Assembly (NCBI GenBank): GCA_013140715.1
Contig: JABFSG010000063.1
Span: 1-55,908 of the forward strand
Source: Nitrospiraceae bacterium
GTDB taxonomy: Bacteria; Nitrospirota; Nitrospiria; Nitrospirales; Nitrospiraceae
Length of the DNA: 55,908 nt
Reading direction: 5' to 3'
A program made the position numbers and the translations under genes. Of the stretch, positions 1-55,908 are shown in pieces (within the stretch, counting starts at the first letter, position 1; each line of letters begins with the position of its first letter). The notes beneath the pieces were generated by a model. It saw only the letters and a list, made by a program, of their open reading frames with translations. It had not been told where the DNA came from and did no database searches.

Positions 1-66
1 ATAGTCTTCCGCTGCCGACGGTATCGGCGGAGGCCTCCGCCGATACCGTCGGCAGCGGAAGACTAT
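1..66. repeat. Perfect 66-bp palindrome at window edge
   Basis: Bases 1-33 are the exact reverse complement of bases 34-66, with no spacer. Read on the minus strand, bases 66-34 continue the sigma-54 regulator sensibly (PLPTVSAE, the expected stretch before the last AAA+ helices). Bases 33-1 are only that DNA folded back. The simplest explanation is a fold-back chimera at a contig end rather than a biological hairpin. Confidence 0.9.
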
Positions 67-1099
67 TGCGCGCCGCAGAGACCGCCACGAAATGCCTCGC
101 GAGCAACGGAATGTCGGCGGAACGTTCTCGTAACGGCGGCACCGTGATGGGGAACACATTCAATCGGTAATACAAGTCTTCCCGAAACCGTCCCTGCTCC
201 ACTTCGTGATACAGCGATCGGTTGGTCGTTGCGATGACCCGAATGTTCACGGATACCGGCTCACGCCCCCCGACTCGATCCACTTCCCGTTCCTGAATCA
301 CACGGAGCAACTTGGCCTGCAACCCCATGTTCATCTCGCTGATTTCATCCAGCAACAACGTACCGGTATGCGCCATCTCAAACTTGCCCAGTTTTTTCAC
401 GATGGCCCCGGTAAAGGCCCCCCGCTCATGGCCGAACAGTTCGCTCTCCAAGAGCCCATCCGGCAAGGCAGCACAATTGACGGCGATAAACGGACGATGC
501 GCGCGAGGGCTTCTATTATGGATAAAGCGGGCCAGCAGTTCCTTTCCTGTGCCGCTTTCACCATTAATAAGGATCGTCGCTTGACTTGCCGCAACTCCTT
601 CAACGGTGCTCAGGAGACGGGCCATGCCGGGATCTTGCGTCAAAATCGACCGCTGATCGATCGGTGACCTCGATGAGGCCGAGGCATCGGCGCCACGGGC
701 CTTCAGATTGCCGATCACTCGCTCCAACAAATCGGTAGAAAAGGGTTTGAGGATGTAGTCGCTCGCCCCGTATTTCATCGCCTCTACGGCGGTCTCCACC
801 GTCCCGTAAGCGGTCATCAGGACCATCAACGTCTGTGGCGAGCGACGCTTGATCTCCTTGATCAAATCGAGGCCGCCAAGACGAGGCATCTTCAGATCGG
901 TCACCACCAACCAGGGCCTGAAGAGGCTGACCCGTTCAACCGCGTCGGCGCCATCGACCGCGCCCTGCACGTCATACCCGAGACGACGGACCGACTCCAT
1001 CAACGCTGTCCTCATGGACGGCTCGTCATCGACGATCAAAATTCTCTCGGCCTGCGCGGGAACATCCGTCGCAGAACCCGCTGTGTGATGGTCGCTCAT
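1..1099 (-). CDS. Sigma-54 response regulator, NtrC type (3' end missing)
   Basis: Cytoplasmic transcription activator that would drive sigma-54 promoters when phosphorylated by the kinase encoded just upstream. The start ATG overlaps the kinase stop by four bases (ATGA, 1096-1099), showing translational coupling. A receiver domain (about residues 18-130) carries the acidic pair LIVDDE and the phospho-acceptor Asp68 in VVTDLKMP. The AAA+ domain follows with Walker A GESGTGKE, the sigma-54 contact loop GAFTGA, Walker B LLLDEI and the sensor region RFREDLYYRLNV. The frame stays open to base 1, so the rest of the AAA+ domain and the DNA-binding helices lie outside the window. The last ten codons come from the palindrome and are probably artificial. 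Confidence 0.93.
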   Translation of the reverse strand, partial: MSDHHTAGSATDVPAQAERILIVDDEPSMRTALMESVRRLGYDVQGAVDGADAVERVSLFRPWLVVTDLKMPRLGGLDLIKEIKRRSPQTLMVLMTAYGTVETAVEAMKYGASDYILKPFSTDLLERVIGNLKARGADASASSRSPIDQRSILTQDPGMARLLSTVEGVAASQATILINGESGTGKELLARFIHNRSPRAHRPFIAVNCAALPDGLLESELFGHERGAFTGAIVKKLGKFEMAHTGTLLLDEISEMNMGLQAKLLRVIQEREVDRVGGREPVSVNIRVIATTNRSLYHEVEQGRFREDLYYRLNVFPITVPPLRERSADIPLLARHFVAVSAARNSLPLPTVSAEASADTVGSGRL

Positions 1100-2397
1100 G
1101 CGGAGGTCTCCTCTTCGACAAAATGGCCCTCATCGATCGTGGGGACGGCTGCCCCGTCTCCGCGATCGGAAACCGGCATTTCCGGTTCCTGAACGCAGTC
1201 CGTTTCCCGATGGCATGGAAGCGCGATCGTAAATGTGGTGCCGCGGCCTTCGATGCTCTCCACGTCGATCCTGCCCCGATGCCCCTCGACAATCGCATGG
1301 ACGATGGCCAGCCCCAATCCGGTACCATCGTCCCTCGTCGTAAAAAATGGATCGAAAATCCTCGATCGCTGAACAGCCGGAATGCCGACGCCTGTATCCG
1401 AGACCGAGAGACAGATCTCCGGTCCTCCGGAAGCTCGCCCCGCTGCGAGAGCGGCGGACAACGTCAATGTTCCACTTCCTGGCATGGCGTGAATACCGTT
1501 CAGAATCAAGTTGAGAAGCACTTGTTTCATTTGGCCCGCGTCGCACCAAATTCGATCCGTCTGAGGATCGATATCGAGACGAATGTCGATTCTGGTGTTC
1601 GCAATTGCATGGGCGGCGAGCGTCAATGAGTCGAGCATGAGTGCTTCCGTCTCATGCCACTCCCCATGGGAGCAATCGGGCTTGGTATAGAGCAGAAGAT
1701 TGGTCAAGAGGCGATTCATCATGTGGACAGAGGATGAAATATGCTCGGCGTATCCTCGCAGGGCCGGAGCGCCGGTCAAATCGCGGCGCAGCATCGAGGC
1801 AAACAGTTCGATACTGCCGAGGGGGTTCCGAATTTCGTGGGCGATTCGCCCGACCATCTCCCCCATCGCCGCCAGCCGATTCCGGCGTTGCAGCCGGTCC
1901 TCCAGTTCTCGCACCGCCGTGACATCCTGAATCAAAACCACGCTCCCTGCCTGGCACCCAGCGCTGCTCTGCAACGCGCGCTGGGAAAGTGTGACGGCCG
2001 CGCCCTGTCGCGTAGTTAAGGGGTAGGCCTCCCCATCCAGCTGCGCCTCCTTGAGACAGTCGACTAACGAGCGGCCCATCATCTGTTCGCGTGTCAGCCC
2101 CAGAAGTTGCTCCCCAGCCCGATTACAGCGCGTGATCAACCCCTCTGTGTTCAATACGAGCAAACCCGTCGAGAGGGACTCCACAATCGCCGTCAAGTGC
2201 TCCCGCAGTTCTTCATTGGCTCGCAAATTCTGCCCGAGCGCTTCGTTACGGTCGGCAAGCTCCACATCAAGCTGTTCCAAGCGAGACGTCAATGTCTGAT
2301 AGGACTGTTGCAACGTCGCAGCTGCATCGTCGAAACTTCGAAACGCCTCATGCAGCAAATCACTCTCCGTCGTCGTTGAAACTGCATCTATGTTCAT
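1096..2397 (-). CDS. Sensor histidine kinase with PAS domain (NtrB/AtoS-like)
   Basis: 433-residue kinase predicted to phosphorylate the sigma-54 regulator it overlaps. The N-terminus is a coiled coil (residues 15-70) with no membrane helix, so the protein is probably cytosolic. A PAS domain (about 70-160) precedes the dimerisation and phospho-acceptor helix with His187 in AHEIRNPLG. The ATPase domain has the N box (NLILNGIHAM), G1 (SDTGVGIP) and G2 (GTGLGLAIVHAI). A GGAGAA ribosome site lies 7 bases before the ATG, and the gene starts 4 bases after the TPR gene stops. The three genes therefore look like one operon. The signal sensed cannot be read from the sequence; FleS-type flagellar kinases have a similar plan. 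Confidence 0.93.
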   Translation of the reverse strand: MNIDAVSTTTESDLLHEAFRSFDDAAATLQQSYQTLTSRLEQLDVELADRNEALGQNLRANEELREHLTAIVESLSTGLLVLNTEGLITRCNRAGEQLLGLTREQMMGRSLVDCLKEAQLDGEAYPLTTRQGAAVTLSQRALQSSAGCQAGSVVLIQDVTAVRELEDRLQRRNRLAAMGEMVGRIAHEIRNPLGSIELFASMLRRDLTGAPALRGYAEHISSSVHMMNRLLTNLLLYTKPDCSHGEWHETEALMLDSLTLAAHAIANTRIDIRLDIDPQTDRIWCDAGQMKQVLLNLILNGIHAMPGSGTLTLSAALAAGRASGGPEICLSVSDTGVGIPAVQRSRIFDPFFTTRDDGTGLGLAIVHAIVEGHRGRIDVESIEGRGTTFTIALPCHRETDCVQEPEMPVSDRGDGAAVPTIDEGHFVEEETSA

Positions 2398-2401
2398 CGC
2401 A

Positions 2402-4558
2402 TTATTCTCCTTCCTTCACTCTGGACGTTTGAAGCCCTATCTGCATCGCTCCCGCCGCGCGGTGAAGGAGTGGATCGTGAAACCCTGGATCCTGCACCAC
2501 AGACCTCGATTGCCCCCCCTGACGACTCTTGGCTCCGGGGTTCAACAGAATCTGCGCCCGTGCCCATTCCGCCTCTACCGCATCAGGTCCGGCCTGCAGA
2601 ACCTGGCTGTAGAGATCCGCAGCGCGCTCCTGGCGATTCAGTTTCACCAGCAGATCGGCGTACAGCAGAATATCCTGCGGCGTTCGAAGCGCGTGGCTTC
2701 GCAATGCAGTCTCGAATGCCTCGACGGCCTCCTCATGCTTCTGGTCTTCCGCCAACGTCCGCGCAAGCGTCACATACATCCATCCTTGCGCCGCATCCTT
2801 CGGGTGCAACCTCATCCACCGCCGCATCATCCTGATCGCACTCCGACGATCCCCCTGCCCAAGCATGGCTTCCGTCAATTGCCGGGACACGAGCGGCGAG
2901 CGAGCGCTCTGGGGATACTGCAAACGGAAACTTTCGAATACGTTTCGAGCGGCTGCTGGGTCGAGCTGATCCAAGTAACTTTCCCCCAGACCCATGAGCG
3001 CCGCTTCGTGGAGCGGAGCCACCTTCCGACTGCGGACGAACGTTTGATAGAGATGAACCGCTTCGCCGGAGAAGCCCAAACGACGATGTCTATCGGCCAC
3101 CTCCAATAATATCGGCGTCCCTAGGTAATGCTGCTCCGGAGCCTGCCCGTGGCTATGAAACAACGTAAGCACCTGGATATCATTCTTGCCCTTGAGTGCC
3201 GTTTCCAGCTGGGGCTTCAAGATGGAGGTCAGACGAAGTCCCGCAGCCGGCGGCCACGGATCATGCGGAATGATGCCAGTCCGCCGAGTAACGTCTTGAA
3301 AGACATGGATGCCTCGCGCAGGGTCTCCCCGCAACTCGTAATACTCTGCCAAATGGAACAGCGCCTCGCTGCCAAGAATGTCATCCCGATGCTCTATCGC
3401 GATGGTCTTGTAGAGATCTTCGGCTTCGGATGGCTCCAGATAGGAAATGGCGCTGCCTTGGATGATCCCTTCCACCTTTTTACGCAATAAGCTTTCTCCT
3501 GCCGACAGGGCAACTTCCTGTTGGATTCTTGACAGGCGCATACGCGCAACGACCCCTGATGCTGTTTTTGGGTACTGCGTCTGAGCCGCCGTATAAAATA
3601 GCTCCGCCGATGTTCGAAGCCCGAGCCGGCTACTGCTGTCCCCAAGGCGGACGAGTGCCGCACCCGCATGCCGGTTCGAAGGGAAAAGATTGTACAGCAG
3701 CAGATCGATGTCACGCGCCTTTTTCAGCTCCTGAATTTCAAAGAGGACGGCGCCATACTGCTGCAACCCGTCGGGATCCCTTTTCAGAAGATCCGGCCAA
3801 CGCCGATACAGGAGATCGTACAGCGATAGCGCGTCTGAATTGCGCCTCTGAGCATAGAGCGCATTGGCCAGATCCAAGGTCGCCCTTGCGACAAGACGAT
3901 CGTCCGTCGCGCGCTTTCTGACCTGATCTAAGGCGTTTTCTGCATCTGCCCATCGCTCCAGCTTTCCAAGTATGCCCCCCAGAGCAAGCAGGGATCGGTC
4001 CGCATCGGGACGAGGCAGTTCGCGGGAAAGAGCATATTCATAAGCGACGATAGCCTCCTGGAACCATCCCAATTCGACATACAGGTCACCGATCCGCCAG
4101 AGTGCCCGGAATGCATTGGCATTTTTCGGATACGAACCAATGATGCTGCGATATTGTGTAATCGCCTCTCTCCGGCCATGGTCGGTCGGGTCCTCGAGCA
4201 GGGCGAGTTCAGCCAAGAAAGCCCTCAACGGTGGAAGCAACTCACTGGAAGAATCAAGCGCAACGAGCTTGTCAAAATCTGCGCGGGCCACGGCATATTG
4301 CCCGCGTCCGAGCGCCTCGACCGCCGCTTGAAACTGTAATGCCCCCGGTGCCTCCATCATTCGATCATAGCGGGGCCCATCATCCGGCAATTCAATCCTC
4401 GGCGAAGCATTCCCGACACTCGCCTGACGGTGCATCGCTGGAATGGGTGGCTGCGTGGCTTCCGCCGCTCCCGGCTCAACCGCCAATGCGAAATACTGTG
4501 GAAGGGCCAGCGCGAGCAAGCAGATTATGACGCAATGGCAATAGATGATGATTCGCAT
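2402..4558 (-). CDS. Exported tetratricopeptide-repeat protein
   Basis: About 718 residues. A hydrophobic N-terminus (IIIYCHCVIICLLALALP) followed by small residues looks like a signal peptide, so the protein is probably periplasmic or envelope-bound. The rest is almost wholly helical TPR-like units (for example NANAFRALWRIGDLYVELG and the last repeat around residues 640-690), which normally hold other proteins. I chose the ATG at 4558; a GTG six bases earlier is in frame, and neither has a clear ribosome site. It is first in an operon with the kinase and sigma-54 regulator, so it may belong to the envelope process they control. No enzyme motif is visible. Confidence 0.8.
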   Translation of the reverse strand: MRIIIYCHCVIICLLALALPQYFALAVEPGAAEATQPPIPAMHRQASVGNASPRIELPDDGPRYDRMMEAPGALQFQAAVEALGRGQYAVARADFDKLVALDSSSELLPPLRAFLAELALLEDPTDHGRREAITQYRSIIGSYPKNANAFRALWRIGDLYVELGWFQEAIVAYEYALSRELPRPDADRSLLALGGILGKLERWADAENALDQVRKRATDDRLVARATLDLANALYAQRRNSDALSLYDLLYRRWPDLLKRDPDGLQQYGAVLFEIQELKKARDIDLLLYNLFPSNRHAGAALVRLGDSSSRLGLRTSAELFYTAAQTQYPKTASGVVARMRLSRIQQEVALSAGESLLRKKVEGIIQGSAISYLEPSEAEDLYKTIAIEHRDDILGSEALFHLAEYYELRGDPARGIHVFQDVTRRTGIIPHDPWPPAAGLRLTSILKPQLETALKGKNDIQVLTLFHSHGQAPEQHYLGTPILLEVADRHRRLGFSGEAVHLYQTFVRSRKVAPLHEAALMGLGESYLDQLDPAAARNVFESFRLQYPQSARSPLVSRQLTEAMLGQGDRRSAIRMMRRWMRLHPKDAAQGWMYVTLARTLAEDQKHEEAVEAFETALRSHALRTPQDILLYADLLVKLNRQERAADLYSQVLQAGPDAVEAEWARAQILLNPGAKSRQGGQSRSVVQDPGFHDPLLHRAAGAMQIGLQTSRVKEGE

Positions 4559-4957
4559 AAGCACATCTGGGCATCAGCAATTCCTGTGCCTTTTTTGCCG
4601 CGTGAAATAATTGCCTGTTGTATTGGAGAAACTGCGACTCTCCGCATTATGATTCTGCAAAACCTGTCAAATGCCCGACGTGTTCCTCATAGGTTCGTCA
4701 ATGGATTGACGAGGCGAGACGAAAGGAGATTCTTCGCGCACATGCTGGATCGGGCGGCTATCGGGAAAGATAATCTGGGCAGCAGGTCGTCCTGACAGAC
4801 TTCTCAACGGCACGATGGGGCGAGCTACAAGGAGGCCCTGCAGAAGCATCGAGCGGTGCGAGCAAGGGGGGAATGTTGGAGATTGAGGCCGGCGACAGGG
4901 AAAAAAGCCGCCGGCAGATCGTTTGCCGCAGAAGAACGGTATTACTTGGACAGGCTT
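4559..4957. other. Intergenic region with one promoter candidate
   Basis: About 400 bases between the TPR gene start and the stop of the next regulator. Besides the sigma-54-like site I see a weak hairpin at about 4905-4935 that runs into six Ts on the minus strand. It could end transcription of the regulator at 4958-6367. No open frame here is convincing. Confidence 0.4.
4576..4591 (-). promoter_or_regulatory. Candidate sigma-54 promoter (-24/-12)
   Basis: The minus strand reads AGGCACAGGAATTGCT. It has the invariant GG (4590-4589) and GC (4578-4577) ten bases apart and otherwise fits TGGCAC-N5-TTGCT with one mismatch. Transcription would begin near 4565, only a few bases before the TPR gene start, so the mRNA would be almost leaderless or the true start lies further in. 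Sigma-54 activators flank it on both sides, which makes the match plausible. Confidence 0.45.
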
Positions 4958-6367
4958 CTAGGAGACGGAACAACCCTGAGCCTTCGAGGCAAACCCTTTC
5001 CGTTTCATCTTTTCGACGAGGGTCGTGCGGTTCACATGAAGCAGTTGAGCCGCTTTACTCGTAATCCCGTTGGCCTGTCGTAGCGCGCCGACAATCAGGC
5101 GGTTTTCCAATTGCTCAATCTCTCGCGGCAAATTCACCCCCTGATCGCTGAAAGAAATAAAATGCGTTTCCGGTTGATCGACGGAGACCGGACGGCGCTG
5201 GAGACGTTCGGGAAGATCGGAGGCTTCGATCGTCCCCGACCGACTCAACACGACGAGACGCTCGATCATGTTCTCCAACTCACGGATATTTCCCGGCCAG
5301 TGGTGCTCCATGAGACAGACCATTGCATCCGATGAACAGCCGGCCATAGAGGTCTGCCTGCCGCGAGGTATCCGCTTCAGGAAATGATTCACCAATTGGG
5401 GGATATCGCTTCGCCGATCTCTCAACGGTGGAATCGTGACAGGGATGACATTCAGGCGATAATACAAATCCTCGCGGAAACGTTTTTGCTGCACGGCCAC
5501 TTCCAAATCCTGATTGGTAGCAGCCACGACGCGTACGTCCACGTCGATGGTTCTCGTGCCCCCCACCCGTTCGAACGACCGCTCTTGCAACACCCGAAGC
5601 AGCTTCACCTGTAACGCCGGACTCAACTCGCCGATTTCATCCAGAAAAATCGTCCCGCCATGCGCCAGCTCGAAGCGGCCCATTCGCGCCTGCGCTGCGC
5701 CGGTAAACGCTCCCTTTTCATGCCCGAACAGCTCAGATTCGAGCAGATTTTCTGGAATGGCGCCACAGTTGATCGGGATAAGGGGACGGTCTTTGCGCAC
5801 ACTGTTAAAATGCAACATCCGCGCGACCAACTCCTTGCCGGTCCCGCTTTCCCCTTGAATCAAGACTGTACTGTCGCAGTCTGCCACCTGCGACACAAAC
5901 TCAAGCACGCGCCGGATCGGTTCGCTGGTGCCGACGAACTGCTCCAATCGATATTGCTCACGAACGGCTTTCCGTGACGACTGCTTGTGCTCGCGACAGC
6001 GATGCGCTTCCAAGGCCTTGTCGATCAAGCCGACGACGACTTCGTTCTCGAACGGTTTCGGGAGAAAATCATAGGCTCCAACCTTCATGGCTTTGACTGC
6101 CCCGTCGATCGAGCCATAGCCGGTCATCACAATCCCGATCACCTTGGAGTCGATCTGGAGAACACGCTCTAAAACCGCCATGCCATCAATATCAGGCAAC
6201 TTCAGATCCGTCACCAGCACGTGAACTGGAATCTCTTGGACCGTGCGAATGGCCTCCTGCCCGCTCCCGACAACTGTGACCCGACGTCCCTCACGGGACA
6301 ACAGTCTCTGGAGAAGACCTCGCAGACTTGCATCGTCCTCGACCACAAGAATTGACTGCATGCTCAT
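4958..6367 (-). CDS. Sigma-54 response regulator, complete NtrC architecture
   Basis: 469 residues, a full-length enhancer-binding activator. The receiver domain has ILVVEDD at the N-terminus and phospho-acceptor Asp54 (LVTDLKLP). The AAA+ domain has Walker A GESGTGKE at 172-179, ESELFGHEKGAFTGA, Walker B TIFLDEI, and [10 protein letters not shown] near its end. A Fis-type helix-turn-helix closes the protein (ITSKAAQLLHVNRTTLVEKM). The ATG at 6367 has an AGAGGA ribosome site. No kinase is adjacent, so the partner is elsewhere or is the kinase at 1096-2397. Its upstream region holds inverted and direct repeats listed separately. Confidence 0.93.
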   Translation of the reverse strand: MSMQSILVVEDDASLRGLLQRLLSREGRRVTVVGSGQEAIRTVQEIPVHVLVTDLKLPDIDGMAVLERVLQIDSKVIGIVMTGYGSIDGAVKAMKVGAYDFLPKPFENEVVVGLIDKALEAHRCREHKQSSRKAVREQYRLEQFVGTSEPIRRVLEFVSQVADCDSTVLIQGESGTGKELVARMLHFNSVRKDRPLIPINCGAIPENLLESELFGHEKGAFTGAAQARMGRFELAHGGTIFLDEIGELSPALQVKLLRVLQERSFERVGGTRTIDVDVRVVAATNQDLEVAVQQKRFREDLYYRLNVIPVTIPPLRDRRSDIPQLVNHFLKRIPRGRQTSMAGCSSDAMVCLMEHHWPGNIRELENMIERLVVLSRSGTIEASDLPERLQRRPVSVDQPETHFISFSDQGVNLPREIEQLENRLIVGALRQANGITSKAAQLLHVNRTTLVEKMKRKGFASKAQGCSVS

Positions 6368-6533
6368 ATGGTATTCCTCTTAAAGTGTGGCAGCACATGC
6401 ATACGAATCGGTGCGAGCGCAGAAGATCTCTGCAATTGCAAACTGGTCGTGAACCATGGCTTATGAGATTCTCGGCGCCGGGACAATACGCATCGCATCG
6501 ATACTAAGCTTATAAGAGATTCTTTAATCGGAA

Positions 6534-6619
6534 AGTGCCTAATAGCTCTCATATTGATGGAATTACAGACTTATCAATGTACCGCTAATAGCCCCTATAT
6601 GTAGGAGCTATTAGGCACT
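6534..6619. promoter_or_regulatory. Inverted/direct repeat cluster, candidate operator
   Basis: AGTGCCTAATAGCTC at 6534-6548 recurs as a perfect inverted copy at 6605-6619. A third, partial copy (CTAATAGC) lies between them at 6584-6591 in the first orientation. The centres are spaced over about 85 bases, 170-250 bases upstream of the regulator start at 6367. This is the distance typical of enhancer sites for sigma-54 activators. Confidence 0.5.
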
Positions 6620-6744
6620 AATATGCTCTATGCCATAGGACTACAAATTCTGTCGGCTGCTCGAATTGATTGTCTCGTGAAATAGGCAAGGCTCGCGGGA
6701 AAAAATGAGAACCTCGCGCTTCGCACCTAAGATCGATGTCAGGG

Positions 6745-6826
6745 CTAGCAGGCTGTTGACAAGCTACTTGAGTATGAGAGGAATGCAAGGCTCGGACACT
6801 CACAGACCCGTTCAACAGCCTGCTAG
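6745..6826. repeat. 82-bp element with perfect 15-bp inverted ends
   Basis: CTAGCAGGCTGTTGA (6745-6759) returns exactly inverted at 6812-6826. The inside is not self-complementary and codes for nothing visible. It looks like a miniature inverted-repeat element or a stem in a transcript. The outer CTAG could be part of the repeat or a target-site duplication. Confidence 0.65.
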
Positions 6827-6920
6827 CGATCCGGCAGCCTATTGGAGATCGTGAATGATGGAGGAGAGTCGATTCCCGGATCTCTACGGCATGGGAGAAG
6901 AAACAATCATTTCGTGGCGG

Positions 6921-7640
6921 TTACCAGAATTTCACCGGATCATTGCCTCCTCCCGCAATGACGACGGATCCCCTTCGATGTCTAGAAAAGGAGTCGCGGG
7001 TGAAATAGGCTGCGGCCTGAGCGCGTCGGGTCACTTTCAGCTTCTGAAAGATGAATCGAACATAGTTCTTCACGGTCTTGTCGCTCAGGTCGAGCGAGAG
7101 ACCGATTTCCTTATTCGTTTTCCCCTCAGCCACGAGGGCGAGCACACGCTGCTGCTGCGCGGAGAGAGTCGTCCGTGAGGACTCAGATGCCGCCTCTTTC
7201 TCCAGCCGAATCCGGGTCAACAGGGGCTGCGTAATGGCCGGATCAAGGATCGACTGCCCGGCAGCCACCGCATAAATGGCTTGGGCCAAGGCGTCGGCAT
7301 TCACGTGCTTCAACAGATAGCCGGCCGCTCCCCCGATGACCGCCGCAAGCACCGCTTCATCGTCCTGATAGGAGGTGAGAAAGAGCACCCGCGTCGCGGG
7401 GCAGGAGTCTCGGATAGCGCGGCAGGCGTCCACTCCATTCCCGTCGGGCAAACGGACATCCATTAACACGACATCCGGGTGAAGCCGGCAGGCCGTCTCG
7501 ACAGCCTCCTTGATGCTCGCCCCCTCGCCGACGACCGTGATCCTGTCCTTTCGACTGAGAAGGGCCCGCAACCCCACCCGCGTGACTTCATGGTCGTCCA
7601 CAATCACTATCTTAATCGGTTTCACATCAGAAGCGATCAA
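6921..7640 (-). CDS. LuxR/NarL-type response regulator, copy A
   Basis: 239 residues: a receiver domain (IKIVIVDDHE; acceptor Asp in VVLMDVRLP) joined to a C-terminal LuxR helix-turn-helix (GKTNKEIGLSLDLSDKTVKNYVRFIFQKLKV, read in parts). Translation most likely starts at the TTG at 7640, which has GAAGGG eight bases upstream. It is a near-exact duplicate of the gene at 8055-8747: bases 6991-7621 match 8113-8743 at a constant offset of 1,122 with only a few substitutions. The last 20 residues and the first few are unrelated between copies. No kinase is adjacent, so both copies appear to be orphans. Confidence 0.9.
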   Translation of the reverse strand: MIASDVKPIKIVIVDDHEVTRVGLRALLSRKDRITVVGEGASIKEAVETACRLHPDVVLMDVRLPDGNGVDACRAIRDSCPATRVLFLTSYQDDEAVLAAVIGGAAGYLLKHVNADALAQAIYAVAAGQSILDPAITQPLLTRIRLEKEAASESSRTTLSAQQQRVLALVAEGKTNKEIGLSLDLSDKTVKNYVRFIFQKLKVTRRAQAAAYFTRDSFSRHRRGSVVIAGGGNDPVKFW

Positions 7641-8054
7641 TCTTTATGCCCTTCTTAGAGGTGGTTGAGCCCGTGAGAACTACCATTTTCCACACCTTTT
7701 CTCCGCACAACAGGTTTTATCAATCCCCAGATCTGGCTGGATCAAGGCAGGCAGATAGGGGGGTCTTATGACCGGCGATGGGCGGGAAGAAACCAAAGGA
7801 ACATCCACCATCTGCATGTCCGATCTATCATTCGATTACCATGACACTAGCGACACTTAATACACTGATAGGAATAGGAAGTAAACTAGGCACATCCCTA
7901 GGTCTACAAATACTGTCCTTCAGCGAGCAAGCCACCGAGAATTACTCATGAGCGTTTCTCATCCGATCCTGAGGCCTTGAACTAACGGGTAGCGGCGAAT
8001 GACGGGTGTAGCTGGAGGAAGGAAACAATCAGATTACGGTCTTGCACCGAAGCA
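7641..8054. other. Intergenic region between the duplicated regulators
   Basis: About 410 bases, no credible gene. It separates two nearly identical genes yet is not itself duplicated. It carries the motif CCTAGGTCTACAAATACTG at 7897-7915, in the same orientation as a similar motif upstream of the sigma-54 regulator. Confidence 0.6.
7891..7919. promoter_or_regulatory. CCTAGGTCTAC motif, candidate regulator site
   Basis: CCTAGGTCTACAAATACTGTCC lies about 260 bases upstream of LuxR copy A; read in pieces it matches CATAGGACTAC-AAATTCTGTC at 6635-6653. Related cores occur at 9098-9106 (upstream of copy B) and 15286-15296. Being found ahead of both copies suggests autoregulation, but that is inference. 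Confidence 0.45.
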
Positions 8055-8747
8055 TCATCGGTTTTTTATCTTCTCCTGCAAGGGCTGCAGACCCGTCGGA
8101 TACTCCGAAAAAGAGTCGCGGGTGAAATAGGCTGCGGCCTGAGCGCGTCGGGTCACTTTCAGCTTCTGAAAGATGAATCGAACATAGTTCTTCACGGTCT
8201 TGTCGCTCAGGTCGAGCGAGAGACCGATTTCCTTATTCGTTTTCCCCTCAGCCACGAGGGCGAGCACACGCTGCTGCTGCGCGGAGAGAGTCGTCCGTGA
8301 GGACTCAGATGCCGCCTCTTTCTCCAGCCGAATCCGGGTCAACAGGGGCTGCGTAATGGCCGGATCAAGGATCGACTGCCCGGCAGCCACCGCATAAATG
8401 GCTTGGGCCAAGGCGTCGGCATTCACGTGCTTCAACAGATAGCCGGCCGCTCCCCCGATGACCGCCGCAAGCACCGCTTCATCGTCCTGATAGGAGGTGA
8501 GAAAGAGCACCCGCGTCGCGGGGCAGGAGTCTCGGATAGCGCGGCAGGCGTCCACTCCATTCCCGTCGGGCAAACGGACATCCATTAACACGACATCCGG
8601 GTGAAGCCGGCAGGCCGTCTCGACAGCCTCCTTGATGCTCGCCCCCTCGCCGACGACCGTGATCCTGTCCTTTCGACTGAGAAGGGTCCGCAACCCCACC
8701 CGTGTGACTTCATGGTCGTCCACAATTACTATCTTAATCGGTTTCAT
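8055..8747 (-). CDS. LuxR/NarL-type response regulator, copy B
   Basis: 230 residues from the ATG at 8747, where the sequence MKPIKIVIVDDHEVTR begins; an ATG eight codons upstream (8771) is also in frame but lacks a ribosome site. Receiver and LuxR DNA-binding domains match copy A almost residue for residue (one change seen: Ala to Thr in VGLRxLLSRKD). The C-terminus differs (SEYPTGLQPLQEKIKNR). The near identity at silent sites points to a very recent duplication or gene conversion. Both copies keep an intact frame, so both are probably functional, and they should recognise the same DNA sites. Confidence 0.9.
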   Translation of the reverse strand: MKPIKIVIVDDHEVTRVGLRTLLSRKDRITVVGEGASIKEAVETACRLHPDVVLMDVRLPDGNGVDACRAIRDSCPATRVLFLTSYQDDEAVLAAVIGGAAGYLLKHVNADALAQAIYAVAAGQSILDPAITQPLLTRIRLEKEAASESSRTTLSAQQQRVLALVAEGKTNKEIGLSLDLSDKTVKNYVRFIFQKLKVTRRAQAAAYFTRDSFSEYPTGLQPLQEKIKNR

Positions 8748-9312
8748 AAGAAACACATACCCTCGATGCATACTGAGTGGGTTAATGCCATCTCACGTCA
8801 TCGAGGATGCAACGACCTACCGCATGCCGTTCTTGTCACGCGCGGAACTCCCATCGAAATAAAATTCTTTCGATAGATCGGCTATCAGAAGCATCTGACT
8901 CAGCCGGAGACATGAGCGAGAAGAGGGAACATTCATATCGATAGTCCACACTCAGACTATTGAATGACTGTCAGTTTCGATTCGATGTTAAATGCATTTC
9001 TTATTAAGAACAATGATGCCAATCAGCTCTAAGATGGCGACCTCTAATCGTTGTTTATACACAATCAGTGCTGACTTTCCCTGACCTACGTAAGTTACCT
9101 AGGTCTAGCAAGCGCCCAGAAAACGAAGGCCATCTCTCAGGTCAAAAGCCAGCCGAAAAACCCTTACCCATACGATGAAGCGCACGGGTGCGAACCTCCG
9201 CAAAACACTTGCGTGTGACAAGACGCTTAATATTTTTCCCCCATCGACCGATACAGATTTCGACAGATTCTGAGCCCTATCTACTGATCTCACATATAGA
9301 GGAGGACCGATC
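8748..9312. other. Divergent intergenic region
   Basis: About 560 bases between LuxR copy B (minus) and the first bactofilin (plus). It must hold promoters for both. I can point only to the CCTAGGTCT motif at 9098-9106. The short frames crossing it lack ribosome sites and look accidental. Confidence 0.5.
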
Positions 9313-9831
9313 ATGTGGCAGCCCGAGAAGCAGGACACGAGACGTTCGATGCAATCTCTCACGGGTGAAGGTGGACTGACATACCCGAACACCAGGCCGG
9401 AATCGACAGAAGCAGTCGTAGCCTTCATCGGTAAAGGCGTCGAATTCAAAGGAACAATTTCCTACAGCGGGTCTGTGAGAATCGACGGATTGCTCGATGG
9501 GGAGATCCACACGGATGGAACCCTGTTGGTCGGAGAAGAAGCCGTCATCACCGCAAAGGTAACGGCAGGAACCATCGTCTGTATGGGAAAGATCACCGGC
9601 GACGTCGAGGCAAAAGACAAGGTCAAGCTGCAGTCCCCTGCCGTTCTCAATGGCGGGGTGAAGACGCCGATGCTTTCAATAGAAGAGGGAGTGCTCTTCA
9701 ATGGGACGCTCGAAATGACGCAGGCAGTTCGGGAAATGCCTCGCGTAATACCTCGAGAAGTGGTTCGTGAAACGTCGGCCCGTTCCGTCGATGATTCAGA
9801 TGCCACAGTTCTCAAACGAGCCAATGCATAA
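9313..9831 (+). CDS. Bactofilin (polymer-forming cytoskeletal protein), copy 1
   Basis: 172 residues. Bactofilins form nucleotide-free filaments at the inner face of the membrane and scaffold cell-wall or polar proteins. The core (about residues 38-130) has the short beta-helix repeats of the family: AFIGKGVEFKGTISYSG, RIDGLLDGEIHTDGTLLVG, ITAKVTAGTIVCMGKITGDV. Disordered tails at both ends are normal for the family. AGGAGGA lies 6 bases before the ATG. A second bactofilin follows after 107 bases, so the two probably co-polymerise or form separate filaments from one transcript. Confidence 0.93.
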   Translation: MWQPEKQDTRRSMQSLTGEGGLTYPNTRPESTEAVVAFIGKGVEFKGTISYSGSVRIDGLLDGEIHTDGTLLVGEEAVITAKVTAGTIVCMGKITGDVEAKDKVKLQSPAVLNGGVKTPMLSIEEGVLFNGTLEMTQAVREMPRVIPREVVRETSARSVDDSDATVLKRANA

Positions 9832-9938
9832 CGCTAACGAGGCGAAGCCACCATTGGATGCATCGGGTAGAAGGTCGAGCTAGCCAGGAAACCTGACTGC
9901 CCCATCAACGGAAATAGGCCTGTTAGGAGTCTGTCATC

Positions 9939-10382
9939 TTGGTATTCGGAAAAAACCAGGCCGGAACAGCGGCGGAGAAAGAAGAATACTCGTTCATGGG
10001 GAAGGATGTGACCTTCGAAGGAGTCCTGACCGTGGAAGGAAATGTACAGATCGATGGTCGAGTGAAGGGGGAACTCCGCACCACTGGAACCTTGACGATT
10101 GGAGAGCACGCCATCATCAATGGTAATGTCTTGGCAGGAACCTTGATCATGAGCGGTAAAATTGAGGGCAATGTTATTGCGTCTGAAAAAATCAAGATCC
10201 TTAAACCAGGGATCTTGATCGGCGATATCCGCACTCGGGCGATCTCCATTGAAGCGGGTGCCCATTTTCACGGCCAGTCCGATATGGGGTACGATACGCA
10301 GACTGAGAGCCACGGTGGAGCGAGTAAGAACGTTCATGCCCTCCCCGTTTCCCGCAGGAACCAACGCGCGAAAAACGACTAG
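9939..10382 (+). CDS. Bactofilin, copy 2
   Basis: 147 residues with the same right-handed beta-helix core (SFMGKDVTFEGVLTVEGNVQ, IDGRVKGELRTTGTLTIGE, INGNVLAGTLIMSGKIEGNV). The start is a TTG at 9939 placed nine bases after TAGGAG; no ATG fits the conserved N-terminus. The C-terminal tail is rich in Gly, Ser and basic residues. The core is recognisably related to copy 1 but far from identical, so this is an old duplication. Confidence 0.92.
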   Translation: MVFGKNQAGTAAEKEEYSFMGKDVTFEGVLTVEGNVQIDGRVKGELRTTGTLTIGEHAIINGNVLAGTLIMSGKIEGNVIASEKIKILKPGILIGDIRTRAISIEAGAHFHGQSDMGYDTQTESHGGASKNVHALPVSRRNQRAKND

Positions 10383-10451
10383 CCTCCTTTGAGAAGCTGT
10401 CGTACAAGACCCTGCGGACCACTGGACTCACAATGGCACCCTCCTCACAGA

Positions 10452-10666
10452 TTAACCCGCATTATTCACGAAGGTTCGCGACGAAACCGGCAAGACGCCA
10501 AGCGAGACGGGTGCGCGGAGGCCAGGGGACTGGCTCCGCCGTCTGCGGCGGTGCCAGTCCCCACCAGTATGCCGACCGAGCGAGGGACAAGCCCACCCGC
10601 CGCCAGGCTTGTTGCAGCGGCATATCGGCGGTTGCCGCAGAAGCCTTCGCGAATGATGCGGGTTAA
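10452..10666. repeat. E2 element, copy a (about 215 bp, inverted ends)
   Basis: The ends are 23-bp inverted repeats with 21 matches (TTAACCCGCATTATTCACG at the left, reading inward). The 10475-10520 stretch, including AGACGCCAAGCGAGACGGG, matches the minus strand of a second copy at 38291-38495. The other end (GTTGCNGNAGNCC) also matches that copy, while the middle of the two copies differs. The middle here holds a strong hairpin (10525-10562). With conserved ends, a variable core and no gene, it resembles a miniature mobile element. Confidence 0.7.
10525..10562. repeat. Strong 17-bp hairpin inside E2a
   Basis: GGGGACTGGCTCCGCCG, a four-base loop (TCTG), then CGGCGGTGCCAGTCCCC. All but one of 17 pairs are canonical. 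No T run follows on either strand, so it is not a standard terminator. Confidence 0.75.
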
Positions 10667-10743
10667 GGTTCCGACACATTCGACCGACAAGAGATTGCAC
10701 CACCCACAGAGAACACCGATCGGCACAGTGGACCAGCAGCACC

Positions 10744-11613
10744 ATGGATACAACAATACCTCACGCTCACAACGTAGGAATGCCGGAGCAGATTGAGCGG
10801 GCCTTAGCCGAACGGATCGACAAGGATCGGATCGAGCTTCCCGTGTTGCCGCAAGTCGCCGGCCGGGTCATGGCTCTGGCGAACGACCCATCCGCAGATG
10901 CAGCCCGTCTGTCAGCCCTCATTCACCAGGACCAGGCACTGGCAGCCCATGTGCTGAGAATTGCCAATTCACCGGCCTATATGCCTCGGACTCCGATTGC
11001 CTCGCTCCAACATGCCGTCGCCATGCTCGGAGTCAATCAACTGTCGGAGATCGCCGTCACAATTTCTTTGAAAAGTGCCGCCGTAAAGATCCCGGGTCAT
11101 GAAACGGAAGTACGGCAACTCTGGCGTCACGCGCTGGCCAGCGGAGCCTACGCCAAAGAGATCGCGCGCATGCGTCGCTACAATGTTGAAAGCGCGTACC
11201 TGTGCGGGCTCCTGCATGCCGTTGGGAAACCGGTCGTACTCAAGACCGTCGCAACCATTTCCGCAGAACTGCATATCCCGCTCAAACCTCACGAAGTCAT
11301 CTCGTTCCTCGACGGCTACCATTCCCGCATCGGCAGCTTAATCGCAACTGAATGGGCCTTACCCCCACAGGTCGCTGAAGCCATCACCTACTATTGGGCC
11401 TATGAGCAGGCAACATCGCATCGGCAAGAAGCCATGATGACCTGCCTGGCAGACCGATTGGCAACCTATCTCCTCGTTCCCGATTCCTTCGATGCCAGCA
11501 CCCTGCGCGAACACAGTGTCTTTGCCGATCTCAACCTCTACCCCAACGATATTGAGACCCTCCTCAATCTGAACGAGAAGATTCTCCATCTCGTGGACAC
11601 GATGGCGCAATGA
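10744..11613 (+). CDS. HDOD-domain protein
   Basis: 289 residues. HDOD domains are HD-like helical bundles that usually lack catalysis and act in signal transduction. The N-terminal part has the family hallmark LPVLPQVAGRVMALAND, then LIHQDQALAAHVLRIANS and SLQHAVAMLG. A region around residues 120-220 (LWRHALASGAYAKEIAR, LCGLLHAVGKPV) follows the usual pattern. No receiver, GGDEF or EAL domain is fused. I kept the ATG at 10744; the ATG at 10780 has a ribosome-site-like TAGGA too close to it. The stop overlaps the start of the transhydrogenase by four bases, so the two are translated together. Confidence 0.88.
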   Translation: MDTTIPHAHNVGMPEQIERALAERIDKDRIELPVLPQVAGRVMALANDPSADAARLSALIHQDQALAAHVLRIANSPAYMPRTPIASLQHAVAMLGVNQLSEIAVTISLKSAAVKIPGHETEVRQLWRHALASGAYAKEIARMRRYNVESAYLCGLLHAVGKPVVLKTVATISAELHIPLKPHEVISFLDGYHSRIGSLIATEWALPPQVAEAITYYWAYEQATSHRQEAMMTCLADRLATYLLVPDSFDASTLREHSVFADLNLYPNDIETLLNLNEKILHLVDTMAQ

Positions 11614-13025
11614 GCACCGTGATTCACTACGACATTGTGGTGATCGGAAGCGGTCCGGCCGGCCAAAAGGCCGCCATCCAGGGCGCCAAAGCCGGCAAAC
11701 ATGTGGCGATGATCGAACGAGAGCCTGGCGTAGGGGGCGGTTGTGTGTACCGAGGAACAATTCCAAGCAAAACGCTTCGGGAAAGTGCGCTGCAAATGGA
11801 CCGGATGAAACGGTCTTCGACCGCACTGGGCAAGCAGATCCCTTCGAACGTTTTGGTGTCCACACTGATGCGTCGCTTGGATGAGGTCGTCACCTCACAT
11901 GGCGATTATATGATGAACCAGCTGACGCGCAACGGCATCACGTTGTTCCATGGCCGAGCCAACTTCTGTTCCGACCGACTGATCGAACTGCTTACGGTCG
12001 ACGGCATGACACAAATGCTCACCGCCGACACGATCGTCATTGCCACAGGATCCAGGCCACGCGCACCGGTCGAGATTCCGATCGACCATGAACATATTCT
12101 GGACAGTGATTCTATTCTCTCGATGATCTATTTGCCGCGTTCCCTGACTGTATTGGGAGGCGGCATCATTGCATCGGAGTATGCATCGATCTTCGCTGCG
12201 CTCGGTGTGCAGGTCACCATGATCGACAAGGCGGATCGCCCCCTTCAGTTTTTCGATGAGGAACTCATCCGCACGTTCATGCAAAGCTTCGAACTCGACG
12301 GCGGTCGTTATTGCGGGGGGCAGAAAATCAAAACCATCCAGTGGGACGGCATCTCTCAAGTAGTGACGACACTCCAGGACGGGCAGGTATTCACGAGCGA
12401 TAAAATGCTCGTGGCGTTGGGAAGACAGGCAAATCTTGAAGATCTCAGTATCAGCGCCGCCGGCTTGACCCTCACAGAAAAAGGAATGTTGGTCGTCAAT
12501 GAACATTGCCAGACAGCGATTCCACACATTTACGGCGTCGGCGATCTCATCGGTCCCCCAGGCTTGGCCTCCACCGCCATGGAACAGGGACGACGTGCGG
12601 TCTGCCACGCCCTGGGTCTCTCGGAGGGACAAGGCGCAAGCATCATTCCAGTCGGAATTTATACGATCCCAGAGATGGCCAGCATCGGACTCGATGAGGC
12701 GGCGGCTCATGTGCGCTATCGAGGAATCCTGGTAGGCCGGTCGCGATTTAACGAGATCGCCCGCGGCCAGATCTCGGATATTCGCAACGGATTATTGAAG
12801 TTGATCGCTGACCCGACAGGCGAACACCTACTCGGTATCCAAATTGTCGGGGAAGGCGCGACGGAACTGATTCATCTCGGTCAGATGGCGCTGCAACATG
12901 CAGCCACGATCGACTCCTTTGTCGAGAACATCTTCAACTTTCCGACGTTGGCTGAAACCTATCGCGTCGCTGCGCTTGATATCGTGGGCCAACGTCAAAG
13001 ACTTCGAGCCTCGATCGCTGCATAA
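11610..13025 (+). CDS. sthA: Soluble (Si-specific) NAD(P)+ transhydrogenase
   Basis: 471 residues, the family length. It interconverts NADPH + NAD+ with NADP+ + NADH in the cytosol using FAD. The FAD-binding motif is GSGPAG at residues 13-18. The active-site region reads GGGCVYRGTIPSK: one Cys is kept and the second is replaced by Thr, which separates SthA from disulfide reductases such as lipoamide dehydrogenase. A second nucleotide motif (TVLGGGIIASEYASIFAALG) and the C-terminal dimer domain with a family-typical FPTLAETYRVAA are present. It overlaps the HDOD gene by ATGA, an unusual partnership. Confidence 0.93.
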   Translation: MSTVIHYDIVVIGSGPAGQKAAIQGAKAGKHVAMIEREPGVGGGCVYRGTIPSKTLRESALQMDRMKRSSTALGKQIPSNVLVSTLMRRLDEVVTSHGDYMMNQLTRNGITLFHGRANFCSDRLIELLTVDGMTQMLTADTIVIATGSRPRAPVEIPIDHEHILDSDSILSMIYLPRSLTVLGGGIIASEYASIFAALGVQVTMIDKADRPLQFFDEELIRTFMQSFELDGGRYCGGQKIKTIQWDGISQVVTTLQDGQVFTSDKMLVALGRQANLEDLSISAAGLTLTEKGMLVVNEHCQTAIPHIYGVGDLIGPPGLASTAMEQGRRAVCHALGLSEGQGASIIPVGIYTIPEMASIGLDEAAAHVRYRGILVGRSRFNEIARGQISDIRNGLLKLIADPTGEHLLGIQIVGEGATELIHLGQMALQHAATIDSFVENIFNFPTLAETYRVAALDIVGQRQRLRASIAA

Positions 13026-13041
13026 CACCAGCGAGACTATT

Positions 13042-13115
13042 CGTGAAGCGTCGTTCGTGAAACGTGAAGCGCAAGCGGTGTGTGCTGCTCCTTCGCTTCA
13101 CGAGATACGCTTCAC
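13042..13115. terminator. GTGAAGCG hairpin between convergent genes
   Basis: CGTGAAGCG (13042-13050) pairs perfectly with CGCTTCACG (13094-13102). A second GTGAAGCG (13064-13071) can pair with CGCTTCAC (13108-13115). It lies between the stops of sthA and the convergent ferritin-like gene. There is no T run, so termination in both directions is only an inference from position. Confidence 0.4.
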
Positions 13116-13696
13116 AAATGTATCGACTGTGCCGACAATCCCACCGCAAGAAAACGCCTGTCGATCACGTCGAGGATATGTCGGCGCAGTTCATCCCGAA
13201 AGGGCCCGAAACTCTCAGCCTGCAGATACCGGTCGACCGTACGAGGCAGCCGCCTCCGCCAGGCCTGTGCCGCCTGCCTTGCACCATCTGCAACAGATCC
13301 GCCGCGAGCAAGAATCCTATGAACCTCAACTTCAAAAAACCCTACATGGACTTCTTCATCTTCTAAGATGGAAATCAAATCAGGCCGCAATCCGACTAAC
13401 AATCGCGCAAATTCCAATCCCAGCGTTTCATACCCGTAGAGATGGACCGCGAGGACTCTCCATTGATTGGGCATACGAGGAAGCGCCGACTTACCGTGCG
13501 AGCTCGTTCCCAGCAACAGCTCAAACTGCTTGAGGTGTTCGGCCTCTTCTTCCTCATGACGGCGCAAAAACTGCAGTACTGCGGGCGGAACATCCTGCGC
13601 TTGCGCAGAACGTACCGCCCACAAGGCCATCGCCTCCGCCTTGAGAAATTGCTCCAAGATCGCCCGTTCGCAGCTGGAAGGCAGGGGATGAATCAT
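13112..13696 (-). CDS. Ferritin-like diiron-domain protein
   Basis: 194 residues, helical. The four-helix diiron signature is visible as two half-sites: Glu21 followed by E51xxH54 (EEEEAEHLKQF), and Glu90 or Glu95 (YGYETLGLEFARLL) followed by E114xxH117 (LEDEEVHVGFFE). This is the carboxylate/His ligand set of rubrerythrin- and COQ7-like proteins. No rubredoxin domain or signal peptide is present. Possible roles are iron oxidation, peroxide handling or a hydroxylase; the sequence does not decide. It is convergent with sthA. Confidence 0.7.
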   Translation of the reverse strand: MIHPLPSSCERAILEQFLKAEAMALWAVRSAQAQDVPPAVLQFLRRHEEEEAEHLKQFELLLGTSSHGKSALPRMPNQWRVLAVHLYGYETLGLEFARLLVGLRPDLISILEDEEVHVGFFEVEVHRILARGGSVADGARQAAQAWRRRLPRTVDRYLQAESFGPFRDELRRHILDVIDRRFLAVGLSAQSIHL

Positions 13697-13769
13697 GTGC
13701 CCAGCTTATCGGAAGGACGGGACGAAACCAACACCTAATAGGATGCTCATGCGGTTGTCCGGTGTATTT

Positions 13770-13857
13770 GGTTTGTCTTGTTTGTCTGGTTTATCGGGTC
13801 TGTCTGGTTAGTTTCGTTCAACCAAAAACCAGATGGACCAGACAAACAAAATAAACC
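13770..13857. repeat. T/G-rich inverted repeat (GTTTGTCTGGTTT family)
   Basis: Bases 13770-13795 (GTTTGTCTTGTTTGTCTGGT and neighbours) return inverted at 13832-13857 with about 22 of 26 matches. The arms are themselves tandem runs of GTTTGTCTG-like units. Related T/G-rich runs occur at 14497-14570, about 51490-51545 and about 52437-52500. Confidence 0.65.
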
Positions 13858-13931
13858 AGATCAATCAGATGCAGTAGACACTCTTCAAATCATTCCTGTA
13901 TCATACCGCCCGCTCACGTACCATCGTTTCC

Positions 13932-14007
13932 GGCGGTGTAGCTCAGTTGGTAGAGCAGCGGACTCATAAGCCGCGGGTCCCCCGTTCAATCCGGGGCACC
14001 GCCACCA
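13932..14007 (+). tRNA. tRNA with CAU anticodon (Met elongator or Ile2)
   Basis: A complete 76-base cloverleaf including an encoded CCA. Acceptor stem GGCGGTG pairs with CACCGCC (7 of 7), the D arm is GCTC/GAGC, the T arm is CCCCG/CGGGG around TTCAATC, and the discriminator base is A. The anticodon loop CTCATAA gives CAU. The base pair closing that loop (31-39) is A-G, so only four of five anticodon-stem pairs are canonical. CAU is used by elongator Met tRNA and by Ile2 tRNA after lysidine modification. It is not the initiator, since the anticodon stem lacks the GGG/CCC run. Confidence 0.93.
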
Positions 14008-14029
14008 AATCACACTTCGCTGGGTTTCT

Positions 14030-14212
14030 CTACTCGCAACATCCGCCTGTGAAGACCTGCCGCTGTCGAAAGATACAGCGGCAACGTTCGCACAGTTCAA
14101 CGGTTGAATGGGCCGCCCGATCGACGCAGGCAACTCCTCCGTAGACCGTTGCCCCGCAGTCAAAACAGATGCCGACGACTGGACTGTCTACTCTACGCTC
14201 TTGGGTCAGCAT
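14030..14212 (-). CDS. Small zinc-ribbon protein
   Basis: 60 residues with two Cys pairs, CFDCGATVYGG and CERCRCIF, about 25 residues apart, enough to bind one zinc. GAGGA lies nine bases before the ATG. Its start overlaps the end of the next small gene by 20 bases, so they are probably co-translated. I recognise no specific family; short zinc ribbons often bind nucleic acid or other proteins. No signal peptide. Confidence 0.55.
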   Translation of the reverse strand: MLTQERRVDSPVVGICFDCGATVYGGVACVDRAAHSTVELCERCRCIFRQRQVFTGGCCE

Positions 14213-14441
14213 GGAGCACCATCCTCGTATTCGGGCGAACGCGCCGATTGCAGACGGTAGACATGAATTCCTGTCTACCTTTTACGCTCACGAGATTCCG
14301 CCATAACCACACAAATAACGGCTCCGATTTGACCCGATACAACTCCCCCTTCACCTCGTGTAACTGCCCATTCAATACATCCACCGTTCGCTTCAAATCA
14401 GCGAGCCGGTCTGCCCTAAGGGATCGTCCTGCTGTGAGCAT
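14193..14441 (-). CDS. Small coiled-coil protein, unknown
   Basis: 82 residues. The first half is helical with heptad-like spacing (DLKRTVDVLNGQLHEVKGEL); the second half is basic. A very strong ribosome site (GAGGAGGGAGG) stands just before the ATG, which is the main reason to call it real. It lies between the XRE-S24 repressor and the zinc-ribbon gene on the same strand. No family recognised. Confidence 0.5.
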   Translation of the reverse strand: MLTAGRSLRADRLADLKRTVDVLNGQLHEVKGELYRVKSEPLFVWLWRNLVSVKGRQEFMSTVCNRRVRPNTRMVLHADPRA

Positions 14442-14496
14442 CTTGCCCTCCCTCCTCTCAATGACAGGCTATTGACAAAGTCTGCCAGCTTGTCTT

Positions 14497-14570
14497 GTTC
14501 ATTTGGTATATTTGGTGTGTCTCGTTTGTTTGGTTCGAAGAACGGAAGAAACCAGATAGCCCAAATGAAC
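14497..14570. repeat. T/G-rich inverted repeat, second copy
   Basis: GTTCATTTGG (14497-14506) is exactly inverted as CCAAATGAAC (14561-14570), with T/G-rich runs inside. It sits right after the repressor stop and could act as a stem in its transcript. Same composition and design as the repeat at 13770-13857, so this family brackets the tRNA and the two small genes. Confidence 0.6.
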
Positions 14571-14578
14571 CGCATTCG

Positions 14579-15124
14579 TTACACCGCACAATGTCGAATC
14601 ACACCGATGAGAAGACCTTCGATCTGAAACGTATCTGACGGTTTCACGATAATCGGCTGCATCGCCGCGTTCGCAGGGTGCAGCTCAATGTGCGAATCCT
14701 TTTTAAAGTAGGTCTTGATCGTCGCATCATGATTGACCAGCGCGACGATGGTCTGCCCGTTCCTGGCGGTCTCCTGTTTCCGCACCACCACAAGATCGCC
14801 CGGCAGAATACCGTCATCTTTCATCGATTCCCCCTTGACCCGAAGCGCGAACGTATCTCCACCGCGTAGCATGCTGGGCGGCACATCTATGAGCTCAGAC
14901 TGCTGCACCGGTTCGATCGGCGAGCCGGCTGCCACCATTCCTGCCATGGAGATTTCAGACGATCGCCCTAACTGGTCGATCGCGACCTTCACCATGCCAG
15001 GAATCCGCCGCATACCCGCTTCATATCGCGCCACCGACACACGTGTGGTTCGCAATGCATCGGCCAATTGCTGCTGTGTGAGGCCGAGCTGTTCCCGAAG
15101 ACGTTTTAAATCGGCAGGCTTCAT
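14579..15124 (-). CDS. XRE-S24 (LexA-like) self-cleaving repressor
   Basis: 181 residues. An N-terminal Cro/CI-type helix-turn-helix (residues 5-52, LTQQQLADALRTTRVSVARYE) is fused to a LexA-type autoprotease. The cleavage bond Ala66-Gly67 (MVAAGSP), the nucleophile Ser100 (GESMKDDG) and the general base Lys137 (ATIKTYF) are all present. Ser and Lys are 37 residues apart, as in E. coli LexA. It should therefore be inactivated by RecA-stimulated self-cleavage after DNA damage. LexA proper has a winged helix instead, so this is either the SOS repressor with a different DNA-binding domain or a phage-type repressor. A perfect palindrome overlaps its promoter, implying autoregulation. Confidence 0.88.
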   Translation of the reverse strand: MKPADLKRLREQLGLTQQQLADALRTTRVSVARYEAGMRRIPGMVKVAIDQLGRSSEISMAGMVAAGSPIEPVQQSELIDVPPSMLRGGDTFALRVKGESMKDDGILPGDLVVVRKQETARNGQTIVALVNHDATIKTYFKKDSHIELHPANAAMQPIIVKPSDTFQIEGLLIGVIRHCAV

Positions 15125-15126
15125 GG

Positions 15127-15143
15127 TGTAACCAATGGTTACA
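15127..15143. promoter_or_regulatory. Perfect 17-bp palindromic operator
   Basis: TGTAACC-AAT-GGTTACA, two perfect 7-bp arms around a 3-base spacer, ends two bases from the repressor start codon. It covers the expected -10 region downstream of the TTGACA box. It is the natural site for the XRE-S24 protein and would shut its own promoter. Confidence 0.75.
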
Positions 15144-15158
15144 TAAACAGCGACTCCC

Positions 15159-15164
15159 TGTCAA
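15159..15164 (-). promoter_or_regulatory. -35 box of the XRE-S24 repressor
   Basis: Consensus TTGACA on the minus strand. At a 17-base spacing the -10 would be TAACCA, inside the palindromic operator, and transcription would begin close to or inside the start codon region, giving a very short leader. Confidence 0.5.
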
Positions 15165-15582
15165 GCGCTCTGAATGGACTCCTTACAATGGATCAGAAAC
15201 TACTTTCCAGGAGCGATGTCTGTGCATAACTCACCTTCGAACGGCTCTCCCAGCACTGCAATTCAGAATCGTGATGCACGATATGCCTATGTCTACCTAG
15301 GGTTTGTTGTTTCTCACTGATTTTCCTGAGAGCACCCCTATATCTTGTGGTGTACAGCTCTCTTCAACCAATGCATGTTTTTTAGGCAATCACGTCTCCG
15401 ATACCGAAAAATGCGCAGTGTTTGGGCAGTGCAGCTGGCTTATGAACAGACTTATCCACAGAAGTTGGGGAGAGGGTTTCGCAGATATTTTCCTTGACGT
15501 TTCTTATATGTCTTGGTCGTTTCCTCCTTGGCGATTACCTAAACTCCGTGGAAAATGATTTAGAAGAAGTTCGATAGTTACC
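15165..15582. other. Gene-free stretch with one DnaA-box match
   Basis: About 420 bases, richer in A+T than its neighbours. It contains a single consensus DnaA box (TTATCCACA, 15452-15460) and a CCTATGTCTAC motif (15286-15296). No array of boxes or AT-rich repeats is present, so an origin is not supported. The 84-codon plus-strand frame at 15304 looks accidental. Confidence 0.5.
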
Positions 15583-16677
15583 TTAGGCAGCAGATCTTGG
15601 CACGAGATGTACGGCCCCGGCTTTGATCGCCGCCACAACTGCTGAACCAACTTTGAGACCGAGCTCTTCTCTGGCGCCCCGCGTAATCACCGCGCGCAGG
15701 GGGAATCCACAGTCGACCGTGACCGTCACTAACACACCCTGCTGCTGCATTTCGACCACAGAACCGGACAGGTGATTCCGAGCGCTCGTGACGCCGCTCC
15801 CCGTCTGTTCGAGCAGGACATCTTCCGCACGAATACAGACATACACGGCTGAACCCGTCAGATCCGTTCCTAAACTCTTCAACTTCGTCCCGTTTACCGA
15901 CAGGGTCGCCAACCCATTGTCGTTCGCAACGACTTGACCCTGCACGACCGTCTCGATACCGACGATCTGAGCAACCTCCGCATTCGCCGGACGGGAGAAC
16001 ACCTCCTGTGGCGAACCGGTTTGAAGAATCGTCCCGCCCTGCATCACCGCAATAATATCGCCCAACGTCAAGGCCTCGGCCCAATCGTGCGTAACAACGA
16101 TGGAAGGGATGTGCAACTGCGTCAGGAGAGATCGCAATTCTCCCCTCAAGCGACTGCGTGTCGGCGCATCCAAGGCGGAGAGGGGTTCATCCAGCAACAA
16201 AAGCTGCGGTCGTCTGGCGATCGCGCGCGCGAGCGCCACACGTTGCTGTTGCCCACCGGACAACTGAGCCGGCTTAGCCTGCTCAAGCCCCTGAAGCTGC
16301 AGCAAGGCGATCAACTCACGGACACGCTCCCGGCGTGCTTCAGCCAGCAGCTCGCTCAATCCATATTCAATATTGCCGGCAACCGTATGCGTGGGAAAGA
16401 GCGCATAGTCCTGCGGCATGTACCCGATTCGCCGCGCTTGCGGCGAGAGGCGAATGTTGGACGATGCATCGACCCAGGTCGTCGAATCGAATTGAATCCG
16501 CCCTTCTTCCGGCCATTCCAACCCGGCAAGACAGCGCAACAGAGTCGTTTTCCCCGACCCGGACGGCCCGAAGAGAATCAGCACGCGCGGTGGGTCGAGC
16601 GGCAACGTGAGCTGCGCCGCCATGGTAAATCGGCTGGGGAAGGCCTTTCGGCAATCAACCGTCAGCGCTGCGGCCAT
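15583..16677 (-). CDS. modC: Molybdate ABC transporter ATPase
   Basis: 364 residues. It hydrolyses ATP to drive molybdate import through ModB. Walker A GPSGSGKTT, the Q loop, the ABC signature [14 protein letters not shown], Walker B LLLLDEPLSALD and the switch His (VVTHDWAEAL) are in order in the first 230 residues. The C-terminal third is a Mop/TOBE oxyanion-binding domain (VRAEDVLLEQT as IRAEDVLLEQ, then a repeat near the end), which lets bound molybdate regulate the transporter. The start overlaps the end of modB by 16 bases. It is last in the mod operon. Confidence 0.93.
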   Translation of the reverse strand: MAAALTVDCRKAFPSRFTMAAQLTLPLDPPRVLILFGPSGSGKTTLLRCLAGLEWPEEGRIQFDSTTWVDASSNIRLSPQARRIGYMPQDYALFPTHTVAGNIEYGLSELLAEARRERVRELIALLQLQGLEQAKPAQLSGGQQQRVALARAIARRPQLLLLDEPLSALDAPTRSRLRGELRSLLTQLHIPSIVVTHDWAEALTLGDIIAVMQGGTILQTGSPQEVFSRPANAEVAQIVGIETVVQGQVVANDNGLATLSVNGTKLKSLGTDLTGSAVYVCIRAEDVLLEQTGSGVTSARNHLSGSVVEMQQQGVLVTVTVDCGFPLRAVITRGAREELGLKVGSAVVAAIKAGAVHLVPRSAA

Positions 16678-17336
16678 GCGCCCCAGACCTTTCGATTCAT
16701 CGCATAGACCAGCAGCAGCACGCCATAGGAGACAGCAAGCAACAACAGCGCCGTCTTGGCGGCTCCGGCATAATTGAGCGCTTGCACCTCATCGTAAATA
16801 TCGATCGAGACGGTGCGCGTTTCGCCCTCGATGTTGCCGCCGACCATCAGCACCACGCCGAACTCCCCGAGCGTATGGGCAAAGCTCAGCACTGCTCCGG
16901 TGATGAGGCCTGCTGTTGAAAGCGGAACAATCAACTGAAAGAAGGTCTTGAGCTTCGACACCCCGAGGGTCCAGGAGGTTTCGATCAACCGGCGATCGAC
17001 CTGCTCAAAAGCTGTGGCGAACGGTTGCACGGCAAATGGCAAACTGTAGAAAATTGACGCAACGAGCAGACCTTCAAACGTAAAAGGGAGCGGGTGCCCG
17101 ACCATGTCGGTGTAGAATCGACCGATCGGGCTGTGCGGGCCGATTGCGACTAGAATATAAAAACCCAGCACCGTCGGAGGCAGCACGAGCGGAAGCGCGA
17201 CCACCGACTCGACAATGAACTTCCAACGCCACCTCGAAAAGGTGAGCCAGTACGCAATCGGCAGTCCAATAACCAGCAAGACACCGGCCGTCAGGCAGGC
17301 CAGTTTGATCGTGACCCAGATCGCCAACCAATTCAC
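16662..17336 (-). CDS. modB: Molybdate ABC transporter permease
   Basis: 224 residues with about five hydrophobic helices, inner membrane. The cytoplasmic loop that contacts ModC is visible as ETSWTLGVSKLKTFFQLIVPLS, followed by HTLGEFGVVLMVGG. A GTG start at 17336 follows AAAGG by a few bases. Molybdate brought in by ModABC supplies molybdenum cofactor, which nitrite oxidoreductase and nitrate reductases need. Overlaps modC. Confidence 0.92.
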   Translation of the reverse strand: MNWLAIWVTIKLACLTAGVLLVIGLPIAYWLTFSRWRWKFIVESVVALPLVLPPTVLGFYILVAIGPHSPIGRFYTDMVGHPLPFTFEGLLVASIFYSLPFAVQPFATAFEQVDRRLIETSWTLGVSKLKTFFQLIVPLSTAGLITGAVLSFAHTLGEFGVVLMVGGNIEGETRTVSIDIYDEVQALNYAGAAKTALLLLAVSYGVLLLVYAMNRKVWGAWPQR

Positions 17337-17414
17337 AATTGCACCTTTGTCACGGTCTGCCCTACCGAAACCGGCGCGATGGTAGGACGCCGCGATCTGG
17401 AACGCCCACGCACG

Positions 17415-17618
17415 CTATTTCCCAATCATGACTTCCGTAGCTTTTATGGCAACCAGCACGGAGTCGTTGACCTTCAAACCCATGTTCTTGACCGATCCCT
17501 CCGTAATCGCCGCCACAAATTCGAGCGCACCGACTTTCACCATCACCTCGGCCATGGCTTGCCCTTCCGTGATCTTGGTGACCGTACCCTGGAATTGATT
17601 TCGCGCGCTGAGCTTCAT
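17415..17618 (-). CDS. mop: Molbindin (single Mop/TOBE domain)
   Basis: 67 residues: one Mop domain with the family pattern MKLSARNQFQGTVTKITEG, AEVMVKVG and NDSVLVAIKATEVMIGK. Molbindins form hexamers in the cytosol and bind several molybdate or tungstate ions, acting as a store or buffer. AGGAGG lies five bases before the ATG. It sits between modB and two small genes of the same operon. Confidence 0.92.
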   Translation of the reverse strand: MKLSARNQFQGTVTKITEGQAMAEVMVKVGALEFVAAITEGSVKNMGLKVNDSVLVAIKATEVMIGK

Positions 17619-17658
17619 GACAACCTCCTGTGTTGGGGAAGCGATGTCTCCTTGAACC

Positions 17659-18222
17659 TCATTTATACTGATCGAACCCGATCATGAATCCTTCAGGACC
17701 AGTTACCTCAAATCGAATCGCTTTACGATGGCCGCGACTCACCTCAGGCTTCAATCGAGAGTGAACGATCTTGGTACGTCTTCCTCGGCCAGTTGCGAGA
17801 GTGTGGATGCTCGGTATGAGCCCCACGTCTGCCTGCATTGCAGCGACGTCCGGAACCGCGAAATTGATTTGTACCCAGCCTGTCGGACGCGCAGTTCGCA
17901 AGTCCTGCCGAACCACGATCAAAACACCTCGGTAACAATAGCCACGGAGAGGGTCCACTTGTGGATGATCCAGGCTCTGGACAACCGGCGCGTGCAAGAC
18001 GGATTCAAAGAATTGCTCGTACCGCGTGATATCGAACGTTTCAACCTGCACGCTTTCGAATCCTTCAACAGTACCTGGGCCCTGAATCTCCACTGTGCAC
18101 AATCGTTCCTGAGAAGCCGAATCGCCCTGACGATGCTGGACCTGCGGCACGTCTTCAGCCGATGCAGCCGACATCGCAATCAGGAGCACGCCGGCGCTCA
18201 TCAGCAACGCCACTCTCTTCAT
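17659..18222 (-). CDS. Exported VOC-like protein, uncertain function
   Basis: 187 residues from the ATG at 18222, chosen because GGGAGAG stands ahead of it and because a signal peptide starts there (MKRVALLMSAGVLLIAMSAASAE). The mature part resembles one vicinal-oxygen-chelate fold unit: an N-terminal strand naming a sequence like VETFDITRYEQFF, then WVQINFAVPDVAAMQ and FEVTGPEGFMIGFDQ. The usual metal ligands are not clear, so catalysis is doubtful. It is conserved inside the mod operon and may bind something in the periplasm. The longer frame up to 18360 has no ribosome site. Confidence 0.6.
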   Translation of the reverse strand: MKRVALLMSAGVLLIAMSAASAEDVPQVQHRQGDSASQERLCTVEIQGPGTVEGFESVQVETFDITRYEQFFESVLHAPVVQSLDHPQVDPLRGYCYRGVLIVVRQDLRTARPTGWVQINFAVPDVAAMQADVGLIPSIHTLATGRGRRTKIVHSRLKPEVSRGHRKAIRFEVTGPEGFMIGFDQYK

Positions 18223-18233
18223 GCCTCTCTCCC

Positions 18234-18563
18234 CTACTTGCATCGAAACTGAATTCCCCAGCGCCGTCCGGTCATTTCTCCTTCCGCCCCTTGCACGCTG
18301 GACATACTGGAGTATCCCCGCACTTCCCCATCCTTGAGGATACTGAAGCCTGAAGGACATTTATCCTCGATGAGCTTTAACGCTTCCCGGCGATGCTGCG
18401 ACCCCATCGGACCGCCACGGTCTTCTTTGAACAAGTAGGTGACGATGCCCTCATTCTCTGTTTCCTGGGTCATCAGGACTGCTTGCGAGCAGCCGGCGCT
18501 GATCACAAGCACGGCCAGCCAGACCATACTCCCCCATTGCTTAGTTGGACTGCAAGAATCCAT
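18234..18563 (-). CDS. Small lipoprotein, unknown
   Basis: 109 residues from 18563, or 97 from the ATG at 18527. A lipoprotein signal (VWLAVLVISAGCSQ) ends in the lipobox SAGC. The mature part reads GIVTYLFKEDRGG, then a helix with REALKLIEDKCPSGFSI and ends in RRWGIQFRCK; two Cys residues could form a disulfide. I have seen this pattern (KED..G...RREA...I...C..G and the RRWGIQF ending) only as uncharacterised lipoproteins. Its start overlaps modA by about 20 bases, so it is translated with it. Confidence 0.7.
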   Translation of the reverse strand: MDSCSPTKQWGSMVWLAVLVISAGCSQAVLMTQETENEGIVTYLFKEDRGGPMGSQHRREALKLIEDKCPSGFSILKDGEVRGYSSMSSVQGAEGEMTGRRWGIQFRCK

Positions 18564-19302
18564 TGCGCTTCATGATCTCCTGTCCTTGCTCTCCTTTGAC
18601 AAATGCAAGGAACTGTTTCGCAAACTCCTGTTGCTTCGACGATTTCAAGATGACGACAGCCTGCTCAAGAGGCAGATGGGCCTCAGTTGGGATCTCCCAA
18701 TACACCCCCTTCGATTTCATGGCCGGAGTCACCGCCAGAGACAACGCGATGATGCCGATGTCGCAGGCCCCGGATTCGATAAATTGCGCCGCTTGCGAGA
18801 TATTCTCTCCCAATACCAGCTTGGCTTTGACCTGGTCATAGACCTTGAAATACTCCATCGCGGCCACAGCTGCCCTGCCATAGGGAGCATGTTTGGGATT
18901 GGCAATGGCGACTTTCTTGACGGTCGGCTCGCGCAACGCCTCAATCCCTTTTGTCACATCGATGCGCGACTCATGCCCTGTCCACACGACAATCCGCCCG
19001 ATGGCATACTGATAGAGCGAGCCGGAGACAGTCAGGCCGGCTTCTTCCAATTTCTGGGGATACTCGAGGTCGGCTGAAAAGAACAGATCAAACGGCGCGC
19101 CATTTTGTATCTGCGCATAGAAATTTCCGGACGATCCGAACGTCAACCTCACCTGATTGCCGCTCGCTTTTTCATACTCCGTCGCAATGTCTCTGAAGGC
19201 AAAGTTCAAATTTGACGCCGCCGCAATCGTAATCTCCTCGGCGACCGCGAGGTTCACACTCATAACGACAAATAGACACAAGGCGAGGATGATTCGAATC
19301 AT
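18541..19302 (-). CDS. modA: Molybdate-binding periplasmic protein
   Basis: 253 residues. A signal peptide (MIRIILALCLFVVMSVNLAVAEE) precedes a type II periplasmic-binding fold. ModA hallmarks: ITIAAASNLNFAF at the N-terminus, FGSSGNFYAQIQNGAPFDLFFSAD (read in parts), and the hinge ANPKHAPYGRAA. The Ser residues in AAASN and GSSGN bind the oxyanion. It delivers molybdate or tungstate to ModBC. First transporter gene of the minus-strand operon; a ModA-like paralogue is encoded on the other side of the locus. Confidence 0.93.
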   Translation of the reverse strand: MIRIILALCLFVVMSVNLAVAEEITIAAASNLNFAFRDIATEYEKASGNQVRLTFGSSGNFYAQIQNGAPFDLFFSADLEYPQKLEEAGLTVSGSLYQYAIGRIVVWTGHESRIDVTKGIEALREPTVKKVAIANPKHAPYGRAAVAAMEYFKVYDQVKAKLVLGENISQAAQFIESGACDIGIIALSLAVTPAMKSKGVYWEIPTEAHLPLEQAVVILKSSKQQEFAKQFLAFVKGEQGQEIMKRNGFLQSN

Positions 19303-19372
19303 GGACTACCCCCTCAGACGCATGTTTGACCATTCACGCAACGGCATTGCAGATCGTAATATCAGCGCATTT

Positions 19373-20929
19373 CTACAATCTGACTCTCACTGCAGCATAA
19401 AAATAATCCGAATCTTTGTTTCCACCGGCAGGTAATTGAGCGAGGATGGCGGGGCTGTCAAAATAGGATCCCTTGAACCAATGGACGTAGCCGAAGTCAA
19501 AGTCCATGTTTTGTCTCATCGCCCATAGCGGAGCCCATTGCGCACGAAGTTCCACATCGTGTCCTAAATAGTTTCCTGACCCTCCTGTGCGATCTTGCAA
19601 GCCATTACCCGAAAATGCTGCGGTTGATTCTGCCAGATACCAGAACCGCTGCTTGACGGTGAGTACCAAATTATCGGCAGGGGTGAGGATCAGCCTCCAA
19701 CCGGGGGTGCTGATGTTGACCCGGGCAAATGCGCTCCAAATGCCCGTAGGGTTCAAATCAAATCGACGGGCGCCGAACAGGATATCGAAGTTTCCGTCCT
19801 GGCTTCCTCCTGGCGTGCGACTGCCGCTGGAGTAGGTATACTGTGCCAACAACCGGGGAGTCCAAGGCAGATTAAACGTATACCCCGCTTCCACATTGGG
19901 GTTATAGGCGAAATGCTTGACGGTGCCCAAGTGTCCCGTTTGAACGGCTCCCTCGAATTCATAATCGAATTCGTTGAGCGCAGGTAACTTGAAAAGGCGA
20001 AGACCGTACGTATTATACGTACGTTGAAGAGTTTTATTTTGAGATTCTTGATCGTTTAAGCCGAAATAATATGCATTCACATTGAGCCAGGGTACGTGCG
20101 CGCTCTCCCCGTAGGCCCCCCAGAAGACACTCTTTGCGGTCTGCGTGTCCAGTTGCGAATCATCCCGAAACACCGGTTCCACTACAAAGGCCCTGAACCG
20201 CCAGGTTTGGCCTTCGCCGATTTGCCAATGAACCCCATCGAAGGCGTTGGTGGTATTTCGGAAATCGTTGCGGGCCACGTACCGACGCATGCCGAAATCC
20301 ATGGTCATACGCCCGACATGCAAGTCTGTTCGCAACCCGCTCCCCCCAACATTGTTGATGCTCAATGCCCCGAAGAGCTGCAGGATGTCGAATTGGTTGA
20401 CCGTATTGGTAGTCCTGAAATCCCCCGGCTCATCGCTCGACAAGGCCCGCGAATCCTGCCCTTCGAAGAGAAACCGGAAGGGGCCATTGCCCCCCAATCC
20501 GACGCGCGCTCTGGATCGGAGAAGTAACTGAGCATCGGTTCCCCCGCCCCCAATGCGTTGATTGCTTCGCCAGGGATGGTCATACGATTCAAACCGGGTC
20601 CGGTTTTCGAAGCCCAGGTCAATCCAATCGGGTAAGTGCATTGCGGTTTTCATATAGCGGGTCCACTCGATGTCTCTTCGTAGATTGAGGACTGCATCAG
20701 CTGGTTCGATCCAGTTTTTCCCCTTTTGCGCTGACACTTCGAAGGCTCTCTCGTTCGTGATCAGCCCCTTCGTGCGCATGAGTTTGAGTACAGGGTCTTC
20801 GGTCGATCGAAATACCCACTCTCCATTCCTCTGCACCAGATCACCATACTCAACAGCCCTCACCGACTCCGTTCCCGCAACAAGAAAAAAGGCTATCAGC
20901 AAAGCGCACCACCAACTTCTCTCGCCCAT
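19373..20929 (-). CDS. Outer-membrane beta-barrel, alginate-export-like
   Basis: 518 residues with signal peptide (cleavage after ESVRAVEY). A 45-residue module follows (YGDLVQRNGEWVFRSTEDP, then LKLMRTKGLITNERAF), which is also found on the porin at 22751. The remainder is a series of amphipathic strands (DLGFENRTRFESYD, LLLRSRARVGLGG, QFDILQLFGALS) ending in an outer-membrane signal FYAAVRVRL. The strand pattern resembles the AlgE/alginate_exp family, a large family of barrels mostly not involved in alginate. Position between modA and a regulator suggests anion passage across the outer membrane. The substrate is inferred only. Confidence 0.78.
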   Translation of the reverse strand: MGERSWWCALLIAFFLVAGTESVRAVEYGDLVQRNGEWVFRSTEDPVLKLMRTKGLITNERAFEVSAQKGKNWIEPADAVLNLRRDIEWTRYMKTAMHLPDWIDLGFENRTRFESYDHPWRSNQRIGGGGTDAQLLLRSRARVGLGGNGPFRFLFEGQDSRALSSDEPGDFRTTNTVNQFDILQLFGALSINNVGGSGLRTDLHVGRMTMDFGMRRYVARNDFRNTTNAFDGVHWQIGEGQTWRFRAFVVEPVFRDDSQLDTQTAKSVFWGAYGESAHVPWLNVNAYYFGLNDQESQNKTLQRTYNTYGLRLFKLPALNEFDYEFEGAVQTGHLGTVKHFAYNPNVEAGYTFNLPWTPRLLAQYTYSSGSRTPGGSQDGNFDILFGARRFDLNPTGIWSAFARVNISTPGWRLILTPADNLVLTVKQRFWYLAESTAAFSGNGLQDRTGGSGNYLGHDVELRAQWAPLWAMRQNMDFDFGYVHWFKGSYFDSPAILAQLPAGGNKDSDYFYAAVRVRL

Positions 20930-20987
20930 CGATCCTCCTTGCTATTTGCAACCGCAATCGTGAAACATTTATGTATCCGTGCGTGTG

Positions 20988-22175
20988 TCAGCCGACACGC
21001 AGCGCATGGAGCTTTCCTGTTTCGCTGGTGTCATACCCGCCCAGCGCTTCGATCTCATTTCGAAACGGGCGGCTGACGAGGGTTTCGAACAAATGGGCTA
21101 GCGTCGGATGTGACTTCAGATAGGCTTTGGGTACGACAAGGTCGTAACGCGCGGCTTGAAGTGGCACGAAGTCCAGCCCAAACAGCTGCGCAGCGGATCG
21201 AATCCCAATCCCGACATCAGCCTGATGACCTGCAATCGCGCGCGCAATATCAAAATGTGAAGCGACGATCGTGTCATAACCCTTTACTTGATGATGCTTG
21301 ATTCCCGCCGCACGCAACCGCTGGTCCAATAACAGCCTGGCTCCAGCTCCCTCTTCCCGATTCACGAGTGTCACATCAGGATGGACGATGTCTTCGATCG
21401 TACGGATCGATTTAGGATTACCCACTCGAACAAGCAAGCCCTCTTCCCAAGTTGCAAATGTTACGACCTCGTAGTTCGAACTTTTCAATGCTCTCCGGAG
21501 GAATGGCAAGTTCGATTCCCCGCTCACCGGATCGAAGAGATGCAGACCTGCAACATGAACCTCGCCCTGCTGCAAGGCTCGAAGCGCCGCCATACTTCCC
21601 ATCGTCCAGCCGACCAAGGAAGTCTGATCCTTACGACGTCGCATGTGCTCCCCTGCCAGGAAGATCGCCGGGTCACAACCTGCCACAGAGATTGTTTGAT
21701 CGATCGCCTGGCGATCTCGGGAGAGTTTTACGCGCACCGTGGCACCCGACGTCTGACCATACGTTTCCACGACATAGCCATCAGCAGGAACGGTGAAGGA
21801 AAGCACCTCACCTAATCCAGTTATCGGACGCACCACCATCTTTGAACCCACCGTCGACACTTTGACTCGGATGGGTGATGCCATCATGTCATGTTGCGGA
21901 AGATAACCTATTAACTTGCCCTCAACGATATCCTCGGCGGCTCTGAGGTTGAAAAGTTCTTCAACGCGACATGCCAGCGCCGAAGCCAGATGAAGAGCAA
22001 CACCTATTGTTGGCAAATATAGATTCGACTCAATTGCAGACACCGCCTGCCGCGTGATCCCTGCACGAACAGCCAGTTCCTCCTGCGAGAAGCCCTTCTG
22101 TGTCCGTAGAGTCTTAAGGTGATTGGAAAACTGTTCAATGGTTTCTGTCGGCTTCTTCGGGTTTTTCATGGCCAT
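20988..22175 (-). CDS. XRE regulator fused to a periplasmic-binding-like sensor domain
   Basis: 395 residues from the ATG at 22175 (another ATG is two codons on). A Cro/CI helix-turn-helix (KTLRTQKGFSQEELAVRAG, ITRQAVSAIESNLYLPT) is joined to a C-terminal PBP-like domain of the type that binds molybdate-like anions (LHLFDPVSGESNLPFL, LVNREEGAGARLLLDQRL, VKGYDTIVASHFDIARAIA, ADVGIGIRSAA). This arrangement is known in ModE-like regulators of molybdate or tungstate uptake. It probably senses the imported anion and controls the divergent operons. No ribosome site precedes the start and the nearest -10-like TAATAC leaves only a few bases of leader, so the mRNA may be leaderless. Confidence 0.85.
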   Translation of the reverse strand: MAMKNPKKPTETIEQFSNHLKTLRTQKGFSQEELAVRAGITRQAVSAIESNLYLPTIGVALHLASALACRVEELFNLRAAEDIVEGKLIGYLPQHDMMASPIRVKVSTVGSKMVVRPITGLGEVLSFTVPADGYVVETYGQTSGATVRVKLSRDRQAIDQTISVAGCDPAIFLAGEHMRRRKDQTSLVGWTMGSMAALRALQQGEVHVAGLHLFDPVSGESNLPFLRRALKSSNYEVVTFATWEEGLLVRVGNPKSIRTIEDIVHPDVTLVNREEGAGARLLLDQRLRAAGIKHHQVKGYDTIVASHFDIARAIAGHQADVGIGIRSAAQLFGLDFVPLQAARYDLVVPKAYLKSHPTLAHLFETLVSRPFRNEIEALGGYDTSETGKLHALRVG

Positions 22176-22182
22176 TGGATAG

Positions 22183-22216
22183 CAAGTATTATGTCTAGAT
22201 GTCAAGTATTATGTCT
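22183..22216. promoter_or_regulatory. Tandem operator (two direct repeats, 20-bp period)
   Basis: CAAGTATTATGTCT occurs at 22183-22196 and again at 22203-22216, exactly two helical turns apart; on the minus strand it reads AGACATAATACTTG. A related CAATACTTGAT lies at 22344-22354 near the plus-strand start site. Proteins bound to both repeats would sit on the same face of the DNA, just upstream of the XRE-PBP gene. Confidence 0.65.
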
Positions 22217-22305
22217 TCATATGACAATATTACACGTTTAAACTGATCATCGAACAGGTTCATAATGCCCATAGTAGCATTATAATGTTCTATTAGTTTA
22301 TATTG

Positions 22306-22335
22306 TTGACAAACTATATCTACTTACCTTACGAT
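22306..22335 (+). promoter_or_regulatory. Promoter of the plus-strand anion operon
   Basis: TTGACA (22306-22311), 18 bases, then TACGAT (22330-22335). Transcription would start near 22342, about 58 bases before the YezD-like gene. The -10 runs into ACGATATATA, which looks like half of a ModE box, and a CAATACTTGAT motif covers the start site. Confidence 0.5.
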
Positions 22336-22399
22336 ATATACATCAATACTTGATCGGTTATGTGTACATTGTACGGTGGCTAGAAAGGATCTTCTGAGC

Positions 22400-22585
22400 A
22401 TGAGCACCCAACAACGAGTGATTCAGAGCCAGGAGCATAACCAGGACATCGCACAGAAGATCCTCCTCGCCATCAAGGACCTCCGCTTTGGATCGGTGGA
22501 AGTCATCATCCACGACTCAAAAATAGTCCAGATTGAGCGCAAGGAAAAGATTCGCATCGAGACGGATTCTGCACGGACGACCTAA
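22400..22585 (+). CDS. YezD family (DUF2292) small protein
   Basis: 61 residues from the ATG at 22400, which has AAGGA ten bases upstream. The family pattern is clear: ILLAIKDLRFGSVEVIIHDSKIVQIERKEKIR, read in parts. YezD proteins have no known biochemical role but are usually encoded beside sulfate or sulfur assimilation genes in diverse bacteria, which supports assigning this operon to sulfur rather than only molybdenum. First gene of the plus-strand operon. Confidence 0.85.
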   Translation: MSTQQRVIQSQEHNQDIAQKILLAIKDLRFGSVEVIIHDSKIVQIERKEKIRIETDSARTT

Positions 22586-22750
22586 GGCCAATACATGCGG
22601 AGAATATGAACAGACCATACTGTTGTCGGAATTAACGGAGGACTTAGCCGTCCAGACATCTGGAGGCATCATGTTTCGCATTTCAATTACACAATGTAAT
22701 CGGCAACTGACCGGACCACCGGAAGTTCCCATGTCAAGGAGGGAAGCGAC

Positions 22751-24382
22751 ATGAGAATTTTCGGGGTGCTCGTACTGTTCATGATGATGATCTCATTCAC
22801 CCGCGTGCCGCCGGTACAAGCCGTCGAGGAAGGACAGCTGGTCAAGAAAGACGGCAAGTGGGAATACTATGTCGGTGAGGATCCAGGACTCAAATACCTC
22901 CTTCTCAAAGGCATTATCAACGAAGAGGAATACACCAAGGGGCTCAAGGCGTTGGAAATCAAGGAGCGAATAGCAAAACCGAATTTCAACATCGACGTGA
23001 ATAATGGATTGAATATCCGCGTCGGGGAGAAATTCCTCCTCAAAGTGAGACTGCTTGCGCAGACGCGCTACAGCTACAGCACCTTCAATGACGCGTGGGG
23101 GACGGTCGGGAACTCCAGGAACGCAGAAATTCTCGGAGGTCAGGTTGAGTTTCGCGCCTTCAGGCGCCAGAGCGATTCGAGTCAGTTTACCGTTCCCCGT
23201 GTGCGCCTCCAGTTCCTTGGGCATGCCTTCGATCCCAATTTGCGCTACAACGTGAGTCTGGCGATGGATTCGACTCCGTGGAATCAAGAGGGAGGCAACG
23301 GACGGGCCGCACTTCAAGATGCCTATATTTCTTCCTGGCATATCCCATGGGCGACGGTCCAGGTCGGCCAACAGGTAGTCTGGTTCAACCGCGCCCTCAT
23401 TAGCTCGGTCGCCACATCGACCTTTGCCGACAACATGATCGTGCAGAATATGTTTGCCTCTAATCTCCAAAACAGCCGCGACATCGGGATCAGCGTCCTC
23501 AGCAATGAGGATCAATACCGATTCAATTATGCCTTTGGTATCTGGGGGGGAGTCGGGCCCAACCTCGCGCGAGACGGGACGGCCGTCAGCCAGGCCATCC
23601 TACCGCCTACTGGAGGGGGAGGGCCGCCGTCAGGAACTACTCGAACCTACAACTATGACACCCGCTTTATGAGCGGCGAGCTCATGTATACAGCCCGTGT
23701 ACTGTACAAAATCGCTGGCAATCCCGGCTATGGCCAGGGAGACATTCTCAACTCGCGCACGCTGCAGGCGGCCATTGCCTTCGGCTATGCCTACGACCCG
23801 GCCCAGAACTATCTGAGTGCCATTCGCTCCGACATCGTGGACCGCTCATATCGCCAAGCCGTGACCTCTGCACAGAATGGGAGGCTGCTCGGCGGAGGCA
23901 TCTACGATTTCCAGACCTATGAAACGGATTTCATCGCAAAGTACCAAGGGTGGTCCTTCCAAGCTGAAGGCTACTACCGGCACCAGCGGGTACGGAACAA
24001 AGACGCCGGAACCAGGCCGTTCGACCTAAACACTATCCCCTCAGCATTGTTTACGGGTCCCCCGGTGGATCTCGGCCAGGCTTGGGGTTGGTACGTGCAG
24101 GTGGGAAAATACGTCATCCCGCGAAAGCTCGAACTTGCTGTCCGCTACGGGGTCCTGGATCCCTCGACCAAACAGAAAGACGATTTGACCAAGGAGTTCG
24201 GGGCCTCCATCAACTACAGCTTCGATGGCACCTACAACAACCGGCTGGTCGTCGACTATTCCAACCTCACAGTGGGAAGCGGCGGGCGAGCACCGGACCG
24301 GTTCCCTTTCGAGAGCCAGCCGGGATTCGGCCGCGATCTCATCGAAAACCGAGTAAATGTGCAGTACCAATTCTATTTCTAG
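22751..24382 (+). CDS. Outer-membrane porin (OprP/OprO-like) with shared N-terminal module
   Basis: 543 residues. Signal peptide to about residue 25 (PPVQAVEE), then the module EEGQLVKKDGKWEYYVGEDP and LKYLLLKGIINEEEYTKGL, clearly related to that of the barrel at 19373. After residue 70 come porin strands: RVGEKFLLKVRLLAQTRYSY, FTVPRVRLQFLGHAFD, LQDAYISSWHIPWATVQVGQ, and a C-terminal RVNVQYQFYF ending in Phe. The strand order resembles phosphate-selective porins. AAGGAGGG precedes the ATG. It probably lets sulfate or related anions into the periplasm for the ABC importer that follows. Confidence 0.85.
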   Translation: MRIFGVLVLFMMMISFTRVPPVQAVEEGQLVKKDGKWEYYVGEDPGLKYLLLKGIINEEEYTKGLKALEIKERIAKPNFNIDVNNGLNIRVGEKFLLKVRLLAQTRYSYSTFNDAWGTVGNSRNAEILGGQVEFRAFRRQSDSSQFTVPRVRLQFLGHAFDPNLRYNVSLAMDSTPWNQEGGNGRAALQDAYISSWHIPWATVQVGQQVVWFNRALISSVATSTFADNMIVQNMFASNLQNSRDIGISVLSNEDQYRFNYAFGIWGGVGPNLARDGTAVSQAILPPTGGGGPPSGTTRTYNYDTRFMSGELMYTARVLYKIAGNPGYGQGDILNSRTLQAAIAFGYAYDPAQNYLSAIRSDIVDRSYRQAVTSAQNGRLLGGGIYDFQTYETDFIAKYQGWSFQAEGYYRHQRVRNKDAGTRPFDLNTIPSALFTGPPVDLGQAWGWYVQVGKYVIPRKLELAVRYGVLDPSTKQKDDLTKEFGASINYSFDGTYNNRLVVDYSNLTVGSGGRAPDRFPFESQPGFGRDLIENRVNVQYQFYF

Positions 24383-24422
24383 ACATATGACGAACTTTAT
24401 TACGATGACCAGGAGGTACGTT

Positions 24423-25244
24423 ATGACAGGGCGAACTCTACTCTTGAGAAATCTGTTGCTCTTCGCAGTATTGGCGACAAGTGTTTTGGCAGCGCCATCG
24501 GTACAGGCGGCACCTGAGACCCTCACCATTGCAGCCGCCAACAGTCTGAGGGATGCATTTCGACAGATACTTCCGCTCTTCGAAGCATACAATAAGGACA
24601 TCAACGTGAGAGTCATCTACGGGTCGTCGAAAACCCTCACCAAACAAATCGAAGAGGGCGCACCAGTCGATGTGTTCCTGCCTTCGCAGGTTGAAGACAT
24701 CGAACAACTCGATAAAAAAGGGCTCGTCATTCAAGGCACAAAGCGCGTCTATGCCGGCACCTCGTTGGTCCTGATCGCCGGCCCCGAGTTTCCGGCGCCG
24801 ATCACGTCGGTCCAGGACCTTCGAACGACTTTGGTTCGGTTTATCGCCGTCGGCGACCCGAAAACCTCGTCGGTGGGAAAAGTGGCGGCTCAGTATTTCA
24901 ATCACAGCAAGCTCGATTCTCAACTGAAATCACAATTTGTCTATGGCGAGCATTCGCGAGCCGTCCTGGACCTGGTCGCCAAGGGCGAAGCCGACATCGG
25001 CGTCGTCTACCGGACAGACGCCGTCACGAATAAAAAGATCCGCATTCTCGATGAGGCACCAAAGGACTCGCACCAGCCGGTTCACTATGGAGTGGCCGCC
25101 GTCTGGACCGCCAGGAACATCCCGGCCGCAGGGGATTTCATCAATTTCCTGGAAACACCTAAGGTACAAGCCCTCTTACAAGACCACGGCTTCGACCGCA
25201 TCGCCCCGCAAGACGACCTCGCTCAACGGCAGGAGGGACAATAA
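24423..25244 (+). CDS. ModA-like anion-binding protein (second copy)
   Basis: 273 residues from the ATG at 24423, which follows AGGAGG; the earlier in-frame ATGs have no ribosome site. Signal peptide (LLLRNLLLFAVLATSVLAAP), then a ModA-type fold: LTIAAANSLRDAF, VIYGSSKTLTKQIEEGAP and DVFLPSQVEDI. The oxyanion Ser residues are present (AANS, GSS). No mod permease lies in this operon, so it may share the CysTWA membrane unit or feed the ModBC unit across the locus. Molybdate, tungstate or sulfate binding cannot be told apart here. Confidence 0.85.
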   Translation: MTGRTLLLRNLLLFAVLATSVLAAPSVQAAPETLTIAAANSLRDAFRQILPLFEAYNKDINVRVIYGSSKTLTKQIEEGAPVDVFLPSQVEDIEQLDKKGLVIQGTKRVYAGTSLVLIAGPEFPAPITSVQDLRTTLVRFIAVGDPKTSSVGKVAAQYFNHSKLDSQLKSQFVYGEHSRAVLDLVAKGEADIGVVYRTDAVTNKKIRILDEAPKDSHQPVHYGVAAVWTARNIPAAGDFINFLETPKVQALLQDHGFDRIAPQDDLAQRQEGQ

Positions 25245-25978
25245 TGATTCATCATCTGAACAATTTGACGGAGCGGTATGCCTGGTCGCTGCGCGCGCTG
25301 TTGATCATCGTCGGCATATTCCTCACGATCGGTTGCGCAAGCCAGCCTGTCACGTCGGTGAGAACAATCCTCGATGCGGGACTGAATACCGTCCGGGTGG
25401 AGTTGGACCCTGACTCCTCATCCAATGCACATCCTGTCACGCTGACGCCGGCGGAGGTCGGTACCTTGCTCCGGGGAGTCCGCGCATCGGAGCGGCGGAA
25501 TATCGTGCACCGCCTGCTGTTCGGTCAAGCCGACCGAACCAGGGCATTCCGAAAAGAAGAGATCGCCGTGTTGGCCGGGCCCCTTTCAACGGCGCTGGCT
25601 CTGGCTGAATCGACAGAACGTGTCTTTTTCAACTTAAGCCACGCCACGGATCAGGGAGATCAGGAAACCACCACGGGCTGGATTTCCATCAAAGGCTCGA
25701 TTCTGAACCTGACAATCAGCGGTGTGCACCTCCGGCACGGCCCGGGTCCCGACATCAGCAAGTACGAACGGCAACTGCCGAACATTCCGGAGACCTCGGC
25801 ATCGTATGACGTGCTGTTCGAGCCGGAGGAGTTTTTGGTCGAGGCCAGCTCGTCGGCCCGTTTCTGGGCGCCGGATCAGCGGGAGGAGTTGCAGATCCGG
25901 TATCAGGAGGCGCTTTCCGAGTTGACCGTTCAGCCAAGCCCTGAGCGTGGTGGAAAGAAACCATCATCACAGCCGTGA
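25244..25978 (+). CDS. Lipoprotein, unknown function
   Basis: 244 residues. Its ATG overlaps the stop of the ModA-like gene (TAATG). The N-terminal helix ALLIIVGIFLTIGCASQP ends in a lipobox (TIGC). The mature part has no known domain: a beta-rich middle (GWISIKGSILNLTISGVHL) and a polar C-terminal tail. It lies within an anion-import operon between two binding proteins and so probably works in the periplasm with them. Confidence 0.75.
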   Translation: MIHHLNNLTERYAWSLRALLIIVGIFLTIGCASQPVTSVRTILDAGLNTVRVELDPDSSSNAHPVTLTPAEVGTLLRGVRASERRNIVHRLLFGQADRTRAFRKEEIAVLAGPLSTALALAESTERVFFNLSHATDQGDQETTTGWISIKGSILNLTISGVHLRHGPGPDISKYERQLPNIPETSASYDVLFEPEEFLVEASSSARFWAPDQREELQIRYQEALSELTVQPSPERGGKKPSSQP

Positions 25979-26264
25979 TTGAACTGCAGCGAACGAGTGG
26001 CAGTAGGAATATCCTGCTGCCACTCATCGAACGACCAAAGGGATCCATGAGTATCCTTGTTGTCAGTGGCAATTCGGCCGAGATATTTCGGCAGCAAACG
26101 GGCGGCGGGCATGGGTACGAAACGCGCACGCCACGGGGGTCCGACACATCATGCCCCTTGGATTTGGCCCAATGGTTGAGCACACCATCGGCAACGGAGT
26201 CGATGGTCGAATGACAACATCTGTCTGATTATAGAAGCCCATTACGAATCGAAAGGACCGTACC

Positions 26265-27287
26265 ATGAATTTAAAGCCGTTCGCTCTCACGCTCGCACTC
26301 CTGACCGGAGCCGTGGCATTTGCTGCGTCTGTCCAGGCAGGGCAATCCACCTCGCTGCTCAACGTTTCGTACGATCCGACTCGCGAACTCTATCAGGAGT
26401 TCAACGCGGCCTTCACTAAACACTGGCTGGCCAAGACCGGCCAAACGGTCAGCATCAAACAGTCTCACGGAGGCTCGAGCAAACAGGCGCGCGCCATCAT
26501 CGACGGCCTGGAGGCGGACGTGGTGACATTGGCGTTGGCATACGATATCGATGCCATCTCCGAGAAAGCCGGGCTGCTTCCCGCAAACTGGCAGAGCCGT
26601 CTTCCTCACAACAGCGCGCCGTACAGCTCGACCATCGTGTTTCTGGTCCGCAAGGGCAATCCCAAGGGCATTAAAAACTGGGACGACCTGGTCAAGCCGG
26701 GAATCTCCGTCATTACCCCGAATCCTAAAACATCCGGTGTCGCCCGCTGGAACTACCTGGCCGCCTGGGGCTATGCGCTGAAACAGCCGGGCGGAGATGA
26801 CACGAAAGCGCAGGATTTTGTCCAGCGCCTCTTCAAGAACGTGCCGGTGCTCGACTCGGGCGCCCGCGGCGCGACGACCACTTTCGTGGAACGGGGCATC
26901 GGCGACGTCCTGATTAACTGGGAAAACGAGATCTTGTTGAGCACCAAAGGCACGGGAAAGGACAAGTTCGATATTGTCGTGCCGCCGGTCAGTATTCTGG
27001 CGGAGCCGACGGTCAGTCTCGTGGACAAGATCGTGGACAAGCGAGGCACCAGGCAAATTGCTCAAGCCTATCTTGAATATCTCTATTCGGAAGAAGGCCA
27101 GGACATTGCCGGCAAGAACTACTACCGCCCGCAGCTCCAATCAGTCGCCGCCAAGTATGCGACGGCGTTCCCGACGGTGGAACGGTTCACACTGCAAGAA
27201 TTCTTCGGGAACTGGCAGAAGGCGCACAAGACACACTTTGCCGATGACGGCACCTTCGATCAGATCTATCTGAAGGGGTCCAAGTAG
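26265..27287 (+). CDS. sbp: Sulfate/thiosulfate-binding protein
   Basis: 340 residues, family length. Signal peptide ([17 protein letters not shown]), then the Sbp/CysP signature [40 protein letters not shown] (the GGSSKQAR loop contacts sulfate), [20 protein letters not shown] and the C-terminal [18 protein letters not shown]. It captures sulfate in the periplasm for CysTWA. The gene starts 286 bases after the lipoprotein; that gap has no convincing frame. Confidence 0.95.
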
Positions 27288-27292
27288 AACCG

Positions 27293-28138
27293 ATGAGACC
27301 AATGGCATTGGTGTTAAAACAGCCCAGCGTCCTTCCCGGATTCGGGTTGACGCTTGGATTTGCGCTGTTCTATTTCAGCTTGATTGTGTTGATCCCCTTA
27401 AGCGGCCTCTTCATCAAGACAAGCACGCTTACATGGAGTCAATTCGTGCACACGGTGACGGAACCGCGTGCGCTGGCTTCCTATCGGCTGACATTTGGCG
27501 CGTCATTCCTGGGGGCCTTGATCAACGGCTTCTTCGGATCGGTGGTCGCCTGGGTCCTCGTGCGATACCGCTTTCCCGGGCGTTCGATCGTGGACGCGCT
27601 CGTGGACCTTCCCTTTGCCCTGCCGACAGCCGTGGCAGGAATCACCTTGACCGCCATCTATTCGTCAAACGGATGGATCGGGCAATATCTCGAACCGCTG
27701 GGTCTCAAAATCGCCTTTACACCACTGGGTGTCCTGGTGGCACTCACTTTCATCGGTTTGCCGTTCGTCGTGCGAACCGTACAACCTGTCCTACAAGATC
27801 TGGACAAGGAAGTGGAGGAAGCCGCCACGACGCTGGGAGCCAGTCGGTGGCAAACAGTCCGTGCCGTGATCATGCCGGAACTGTGGCCTGCCCTGCTGAC
27901 CGGCATGGCGATGGCATTCGCACGTTCCGTCGGAGAATACGGCTCGGTCATCTTTATCGCCGGCAATATGCCGCTCAAATCGGAGATCACACCGTTGTTG
28001 ATCATGACCAAGCTCGAACAATACGATTATGCCGGAGCCACCGCGCTGGGAGTCGTCATGCTGGTGGCGTCGTTTCTGCTCGTCCTCATGATCAATCTCC
28101 TTCAATGGTGGAGCAGCTCACGCCATACCGCTCGGTAG
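27293..28138 (+). CDS. cysT: Sulfate ABC transporter permease CysT
   Basis: 281 residues, about six membrane helices. The binding-protein-dependent permease loop is [21 protein letters not shown], and [16 protein letters not shown] is typical of CysT. Start ATG six bases after the sbp stop (a second ATG is at codon 4). Pairs with CysW to form the channel in the inner membrane. Confidence 0.95.
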
Positions 28139-28148
28139 AAAGACACAC

Positions 28149-29057
28149 ATGTCAACAGAGATTGCAACCACAGTAAAAAACGAAGAATGGAAGGCCTCAT
28201 TGACCGGCGAAAGCACATGGGTCCGCTGGACGCTCATTGCTTTGGCTCTTGGATATTTGACGCTGTTCCTCTTCGTCCCGCTCGCAGCCGTCTTTGCCGA
28301 GGCATTGAAAAACGGGCTTGAGAGCTACTTCGCCCCGTTTCAGGATCCGGATACCCTGGTGGCCATTCGCCTCACATTCATCGCCGCAGCCCTGGCCGTT
28401 CCGCTGAATCTGGTGTTCGGGGTCGCCGCAGCCTGGGCCATCGCCAAATTCGAATTCATCGGGAAACAACTGCTCATCACCATCATCGACATCCCGTTGG
28501 CCGTATCCCCCGTGATCTCGGGATTGATCTATGTACTGCTCTTCGGAGCCCAGGGCTGGGTGGGCCCCTGGCTGATCGAGCACGACATCAAGATCATCTT
28601 TGCATTACCGGGCATCGTGCTCGCCACGATCTTTGTCACCGTTCCCTTCATTGCGCGCGAACTCATCCCGTTGATGCAATCGCAGGGACGGGAGGAAGAA
28701 GAGGCCGCGTTCACATTGGGCGCGTCGGGATGGCAGACCTTTATCCACGTCACGCTCCCGAATATCAAGTGGAGCCTGCTCTATGGCATCATCCTCTGCA
28801 ACGCGCGGGCGATGGGAGAGTTCGGAGCGGTCTCCGTCGTATCGGGCCATATTCGAGGGCTCACCAATACGTTACCGCTGCATGTCGAGATCCTGTACAA
28901 CGAATATAACGCCGTCGGAGCCTTCGCAGTAGCCTCGCTCCTCACCCTGTTGGCCATTGTGACGCTCATCGTGAAAACGGTCATCGAACGGAAATCCGGT
29001 CCCGCGCAATCAGCGCACGATCCTGCCTGGAGCCCGCAGCCTGGGAGTCCATCTTGA
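28149..29057 (+). CDS. cysW: Sulfate ABC transporter permease CysW
   Basis: 302 residues, about six helices after a polar N-terminal segment. The ABC-contact loop reads [21 protein letters not shown] and is followed by [19 protein letters not shown], both CysW signatures. It lies 10 bases after cysT and overlaps cysA, so the three are co-translated. Confidence 0.95.
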
Positions 29058-30130
29058 GTATTCAAGTCGAACATGTCACGAAACGATTCGGCACGTTCAC
29101 TGTTCTGAATGACGTGAGTCTTCACGTACAGACAGGTGAACTCATCGCGCTCCTCGGCCCCTCCGGTTGCGGCAAGACCACTCTACTCAGAATTCTGGCA
29201 GGATTGGAAAGACCCGACGAGGGGAAAATTCTCCTGCATGGTAACGAGGTCACGGATCGGCAGATCACCGACCGTCGCGTTGGATTCGTCTTCCAGCATT
29301 ACGCGTTGTTTCGGCATATGACCGTCGCAGAAAACGTCTCGTTCGGGCTACGAGTGCTTCCCAAGGCGCAACGGCCCTCTCCTGACAAGATCCAGAAGAA
29401 GGTCAATGACTTGCTCGCATTGGTGCAGTTGCAGGCGATGGCCGACCGCTACCCGAACCAACTTTCCGGTGGACAACGTCAACGAGTGGCCCTGGCCAGA
29501 GCGTTGGCCGTGGAACCGAAAATGCTCCTGCTCGATGAACCCTTTGGTGCGCTGGATACCAAAGTCAGAAAAGAACTGAGACGCTGGCTCCGGCGACTCC
29601 ACGACGAACTGCACATTACCAGCATCCTTGTGACGCATGACCAGGAAGAAGCCTTAGAAGCGGCGGACCGTGTCGTGGTCATGCACCAAGGACGCATCGA
29701 GCAAGCCGGCACACCTGAGGAGGTCTACGAACACCCGGCGACGCCGTTCGTCTACCGGTTTCTTGGCGATGTCAACGTGTTTCATGGCCGGATTGCTCAC
29801 GACGAGACCGTGCACGAAGAGATGGAGAGGGAACTTCCCCCAGGGGCAGACTCATCGGGCGAACACGAAGTCACCTTTGTCCGCCCACACGATCTGGAAC
29901 TCAGTCCGACCAGAACCACGACGGCACAACTAGAAGCAACCGTGCGATTTGTCATCGCCGCAGGGTCGCGAGTCCGGATCGAGCTGATGTCGAAGGACTC
30001 GTCACAGACCATCGAAGTCGAACTCACCAAGGAGCGCTATCGGGAGTTGAAACTTCGCCAAGGCGATGTAGTCTTTGTGCACCCGAAACAGCAACAGACA
30101 TTCAGAATGCCAGGACCCTCATCAGGATAA
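29054..30130 (+). CDS. cysA: Sulfate ABC transporter ATPase
   Basis: 358 residues, starting at a TTG (29054) that overlaps the cysW stop. Walker [13 protein letters not shown] signature [15 protein letters not shown], Walker [13 protein letters not shown] and the switch His ([10 protein letters not shown]) are in place. A regulatory TOBE-like region (residues 240-350) has FVRPHDLEL. Drives sulfate or thiosulfate import; last gene of the operon and convergent with a PilZ gene. Confidence 0.95.
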
Positions 30131-30197
30131 CGGAATGCCGATGGAGCACATATGCCCTCAGCTCTTCATTATTGAGATGAGGTGAGCGACTGGCAGA

Positions 30198-30611
30198 TTA
30201 AGGCGTTCTATCTGAGCGTATGACTAACGCCTGGTTTGTTCGATTGATCAATTCCGGCATCTCGCTTCTCACTGCACGGGCCTTTAACAGACCGATCAGT
30301 TCAACCCGTAGTGTGGTATTGAGACGTTGCCGGGCTTCAAATGGCAGACTTAGAAACTCCACTCCAAACTGTTCGCCCTGAACCCATTTAACCGTGCCGA
30401 GTTCGATCGACAGCGCCGGCGTCTGATTTGGAAGCAGGACACTCACTCGCACCTCGCTGCCGCAGAGAACCTCTCGGTCGCACAGGATAGAGCATCCCAT
30501 CAGCGACAGATTGGTCAGAACCCCTTCGCCGACAAACGGGGCCCCGCCGAAAATGACGGGATAGTGGAGTGGGAACCGATGATAGGTCCGGGAATAATGT
30601 GGGAGCGCCAT
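30198..30611 (-). CDS. PilZ-domain protein
   Basis: 137 residues from the ATG at 30611 (GGAGG 5 bases upstream; one more ATG directly before it is also possible). A PilZ domain fills most of it: RTYHRFPLHYPVIF carries the RxxxR-type start (here weakened), followed by GVLTNLSLMGCSI and GTVKWVQGEQFGVEFLSL. PilZ domains bind cyclic di-GMP, but the classical RxxxR and D/NxSxxG are only partly met (NLSLMGC), so binding is uncertain. No other domain. Confidence 0.8.
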   Translation of the reverse strand: MALPHYSRTYHRFPLHYPVIFGGAPFVGEGVLTNLSLMGCSILCDREVLCGSEVRVSVLLPNQTPALSIELGTVKWVQGEQFGVEFLSLPFEARQRLNTTLRVELIGLLKARAVRSEMPELINRTNQALVIRSDRTP

Positions 30612-30681
30612 CATAACCTCCGTGACGTCGGATTGTACCGAGGTGCGCAGGCTAGCGGTATCCCACCTTAGGAGGGGGCTC

Positions 30682-32247
30682 TCATACTGTACCCAACCGT
30701 ATTGGTCCGTAGGTCTGGCGAGCTTGCTGGAGTTCCTTCATGTGGCGGCGGAGGGCCGGCCCGAATGCAGAGGTAAGGACTGCCTTTCTGTGAGGCGCGA
30801 TGGTGCGTTCGACTTGCTCGATCGATTCAACCAACTGTTTGAACAGCCGTTGGCCTGAGCCGGTGAGCCATTTGAGATGCCAGCCGGCATACTCCAAATC
30901 CTGGATCGAATAGCGGACGGATTCCACCTCCTCAAGACAGCGAAAACGGGCGCGCTGAAGATCGCGGGAGGTCAGCCCCGCTCGCTTCCACCGGGCCGAT
31001 CCACCAGCCCCAGACGCCCAGGTCGATAACCGCTCAAACAGCAGCGCCCCCACCGTGAACGTAAATGCCGCGTGCAAAATACCCCTGAGCGGACGCAGAC
31101 TTCGGCGCCAGGGAGAATAGAAGATTTGCTGGTTGCGATCTCCGTGAAAGAGAATCTGTTTCCGCAATAAAAGATTGAGATGGTGATGGCTATTCTCGTG
31201 AATCAAATCATCGATCAGATCGAGATCGTCCCGGTCGAAGCAATTAATAAAGGATAGTCCAGGACGGTGGCGATAGCTGAAACTGACGACGCCCTTGGCC
31301 TTGAGCGGGACAATCCGAGCGGTCAAGAGTGAGAGGATCTCCTGTCCTTCCGGCCAGGCCTCTCGTACGATGGTCCATGCCAGCCCGATTCGAGAAACCT
31401 GATCAGCTGAGGTAGGGTCCACCCTGCGAGGTTGGCGATCTTTCCCGTAGACGAGCGAAGGCCCGACTGTGACGGCTCCAGATGAAGTCTCCGCTGCCAC
31501 AACTGCCGGGAGATGCTTCCAACTCCATTGCAACCGATTGCTTCGCATCGTGCAGAGAGGCGTCACCAATCGTCCAATCCTCAGAGACAGTTCGCGAGGC
31601 TGGATGAGAATGGTCGCCTGGCCGGACGATTGCCTGAGGGCGCTCTTTATCGATGGAGGAGCCTCGTAGACATCGCCCGCCATCCCCACAGTCATCGTTC
31701 CCGATATTTCTCCCCGCTCGACGTTGTGGCCGAGATGTGCCTGTACGGTCCAGGACGAAATCTTGCGGGAGGCGCACCACTGCATCGGAAGTCCCGGCAC
31801 AAGACAAAGCGATTCCTGAATCAGCTCCTGAGTCAGCCTTCTGCAGAGTCCATGCAGTCGCCGTTCGAGTCCCGAGGCCTGCGGGACTCCGCGCGGGAAC
31901 AGATCGTCCAGATAACTGTTTTCGAAGAACTTCTCCTGACACTCGACAAACAACTGAGCCGCGAATTCACGACGATTCTGCTCTCCTCGAATCTGTCGCA
32001 GCAGATCGATGAAATATACGAGGTCGTTCAGCGCCTCGATCCAGCCGACGACTTTCCAGTGGTCATAGGCATCCCGTTCGAGCGCTTGCCTCAGGAACCT
32101 GAAATATGCGACGGGTAACGACAAGGATTTCGCAACATCTGCATATTGGCTTTCCAAATCCAGACAGAGGTCGTCCAAAAGATGTTTCATCGACAGGCGA
32201 AACTCTTCCTGAAGGCGAGTGAGCAAGGGCAGATCGAGTAACGGCAT
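30682..32247 (-). CDS. HExxH protein of the peptide beta-hydroxylase type
   Basis: 521 residues from the ATG at 32247 (the frame opens upstream with a TTG at 32307, which has no support). The key stretch LIDDLIHENSHHHLNLLL has H350-E351-xx-H354, followed by PWRRSLRPLRGILHAAFTF. This combination, with the PWR...RP.xG.xHxxxxF block, is what I know from the HExxH domain family now described as 2-oxoglutarate/Fe-dependent peptide hydroxylases in some RiPP clusters. Most relatives are metal enzymes of unknown substrate. No signal peptide. Downstream PilZ and upstream lipoprotein genes do not suggest a RiPP cluster. Confidence 0.75.
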   Translation of the reverse strand: MPLLDLPLLTRLQEEFRLSMKHLLDDLCLDLESQYADVAKSLSLPVAYFRFLRQALERDAYDHWKVVGWIEALNDLVYFIDLLRQIRGEQNRREFAAQLFVECQEKFFENSYLDDLFPRGVPQASGLERRLHGLCRRLTQELIQESLCLVPGLPMQWCASRKISSWTVQAHLGHNVERGEISGTMTVGMAGDVYEAPPSIKSALRQSSGQATILIQPRELSLRIGRLVTPLCTMRSNRLQWSWKHLPAVVAAETSSGAVTVGPSLVYGKDRQPRRVDPTSADQVSRIGLAWTIVREAWPEGQEILSLLTARIVPLKAKGVVSFSYRHRPGLSFINCFDRDDLDLIDDLIHENSHHHLNLLLRKQILFHGDRNQQIFYSPWRRSLRPLRGILHAAFTFTVGALLFERLSTWASGAGGSARWKRAGLTSRDLQRARFRCLEEVESVRYSIQDLEYAGWHLKWLTGSGQRLFKQLVESIEQVERTIAPHRKAVLTSAFGPALRRHMKELQQARQTYGPIRLGTV

Positions 32248-32281
32248 AGGGAGACAGGCTCCGAGATACAGACGGCAGACT

Positions 32282-32383
32282 CTACCGGAGAAGCCTGCGC
32301 GCTGCAATATAGTCTGTCAGGGTGTGGAGAAACTTCGTCGGCAAGAGATCCTGAAACAGACTGGGAGTGAAGTCACGGGGCAA
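32282..32383 (-). CDS. Possible 33-residue peptide upstream of the HExxH gene
   Basis: A TTG-started frame, too short for routine gene calling, gives a protein-like peptide containing FTPSLFQDLLPTKF and LTDYIAARRLLR. No ribosome site is visible, and it ends 35 bases before the HExxH start. It could be a short leader or precursor, a remnant of a longer gene, or chance. Confidence 0.25.
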   Translation of the reverse strand: MPRDFTPSLFQDLLPTKFLHTLTDYIAARRLLR

Positions 32384-32474
32384 AGAATGGTGGAGGTTCG
32401 AGGCTGAAGGCTGAAAGCGAATGAAGATACGGTTCTTTGACCTGTTGCATTGTGTGGCGGACTCTTAACAAAGG

Positions 32475-33320
32475 TCACTCGATAGGCGTCAATGTTGCAG
32501 ATGGACGATTGACCTTTCTCCGCTTCTCCTTGTTCGGCAAGTAGCCGAGCTCATCAAGGTGCAACACTTTGACATGCTGCATCACATGATGGGTAAAGTC
32601 GGTCTGTACGTATGTGTTCTGTGAGGGCGTAGAGCCTTTTGCCAGCACGAAAGGCAGTTCATCCTTCCAGAGCAGATGCCCCTCGCGATTGAGCAGATAC
32701 AGATAGAGGCGTCGTGAACCCTCTGCTTTCCGCCCCCAGTCGCTCGGATGGGAAGATGATTCGGCTATTCGGCTGACGAGAATGGTATCGACACCCAAGT
32801 CTCGCGTGACTTCTTTGGCCAGGATACTGCGATCTGCATCATCAGCGTTTCCCGAACGGAAATCGGCAACAGTACCTTCAGCCGAGGCGGTCGGAAGCGA
32901 TTCGACGCGCAATGCAGTTTCCTGTTGCAACAAAGTTGCAAGCCGCACACCCATTTCAGGGTCCCCCTCAACCGGGAGAACCGCAACACTCGTCACCTTG
33001 GAATTGAAAACCGCATCGCCCGATTGGTCCCGTTTCGCCACCCAAGATTTCTCAAACTGCCCGAAACTCACATGGCCGCTCGTCTCTGCATTCACTGCCA
33101 CTTGTCCCACCCAAGATTCTTCGAACGACCCGACGGTTCCATTGCTATTTCGCATGGTATCTACCGCCACCAGTGCTACCCAGGCCCCGGCGAGACAACC
33201 TTGCAGCAACAAAGATCCTGCCACAACCAGGCTCAGACTCAAGACACGCGTCCAATTACATCGATTGCCGGCTCCGGCTGCCCGCAGACCTAGACTTTCT
33301 GTCCTCGAATCGAATTTCAT
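32475..33320 (-). CDS. Lipoprotein with duplicated F-E-x-S-W-V motif
   Basis: 281 residues from the ATG at 33320 (GAAAGG just upstream). A basic N-terminal stretch and the helix VLSLSLVVAGSLLLQGC give a lipoprotein signal. Two copies of a short motif follow, GSFEESWVGQVAVN and GQFEKSWVAKRD, 25 residues apart. The rest resembles periplasmic alpha/beta proteins (VAVLPVEGDPEMGVRLATLL, LGVDTILVSRIAES), near the pattern of GNA1162/CsgG-like lipoproteins that open with VAVLPV. Role unknown; outer-membrane location is likely because no Asp follows the Cys. Confidence 0.7.
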   Translation of the reverse strand: MKFDSRTESLGLRAAGAGNRCNWTRVLSLSLVVAGSLLLQGCLAGAWVALVAVDTMRNSNGTVGSFEESWVGQVAVNAETSGHVSFGQFEKSWVAKRDQSGDAVFNSKVTSVAVLPVEGDPEMGVRLATLLQQETALRVESLPTASAEGTVADFRSGNADDADRSILAKEVTRDLGVDTILVSRIAESSSHPSDWGRKAEGSRRLYLYLLNREGHLLWKDELPFVLAKGSTPSQNTYVQTDFTHHVMQHVKVLHLDELGYLPNKEKRRKVNRPSATLTPIE

Positions 33321-33735
33321 ACAGGGACCTTTCAGCAAGAGAAATGCCTGCTGAAGAAAGACTTACACAGGTGTTCCAACCTGTCGAGTTATTTACGGTT
33401 CTCGACAGACCGGCGGGAATAACCCCTACCCAATCCCATTGATTGAGGGTTGAATACATACAGCGCCACGAACAAGATGGAACGCCGAAAACCAGCCAGA
33501 ATTATTCATGAATGTCGGCGCGGATGCCGAACGAGAGAAACTTCGCAGGCAAGAAACCCAGACCACTCAGCAAACGCTCATGAATCGTCCTGGCTAGGAA
33601 AGAGAATCAATACGACAGCAGATGCTGTGTGCGGGATCGAAACCTTATGGACCGGATGTCGAAAGCACCCTAAGTAATCAGCGCCCCCCGGCATTGCCTG
33701 GATGACCGGCACCGATCCTATAGATGCACACTGCT
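33321..33735. other. Gene-free region with partial E2-like end
   Basis: About 410 bases. AATTATTCATGAATGTCGG near 33500 resembles the terminal repeat of element E2 but has no partner or core, so it may be a decayed end. No convincing coding frame. Confidence 0.4.
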
Positions 33736-33951
33736 TTACGCGACGCGACGGAGTCGCGGCACAGCTGTTTTTGTCTCAAGTAGCCGCGAAGCTCCCGCCT
33801 GCTGGATCATCCGATGCTTCTGGATGAGCGGATCGACAATGTTCCCGCATGATACACATCGCCACCCCTTCATCCACATCGGAATACTGCTCTCCATCAT
33901 GTCGATCAGGTTGTCGGCAACCATGAAACCATTGCACTTGGTGCACTGCAT
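33736..33951 (-). CDS. Small zinc-ribbon protein
   Basis: 71 residues. Two Cys pairs (MQCTKCNGF and WRCVSCGNIVDP) 30 residues apart make a zinc ribbon. Two hydrophobic stretches between them (LIDMMESSIPMWMKG) are unusual. AGGAGG lies six bases before the ATG. Stand-alone proteins of this type are widespread and unstudied; DNA or RNA binding is a guess. Confidence 0.75.
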   Translation of the reverse strand: MQCTKCNGFMVADNLIDMMESSIPMWMKGWRCVSCGNIVDPLIQKHRMIQQAGASRLLETKTAVPRLRRVA

Positions 33952-34276
33952 GGAGTCCTCCTCCTGTTCAGGCTAGAACCACGCCCATTCCCCTTCCAAG
34001 CTTAGCAGACGTGTGGCTAGCCGTTTACCCGCATCATGTAGCAATCGCGGTGCCACGATGCTGATGACAACTGCTTGCGTGTTTTAGCGGTGAATCGTAG
34101 AGTGGAGTCGGATCGAATCCGGTCTGAACCGCTTCCACCTGCGACAGATTGGTCCCATGCGGCAAAAATGATCCGATCCGGAAGCCAAACCAGCCGATGG
34201 CCTGAACGACAAGTTTCCTCATTCGTGGTACGTCAACGCTGGATTCTTCAAATACAACGGTCGATCTAGGGAAATT
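33952..34276. other. Intergenic region before rqcH
   Basis: 325 bases between two divergent genes. A 62-codon minus-strand frame (34034-34222, beginning MRKLVVQAIGWFGFR) has some protein-like look but no ribosome site, so I leave it uncalled. No repeats or hairpins stand out. Confidence 0.35.
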
Positions 34277-35725
34277 GTGGCACTCACTGCGTCAGAAATT
34301 TCGAAGGTGACGAGTGAAATTATTCCAGCCTTAGCCGGAGGCTGGATTCAAAAGATTTACCAGCCTACGGATCGGACGATAGTGCTGGAGATCCGCACTC
34401 CGGGACGGACGCACCGATTGCTTATCTCATGCCATCATGAATCCACCAGACTGCACTTCACCACTTCGGCCTTGCAGAATCCACCGACACCCCCACCTTT
34501 CTGTCAATTTCTCCGCGCCCATCTGCAAGGGGCCCACATCGACCAGATTGAACAGATTCAAGGAGATCGGATGATTCATCTCGCATTAACCGGCAAGGAA
34601 GGCCCCTGCCGGTTGGTTATAGAACTGACAGGGAAGACTGCCAATCTCCTTCTGCTCGATGGGGTGGGGTTTATCCGACGAGACCTGAACGGAATGAAAG
34701 ATCGTCTGGGGCAACTCTACGTTCCTCCTACTCGTCCACAACGAGAGGAAGATCTCACCGACCACGTTCGATTCAACCTGGATAATCCAGAATCCCCATT
34801 TCCTCTATCGGCTGCCATCGAGACCCACTACCGAAAAACAGAAGCCGCTTCCAGCGTCGAGACTCTTCGGAACTCCCGATCAGGGGTATTGAGGAAATCC
34901 ATCAAGAAACTCCGCCGCCGCATAGCTGCCTGGCACGAAGACCTCGCAAAGGCAGAGAAGTACAAGAACTACGCGCGATACGGCGAACTCATCAAGGCAA
35001 ATCTTGGGACCATCCGCAAAGGCCAGACCGACGTCACGCTGGTGGACTACTTCGATGAAGAGCTTCCCTGCCTAACAGTTCCACTCGACCAAGCCAAAAC
35101 TCCCCAGGGCAATATGGACGACTACTTCCGAAAACATCGGAAGCACCTGGCCGCGGAGAGAGAGTTGCGCCCACGCATCGAAGAAGGGCAGAAAGAACTG
35201 GAGACGCTGCAGGGAGAATTAACCGCCATCGAACAGGGAACCTGGCAGACGCCCGACAAACCCCATCCGATCGCACGCACAAGAGCCCTTTCACGGATAC
35301 GTAGAGAGAAGGAACGTCCGGGGCAGCATCAAGGTCCGTTCCGCCGCTTCACTTCATCGGACGGTCTGACAATTTATGTCGGAAGAAACGCGCGCGAGAA
35401 CGACGAACTGACGTTCGGACTCGCCAAGAGCGACGACCTCTGGCTGCATGCCCGTGGCACGCCCGGTTCACACGTCGTGGTGCGTTTGGAGAAAGGAAGC
35501 GATCCACCGCCCGAAACGATACGAGATGCCGCCACGCTGGCGCTGCTCTATAGCGATTTAAAGAAAAGCGGTAAAGGCGATGTCATCTACACGAGACGGA
35601 AATGGGTCAAAAAGACCAAGGGCCAGGCGCCAGGGGCGGTCACCGTCACCCAGGAAAAATCTCTGCATGTGAGTCTGGAAAAGAATCGGCTGGACGCACT
35701 CAAAACCCGAACGGCTCAGACGTAA
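34277..35725 (+). CDS. rqcH: NFACT-domain ribosome quality-control factor RqcH
   Basis: 482 residues, GTG start with AGGGAA upstream. RqcH binds stalled 50S subunits and recruits Ala-tRNA to add alanine tails for degradation. The NFACT-N domain has the conserved Asp97-Arg98 (QIQGDRMI) needed for tRNA binding, at the same numbering as in B. subtilis. A charged coiled coil (LRKSIKKLRRRIAAWHEDL, residues 195-230) and a C-terminal NFACT-R RNA-binding domain (GLTIYVGRNARENDELTFG, DLWLHARGTPGSHVVVR) follow. It is shorter than most (about 560), mainly in the middle. The gene stands alone. Confidence 0.9.
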   Translation: MALTASEISKVTSEIIPALAGGWIQKIYQPTDRTIVLEIRTPGRTHRLLISCHHESTRLHFTTSALQNPPTPPPFCQFLRAHLQGAHIDQIEQIQGDRMIHLALTGKEGPCRLVIELTGKTANLLLLDGVGFIRRDLNGMKDRLGQLYVPPTRPQREEDLTDHVRFNLDNPESPFPLSAAIETHYRKTEAASSVETLRNSRSGVLRKSIKKLRRRIAAWHEDLAKAEKYKNYARYGELIKANLGTIRKGQTDVTLVDYFDEELPCLTVPLDQAKTPQGNMDDYFRKHRKHLAAERELRPRIEEGQKELETLQGELTAIEQGTWQTPDKPHPIARTRALSRIRREKERPGQHQGPFRRFTSSDGLTIYVGRNARENDELTFGLAKSDDLWLHARGTPGSHVVVRLEKGSDPPPETIRDAATLALLYSDLKKSGKGDVIYTRRKWVKKTKGQAPGAVTVTQEKSLHVSLEKNRLDALKTRTAQT

Positions 35726-35824
35726 CTACAGACGCCCCTCTCCTTCGTCCATGCCGCCGGAAACGAAGAATATCTCGCTATGGACGCGGTCCGGTACTAT
35801 GCTGCTGATGGGTAACCACACGAT

Positions 35825-36349
35825 ATGTCAGGACTGCAAGATCTCACGCCGCAATCCACGTCGCCGACCATTCTGGTGGTCGATGACGAACCGTCCATCA
35901 CGAAGTTGTGCAAGGCAATCCTTCAGCAGGCAGGCTTTTCAGTCCTCACGACGGACGACAGCTCAGAGGCTCTCAAAATCTTCGTGCAGCACAAAGACAC
36001 CATCGATCTGCTGCTCACAGATCTCGTCCTACCGCCTCCTGGTTTTCAATTGGCATCAAGCTCCAATCAATTCCCCCACGTGCACGGCCATGAGTTGGCC
36101 GTCCGCGCGCTCCACATGCAAAAAAACCTGCGAGTCGTCTTGATGTCCGGCAATATCGACCATGATTTGGCGGGATACGGCATTCGTCGTGGGAACCTTC
36201 CATTTCTTTCCAAACCGTTCGAGCAGCAAGCCCTGGTGACGGTCATACGACAGACCCTGCAGTCGCCTCCACCTTCGGTCGAGAATATCGAAAACCTGGC
36301 GGTGCGCCAGACGGGAATTCCAAAAGTCGGCGATGGGTGGGTGGATTAG
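35825..36349 (+). CDS. Stand-alone receiver domain with a loop insertion
   Basis: 174 residues. Response-regulator receiver with the acid pair VVDDEP and acceptor Asp in LLLTDLVLP; the Thr/Ser (LMSGN) and Lys (LSKPFE) of the site are there. About 18 extra residues (PPGFQLASSSNQFPHVHG) lie between the acceptor Asp loop and the next helix, where such domains normally have a short turn. No output domain. It could carry phosphate in a relay or bind a partner through the insertion. The ATG at 35825 lacks a clear ribosome site. Confidence 0.82.
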   Translation: MSGLQDLTPQSTSPTILVVDDEPSITKLCKAILQQAGFSVLTTDDSSEALKIFVQHKDTIDLLLTDLVLPPPGFQLASSSNQFPHVHGHELAVRALHMQKNLRVVLMSGNIDHDLAGYGIRRGNLPFLSKPFEQQALVTVIRQTLQSPPPSVENIENLAVRQTGIPKVGDGWVD

Positions 36350-36521
36350 CTTACTGCTTCAGCATCCTCATAAAGAATGCGCCTCCCGAACTTCCCCCGA
36401 CAAATAAATCTCCGACAGGCTCTACAGTCTTTCTCCAACTGCCCTGTCAGTATCCCGCAAATCAAGTTTTCCTTGCCTCTACCGATATGTTCTATAGCAT
36501 TCAGAACAGGAGCTTCTTGCG

Positions 36522-36887
36522 ATGCAACCACGAGGTCGTCTTCGAGTGCCAGTCGGCTATCCTGCCAGTATCCAAAGCGATACCAGCGCCGGAGAAGGGG
36601 TCTTGTTGGACCTCTCACCCACTGGATGTAAAATGCGTAGCAACATTGCGCTGAGTGCAGGAACCTATCTCGCGCTGCAGATTGCTGTTACTCATGAGCT
36701 AATCCCCCTGGCGGTGGAAGTGTCGGTGGTTCGCTGGTGTAAAGACGGCCACTTCGGAGTAGAGTTTCTTCGGTACAGTCAGGGAGACCGTGAGAGAGTT
36801 ACAAATCTTGTCGGAGTCTTGCCACCATCGGCGATTCACACCTACCCCAATCACGCGACACCTACGCTGAGCGCTGTCGGCGCATAA
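36522..36887 (+). CDS. PilZ-domain protein, second copy
   Basis: 121 residues. PilZ pattern RGRLRVPVGYPASIQ (RxxxR-like), GVLLDLSPTGCKM (DxSxxG, complete here), VVRWCKDGHFGVEFLRY. It follows the form more closely than the PilZ at 30198, so cyclic di-GMP binding is more likely. AGGAG lies eight bases before the ATG. No additional domain. Confidence 0.83.
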   Translation: MQPRGRLRVPVGYPASIQSDTSAGEGVLLDLSPTGCKMRSNIALSAGTYLALQIAVTHELIPLAVEVSVVRWCKDGHFGVEFLRYSQGDRERVTNLVGVLPPSAIHTYPNHATPTLSAVGA

Positions 36888-37051
36888 TCTTTTCTGAGAC
36901 AGGGACCTGCCCTAACCGGAATATGCGCGTGGTTCGCGAATCGTCTCTCGCTATTCGCATAAAACTTGCCCGAAAAACGGGACGGGGCTGAAGGTTCATC
37001 TTTGTGAGTCCCGCCTGTCGCGCATGGCCCGCTCACATTTCCCAAAATACA

Positions 37052-37084
37052 AAGGCGATCGGCCCCTACTGGACCGACCGCCTT
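37052..37084 (-). terminator. Intrinsic terminator of the His/Lys-rich gene
   Basis: On the minus strand, AAGGCGGTCGG and its partner CCGATCGCCTT close an 11-base loop, followed by TTGTATTTT. It lies about 35 bases after the stop at 37118. Confidence 0.75.
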
Positions 37085-37117
37085 GTTGCAAGCTTACCGC
37101 AAACGCGGCGCTATCGA

Positions 37118-37450
37118 TTAGTTTTTCTCGTGATTGTCGCCATCTTCGTGCTTGTCCCTATCACCATGTTTCTCATGATCTTTGTGCTTCCCACCGCCCT
37201 TATGCTCCCCATCTTTCCGATGCCCGTGGCTCTTACCTTTCTCCCGATGCCCCTTCTTCATCTTGCCATGCTTTTCTTTCTCTCCTTCGGACTTAGGCGC
37301 TTCCATCGCTGGAGCAGGAGCCTCTGCCGGAGCCTGAGAAGCTGATGCCGCCGGTGGAGCGGTCGGAGCCGACTCCGGCGCTTGAGCCAACGCACTGGTA
37401 AAGGCATACAACACTGCGGCGGCCGTCAATGAAGCGACTGTTCTGATCAT
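37118..37450 (-). CDS. Exported His/Lys/Gly-rich protein
   Basis: 110 residues from the ATG at 37450 (AAGGGGGA just upstream). Signal peptide (TVASLTAAAVLYAFTSALAQ), a Pro/Ala-rich linker (about residues 22-55), then a tail of about 55 residues made mainly of His, Lys, Gly, Glu and Asp (KHGKMKKGHREKGKSHGHRK, HKGGGKHKDHEKHGDRDKHE). Such tails bind Ni, Zn or Cu ions or polyanions. The plus-strand frame over the same bases is hydrophobic only as a mirror of this composition. Confidence 0.7.
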   Translation of the reverse strand: MIRTVASLTAAAVLYAFTSALAQAPESAPTAPPAASASQAPAEAPAPAMEAPKSEGEKEKHGKMKKGHREKGKSHGHRKDGEHKGGGKHKDHEKHGDRDKHEDGDNHEKN

Positions 37451-37647
37451 GCTGATCCCCCTTGAGTTATGTTTGAATATCGAAGTCCATGGTCTCACGA
37501 ACGCAAGGGCGATGCCACAAATACATCTGAAACATCCTTACATTTCCGGGGAAAATGAGGGTCGCGCGCTGGCTAGAGACACCTACAAACAGCAGATGAG
37601 GCGAAATGTCTGGTTACTCCTCCATCACGCCTCAGCAGTCTTAAATG

Positions 37648-38088
37648 CTATAGCCGCTCTTCATCGAGCTCAATGACATCGGCCCATGTCTGAACGGAAG
37701 GGAGAGACGAAAACACTACACCGCGTTTCGTGGCGATGTCTTGCAACCGTCCCCGGAATCGCTGGCATGCCGCATCGTCTTTTGGCCCGGATGACAGAAG
37801 ATCCTGACTCCATTGCGCGATCTCCTGCTCGGATGGTTTTCGACTATTGGCCTTCACCCAGACAAGCAATTCCTCATCTGTTCCACCAGCCAACACCAAC
37901 TGCTCAAACGCTTTCGGATCGATCTGCAGAAAATCGACCAGGTACTTATCGAACCCGACCGTGATGTAGTTGTACTCCTGAATCTTGCCAGCATTCCGTA
38001 ACCGAATCTTGTCGATAAACCGCCCCAAGTGGGCAATGCCGCCGAGGAGTATTTTGGGACTGCGGGGATAAGTTTGCTGCGTCATCAT
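37648..38088 (-). CDS. DUF5069 family protein
   Basis: 146 residues from the ATG at 38088 (GGAG five bases upstream, with an ATG-ATG pair). The family pattern YPRSPKILLGGIAHLGRFID-KIRLRNAGKIQEYNY is plain at the N-terminus; the C-terminus contains WADVIELDEERL. The function of DUF5069 is unknown. Cytosolic. Confidence 0.85.
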   Translation of the reverse strand: MMTQQTYPRSPKILLGGIAHLGRFIDKIRLRNAGKIQEYNYITVGFDKYLVDFLQIDPKAFEQLVLAGGTDEELLVWVKANSRKPSEQEIAQWSQDLLSSGPKDDAACQRFRGRLQDIATKRGVVFSSLPSVQTWADVIELDEERL

Positions 38089-38155
38089 AGTTTCTCCAGA
38101 ATTGTGGCTAGCCAAAACATACAGATGAATGCGAGAGAAGTCTAGAAGGGGTGAC

Positions 38156-38560
38156 GGCCGCTGACATGCCGCCGCTGCTCCCCACCTCCCAGAACGGCCC
38201 TTCCGGGCTTGGCCGAGCGGAAGCCTTCTGGAATTCCCTCAGCTGCGATCACACGATCGCAGTACTTCGGTCAGTTCCAGCTTTCCCAGCGCGCATGATC
38301 CATGAGGGCCTACTGCAACTGTGGACACGCCGCTACGACAAGCCAGTATGCTCATCGTCTACATACTGGCAGGCGGGCTCGCCCCTCTCGACCTCAACGT
38401 ACTGCTTCGAGTACGCCTCGGCCTCTCGGGGCTCCACGCGCCCGTCTCGCTTGGCGTCTCCACAGTTTCGTCACGAGCCCCCATGAATTATGCGCGATGG
38501 CCTCACCTCGGTGGGTCCCCGTTCTTCCGGTGAGGTCGCGCGGCAGCATGCCAGCGCTCG
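38156..38560 (-). repeat. E1 element, copy b, interrupted by E2b
   Basis: On the minus strand both halves match the intact copy at 39791-39983: GGGGACCCACCGAG at 38507-38520 side, then, after the inserted E2b, GGAAAGCTGGAACTGAC and GGAATTCCAGAAGGCTTCC. Its outer ends are imperfect inverted repeats (38156-38175 and 38539-38558, about 15 of 19). The split gives a relative age: E2 entered E1. Confidence 0.8.
38291..38495 (-). repeat. E2 element, copy b (205 bp), nested in E1b
   Basis: Ends GCGCATGATCCATGAGGG (38291-38308) and an inverted relative at 38478-38495 match in 15 of 18. The minus strand shares AGACGCCAAGCGAGACGGG and the end block with E2a (10452-10666). The core holds its own hairpins (CCAGTATGCTC...ACATACTGG and GTACTGCTTCGAGTAC) that E2a lacks, so the core is not conserved. 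Confidence 0.75.
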
Positions 38561-38701
38561 GAGCAATCAACGGCTCGTGAAGTCTTTTCTTTGTTTGAAC
38601 CTATTCTTTGCCGGGTGCCAGTCTTAGCGTACACATTTGCGGGTTTAATGTTGGACCTCAGCGGCCGCCGGAGGCGGTCCGCTGAAAGGAAGGGTTAGCC
38701 A

Positions 38702-39613
38702 TCATTGCGGCAGTGTCCAACCAAGAGTTTCGAAGGTAACTACGCCAGTTCTAGGCAACATCTCATCGGCAAATAGGGTCCACTCAATCAGCGCGGCCTG
38801 GCGAAGTGCGTCTGCTTCCGTCTTGGGAAAGCGAAAGCCAAGCTCTACGACCGACGTGTTCATTCCAGGGTGATACACATTGGTATGGCTACTGAATTGG
38901 CGCGCCTGGATACCTTCATAGAGGCGGTCTATGTTCTGAAGCGTGCCGCTGACATCTTGAATTTGGACCAGTGGTGCAGGGGGAAAACGCATCAAGATGA
39001 CAACTTCGCGCCCGACTCGGCGCCCGACGTTCCGAACGAAAAGACGCATGTGAGAGAGATTCGTCCAGGGAGGCTCTCCATCGTAGGAGGCAGGTGCTGT
39101 CGTGGGCATGAAGACTATATCAAGCACTGGCGAAAGACGACGGCCAAACTTTCGCGCAACGAGATCATGCTCCATGGGCAGGCACTCAATGCCTGACCGT
39201 CGGTAGTAACGCTTGTCATAGAGGCTTTGATGTGGTGGGTCCTGACTCTCAGGGACATCAAGCAAGAGGACTTGTGGATTGATCTCTGGAATCAGCCGCC
39301 TTCTCAATCCAACGATGGGTGGGCGAATCTGAGCATTGATCACACGATCGAGTGTCTCCACCTTCCTGACTTCGATAGGCACAATTTTTTGCGGCAATGT
39401 CTTGTCGGCTGGGTCCGTGGCAACTCCATAGACGATTACACCTCCAAGTGAGTTGGCCATGCCAGTCACATCTTTCGCAATCTCAGCCTTGTCGCGATCG
39501 TTGAACGGAACTTCCGCTGTCTTGTACTCGAGCACTTCGGATTCGCGCGCCCCTTCTGCGACAAGTGATTCGATAGCTGTGAGGCTCGTGAGTTGGTCAA
39601 AGAGATCGGACAT
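38702..39613 (-). CDS. AlbA_2 (Schlafen-type) ATP-binding-domain protein
   Basis: 303 residues. The AlbA_2 domain, about residues 20-160, has the family pattern ESEVLEYKTAEVPFNDRDK, AEIAKDVTGMANSLGGVIVY and GVATDP, then LLLDVPES and HQSLYDKRYYRRSG. The domain occurs in Schlafen proteins, transcription regulators and defence-related proteins, often binding nucleotides or nucleic acid. The second half (170-303) is beta-rich (DGEPPWTNLSHMRLFVRNVG) and unassigned. It stands alone between inverted copies of E1, 142 bases on one side and 178 on the other. This is the clearest sign of an acquired cassette in the window. Confidence 0.8.
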   Translation of the reverse strand: MSDLFDQLTSLTAIESLVAEGARESEVLEYKTAEVPFNDRDKAEIAKDVTGMANSLGGVIVYGVATDPADKTLPQKIVPIEVRKVETLDRVINAQIRPPIVGLRRRLIPEINPQVLLLDVPESQDPPHQSLYDKRYYRRSGIECLPMEHDLVARKFGRRLSPVLDIVFMPTTAPASYDGEPPWTNLSHMRLFVRNVGRRVGREVVILMRFPPAPLVQIQDVSGTLQNIDRLYEGIQARQFSSHTNVYHPGMNTSVVELGFRFPKTEADALRQAALIEWTLFADEMLPRTGVVTFETLGWTLPQ

Positions 39614-39790
39614 AGAGAAGCCACGGGTGGGTGTACAGCTAACTATTAAGTGAGCAGCGGCAAGGATACGGCTACAGACAGCTTCTCCCTGACCGTGCCA
39701 GAACTCTGGTGACTAAAAAGCTGAGAGATCATCCGCATTTCGAGGATCTGTGTCAATGACCGCCCACCAGAATACACTGCCATTCGCATA

Positions 39791-39983
39791 GGTGTGCCAG
39801 GGCTCAGCGCTGACTTTGCCGGAGGAGCGGGGACCCACCGAGACTCAGCCGAGAAGGAAAGCTGGAACTGACTGAGGGACCGCGGTCATCGACCGCAGCC
39901 GAAGGAATTCCAGAAGGCTTCCACTCGGATGAGTCCGGAAGGGTCGCTCCGGGAGGCGAGGAAGCGCTGAGCCTTGGCACACC
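39791..39983 (+). repeat. E1 element, copy a (193 bp, full-length hairpin)
   Basis: The outer 21 bases at each end pair with one mismatch (GGTGTGCCAGGGCTCAGCG reading inward). Pairing continues inside: GGAGCG...ACCC...GACTCA..CCGAG with its partner, CTGGAA with TTCCAG, and GCGGTC-ATC-GACCGC at the tip. In E1b the tip stem is GCGATC with GATCGC, one G-C pair changed to A-T on both sides. So the whole element can fold into one long imperfect hairpin, and the tip shows compensatory change. Confidence 0.8.
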
Positions 39984-40022
39984 TTGGAATTTGGTAGGGG
40001 AAACCGGCTAGTCGGTCAGAAA

Positions 40023-40094
40023 TTAAGAGACAGCTTTCTTCGCTGTTCTGTTCACATGGAGGTATTTATTGATCCCTGCCGCCATCTTGCGGCG
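40023..40094 (-). pseudogene. Fragment of the 3' end of gltD
   Basis: The last 23 codons read RRKMAAGINKYLHVNRTAKK and stop, matching the end of the intact gltD (GRKMAAGIDQYLRAGKSATL) about 1.1 kb away. The DNA also matches (GCCGCCATCTTGCGG, and ATTAAGAGA at the stop). Upstream of this point the frame is unrelated. It is a duplicated or left-behind gene end. Confidence 0.6.
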
Positions 40095-40230
40095 TTCGAG
40101 ACTCACCCCTACGCCACGAATAAATAAACTACATAAACGTATTTCCAGCTCTTCCGCGCATCTTTGCGTTGACACGACTACCGAAAGAGCGTATTCGTTT
40201 CCCTCATAAAGTGAAAGGATGGTGCAAGTG

Positions 40231-40617
40231 ATGGGACGAATGACCCTAGTCGTCGGCATCGTTGGACTCTTCCTCTCAGGCTGTGCCTTTGATCTCGCCC
40301 ATGTCACCTACACAACCACGACGTTTCAAGCAACACAAAACTCGGCTCGCAGAATCGTGCTCTCAGACGATGTGCGGTTGACAGATACCCCCTGTTACTC
40401 ACGAACTTTGCGCAAGACAACCCGATGGGACCAAGTAGGGACGATTTCGGAAGGAGACGTGCTTCGCTCCAAGGATCAAGTCCTGACGCTCGAATGTTCA
40501 AATATTCACGAAGCCTACCTGGTCATGTCCGGGAAGAAACTTATAGGCTTCTTTCTTCCTTTCGAGAAGGGGTTTGTGCCTCACTCTCCTCCGATTGAGC
40601 TCCCAGTCAAGCAGTAA
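40231..40617 (+). CDS. Lipoprotein, unknown
   Basis: 128 residues from the ATG at 40231 (AAAGGA 11 bases upstream; an ATG at 40219 is too close to it). Lipoprotein signal LVVGIVGLFLSGCAFD ends in LSGC. The mature part is beta-rich (ARRIVLSDDVRLTDTPCYSR, WDQVGTISEGDVLRSKDQVL) with two Cys that could pair. No family recognised. It is followed 19 bases later by a second lipoprotein gene. Confidence 0.75.
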   Translation: MGRMTLVVGIVGLFLSGCAFDLAHVTYTTTTFQATQNSARRIVLSDDVRLTDTPCYSRTLRKTTRWDQVGTISEGDVLRSKDQVLTLECSNIHEAYLVMSGKKLIGFFLPFEKGFVPHSPPIELPVKQ

Positions 40618-40635
40618 ACACAGGAGGGGCTGTCC

Positions 40636-41082
40636 ATGATCATAGGACTTCGGCTGTTCGCCTGCTGCCTCGTTGCGCTAACACTTTCCGCTTGCGCGTC
40701 CGGTGTAAAGTTCACCGAACTGAATCCCAGCACCATGCCGAAAAATCAAGACTCCGGAAGAATTTTCTTCTACCGCACCACGGTCTTAGGTGCAGCCCTG
40801 CAGCCGGACATCCGTCTTAATGGGGTCAAGGTCGGCGATGCGATTGCGCAGGGTTTCTTCTATGTGGATCGCCCGTCAGGCAACTATGAGGTTGTGACTA
40901 GCACCGAGGTTGATCGAAAGATCACCTTTGTCCTAGAAAAGGAGCAGACACGCTTCGTGAGGTTTTCCGTTAGCATTGGCTTCTTTGTCGGGCATGTTTA
41001 TGGCGAACTTGTCGATTCGGCGGAGGCGCTGGAAGAGATTAAGGAGTGCAAATATACAGGAGCCGAGGAAGCGCCGAAGTAA
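40636..41082 (+). CDS. DUF2846-type lipoprotein
   Basis: 148 residues. Signal and lipobox FACCLVALTLSACASG, then the DUF2846 pattern: GRIFFYRTTVLGAALQPDIR, LNGVKVGDAIAQGFFYVDRP, SGNYEVVTSTEVDRKITFVL. DUF2846 proteins are envelope lipoproteins of unknown role with a carboxypeptidase-regulatory-like fold. AGGAGGGG lies upstream. The two lipoprotein genes lie between a gltD fragment and the intact gltD, convergent with the latter. Confidence 0.85.
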   Translation: MIIGLRLFACCLVALTLSACASGVKFTELNPSTMPKNQDSGRIFFYRTTVLGAALQPDIRLNGVKVGDAIAQGFFYVDRPSGNYEVVTSTEVDRKITFVLEKEQTRFVRFSVSIGFFVGHVYGELVDSAEALEEIKECKYTGAEEAPK

Positions 41083-41115
41083 TGGCAGATGGCTTTGGTC
41101 AGATTAAGAGAGGGG

Positions 41116-42552
41116 CTATCGAACGGATAGCGTGGCAGACTTGCCGGCGCGCAGATACTGATCGATCCCCGCCGCCATCTTGCGGCCTTCGGCAATGGCC
41201 CAGACGATGAGGGAGGCGCCACGTTTGGTGTCGCCGCCGGCAAAGACGCCGTCGAGGTTGGTCATGAACTGCTCGTCTACCGACACCGCACCGCGCTGAT
41301 CGTACTTGACGCCGAGACTGTCGAGCAGACCGGTCTTCACGGGGCCGGTGAACCCCATGGCAAGCAGCACCAGATCCGCATCCATTTCGAAATCGCTGTT
41401 TGGGATTGCCGTGAACTTGCCCTTCTCGAACTTCACCCGATTGCCATGAAGCTTCGTCACCTGGCCATTGTGGCCGGTGAACTTCGTGGTTGAAATACTC
41501 CACTGCCGGTCACAACCTTCTTCATGCGCATGCGAGGTACGGAGCTGCATGGGCCAGAGCGGCCAGGGTGTCGAGCCGGCGCGTTGCGGCGACGGCTCCG
41601 GCAAGAGTTCAAACTGATGCGCTTCGATGCAGCCCTGGCGATGAGCCGTGCCTAGACAGTCCGAACCGGTATCGCCGCCGCCGATGATGACGACGCGCTT
41701 GCCCTTGGCCGTAATCGGTTCGTCCGTAACCGTCTCGCCGGCGTTCCGTTTGTTCTGCTGGGTCAGATAGTCCATCGCGAGATGGATGCCCTTGAGTTCT
41801 CGGCCTGGAATCGGCAGCTCACGCGCCTGCTCCGCGCCCAGGGTCAGGCCAACCGCATCGAACTGCTGCCGCAACTGTTCACCTGTGAGGTCTTTTCCAA
41901 TAGAGACGCCGGTCCTGAACTCCACCCCTTCAGCCTTCATCTGTTCCAACCGACGGTCGATGACCCATTTCTCCATTTTAAAATCCGGGATGCCATAACG
42001 CAGTAGGCCGCCGATGCGATCGGACTTCTCAAAGAGCGTGACACTGTGACCGGCGCGCGCCAATTGTTGCGCTGCCGCCATACCGGCCGGACCTGAACCG
42101 ACAATGGCTACCGTCTTGCCCGTCTTCACTGCCGACAACGCCGGTTCGACCAAGCCCTCGCTGAAGCCACGGTCGATGATATTCCACTCGATGATCCTGA
42201 TAGAGACCGGATCTTCGTTGATGCCGAGCACGCAGGCCCCTTCACAGGGGGCCGGACAGAGCCGGCCGGTAAACTCAGGGAAATTGTTTGTCGTATGAAG
42301 CGCCTTGAGTGCATCTTTCCAACGGCCTCGAGAGGTCAGATCGTTCCAGTCAGGAATCAGGTTGACGACCGGACAGCCGGTGTTGCCCTGACAGAAGGGG
42401 ACGCCGCAGTCCATGCAGCGAGCACCTTGCGTCTTGAGCTTCTCCTCGGAGATGGGTTCATACATCTCCTTCCAATCGAGCACACGAAGCTCGACCGGCT
42501 TCCGCTTCGGCCCCTCACGGGCGTATTTCATGAAACCTTTGGGATCACCCAT
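41116..42552 (-). CDS. gltD: Glutamate synthase small subunit
   Basis: 478 residues. It takes electrons from NADPH through FAD and two 4Fe-4S clusters to the large subunit. N-terminal Cys clusters: ARCMDCGVPFC, GCPVVN, LCPAPCEGAC. FAD motif VAIVGSGPAGMAAAQ and NADPH motif VVIIGGGDTGSDCLG. C-terminal GVFAGGDTKRGASLIVWAI is the conserved FAD-binding end. The ATG at 42552 is preceded by an inverted repeat and lies 79 bases after the gltB stop. Confidence 0.95.
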   Translation of the reverse strand: MGDPKGFMKYAREGPKRKPVELRVLDWKEMYEPISEEKLKTQGARCMDCGVPFCQGNTGCPVVNLIPDWNDLTSRGRWKDALKALHTTNNFPEFTGRLCPAPCEGACVLGINEDPVSIRIIEWNIIDRGFSEGLVEPALSAVKTGKTVAIVGSGPAGMAAAQQLARAGHSVTLFEKSDRIGGLLRYGIPDFKMEKWVIDRRLEQMKAEGVEFRTGVSIGKDLTGEQLRQQFDAVGLTLGAEQARELPIPGRELKGIHLAMDYLTQQNKRNAGETVTDEPITAKGKRVVIIGGGDTGSDCLGTAHRQGCIEAHQFELLPEPSPQRAGSTPWPLWPMQLRTSHAHEEGCDRQWSISTTKFTGHNGQVTKLHGNRVKFEKGKFTAIPNSDFEMDADLVLLAMGFTGPVKTGLLDSLGVKYDQRGAVSVDEQFMTNLDGVFAGGDTKRGASLIVWAIAEGRKMAAGIDQYLRAGKSATLSVR

Positions 42553-42571
42553 CTCTTCAACTCTTCAGGTT

Positions 42572-42628
42572 GAGGTTAAGGCCAAGGTTGAGTCGAAATC
42601 CTTCTTGCTTAGCCTCAACCTTAACCTC
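42572..42628. repeat. Inverted repeats between gltB and gltD
   Basis: GAGGTTAAGG (42572-42581) pairs with CCTTAACCTC (42619-42628), and AAGGTTGAG (42584-42592) with CTCAACCTT (42614-42622); the two pairings overlap. In the gltBD message this could adjust the ratio of the subunits or stabilise RNA ends. Confidence 0.55.
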
Positions 42629-42631
42629 GTC

Positions 42632-45600
42632 CTACTTCTTTGCAATCGCTTTCTTCTTCCGTTCTTCCAGCACGCGCTTGTAGTCCACGGGCATGATTTT
42701 CTCAAACTTCGGCAGCATCGACTCCCAGCTGTCGAGGATACGCTTCGCGTTCCGGCTGCCGGTTTGCACGAAATGTGACGTAATCATCTGGTGCAACGTC
42801 TTCTTATCATCCGCAGTTTTGACCTTTTCCAATTCCACCATGCCGAGGTTGCAACGGGACTGGAACTGGTCGAACTCGTTCAACACAAAGGCCACACCGC
42901 CCGACATGCCTGCCGCGAAGTTTCGTCCCGTCTGGCCCAACACGACGACCACCCCGCCGGTCATGTACTCGCAACCATGATCGCCGATCCCTTCGACCAC
43001 CGCCCTGACACCGCTGTTCCGCACTGCAAACCGCTCACCCGCCATCCCATAAAAATAGGCCTCGCCTTGTGTCGCGCCATAGAGCGACGTGTTGCCGATC
43101 AAAATCGTCTCCTCCGGTGCATAGATGGCCTGCTTCGGAGGAAAGACAACGATCTTCCCGCCGGACAATCCCTTGCCTAGATAATCGTTCGACTCCCCTT
43201 CGAGAATGAGCGTAATGCCATGCGAGAGGAATGCGCCGAACGATTGCCCGGCGGACCCGGAAAACTTGATCGTAATGGTGTCATCCGGCAACCCTTCAAG
43301 CCCATACTGCTTCGCCACCCGGCTGGATAACATTGTCCCCACGGTGCGATTCACGTTTCGAATGGGCAGATCTAGGGAGACCTTCTCCTTCTTTTCCAAT
43401 GCCGGCTTGCAGAGATCGATGAGTTTGTTATCGAGTACGCCTGCAAGACCGTGATCCTGCTTCTGCACACAGTAGCGGGGAACTTCCGGACTCACGTTCG
43501 GCGCTTGCAAGAGCGGGGTCAGATCCAGCCCCTTAGCCTTCCAGTGGTCGACGGCCTTGTGGACTTTCAATTTATCCACCCGTCCGACCATTTCATTGAT
43601 GGTCCGGAAACCCAATTTAGCCATGATCTGCCGCAGTTCTTCCGCAACGAAGAAAAAGAAATTCACGATATGTTCCGGTTGTCCGGCAAACTTCTTCCGC
43701 AAAGCCGGGTCCTGCGTCGCAATGCCGACGGGGCAGGTATTGAGATGGCATTTCCGCATCATAATGCAGCCCTCGACGATCAGGGGCGCGGTTGCAAATC
43801 CAAACTCCTCGGCGCCCAACAGGGTGGCGATCGCCACATCGCGCCCGGTTTTCATTTGCCCGTCGGTTTCCACCCGGATCCGCCCTCGCAGATCGTTGAG
43901 CACGAGGGTCTGATGCGTCTCAGCCAAACCCAATTCCCACGGCACTCCCGCATACTTGATGGACGAGAGTGGAGAGGCGCCGGTGCCGCCTGAGTCGCCG
44001 CTGATGAGCACCTTGTCCGCATGGGCCTTGGCCACGCCGGCCGCAATCGTGCCGACACCCACTTCCGACACCAGCTTCACCGACACAGCCGCGTCCGGAT
44101 TGGAATTTTTCAAATCGAAAATGAGCTGCGCCAGATCTTCGATGGAATAGATGTCGTGATGCGGCGGAGGCGAAATGAGCTGCACGCCCGGCATCGAATA
44201 GCGGAGCCTCGCGATGTTCTCATCGACCTTGTGCCCCGGCAACTGCCCGCCTTCGCCCGGCTTGGCCCCCTGCGCCATCTTGATCTGCAGTTCTTTCGCA
44301 TTCACCAAGTAGTGGCTGGTCACGCCGAATCGGGCCGAAGCCACCTGTTTGATATAACTGTTCTTCGAATCGCCGTTGGGCAAAGGTGTGAACCGCTCGG
44401 AGTCCTCTCCCCCTTCGCCGGTGTTACTCTTGGCGCCGAGGCGGTTCATGGCAATGGCCATCGTCTCATGCGCTTCCTTGCTGATCGAACCGAAGGACAT
44501 GGCGCCCGTTGTGAATCGCTTGACGATCTCCTTCGCCGATTCCACTTCCTCGACGGGGATGGGCTCCGGCAGAAACTTGAATTCGAGCAGCCCGCGCAAA
44601 TTTGATCGCCGCCGACTCTCATCGTTCACGAGCTGGGAAAATTCGGCGAAGGTCTTCGGATCGTTGGCCCTCGTCGCATGCTGCAGTTTATAGATCGTGT
44701 CGGGATTCCAATTGTGGTGCTCACCCTGGATGCGATAGTGGATCTCCCCGCCGAAATCGAGCTGCCTGATCGGTGTCGGTTCATAGGCAACACGGTGACG
44801 CCGGAGCGTCTCTTCGCCGAGTTCGCGGATGCCGACCCCCTCCACACGCGACGGCGTGCCGGTGAAGTAGCGGCCAATGAGTTCGTGATTCAATCCGATG
44901 GCCTCGAAGATCTGCGCGCCGCAATAGGATTGCACAGTCGAGATACCCATCTTCGAGAAGATCTTGAGCAGCCCCTTATTGATCGCTTTAATGTACTTGC
45001 CTTCCGCAGTCTGCGCATCCAACCCTTCAGGGAAATAACCCTCGCGCTCCAAGTCCACGATCGACTCGAAGACGAGATACGGATTCACGGTGCCGGCTCC
45101 ATAGCCGATCAAACAGGCGAAATGGTGCACGTCGCGCGGCTCGCCGGTCTCCACAATAAGGCCGGCTTCGGTCCTCGTGCATTCGCGAACAAGATGATGG
45201 TGAACCGATGCGATGCCAAGGAGACTCGGAATCGGCGCCCATTCTTCGTTGATACCGCGATCGCTCAAGATCAAGAACTTGTAGCCCTCTTTTATCGCCT
45301 GGGACGCCTGTCGACAGAGATCGTCGACTGCCGCTCCGAGCCCCTCAGGCCCCTCGGCCACCCTAAAGAGCATCTTGAGCGTCTTACTCTTAAAATGCGG
45401 ATCCGCGATCTCACGGATCTTCTGGAGTTCGGCATTGGTCAGAATCGGCTGTTTGACCCTGATGCGCCTGCAGGACTCCGGATTCTCATCCATCAGATTC
45501 GGCTTGGGTCCGATGCTGGTTGTGAGCGACATCACCAATTCTTCACGGATCGGATCGATCGGCGGATTGGTCACCTGGGCGAACATCTGCTTAAAGTATT

Positions 45601-47149
45601 TGAAGAGCAGCTGTGGCCGATCGGAGAGTACGGCCAAGGGCGTGTCCGTCCCCATTGAAGAGGTCGTTTCTTGCCCCTCCACCACCATGGGTGTGACAAC
45701 CATCTTCAACTCTTCCACCGTGTAGCTAAATGCCAGTTGACGCTGGCGCAACGTCGGATGATCCGGCTGCGGCACATTGCTGGGATCGGGCAGTTCGTCG
45801 AGCGAAATCCGATATTGGGTGACCCAGGACCGATAGGGTTTGCGGCTCACGATCTCAGCCTTCACTTCCTCGTCATCGATAATGCGCCCTTGCACGGTAT
45901 CGACCAGGAACATCCGGCCCGGCATGAGACGCCCCTTCTGCCTGATCTTTTTGGCATCCATTGGCAACACACCGGCTTCCGAGGACAAAATCACGAGACC
46001 ATCCGTCGTCACTTGGTAGCGGCAGGGACGCAGTCCGTTGCGATCGAGCGTCGCGCCGATGAGCTTACCGTCGGTAAAACAGACCGCCGCAGGACCGTCC
46101 CAGGGTTCCTGCATCGCCGCATGGTATTCATAGAACCCCCGACGATCGAGATCCATTTGCGGATTCGCGACCCAGGGTTCGGGAATCAACATCATCATCA
46201 CGTGCGGGAGAGACCGGCCTCCCATCGTCAAAAATTCCACTGCGTTGTCCAGACAGGCGGAGTCGCTCTGCTGCTCGGACACGACCGGAAAAAGTTTCGC
46301 CAGATCCTGGCCGAACAGGTCGGAGTTGAGCCGGCCCTGCCGGGCGCGCATCCAATTCACATTGCCCTTGAGCGTATTGATCTCGCCGTTATGGCAAATG
46401 TAGCGGTAGGGATGGGCCAGCGGCCAGGTGGGAAACGTATTTGTGCTGAAGCGGGAATGGACGAGAGCGAGCGCGCTCGTCAGCCGCTCATCTTTCAAGT
46501 CCTGGTAGTACGCCGACATCTGCTCCGGAAGCAACAGCCCCTTGTAGACGATCGTGCTTGCCGACAGGCTTGAAATATAGAAGTAGTCGCGCCCCTGAAT
46601 GGCCGATTCGCGAATGGCTGTTTCCACTCGTTTGCGAATGACATAGAGCTTGCGCTCGAACTGCCCTTCATTGAGCACATCCCGCGCAATGAACACCTGC
46701 CGCATAAAGGGCTCGGTACTGCGCGCCACGACACCGATCGCATCGCTCTTGACCGGCACATCGCGCCAACCGAGGAGCCGAGCGCCTTCCTCGCCGATAA
46801 TTCTGGCGAAGAGCGCTTCACACTGTTGTCGCGCATCGGCATGGGACGGAAGAAAGACCATCCCAACGCCATACTCTCCGGCATTGGGCAAGGAGACTCC
46901 AACATCGCCGGCCGCACGTTTGAGAAATTCATGCGGTACTTGAAGCAAGATGCCGGCGCCGTCTCCCGTGCAGGAGTCACAGCCCTGGGCCCCACGGTGA
47001 CTCAGGTTCTCAAGAATCTGGAGCCCCTGCTGAACGATCGTATGGGATTTTTGCCCCTTGATGTTGACGACAAAACCGATCCCGCAGGAGTCTTTTTCCT
47101 GTGCAGGGTCGTAAAGGCCTTGCTTGGCTGGAAGCCCTGGGATGCTCAT
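42632..47149 (-). CDS. gltB: Glutamate synthase large subunit
   Basis: 1,505 residues, standard length. It makes two glutamates from glutamine and 2-oxoglutarate. The N-terminal class II amidotransferase domain has its nucleophile Cys in DSCGIGFVV after a short leader (removed at maturation in the family). The central domain and FMN domain ([34 protein letters not shown]) are present, with the 3Fe-4S cluster region [16 protein letters not shown], and the C-terminal beta-helix GXXGXXG repeats ([27 protein letters not shown]). Divergent from the polyprenyl synthase gene. Confidence 0.96.
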
Positions 47150-47395
47150 TGCTCGTCTCGCATGAAAAATGTAGGCGAGTTTGCTACTGGACGGAGGCTA
47201 CACCAGAGAGGCGGTCGGGATGGATAACCCCGTCACTCACAAGGCGAATTCCGTTCGTATCCGCTTCGCTCACCTTAATAGAAGCACGATTCCTCTGTCA
47301 AGATTACCTGTCAGACAAATAGCCCGAACCACCAGCCCCCCCCAAAGGGGTGACTGGCTTGACTTTGTTTCCTTTTCTGCCCTACCATCCGCCGC

Positions 47396-48400
47396 ATGCC
47401 CCAAAGCCCAATCACCCCTGCGATCAACACCATGGTAGACGTCTGGGAGGCGTACCGTGATGAATTGGAAGGGATGGAGCGCCAAGCTCGGACGAATCTC
47501 GATTCCAGCGTGACGCTTGTCAATACCGTTGCCGCCCACATCCTGAACAGTGGCGGAAAACGAATTCGGCCTTTTCTACTTCTACTTTCTGCCCGTCTCT
47601 GCGGTTATACCGGTCACGATCATTATCAACTCGCCAGCTTGGTAGAATTTATTCATACCGCTTCTCTGCTCCATGATGATGTGGTCGACGACGCCGATAT
47701 CCGGCGAGGCCGACGGACCGCCCGAAAAGTCTGGGGCAACCAAATCAGCATCCTCGTCGGCGACTATCTCTACTCCAAAGCCTTCTGCCAGGTCGTCGAG
47801 TTCCGGAACCACGGGATCAACGAGGTACTCGGCGAAGCCTGCAAGAAGATGGCAGAGGGTGAAGTGCTTCAACTCTATTACAACGGCAACCCCTCGATGC
47901 CGGAATCGGAATACCTCAAGATTGTCGAACACAAAACAGCCGGTTTGATGGCCGCCTCCTGTCGCATGGGCGCCATTCTCGCAGACGCCTCGGATGCCCA
48001 ACAGGATGCGCTGTTCCGATTCGGGCTCCATCTTGGAATCGCCTTCCAAGTGGCCGACGATACGCTCGACTATACGGCCAACGGCGAACACTTGGGCAAG
48101 GCCCTGGGACAAGACCTCCGCGAAGGTAAAGCCACGTTGCCGCTGCTGCATCTGCTGCATCACTGTTCTGAACAGGACCGCCTGATGATCATCGACCGTA
48201 TGGAAACTAGAACCTTGACAGAGGAAGACCTCACTCGGTTCATTCGCTTGATGGAAGAGTTGGGTTCGATTAACTATGCCATGGATCGGGCACGATCCTA
48301 CATTGACGCAGCCCAACGGGATCTCGACCAGTTCGATGATAGTACGGCTAAACGAGCCCTCTCGGTGACTGCCGACTATATGGTTACCCGCGATCGATAA
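47396..48400 (+). CDS. ispB: Polyprenyl (octaprenyl-type) diphosphate synthase
   Basis: 334 residues. It condenses isopentenyl units to a long prenyl diphosphate for quinone side chains, at the membrane face. Both Asp-rich motifs are present: LLHDDVVDDADIRRGR (first) and FQVADDTLDY (second), with GGKRIRPFL near the N-terminus and LREGKATLPLL after. The ATG at 47396 has no clear ribosome site; an ATG at 47432 is a second choice. The chain length cannot be read with confidence. Confidence 0.9.
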   Translation: MPQSPITPAINTMVDVWEAYRDELEGMERQARTNLDSSVTLVNTVAAHILNSGGKRIRPFLLLLSARLCGYTGHDHYQLASLVEFIHTASLLHDDVVDDADIRRGRRTARKVWGNQISILVGDYLYSKAFCQVVEFRNHGINEVLGEACKKMAEGEVLQLYYNGNPSMPESEYLKIVEHKTAGLMAASCRMGAILADASDAQQDALFRFGLHLGIAFQVADDTLDYTANGEHLGKALGQDLREGKATLPLLHLLHHCSEQDRLMIIDRMETRTLTEEDLTRFIRLMEELGSINYAMDRARSYIDAAQRDLDQFDDSTAKRALSVTADYMVTRDR

Positions 48401-48524
48401 CCTTTCTCCCCGCGTGTTTCCAGGGGCCAACCATGGAAACGGCACCGCGCCGGTAGAAAGGGCACCCTTCCTACAGTGGTTACACTAACGCCCTGAACTA
48501 TTTTCACAGAGCAAAGGATTCGTC

Positions 48525-49847
48525 ATGGCCAAGATCATTCCGTTTCACGGGACCTCATTCAATACAGCAGTGGTCGGAGACGTCACTCAGGTCGTCGCGC
48601 CACCCTACGATATCATTGACGCCGCGGGACAACAGGCCCTGCACGACCGCCATCCACAAAACATCATCCGCCTGGAACTCAGCCTCGACCAGCCAGGCGA
48701 TAGCCCCACGAACAATCGCTATACGCGGGCTGGGTCGACACTCCATGAATGGCTCCGAAGCGGAGCCTTGAAACGTGACACGCAGCCAACCATCTACTAC
48801 CACACTATCGACTATCGACCTCCGGCATCGGATCCTCGAGCCCCGATGAAGGTACTCAAGGGATTTCTTACCACCGTCAAACTGGAAGCGCTCGACTCAG
48901 GCCACATCTATCCGCATGAAAATACTCGCGCCGCGGCGAAAACCGATCGCCTGAATTTGCTCGAAGCCTGCCACACGAACTTCAGTCCGATCTGGTCGCT
49001 CTATTCGGATCCCCAGAACATCGTGATCGGACTCCTCGAAGCAGCCGTCAAAGGAAAGCCGGCACGGATCGACTTTACGGATGATGTTGGATTTCGACAA
49101 CAGTTGTGGGCCGTCACAGATCCCGCAATCCTTGCCCAAGCGGTCGAAGCGATGGGCCCCAAGCCACTCTTCATCGCGGATGGCCATCATCGCTATGAAA
49201 CAGCGCTGAACTATCAACGGCTGCGCCGACAGCAGGCCGGCTCACCAGCCGGTTTCCAATCCTACGACGGTGTGCTGATGTTGCTGGCCGCTCTCGAAGA
49301 CCCAGGACTCACCGTCTTGCCGACCCATCGAGTCATTACCACCTCACTCCCTTCCTATGACAAGGTACAAGCCCTCTTCGCCGACCAGTTCGAGCTACAG
49401 AAATTTCCCTTTACCGCTGGAACTCAAACGGCAGTCCGCGCGCAATTCATTGAAGCCTTGCGAACCAACGGCCGTACGGTTCCGATGTTCGGCATGGCAT
49501 TGAAGGGAACAGACTCCTACCTCACGTTAACCCTTAAACCAGCCCATCGCCCGCCGGTAGACGCATCGCCTCGGACGAAGCTGGATGTCTCTCTCCTTCA
49601 GCAGCTCATCGTCACCACACTCTGCCGGACACAGCAGGAACAAGAATCGATTCTCTACACCAAAGACGACCATGAGGCATTGGATTGGGTGGCGCAAGGG
49701 ACCGGAACGGGAGCCTTGCTCCTCAATCCCACTAAAGTCGGCGAAATTCAAGCCGTCGCAACGGCCGGAGAACGTATGCCGCATAAGTCGACATATTTTT
49801 TCCCGAAGCCACTGACTGGATTGGTGATGAACGTCATGGAGGCGTAG
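48525..49847 (+). CDS. DUF1015 family protein
   Basis: 440 residues. Family pattern: VVAPPYDIIDAAGQQALHD, NIIRLELSLDQPGD, YPHENTRAAAKTDRLNLLEA, FIADGHHRYETALNY. The last motif resembles a metal or nucleotide site, but the activity is unknown. Cytosolic, long conserved across many bacteria. Start ATG has AAAGGA upstream. Confidence 0.9.
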   Translation: MAKIIPFHGTSFNTAVVGDVTQVVAPPYDIIDAAGQQALHDRHPQNIIRLELSLDQPGDSPTNNRYTRAGSTLHEWLRSGALKRDTQPTIYYHTIDYRPPASDPRAPMKVLKGFLTTVKLEALDSGHIYPHENTRAAAKTDRLNLLEACHTNFSPIWSLYSDPQNIVIGLLEAAVKGKPARIDFTDDVGFRQQLWAVTDPAILAQAVEAMGPKPLFIADGHHRYETALNYQRLRRQQAGSPAGFQSYDGVLMLLAALEDPGLTVLPTHRVITTSLPSYDKVQALFADQFELQKFPFTAGTQTAVRAQFIEALRTNGRTVPMFGMALKGTDSYLTLTLKPAHRPPVDASPRTKLDVSLLQQLIVTTLCRTQQEQESILYTKDDHEALDWVAQGTGTGALLLNPTKVGEIQAVATAGERMPHKSTYFFPKPLTGLVMNVMEA

Positions 49848-49972
49848 AAGTGAGTGAGTGCGCGAGCGAGCGAGGATGATTCCCTTGCTCGCGGAGCCCC
49901 CACGATGAAACGGTGGTTGCTCGACACGCGCAGTTGGAATCATTTTCACCCTCTCACAAGTGGAGGGACAAG

Positions 49973-51352
49973 GTGAAAGCCAAAATCCTCATCGTCGACG
50001 ACGATCCGGATATTGTCACAATGCTGGAGGATCGCCTGCAGGCCTCCGACTACGGGACCGTGGTCGCACGAGATGGGGTGCAGGCACTAGAACTGATCGA
50101 GCAGGAAACTCCTCACCTCATGTTGCTCGATCTGGACATGCCACGCCTGACAGGCCTTGAGGTCCTCAGAAGACTCCAGAAAATCAGAACAGTCGAAGAT
50201 ATCCCCGTAATCGTCATGACGGCCCATGCCTCGATCGATGCCGCCGTCGAGGCCATGAAAACCGGCGCCTACGATTTTCTAACCAAGCCGCTGGACAAAG
50301 ACCATCTCCTCTTCGTGATCAGCAAAGCCTTGGAAAGAAACACCCTCAAACGGCAGGTCGCCTGCCTCAAGTCTGAGGTCGACAGTCGCTACGCCTCGAT
50401 TGTGGGCATGAGCGCCAAGATCCGTGCAGTGATGGAGTCGGCCCAACGTGCTGCGAAATCCGACGCCAGCGTGTTACTGCTCGGCGAAAGCGGCACGGGC
50501 AAAGAACTCTTCGCCCGTTCTATCCACCAGTGGAGTCCACGTCAGGCCCTGCCTCTGGTGGTTATCAACTGCGTCGCCCTCACAGAAACGTTACTCGAAA
50601 ACGAGCTCTTCGGGCATGAACGCGGCGCGTTCACCGGCGCGGACCGCCTGCAAAAGGGCAAACTGGAAATGGCGGATGGAGGCACGATCTTCCTGGACGA
50701 AATCGGCGACATGCCGCTCCCGCTGCAAGCCAAGCTACTGCGCGTGCTCCAGGACAGAGAGTTTCATCGAGTCGGCGGGACACGCCTCGTATCGATCAAT
50801 ATACGGATCATTGCAGCCACCAACAAGGACCTCCGGCAGGCTGTGAAATCCGGTGAGTTTCGCGAGGATCTCTTTTTCCGTCTGAACGTCATCAGCCTCA
50901 CCCTACCCCCGCTCAGAGAACGGCCGGATGACCTCCCCGCTCTGGCCAAGTTTTTTTTGAACCGGCATGCCAGAGAAGCAAAACGCCCAGGCATGATGTT
51001 CAGCCCCGCTGCCATGGAAGCCATGAGCCGGTACCGTTGGCCGGGAAATATTCGCGAGTTGGAAAATGTTGTCGCACGATCTGTTGTCCTGAACCAGTCG
51101 GACACCATCGAACCGGACATGCTATCGCTGGATGATACGGGCCATACCTCGCAGGGCGAACGTCTCCCCTATCTCTTACTCCCGTACCACGAATCGATGA
51201 AAGAACATACGCGCACCCTCATTTTTCACGCCCTCCGCGAAGAATGCGGCAACCAGACAAAAGCCGCCGCCAGACTCGGCTTACAGCGAACCTACCTCGC
51301 CCGCCTGATTAAACAGTACGACATTGCATCAGATCAAAGCATGCCACCCTGA
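49973..51352 (+). CDS. Sigma-54 response regulator, third copy in the window
   Basis: 459 residues from the GTG at 49973 (GGAGGG five bases upstream); an ATG-like start further up has no support. Receiver: [12 protein letters not shown] with acceptor Asp53 (MLLDLDMP). AAA+: [51 protein letters not shown]. Fis-type helix-turn-helix: [20 protein letters not shown]. No kinase lies next to it. Different in sequence from the other two, so not a recent duplicate. Confidence 0.93.
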
Positions 51353-51488
51353 ATCTCTCCAAAGGCCGCTTCCCGTTCCATTGGGACCTTCGGTGCGACT
51401 TTCCACAATTCAAAACGCTCAACGTTCTGTTTGTCGGCTGACTCGACTGTGCTGATTGCAGGCAGGTTGTAGATGGGGCAACCAGGCC

Positions 51489-51635
51489 TTAGTTTGGTTT
51501 ATCCGGTCTACTTCGTTGTTTGAACCAACTACGCCAGATAAATACGAACACTACAGACCCAAAAGCGGCTAGACAGAGAAGAGCGATCAAGTATGCCAGA
51601 TCGATCAGTTGATCGCTGTTAGCGAAAGCTTCCAT
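51489..51635 (-). CDS. Small single-helix membrane protein
   Basis: 48 residues: MEAFANSDQLIDLAYLIALL begins it, then one strong membrane helix and a basic end (FKQRSRPDKPN). Its ATG lies 8 bases after the stop of the coiled-coil gene, so they are probably co-transcribed. No ribosome site is evident. The C-terminal codons overlap a T/G-rich repeat (TTTGGTTTATCCGGTCT). Confidence 0.5.
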   Translation of the reverse strand: MEAFANSDQLIDLAYLIALLCLAAFGSVVFVFIWRSWFKQRSRPDKPN

Positions 51636-51642
51636 GATGCTG

Positions 51643-52329
51643 CTAGGTAAAGATCGATTGCCAGAAGGAAATGATCCATCCCTTAATCGTGGACAACCAA
51701 TCATTTTCGACTGGTTCGGCAGGTTGGCTGTTCACCGGCGGAGGATTCCGGTTGGCTGTGGTCGGATTTACGGATGCTGCCGGTGCCGTCACTGCCGGTT
51801 TGGGGACAGAATCTGCTTGGCCAGCCACCTGCGCTGGCGGGGCAGTGGATGCCGCAGTTTGTTCGTTGATCGGTGCGACCGACGAAGGAGACTGCGATGC
51901 ACTAAATCCGTTTGCCTCGCCCAGTTTGGACTTATAGGTTTCAACGACCGATTGCAACGCAGGTCGCTCTTCGTTCGCACGCTGAAGGGCATACCGCAGC
52001 CTGTTCTGTTGGGCGGTCAGCTGGCCGATTGTCCAGCTAAGCTTGCTCAGCCGTTCCTGGGAGGCGGCACGCTCGATTTTCATCTTCTGCTTGGCTAGCT
52101 GGAGCGCCGACGAGGCGGCCTCTACGCGCTGTGCAAGATCGTTCTTGAGCTCTTGGAGTTCGTTGATTTGTTCCGTAAGCGTCTGAGATTGGCTTCTGGC
52201 GCTGTCGAGCTCGGCTCTAGTTGCTGCGAGATCAGCGACAGCTTCGCCGTAGGTGCTCCGCATGACACAGGCTCCGGTGGTAAGAGCCATGAGACACAGC
52301 ATCCCGGCTGTGGCGGTGTGGATCTTCAT
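51643..52329 (-). CDS. Exported coiled-coil protein with Pro/Ala linker
   Basis: 228 residues from the ATG at 52329 (GAGG six bases before). N-terminal signal (MLCLMALTTGACVMRSTY) with a weak lipobox ending in Cys. A long coiled coil follows (DLAATRAELDSARSQSQTLT, LQELKNDLAQRVEAASSALQ), then a Ser/Pro/Ala-rich linker and an aromatic C-terminal helix (WLSTIKGWIISFWQSIFT) that could bind a membrane. It resembles cell-envelope spacers; role unknown. Confidence 0.65.
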   Translation of the reverse strand: MKIHTATAGMLCLMALTTGACVMRSTYGEAVADLAATRAELDSARSQSQTLTEQINELQELKNDLAQRVEAASSALQLAKQKMKIERAASQERLSKLSWTIGQLTAQQNRLRYALQRANEERPALQSVVETYKSKLGEANGFSASQSPSSVAPINEQTAASTAPPAQVAGQADSVPKPAVTAPAASVNPTTANRNPPPVNSQPAEPVENDWLSTIKGWIISFWQSIFT

Positions 52330-52908
52330 GCCTTGCCTCATTGGTTGGTTCTCGCATGACGGCCCGGAGAGCTGCATCCCTCTGGCGCGGACGTCTTGTC
52401 GCCGCGAAGGATACCCTTTTTGCGGCAGGAAATCACCCCGGTTTATTTATTTGTTTGATTAGGGGGACAAGATACCCATCTACCAGATTTATCTACTTAT
52501 TTTGCTCATCGACTCAGAAAATTCCAAGACCCGAAATATGCCCAATGGCCAAGAATGAACAAAACTACCTGGGGAAGGGCACGCTACCTGCCTGGAAACA
52601 GGAACCTGATCAGCCTGGCATGACCTTCATGGCGATGTTCGCTATAGCAGACCCCAGTGTGATAGAGTACCTGAATAGGCTGAACGATGGGGCACTCCTA
52701 ATCAACGCGCTCCATTCCGTGCTGATAACAGCCCCACGGGATCGTCTCTGTGGCCGCCGCTGTTCTTCCGGCAATGAATGCCGATTCATTTCGTTTTTAA
52801 CGGGAGGCCATGCATCAAGCAAGGGCATTGCGGCATCTCCACAACGGCTGGGTAGGCGACGGAATCAGACAGTACTTTTCACTCCACATTGGATTACAGG
52901 GAGAGACC
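52330..52908. other. Gene-poor stretch
   Basis: About 580 bases. T/G-rich repeat traces occur at about 52437-52500. A doubtful gene (52545-52976) covers the rest. Nothing else is recognisable. Confidence 0.4.
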
Positions 52909-52976
52909 ATGAACACCATGAAGCCCATAAAGCCCGTGCAGTCAGGAACAGCCTCGGCTTGGGTCCGCATTCCTGA
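52545..52976 (+). CDS. Doubtful hypothetical gene
   Basis: 143 codons from the ATG at 52545. The first 50 residues (NYLGKGTLPAWKQEPDQPGM, MFAIADPSVIEYLNRLND) look protein-like; after about residue 70 the composition becomes random, and the frame runs 68 bases into the next gene. It may be a short gene whose stop was lost by a frameshift, or chance. No ribosome site. Confidence 0.25.
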   Translation: MAKNEQNYLGKGTLPAWKQEPDQPGMTFMAMFAIADPSVIEYLNRLNDGALLINALHSVLITAPRDRLCGRRCSSGNECRFISFLTGGHASSKGIAASPQRLGRRRNQTVLFTPHWITGRDHEHHEAHKARAVRNSLGLGPHS

Positions 52977-53256
52977 TGGCACGAAAGTGAAGCATCGGCA
53001 TGAAGGGCATGTCGGATTCATTGATGGGCTCACTGAGATCGTCAGTGGACCCAACCGGAATCCTGATGGGAAGACCCAATATCGCATGAATATTGGAGCG
53101 CCGGATCGTCAGCTCGTGACCGAGAGCGACCTATCTATTCTTGTCGACGACGAAGAACTCGTCATCATGCTGCGCCAGAAGGCACCCTATCGCCGTGCGG
53201 TCACACAATCGCTGCACAGCGTGCTGGCGCCGGATCGCTTCGTCAAGCCGTCCTAG
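52909..53256 (+). CDS. Small SH3-like hypothetical protein
   Basis: 115 residues from the ATG at 52909 (AGGGAGAG just upstream). WVRIPDGTKVKHRHEGHVGF, IDGLTEIVSG, RNPDGKTQYRMNIGAPDR and LVTESDLSILVDDE have the spacing of small SH3-like barrels (KOW or CarD-type). Such proteins occur as stand-alone hypotheticals. No known partner nearby. Confidence 0.7.
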   Translation: MNTMKPIKPVQSGTASAWVRIPDGTKVKHRHEGHVGFIDGLTEIVSGPNRNPDGKTQYRMNIGAPDRQLVTESDLSILVDDEELVIMLRQKAPYRRAVTQSLHSVLAPDRFVKPS

Positions 53257-53394
53257 CAACGCGGGCTCCAGGTTATAGATACCAAAAGGATTTGCGATTT
53301 GAGACGCGAAACATCTACACGAGATAGGCCATTACGGATGGCCACAACGAGTTGAGAGACTTTTAAGAAGATCCAGGCCAAGTCGACGATACGC

Positions 53395-53643
53395 ATGACA
53401 GAAACCTGCTACTCCAAAGGCCAGAAAGTAATCTTGGTCACCAGCCAGACCAAGAATGGTAATTGGTTGTGCAAGTTTTCGATTCCCGGGTTCAACAATC
53501 TTGACGGCAGTCTGCATGGCCAGGATCCGTCCAAAGGCTACAAGACGGAATGGGAAGCGAGAACGAACGCATTTCAGCGCGCCAAGTTGCTCCTTGACTC
53601 ACCACAGGATATACCGCAGACGTCCATACTGAAGAGGGTCTAA
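53395..53643 (+). CDS. Small hypothetical protein
   Basis: 82 residues. Protein-like composition: KGQKVILVTSQTKNGNWLCK, IPGFNNLDGSLHG, YKTEWEARTNAFQRAKLLLD. No family recognised and no signal peptide. It lies 138 bases after the SH3-like gene on the same strand. Confidence 0.55.
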   Translation: MTETCYSKGQKVILVTSQTKNGNWLCKFSIPGFNNLDGSLHGQDPSKGYKTEWEARTNAFQRAKLLLDSPQDIPQTSILKRV

Positions 53644-53790
53644 GAAACAGCTCGCGATAGTTTCTCTAATCTGCCCGGCGTCTTCGGATCTTCGACTAAC
53701 AATTCGGCGCCGTGGCCATTGACGGCGTTACAGAACTTCTCCACAACTTGAGTCAACTTCAGCTCATCCGGTGGATCCTCTCACGCTTCG

Positions 53791-54036
53791 TCAGGCCACC
53801 TTTACTGGGTCCGCATACGCATTCGTATAGTGCCCAGACCAATGGCAATAGCGTCTGTTGGCCCACGTGTTCACTTCACCGTTCTGGGTTGGGCCATAAC
53901 GCTTCGCCAGCACGGCAGTAAATGCGACCAGGCTTCCTTCGATCTCCAGAAGATCCGCATCTGTAATCTTTCCCCATTTCGCTTTCAACGGCGCCTTCAG
54001 TTGAGCCCAAAACGCTTTGAATTGCTCTTGATTCAT
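53791..54036 (-). CDS. CsbD-like stress protein
   Basis: 81 residues from the ATG at 54036. The CsbD pattern is clear: MNQEQFKAFWAQLKAPLKAK, WGKITDADLLEIEG, LAKRYGPTQNGEVNTWANR. CsbD proteins are small, helical and strongly induced by general stress, with no known enzyme activity. AAAGGA lies upstream. It has a longer C-terminal tail than most. Confidence 0.82.
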   Translation of the reverse strand: MNQEQFKAFWAQLKAPLKAKWGKITDADLLEIEGSLVAFTAVLAKRYGPTQNGEVNTWANRRYCHWSGHYTNAYADPVKVA

Positions 54037-54300
54037 CCTGCATTCCTTTCTCATTTGATGTAATGACCGATGGTACCCATCACGACTGCGCTCGGCAGAG
54101 ACAGACATCGTGGGTCGCAGACATGCGTCCACCAATGGACACGCTGGCGTAGAAGCTGCGGAGACCGGAGAATCAAACGCACAGGAACGTAGAAGAGAGT
54201 GCGGTGCGAAAGATGGGACAGTCGGCGTGGCTCAATACGTCATCCTCACCATACAGGGCACAGAAGGGAAGAGTCAACGCAAACATTTTCAGCATTGTGC

Positions 54301-54981
54301 TCAGACATCCGGAATCTGCCAATCGATCGGAGCCAGCCCAGCCTCGGCTAGATTTTTGTTGGTGTGGGAGAAGCACCGGCAGCCAGAAAACTTTCTGACC
54401 GACAAGGGCGAGGGATGGGCGCACATAATTACGGCATGGTGCGACTGCGCGATCAACTTCTGCTTTTTCTGGGCTTCACGTCCCCACAACAAGAAGACCA
54501 CTCGCGTCCGCTTCTCAGCAACAAGCTCGATCATGCGATCGGTGAACCGCTCCCAGCCGCGCCCCTGATGCGAATTGGCCTTGTGCGCTCTGACCGTAAG
54601 GACCGTATTGAGCATGAGGATGCCCTGGCCGGCCCAAGGTTTCAGATATCCATTATTCGGGATCTGACATCCCAGATCCTCACGGAGCTCTCGATAGACG
54701 TTTCGCAGCGAGAACGGCAGGGGCCGGACAGTCGGTTGCACGGAAAAGCAGAGCCCGTGGGCCTGACCAGGGGTCGGATAGGGATCCTGGCCGACCAGCA
54801 GCACACGAACCTGCTCGTACGACGTTGCAGCTAAGGCGTTAAAAATGTCTTTGCGGGCCGGCAGGATCGTCTGACCATCGGCAAGCTCCTGCGCAAGAAA
54901 CGAATCAAGCGCGCGATAATATGGTTTGCCAGTTTCCCCCTTGAGTAAGGATCGCCAGCCTGGAGGAATGGGAGGGAGCAT
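54301..54981 (-). CDS. ung: Uracil-DNA glycosylase, family 1
   Basis: 226 residues from the ATG at 54981, which has GAGG six bases upstream (an ATG four codons earlier has none). It removes uracil from DNA for base-excision repair. The water-activating Asp66 is in GQDPYPTPGQAHGLCFSV, the catalytic His in AHPSPLS, with NTVLTVRAHKANSHQGRGWE between. The Pro after GQDPY, instead of the common His, is also seen in mycobacterial Ung. Length is standard. Confidence 0.93.
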   Translation of the reverse strand: MLPPIPPGWRSLLKGETGKPYYRALDSFLAQELADGQTILPARKDIFNALAATSYEQVRVLLVGQDPYPTPGQAHGLCFSVQPTVRPLPFSLRNVYRELREDLGCQIPNNGYLKPWAGQGILMLNTVLTVRAHKANSHQGRGWERFTDRMIELVAEKRTRVVFLLWGREAQKKQKLIAQSHHAVIMCAHPSPLSVRKFSGCRCFSHTNKNLAEAGLAPIDWQIPDV

Positions 54982-55089
54982 GGTAAGCCTCATACCGCAG
55001 AGCCGGCCGGAATATGCCTCGGTGTCATTGGGCAATACGGGCAACCTGCATTACAAGATATTTATCTCCCTGTCTCAACCGACATCTAT

Positions 55090-55749
55090 CTAAACTTGCG
55101 AATGTTCCGTCATGAACCATCCGGCAATTGAGAGCCGACGCCGGTCACCTGCGACTTGATCAACCCGGCAGACACGGTGGAAGCGGGGAACGGTGAACAT
55201 GACGAGAGAACCTGGCCGCGGCTCGATACAGTGCGTCACTTCAAGGTCTGGATGCTCAGAGCTATGGGTCTTCCGCTTCGCATAGATGATGAGTTCCCCC
55301 CCCCAATCGGATCGCCATTCGTCATGAAAATAGCTGACCAGTGCAATTCGCCTGAGAGAGACGGGTGCGCCTTCGACCTGATACCCTTGATCCGTGTCGT
55401 CGTGCGTCAGCAGAGAATCCCCTGCCGCATACGAATAATAGTTGAATCCCACGCGCCGGCCCGAGATATTCGGAAAGGATTCCATGTAGGACTGAATACA
55501 TGGCAACTGCACACGCGAAAACAACTGCTGCCCTTGGGCTCTGCCGATTTCCGCCTTCGCCCAGTTTCCCGCATTCGGAAAATCTGCTCTGACCTTGGGC
55601 AGATCCGACAGACTCTTCCACGCTGCTTGTCCCATTCCCTCACGGAAAAACTTCCGCTCTTCCAGCGACCAGAAGTTTTCAACGACAAGGACGGGATTCT
55701 TGTGAAAAGAGAATGACGACAGGTCGGCTACCGAGACGGGCGCAGACAT
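55090..55749 (-). CDS. 2-oxoglutarate/Fe(II)-dependent oxygenase
   Basis: 219 residues from the ATG at 55749 (AGGGGAG just upstream; an ATG 17 codons earlier is possible). The Fe ligands are visible as HDD in LLTHDDTDQG and His in TVPRFHRVCRV; Arg in RRRLSIAGWFM binds 2-oxoglutarate. EPRPGSLVMF is the typical strand before the distal His. It resembles the prolyl-hydroxylase-like group. The substrate is unknown; a small molecule or peptide is possible. Confidence 0.85.
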   Translation of the reverse strand: MSAPVSVADLSSFSFHKNPVLVVENFWSLEERKFFREGMGQAAWKSLSDLPKVRADFPNAGNWAKAEIGRAQGQQLFSRVQLPCIQSYMESFPNISGRRVGFNYYSYAAGDSLLTHDDTDQGYQVEGAPVSLRRIALVSYFHDEWRSDWGGELIIYAKRKTHSSEHPDLEVTHCIEPRPGSLVMFTVPRFHRVCRVDQVAGDRRRLSIAGWFMTEHSQV

Positions 55750-55860
55750 CGGCTCCCCTTGAATACCCATCAGCTTCTCCACGAAAACATGGTCTGACAA
55801 CCTCTATCCCGACCATCCCTTCACAGTTTGCCGCGCAGTCGATCACGTTCCCGACTGGCG

Positions 55861-55897
55861 AAAAAAATAGGGCTGTCATCCTGGCGACAACAGCCCT
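55861..55897 (-). terminator. Intrinsic terminator of a gene beyond the window
   Basis: On the minus strand, AGGGCTGT and ACAGCCCT close a 13-base loop and are followed by TATTTTTTT. It would end a minus-strand transcript entering from the right edge, separating it from the oxygenase gene. Confidence 0.85.
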
Positions 55898-55908
55898 CGG
55901 TCACATTT

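Follow-up and report, generated by a model that had tools for sequence, protein, structure and literature searches.

An AlbA_2 gene between inverted hairpin repeats is probably a cassette of an integrase-less chromosomal integron

Results and discussion

The gltD-DUF5069 interval and its AlbA_2 gene

The window analysed here, the whole stretch of 55,908 nucleotides, lies on a contig that is part of a 3.58-Mb Nitrospiraceae genome (G000), and comparisons were made across 32 genomes of the genus, this one included; judging by gene content, the genus is probably Nitrospira or a close relative. The adjacency of gltD and a DUF5069 gene is kept in the genus, the variable DNA between them ranging from 57 bp to about 4.6 kb, and comparison of these intervals across congeners distinguishes two conserved blocks in the window, one on each side of an AlbA_2 gene (Table 1). 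The product of this gene passes as a member of the SLFN_AlbA_2 family (PF04326; 47.6 bits against a Pfam gathering threshold of 25.3). As a preliminary description of this DNA had reported, inverted copies of a hairpin element (E1b on the minus strand, E1a on the plus strand) flank AlbA_2, which is the only gene between them, and no transposase lies there; the gaps, given in that description as 142 and 178 bases, measure about 138 and 178. The element had also been called full-length, which holds for E1a; E1b is interrupted by a second element, E2. Elsewhere in the window an exact 300-bp direct repeat is found at 6985-7284 and 8107-8406, 1122 bp apart.

Table 1. Features of the gltD-DUF5069 interval, in window coordinates
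Feature	Position	Strand	Remarks
DUF5069 gene	37648..38115	-	PF16798, 152 bits; conserved neighbour on the 3' side of the integron; relatives in 29/32 genomes
E1b, E1 hairpin interrupted by E2	~38156..38563	-	ancestral, outside the cassette
E2 nested in E1b, ends approximate	38288..38505		E1 homology breaks at 38286 and restarts at 38507
Conserved 3' integron flank	38564..38648	-	starts TTAAACCCGCAAATGTG at the crossover; junction alignment covers the window and 10 other genomes
attC of the AlbA_2 cassette	38643..38700	-	R'' GGCTAAC ... R' ATTAAAC; crossover between 38649 and 38648
Whole gene cassette, 994 bp	38649..39642	-	between the two crossover points
AlbA_2 gene (cassette gene)	38702..39613	-	303 aa; SLFN_AlbA_2 domain at residues 24-147
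attI-type insertion site and leader	39643..39787	-	TTGACA promoter-like motif; ends ...CTCACTTAATAG; crossover G^TTAG between 39643 and 39642
E1a, intact E1 hairpin	39791..39983	+	ancestral flank, former intI side
gltD	41116..42552	-	conserved neighbour on the 5' side of the integron interval; tblastn 87-96% in relatives

The view that AlbA_2 is a single-gene mobile cassette is borne out by the comparison: no copy at high identity was found in the other 31 congeners, where the one relative is 31% identical, and other single genes fill the same slot in relatives, among them genes for an AbiU2-HEPN protein, an HNH nuclease and a UvrD-like helicase, a content typical of integrons. For the majority of slot genes there is no Pfam match. 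The closest homologue found among GTDB genomes belongs to another phylum; it is encoded in a Rhizobacter metagenome-assembled genome (61% identity over 267 amino acids), on a contig whose assignment to that organism is provisional because it is short and comes from such an assembly. Here, too, an attC follows the stop codon at the same offset (TGATGGCYAACCC), reading GGCCAACCC...GAGCGTTGTGC. The 31% relative within the genus (G013 C351:12280-13020) has an attC match about 1.1 kb downstream (G013 C351:14109-14172). Carriage of AlbA_2 by a phage or plasmid was considered and rejected: a phage search returned no relatives, a plasmid search only relatives at 39% identity or less, and none was found on viral contigs. 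In PADLOC, which covers anti-phage defence, AlbA_2 had no match at E 0.1.

Junctions of the cassette

A covariance model of attC sites (R2), trained on eight attCs that included the Rhizobacter site and excluded the window, places an attC 1-2 nt past the AlbA_2 stop codon (50.3 bits, E=4.4e-9). It is the only significant match in the 56-kb window, where the next has E=0.46, and the top-scoring attC in the genome; beyond the training set, the model also matches sites behind slot genes in five congeners (G010, G013, G031, G004 and G008). On the opposite side of the gene, the 145 bp of the insertion site and leader are 86-93% identical in seven congeners, and homology stops at the crossover, ending ...CTCACTTAATAG^TTAG in all eight genomes (exactly in five, with 1-2 differences in three). 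Past this point the sequence is unrelated and each species has a gene of its own, separated from the crossover in most of them by no more than a few tens of bases. Homology restarts at ^TTAAACCCGCAAATGTG in eleven genomes, and the hairpin that precedes it is each genome's own, typically GCCTAAC...AACG^, apart from one shared by G026 and G028. An empty site would join attI directly to ^TTAAACCC.

Judged from sequence, the junctions at the insertion site and at the 3' flank are most probably integron crossovers, of attI and attC respectively. The cassette boundaries, G^TTAGCT on the attI side and A^TTAAAC on the 3' side (with G in most relatives), follow the crossover motif G^TTRRRY, with one base deviating. 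The attC of the window has A for G at the crossover base, as does that of G002, and its R''/R' pairing is weak. A blastn search for the attI of the eight intI-less species gave no match in G008 or G015, the two species with intI, so that its role as an attI site rests on its position and on the exactness of the junction.

The integrase and its remnants

Integrases above the NCBIfam cut-off of TIGR02249 (265) are encoded in two congeners, G008 and G015 (464 and 463 bits), in both between gltD and DUF5069, and in none of the other 30 genomes, G000 among them, which thus has no source of recombinase in cis. Canonical attC arrays accompany both (in G008 with sites such as GCCTAACTAATCATTCAAGCCGACGCCTTCGGCGCGGCTTAACTTAGGCGTTAGGC). 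The two integrases have an N-terminal extension before the IntI domain, are encoded on the cassette strand and are 57% identical to each other.

Remnants of the integrase are found in further congeners: G013 has an IntI C-terminal remnant directly upstream of attI, and IntI fragments occur in G018, G026 and G028. Seven congeners (G002, G009, G010, G013, G023, G026 and G031) have the same sequence beside an E1 arm, GTCTGAAACAGTTCCAGAC with small changes, and three of them keep codons of the IntI C-terminus. These seven share one post-integrase junction upstream of attI, yet their cassettes differ. In the window the GTCTGAAACAGTTCCAGAC stretch has been deleted as well, and E1a now stands 3 bp from attI. 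In a tree of gltD, the intI-bearing species fall among the junction-bearing ones, G015 with G002 and G008 with G009/G010.

A common junction upstream of differing cassettes in seven congeners, together with flanks whose conservation on both sides is 83-93% across more than 150 bp, would also be expected if homologous recombination between the flanks (attI leader and E1a at one end of the slot, 3' flank and E1b at the opposite end) swapped the content of the slot with no integrase involved. Such exchange, however, creates no attC behind each gene and cannot bring an AlbA_2-attC unit from another phylum; it explains later shuffling rather than capture. We consider such swapping unlikely, and it could add to the history of the integron instead of replacing it.

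The E1 repeats as older residents of the locus

E1a folds into an imperfect hairpin of 193 nt (-70.6 kcal/mol against -38.1 +/- 3.1 for shuffled sequences, z=-10.4), and E1b is its inverted homologue, with 81% identity over 108 nt. A covariance model built from six copies of the same genome has 50 pairs, 25 of them with compensatory change; it finds nine copies in G000 and matches in 32/32 genomes of the genus (1-17 copies each), and a patchy distribution in other genera of the family. Six elements of about 129 nt in a genome from another family of the phylum (G080; for example G080:C8:8903-9031) have weak but significant scores with this model (42-51 bits). The E2 nested in E1b is related to an element at 10454-10668, which has TTAA at both ends; E2 is a second palindromic family, of about 215 bp, with about 20 related places in the genome, and is nested in or beside E1 at two loci.

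Relatives that hold other cassettes have E1a and E1b in the same positions. Species that lack AlbA_2 (G026, G028, G027, G023, G009, G013, G016 and further ones), whether they hold another cassette or no cassette, have a conserved E1b upstream of DUF5069, and the interruption of E1b by E2 is common to the window, G028, G026, G027, G023 and G009. The outer arm of E1a occurs at the same place upstream of attI in all seven junction-sharing congeners, and in G008 an E1 that is 85.6% identical to E1a lies in the same orientation about 210 bp upstream of intI. E1a and E1b therefore predate AlbA_2: both are old residents that flank the integron, and the gene arrived between them by another route.

This contradicts the reading, suggested in the preliminary description, of the inverted E1 copies as the ends of a composite transposon, here one of MITE type that carried AlbA_2 with a transposase acting in trans. 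Gene capture between MITEs has precedents in mobile insertion cassettes and integron mobilization units, and inverted E1 pairs about 0.2-1.4 kb apart do occur in other congeners, four of them enclosing a gene, as that description had proposed to look for, and one of about 220 bp enclosing none. The boundaries of the AlbA_2 cassette, however, are set inward of the E1 copies by 85-148 bp and coincide with the attC and attI crossovers, and the outer arms of E1, of about 20 nt, vary freely among copies while remaining self-complementary, with no terminal sequence in common. Nor do genes for Y1 transposases co-occur with E1 (18/32 genomes against 32/32), which also led us to reject RAYT/Y1 transposases as mobilisers of the element. 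Inspection by eye revealed no target-site duplication in the E1 flanks, and at sites that might have been empty of E1 other palindromes take its position, with no clean target duplication. Two observations had been named in advance as counting against a mobile cassette, E1 copies elsewhere unconnected with gene gain and the same gene order in all relatives, and neither fits cleanly: most other E1 copies are found behind conserved genes, and gene order is kept among relatives outside the slot only. Outward-pointing pairs are, moreover, to be expected where two convergent genes each carry an E1, because the element often lies behind opposite-strand stop codons; this location alone yields such pairs. 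Transposition of AlbA_2 between E1 ends is extremely improbable.

Slightly less so, but still very improbable, is an earlier event in which inverted E1 copies flanking a complete intI-attI-cassette block moved it once as a unit. E1 copies bracket the entire integron in G008, and E1 lies beside a second attC array in the same genome and near an attC in G019; against this, the block stands between gltD and DUF5069 in all the species examined, a copy with both E1 ends was not seen at any other locus, and no target duplications were identified. The second array of G008 (C16, about 5.0-8.8 kb) comprises about five attC sites with E1 at its 3' end, and the attC of G019 is at C19 5285-5347; E1 and cassette arrays may have become associated more than once.

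A probable integron without its integrase

Because of the attI and attC junctions, the intI genes of relatives, the attC behind the Rhizobacter homologue and the greater age of the E1 copies, we conclude, with a probability of roughly 95%, that AlbA_2 belongs, as a gene cassette, to a sedentary chromosomal integron in the gltD-DUF5069 interval, which in this genome is without intI. By this mechanism cassettes would enter as circles, through site-specific recombination between the folded attC hairpin and attI catalysed by the tyrosine recombinase IntI, and AlbA_2 was presumably inserted by that enzyme. An intI gene was probably once present at the locus of the window and then deleted, rather than never having been there. 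The cassette may now be locked, given the A in place of G at the crossover base and the weak pairing of the R boxes, or would move only with an integrase supplied in trans. That a gene lies between inverted repeats does not mean that they moved it.

The locus may have passed through a single loss of intI with later loading in trans, through repeated loss, or through recombinational exchange of the locus. We suggest only tentatively, and with more doubt than belief, that attI was orphaned in a common ancestor when its own integrase was lost, and that it continues to receive cassettes; if so, either integrases passing through serve it in trans, or populations exchange cassettes through homologous recombination between the conserved flanks. 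The shared junction with its differing cassettes makes the question of whether an orphan attI can still be filled directly testable.

The locus resembles the sedentary chromosomal integrons of Vibrio, Xanthomonas and Treponema in its attI-type site, in cassettes that each end in a folded attC, in the IntI proteins above cut-off in two relatives, in cassettes that vary by species and in defence- or toxin-antitoxin-like content. It differs from them in that the array is very short (one cassette) with no intI in this genome, that several species keep attI next to an intI-loss junction which they have in common and that intI lies on the same strand as the cassettes. Loss of an integron within a genus has been described in Treponema (PMC3607928), where, as here, a genus-ancestral integron was later lost and cassettes are lineage-specific; here, by contrast, the landing site outlives the integrase. 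Two clusters of attC sites lacking integrases (CALIN) have been reported in Ca. Nitrospira inopinata (PMC9024848), a member of the same or a close genus, and likewise combine attC cassettes with the absence of intI; unlike a CALIN, the window keeps an attI-type site and has a single attC. IntegronFinder 2.0 requires two attC sites by default (PMC9024848) and so skips the slot in the window, its lone attC being below that minimum; it is comparison with neighbours that reveals such an intI-less, single-cassette slot. Complete integrases in two species at a shared ancestral locus place a chromosomal integron in a nitrite-oxidiser-like genus for which PMC9024848 listed two CALIN only. No account of complete integrons in Nitrospira was found in the literature searched, from which subscription journals were mostly absent, and this is hence no proof of novelty.

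Palindromes at gene ends

E1 resembles ERIC, REP and BIME palindromes in being an imperfect intergenic palindrome, often behind stop codons, that tolerates nested insertions; it is unlike them in its length of about 195 bp, its conserved apical core and its outer arms, which change freely yet stay paired. In 20 of the 45 copies inspected, with genes called by codon usage, no more than 100 nt separate the 3' end of E1 from the stop codon of a gene on the opposite strand; on the 5' side this is so in none. These counts argued against the idea that E1 is a 5' leader of genes, which was rejected; an identity as an Rfam RNA was likewise rejected, there being no match at gathering score and the best chance matches having E>1. 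No published E1 family was found in the literature searched.

Downstream of ychF, G002 and G019 both have inverted E1 pairs in which the ychF-side copy has identical arms; one pair encloses about 220 bp without a gene and the other an AT-rich gene for a 196-aa product. Behind ahcY and behind a ferredoxin-like gene, some species have E1 directly after the stop codon, and others have different palindromes or ordinary terminators in that position. The same stop codon is thus backed in different species by different palindrome families (E1; ACGGGGTAGCCTGGCCGTCCCC...; ...GGGACATTTTCAGCATTCCTGC) or by plain terminators, and some of the repeats provide the stop codon themselves; this turnover of palindromes at gene ends has the look of a system of its own.
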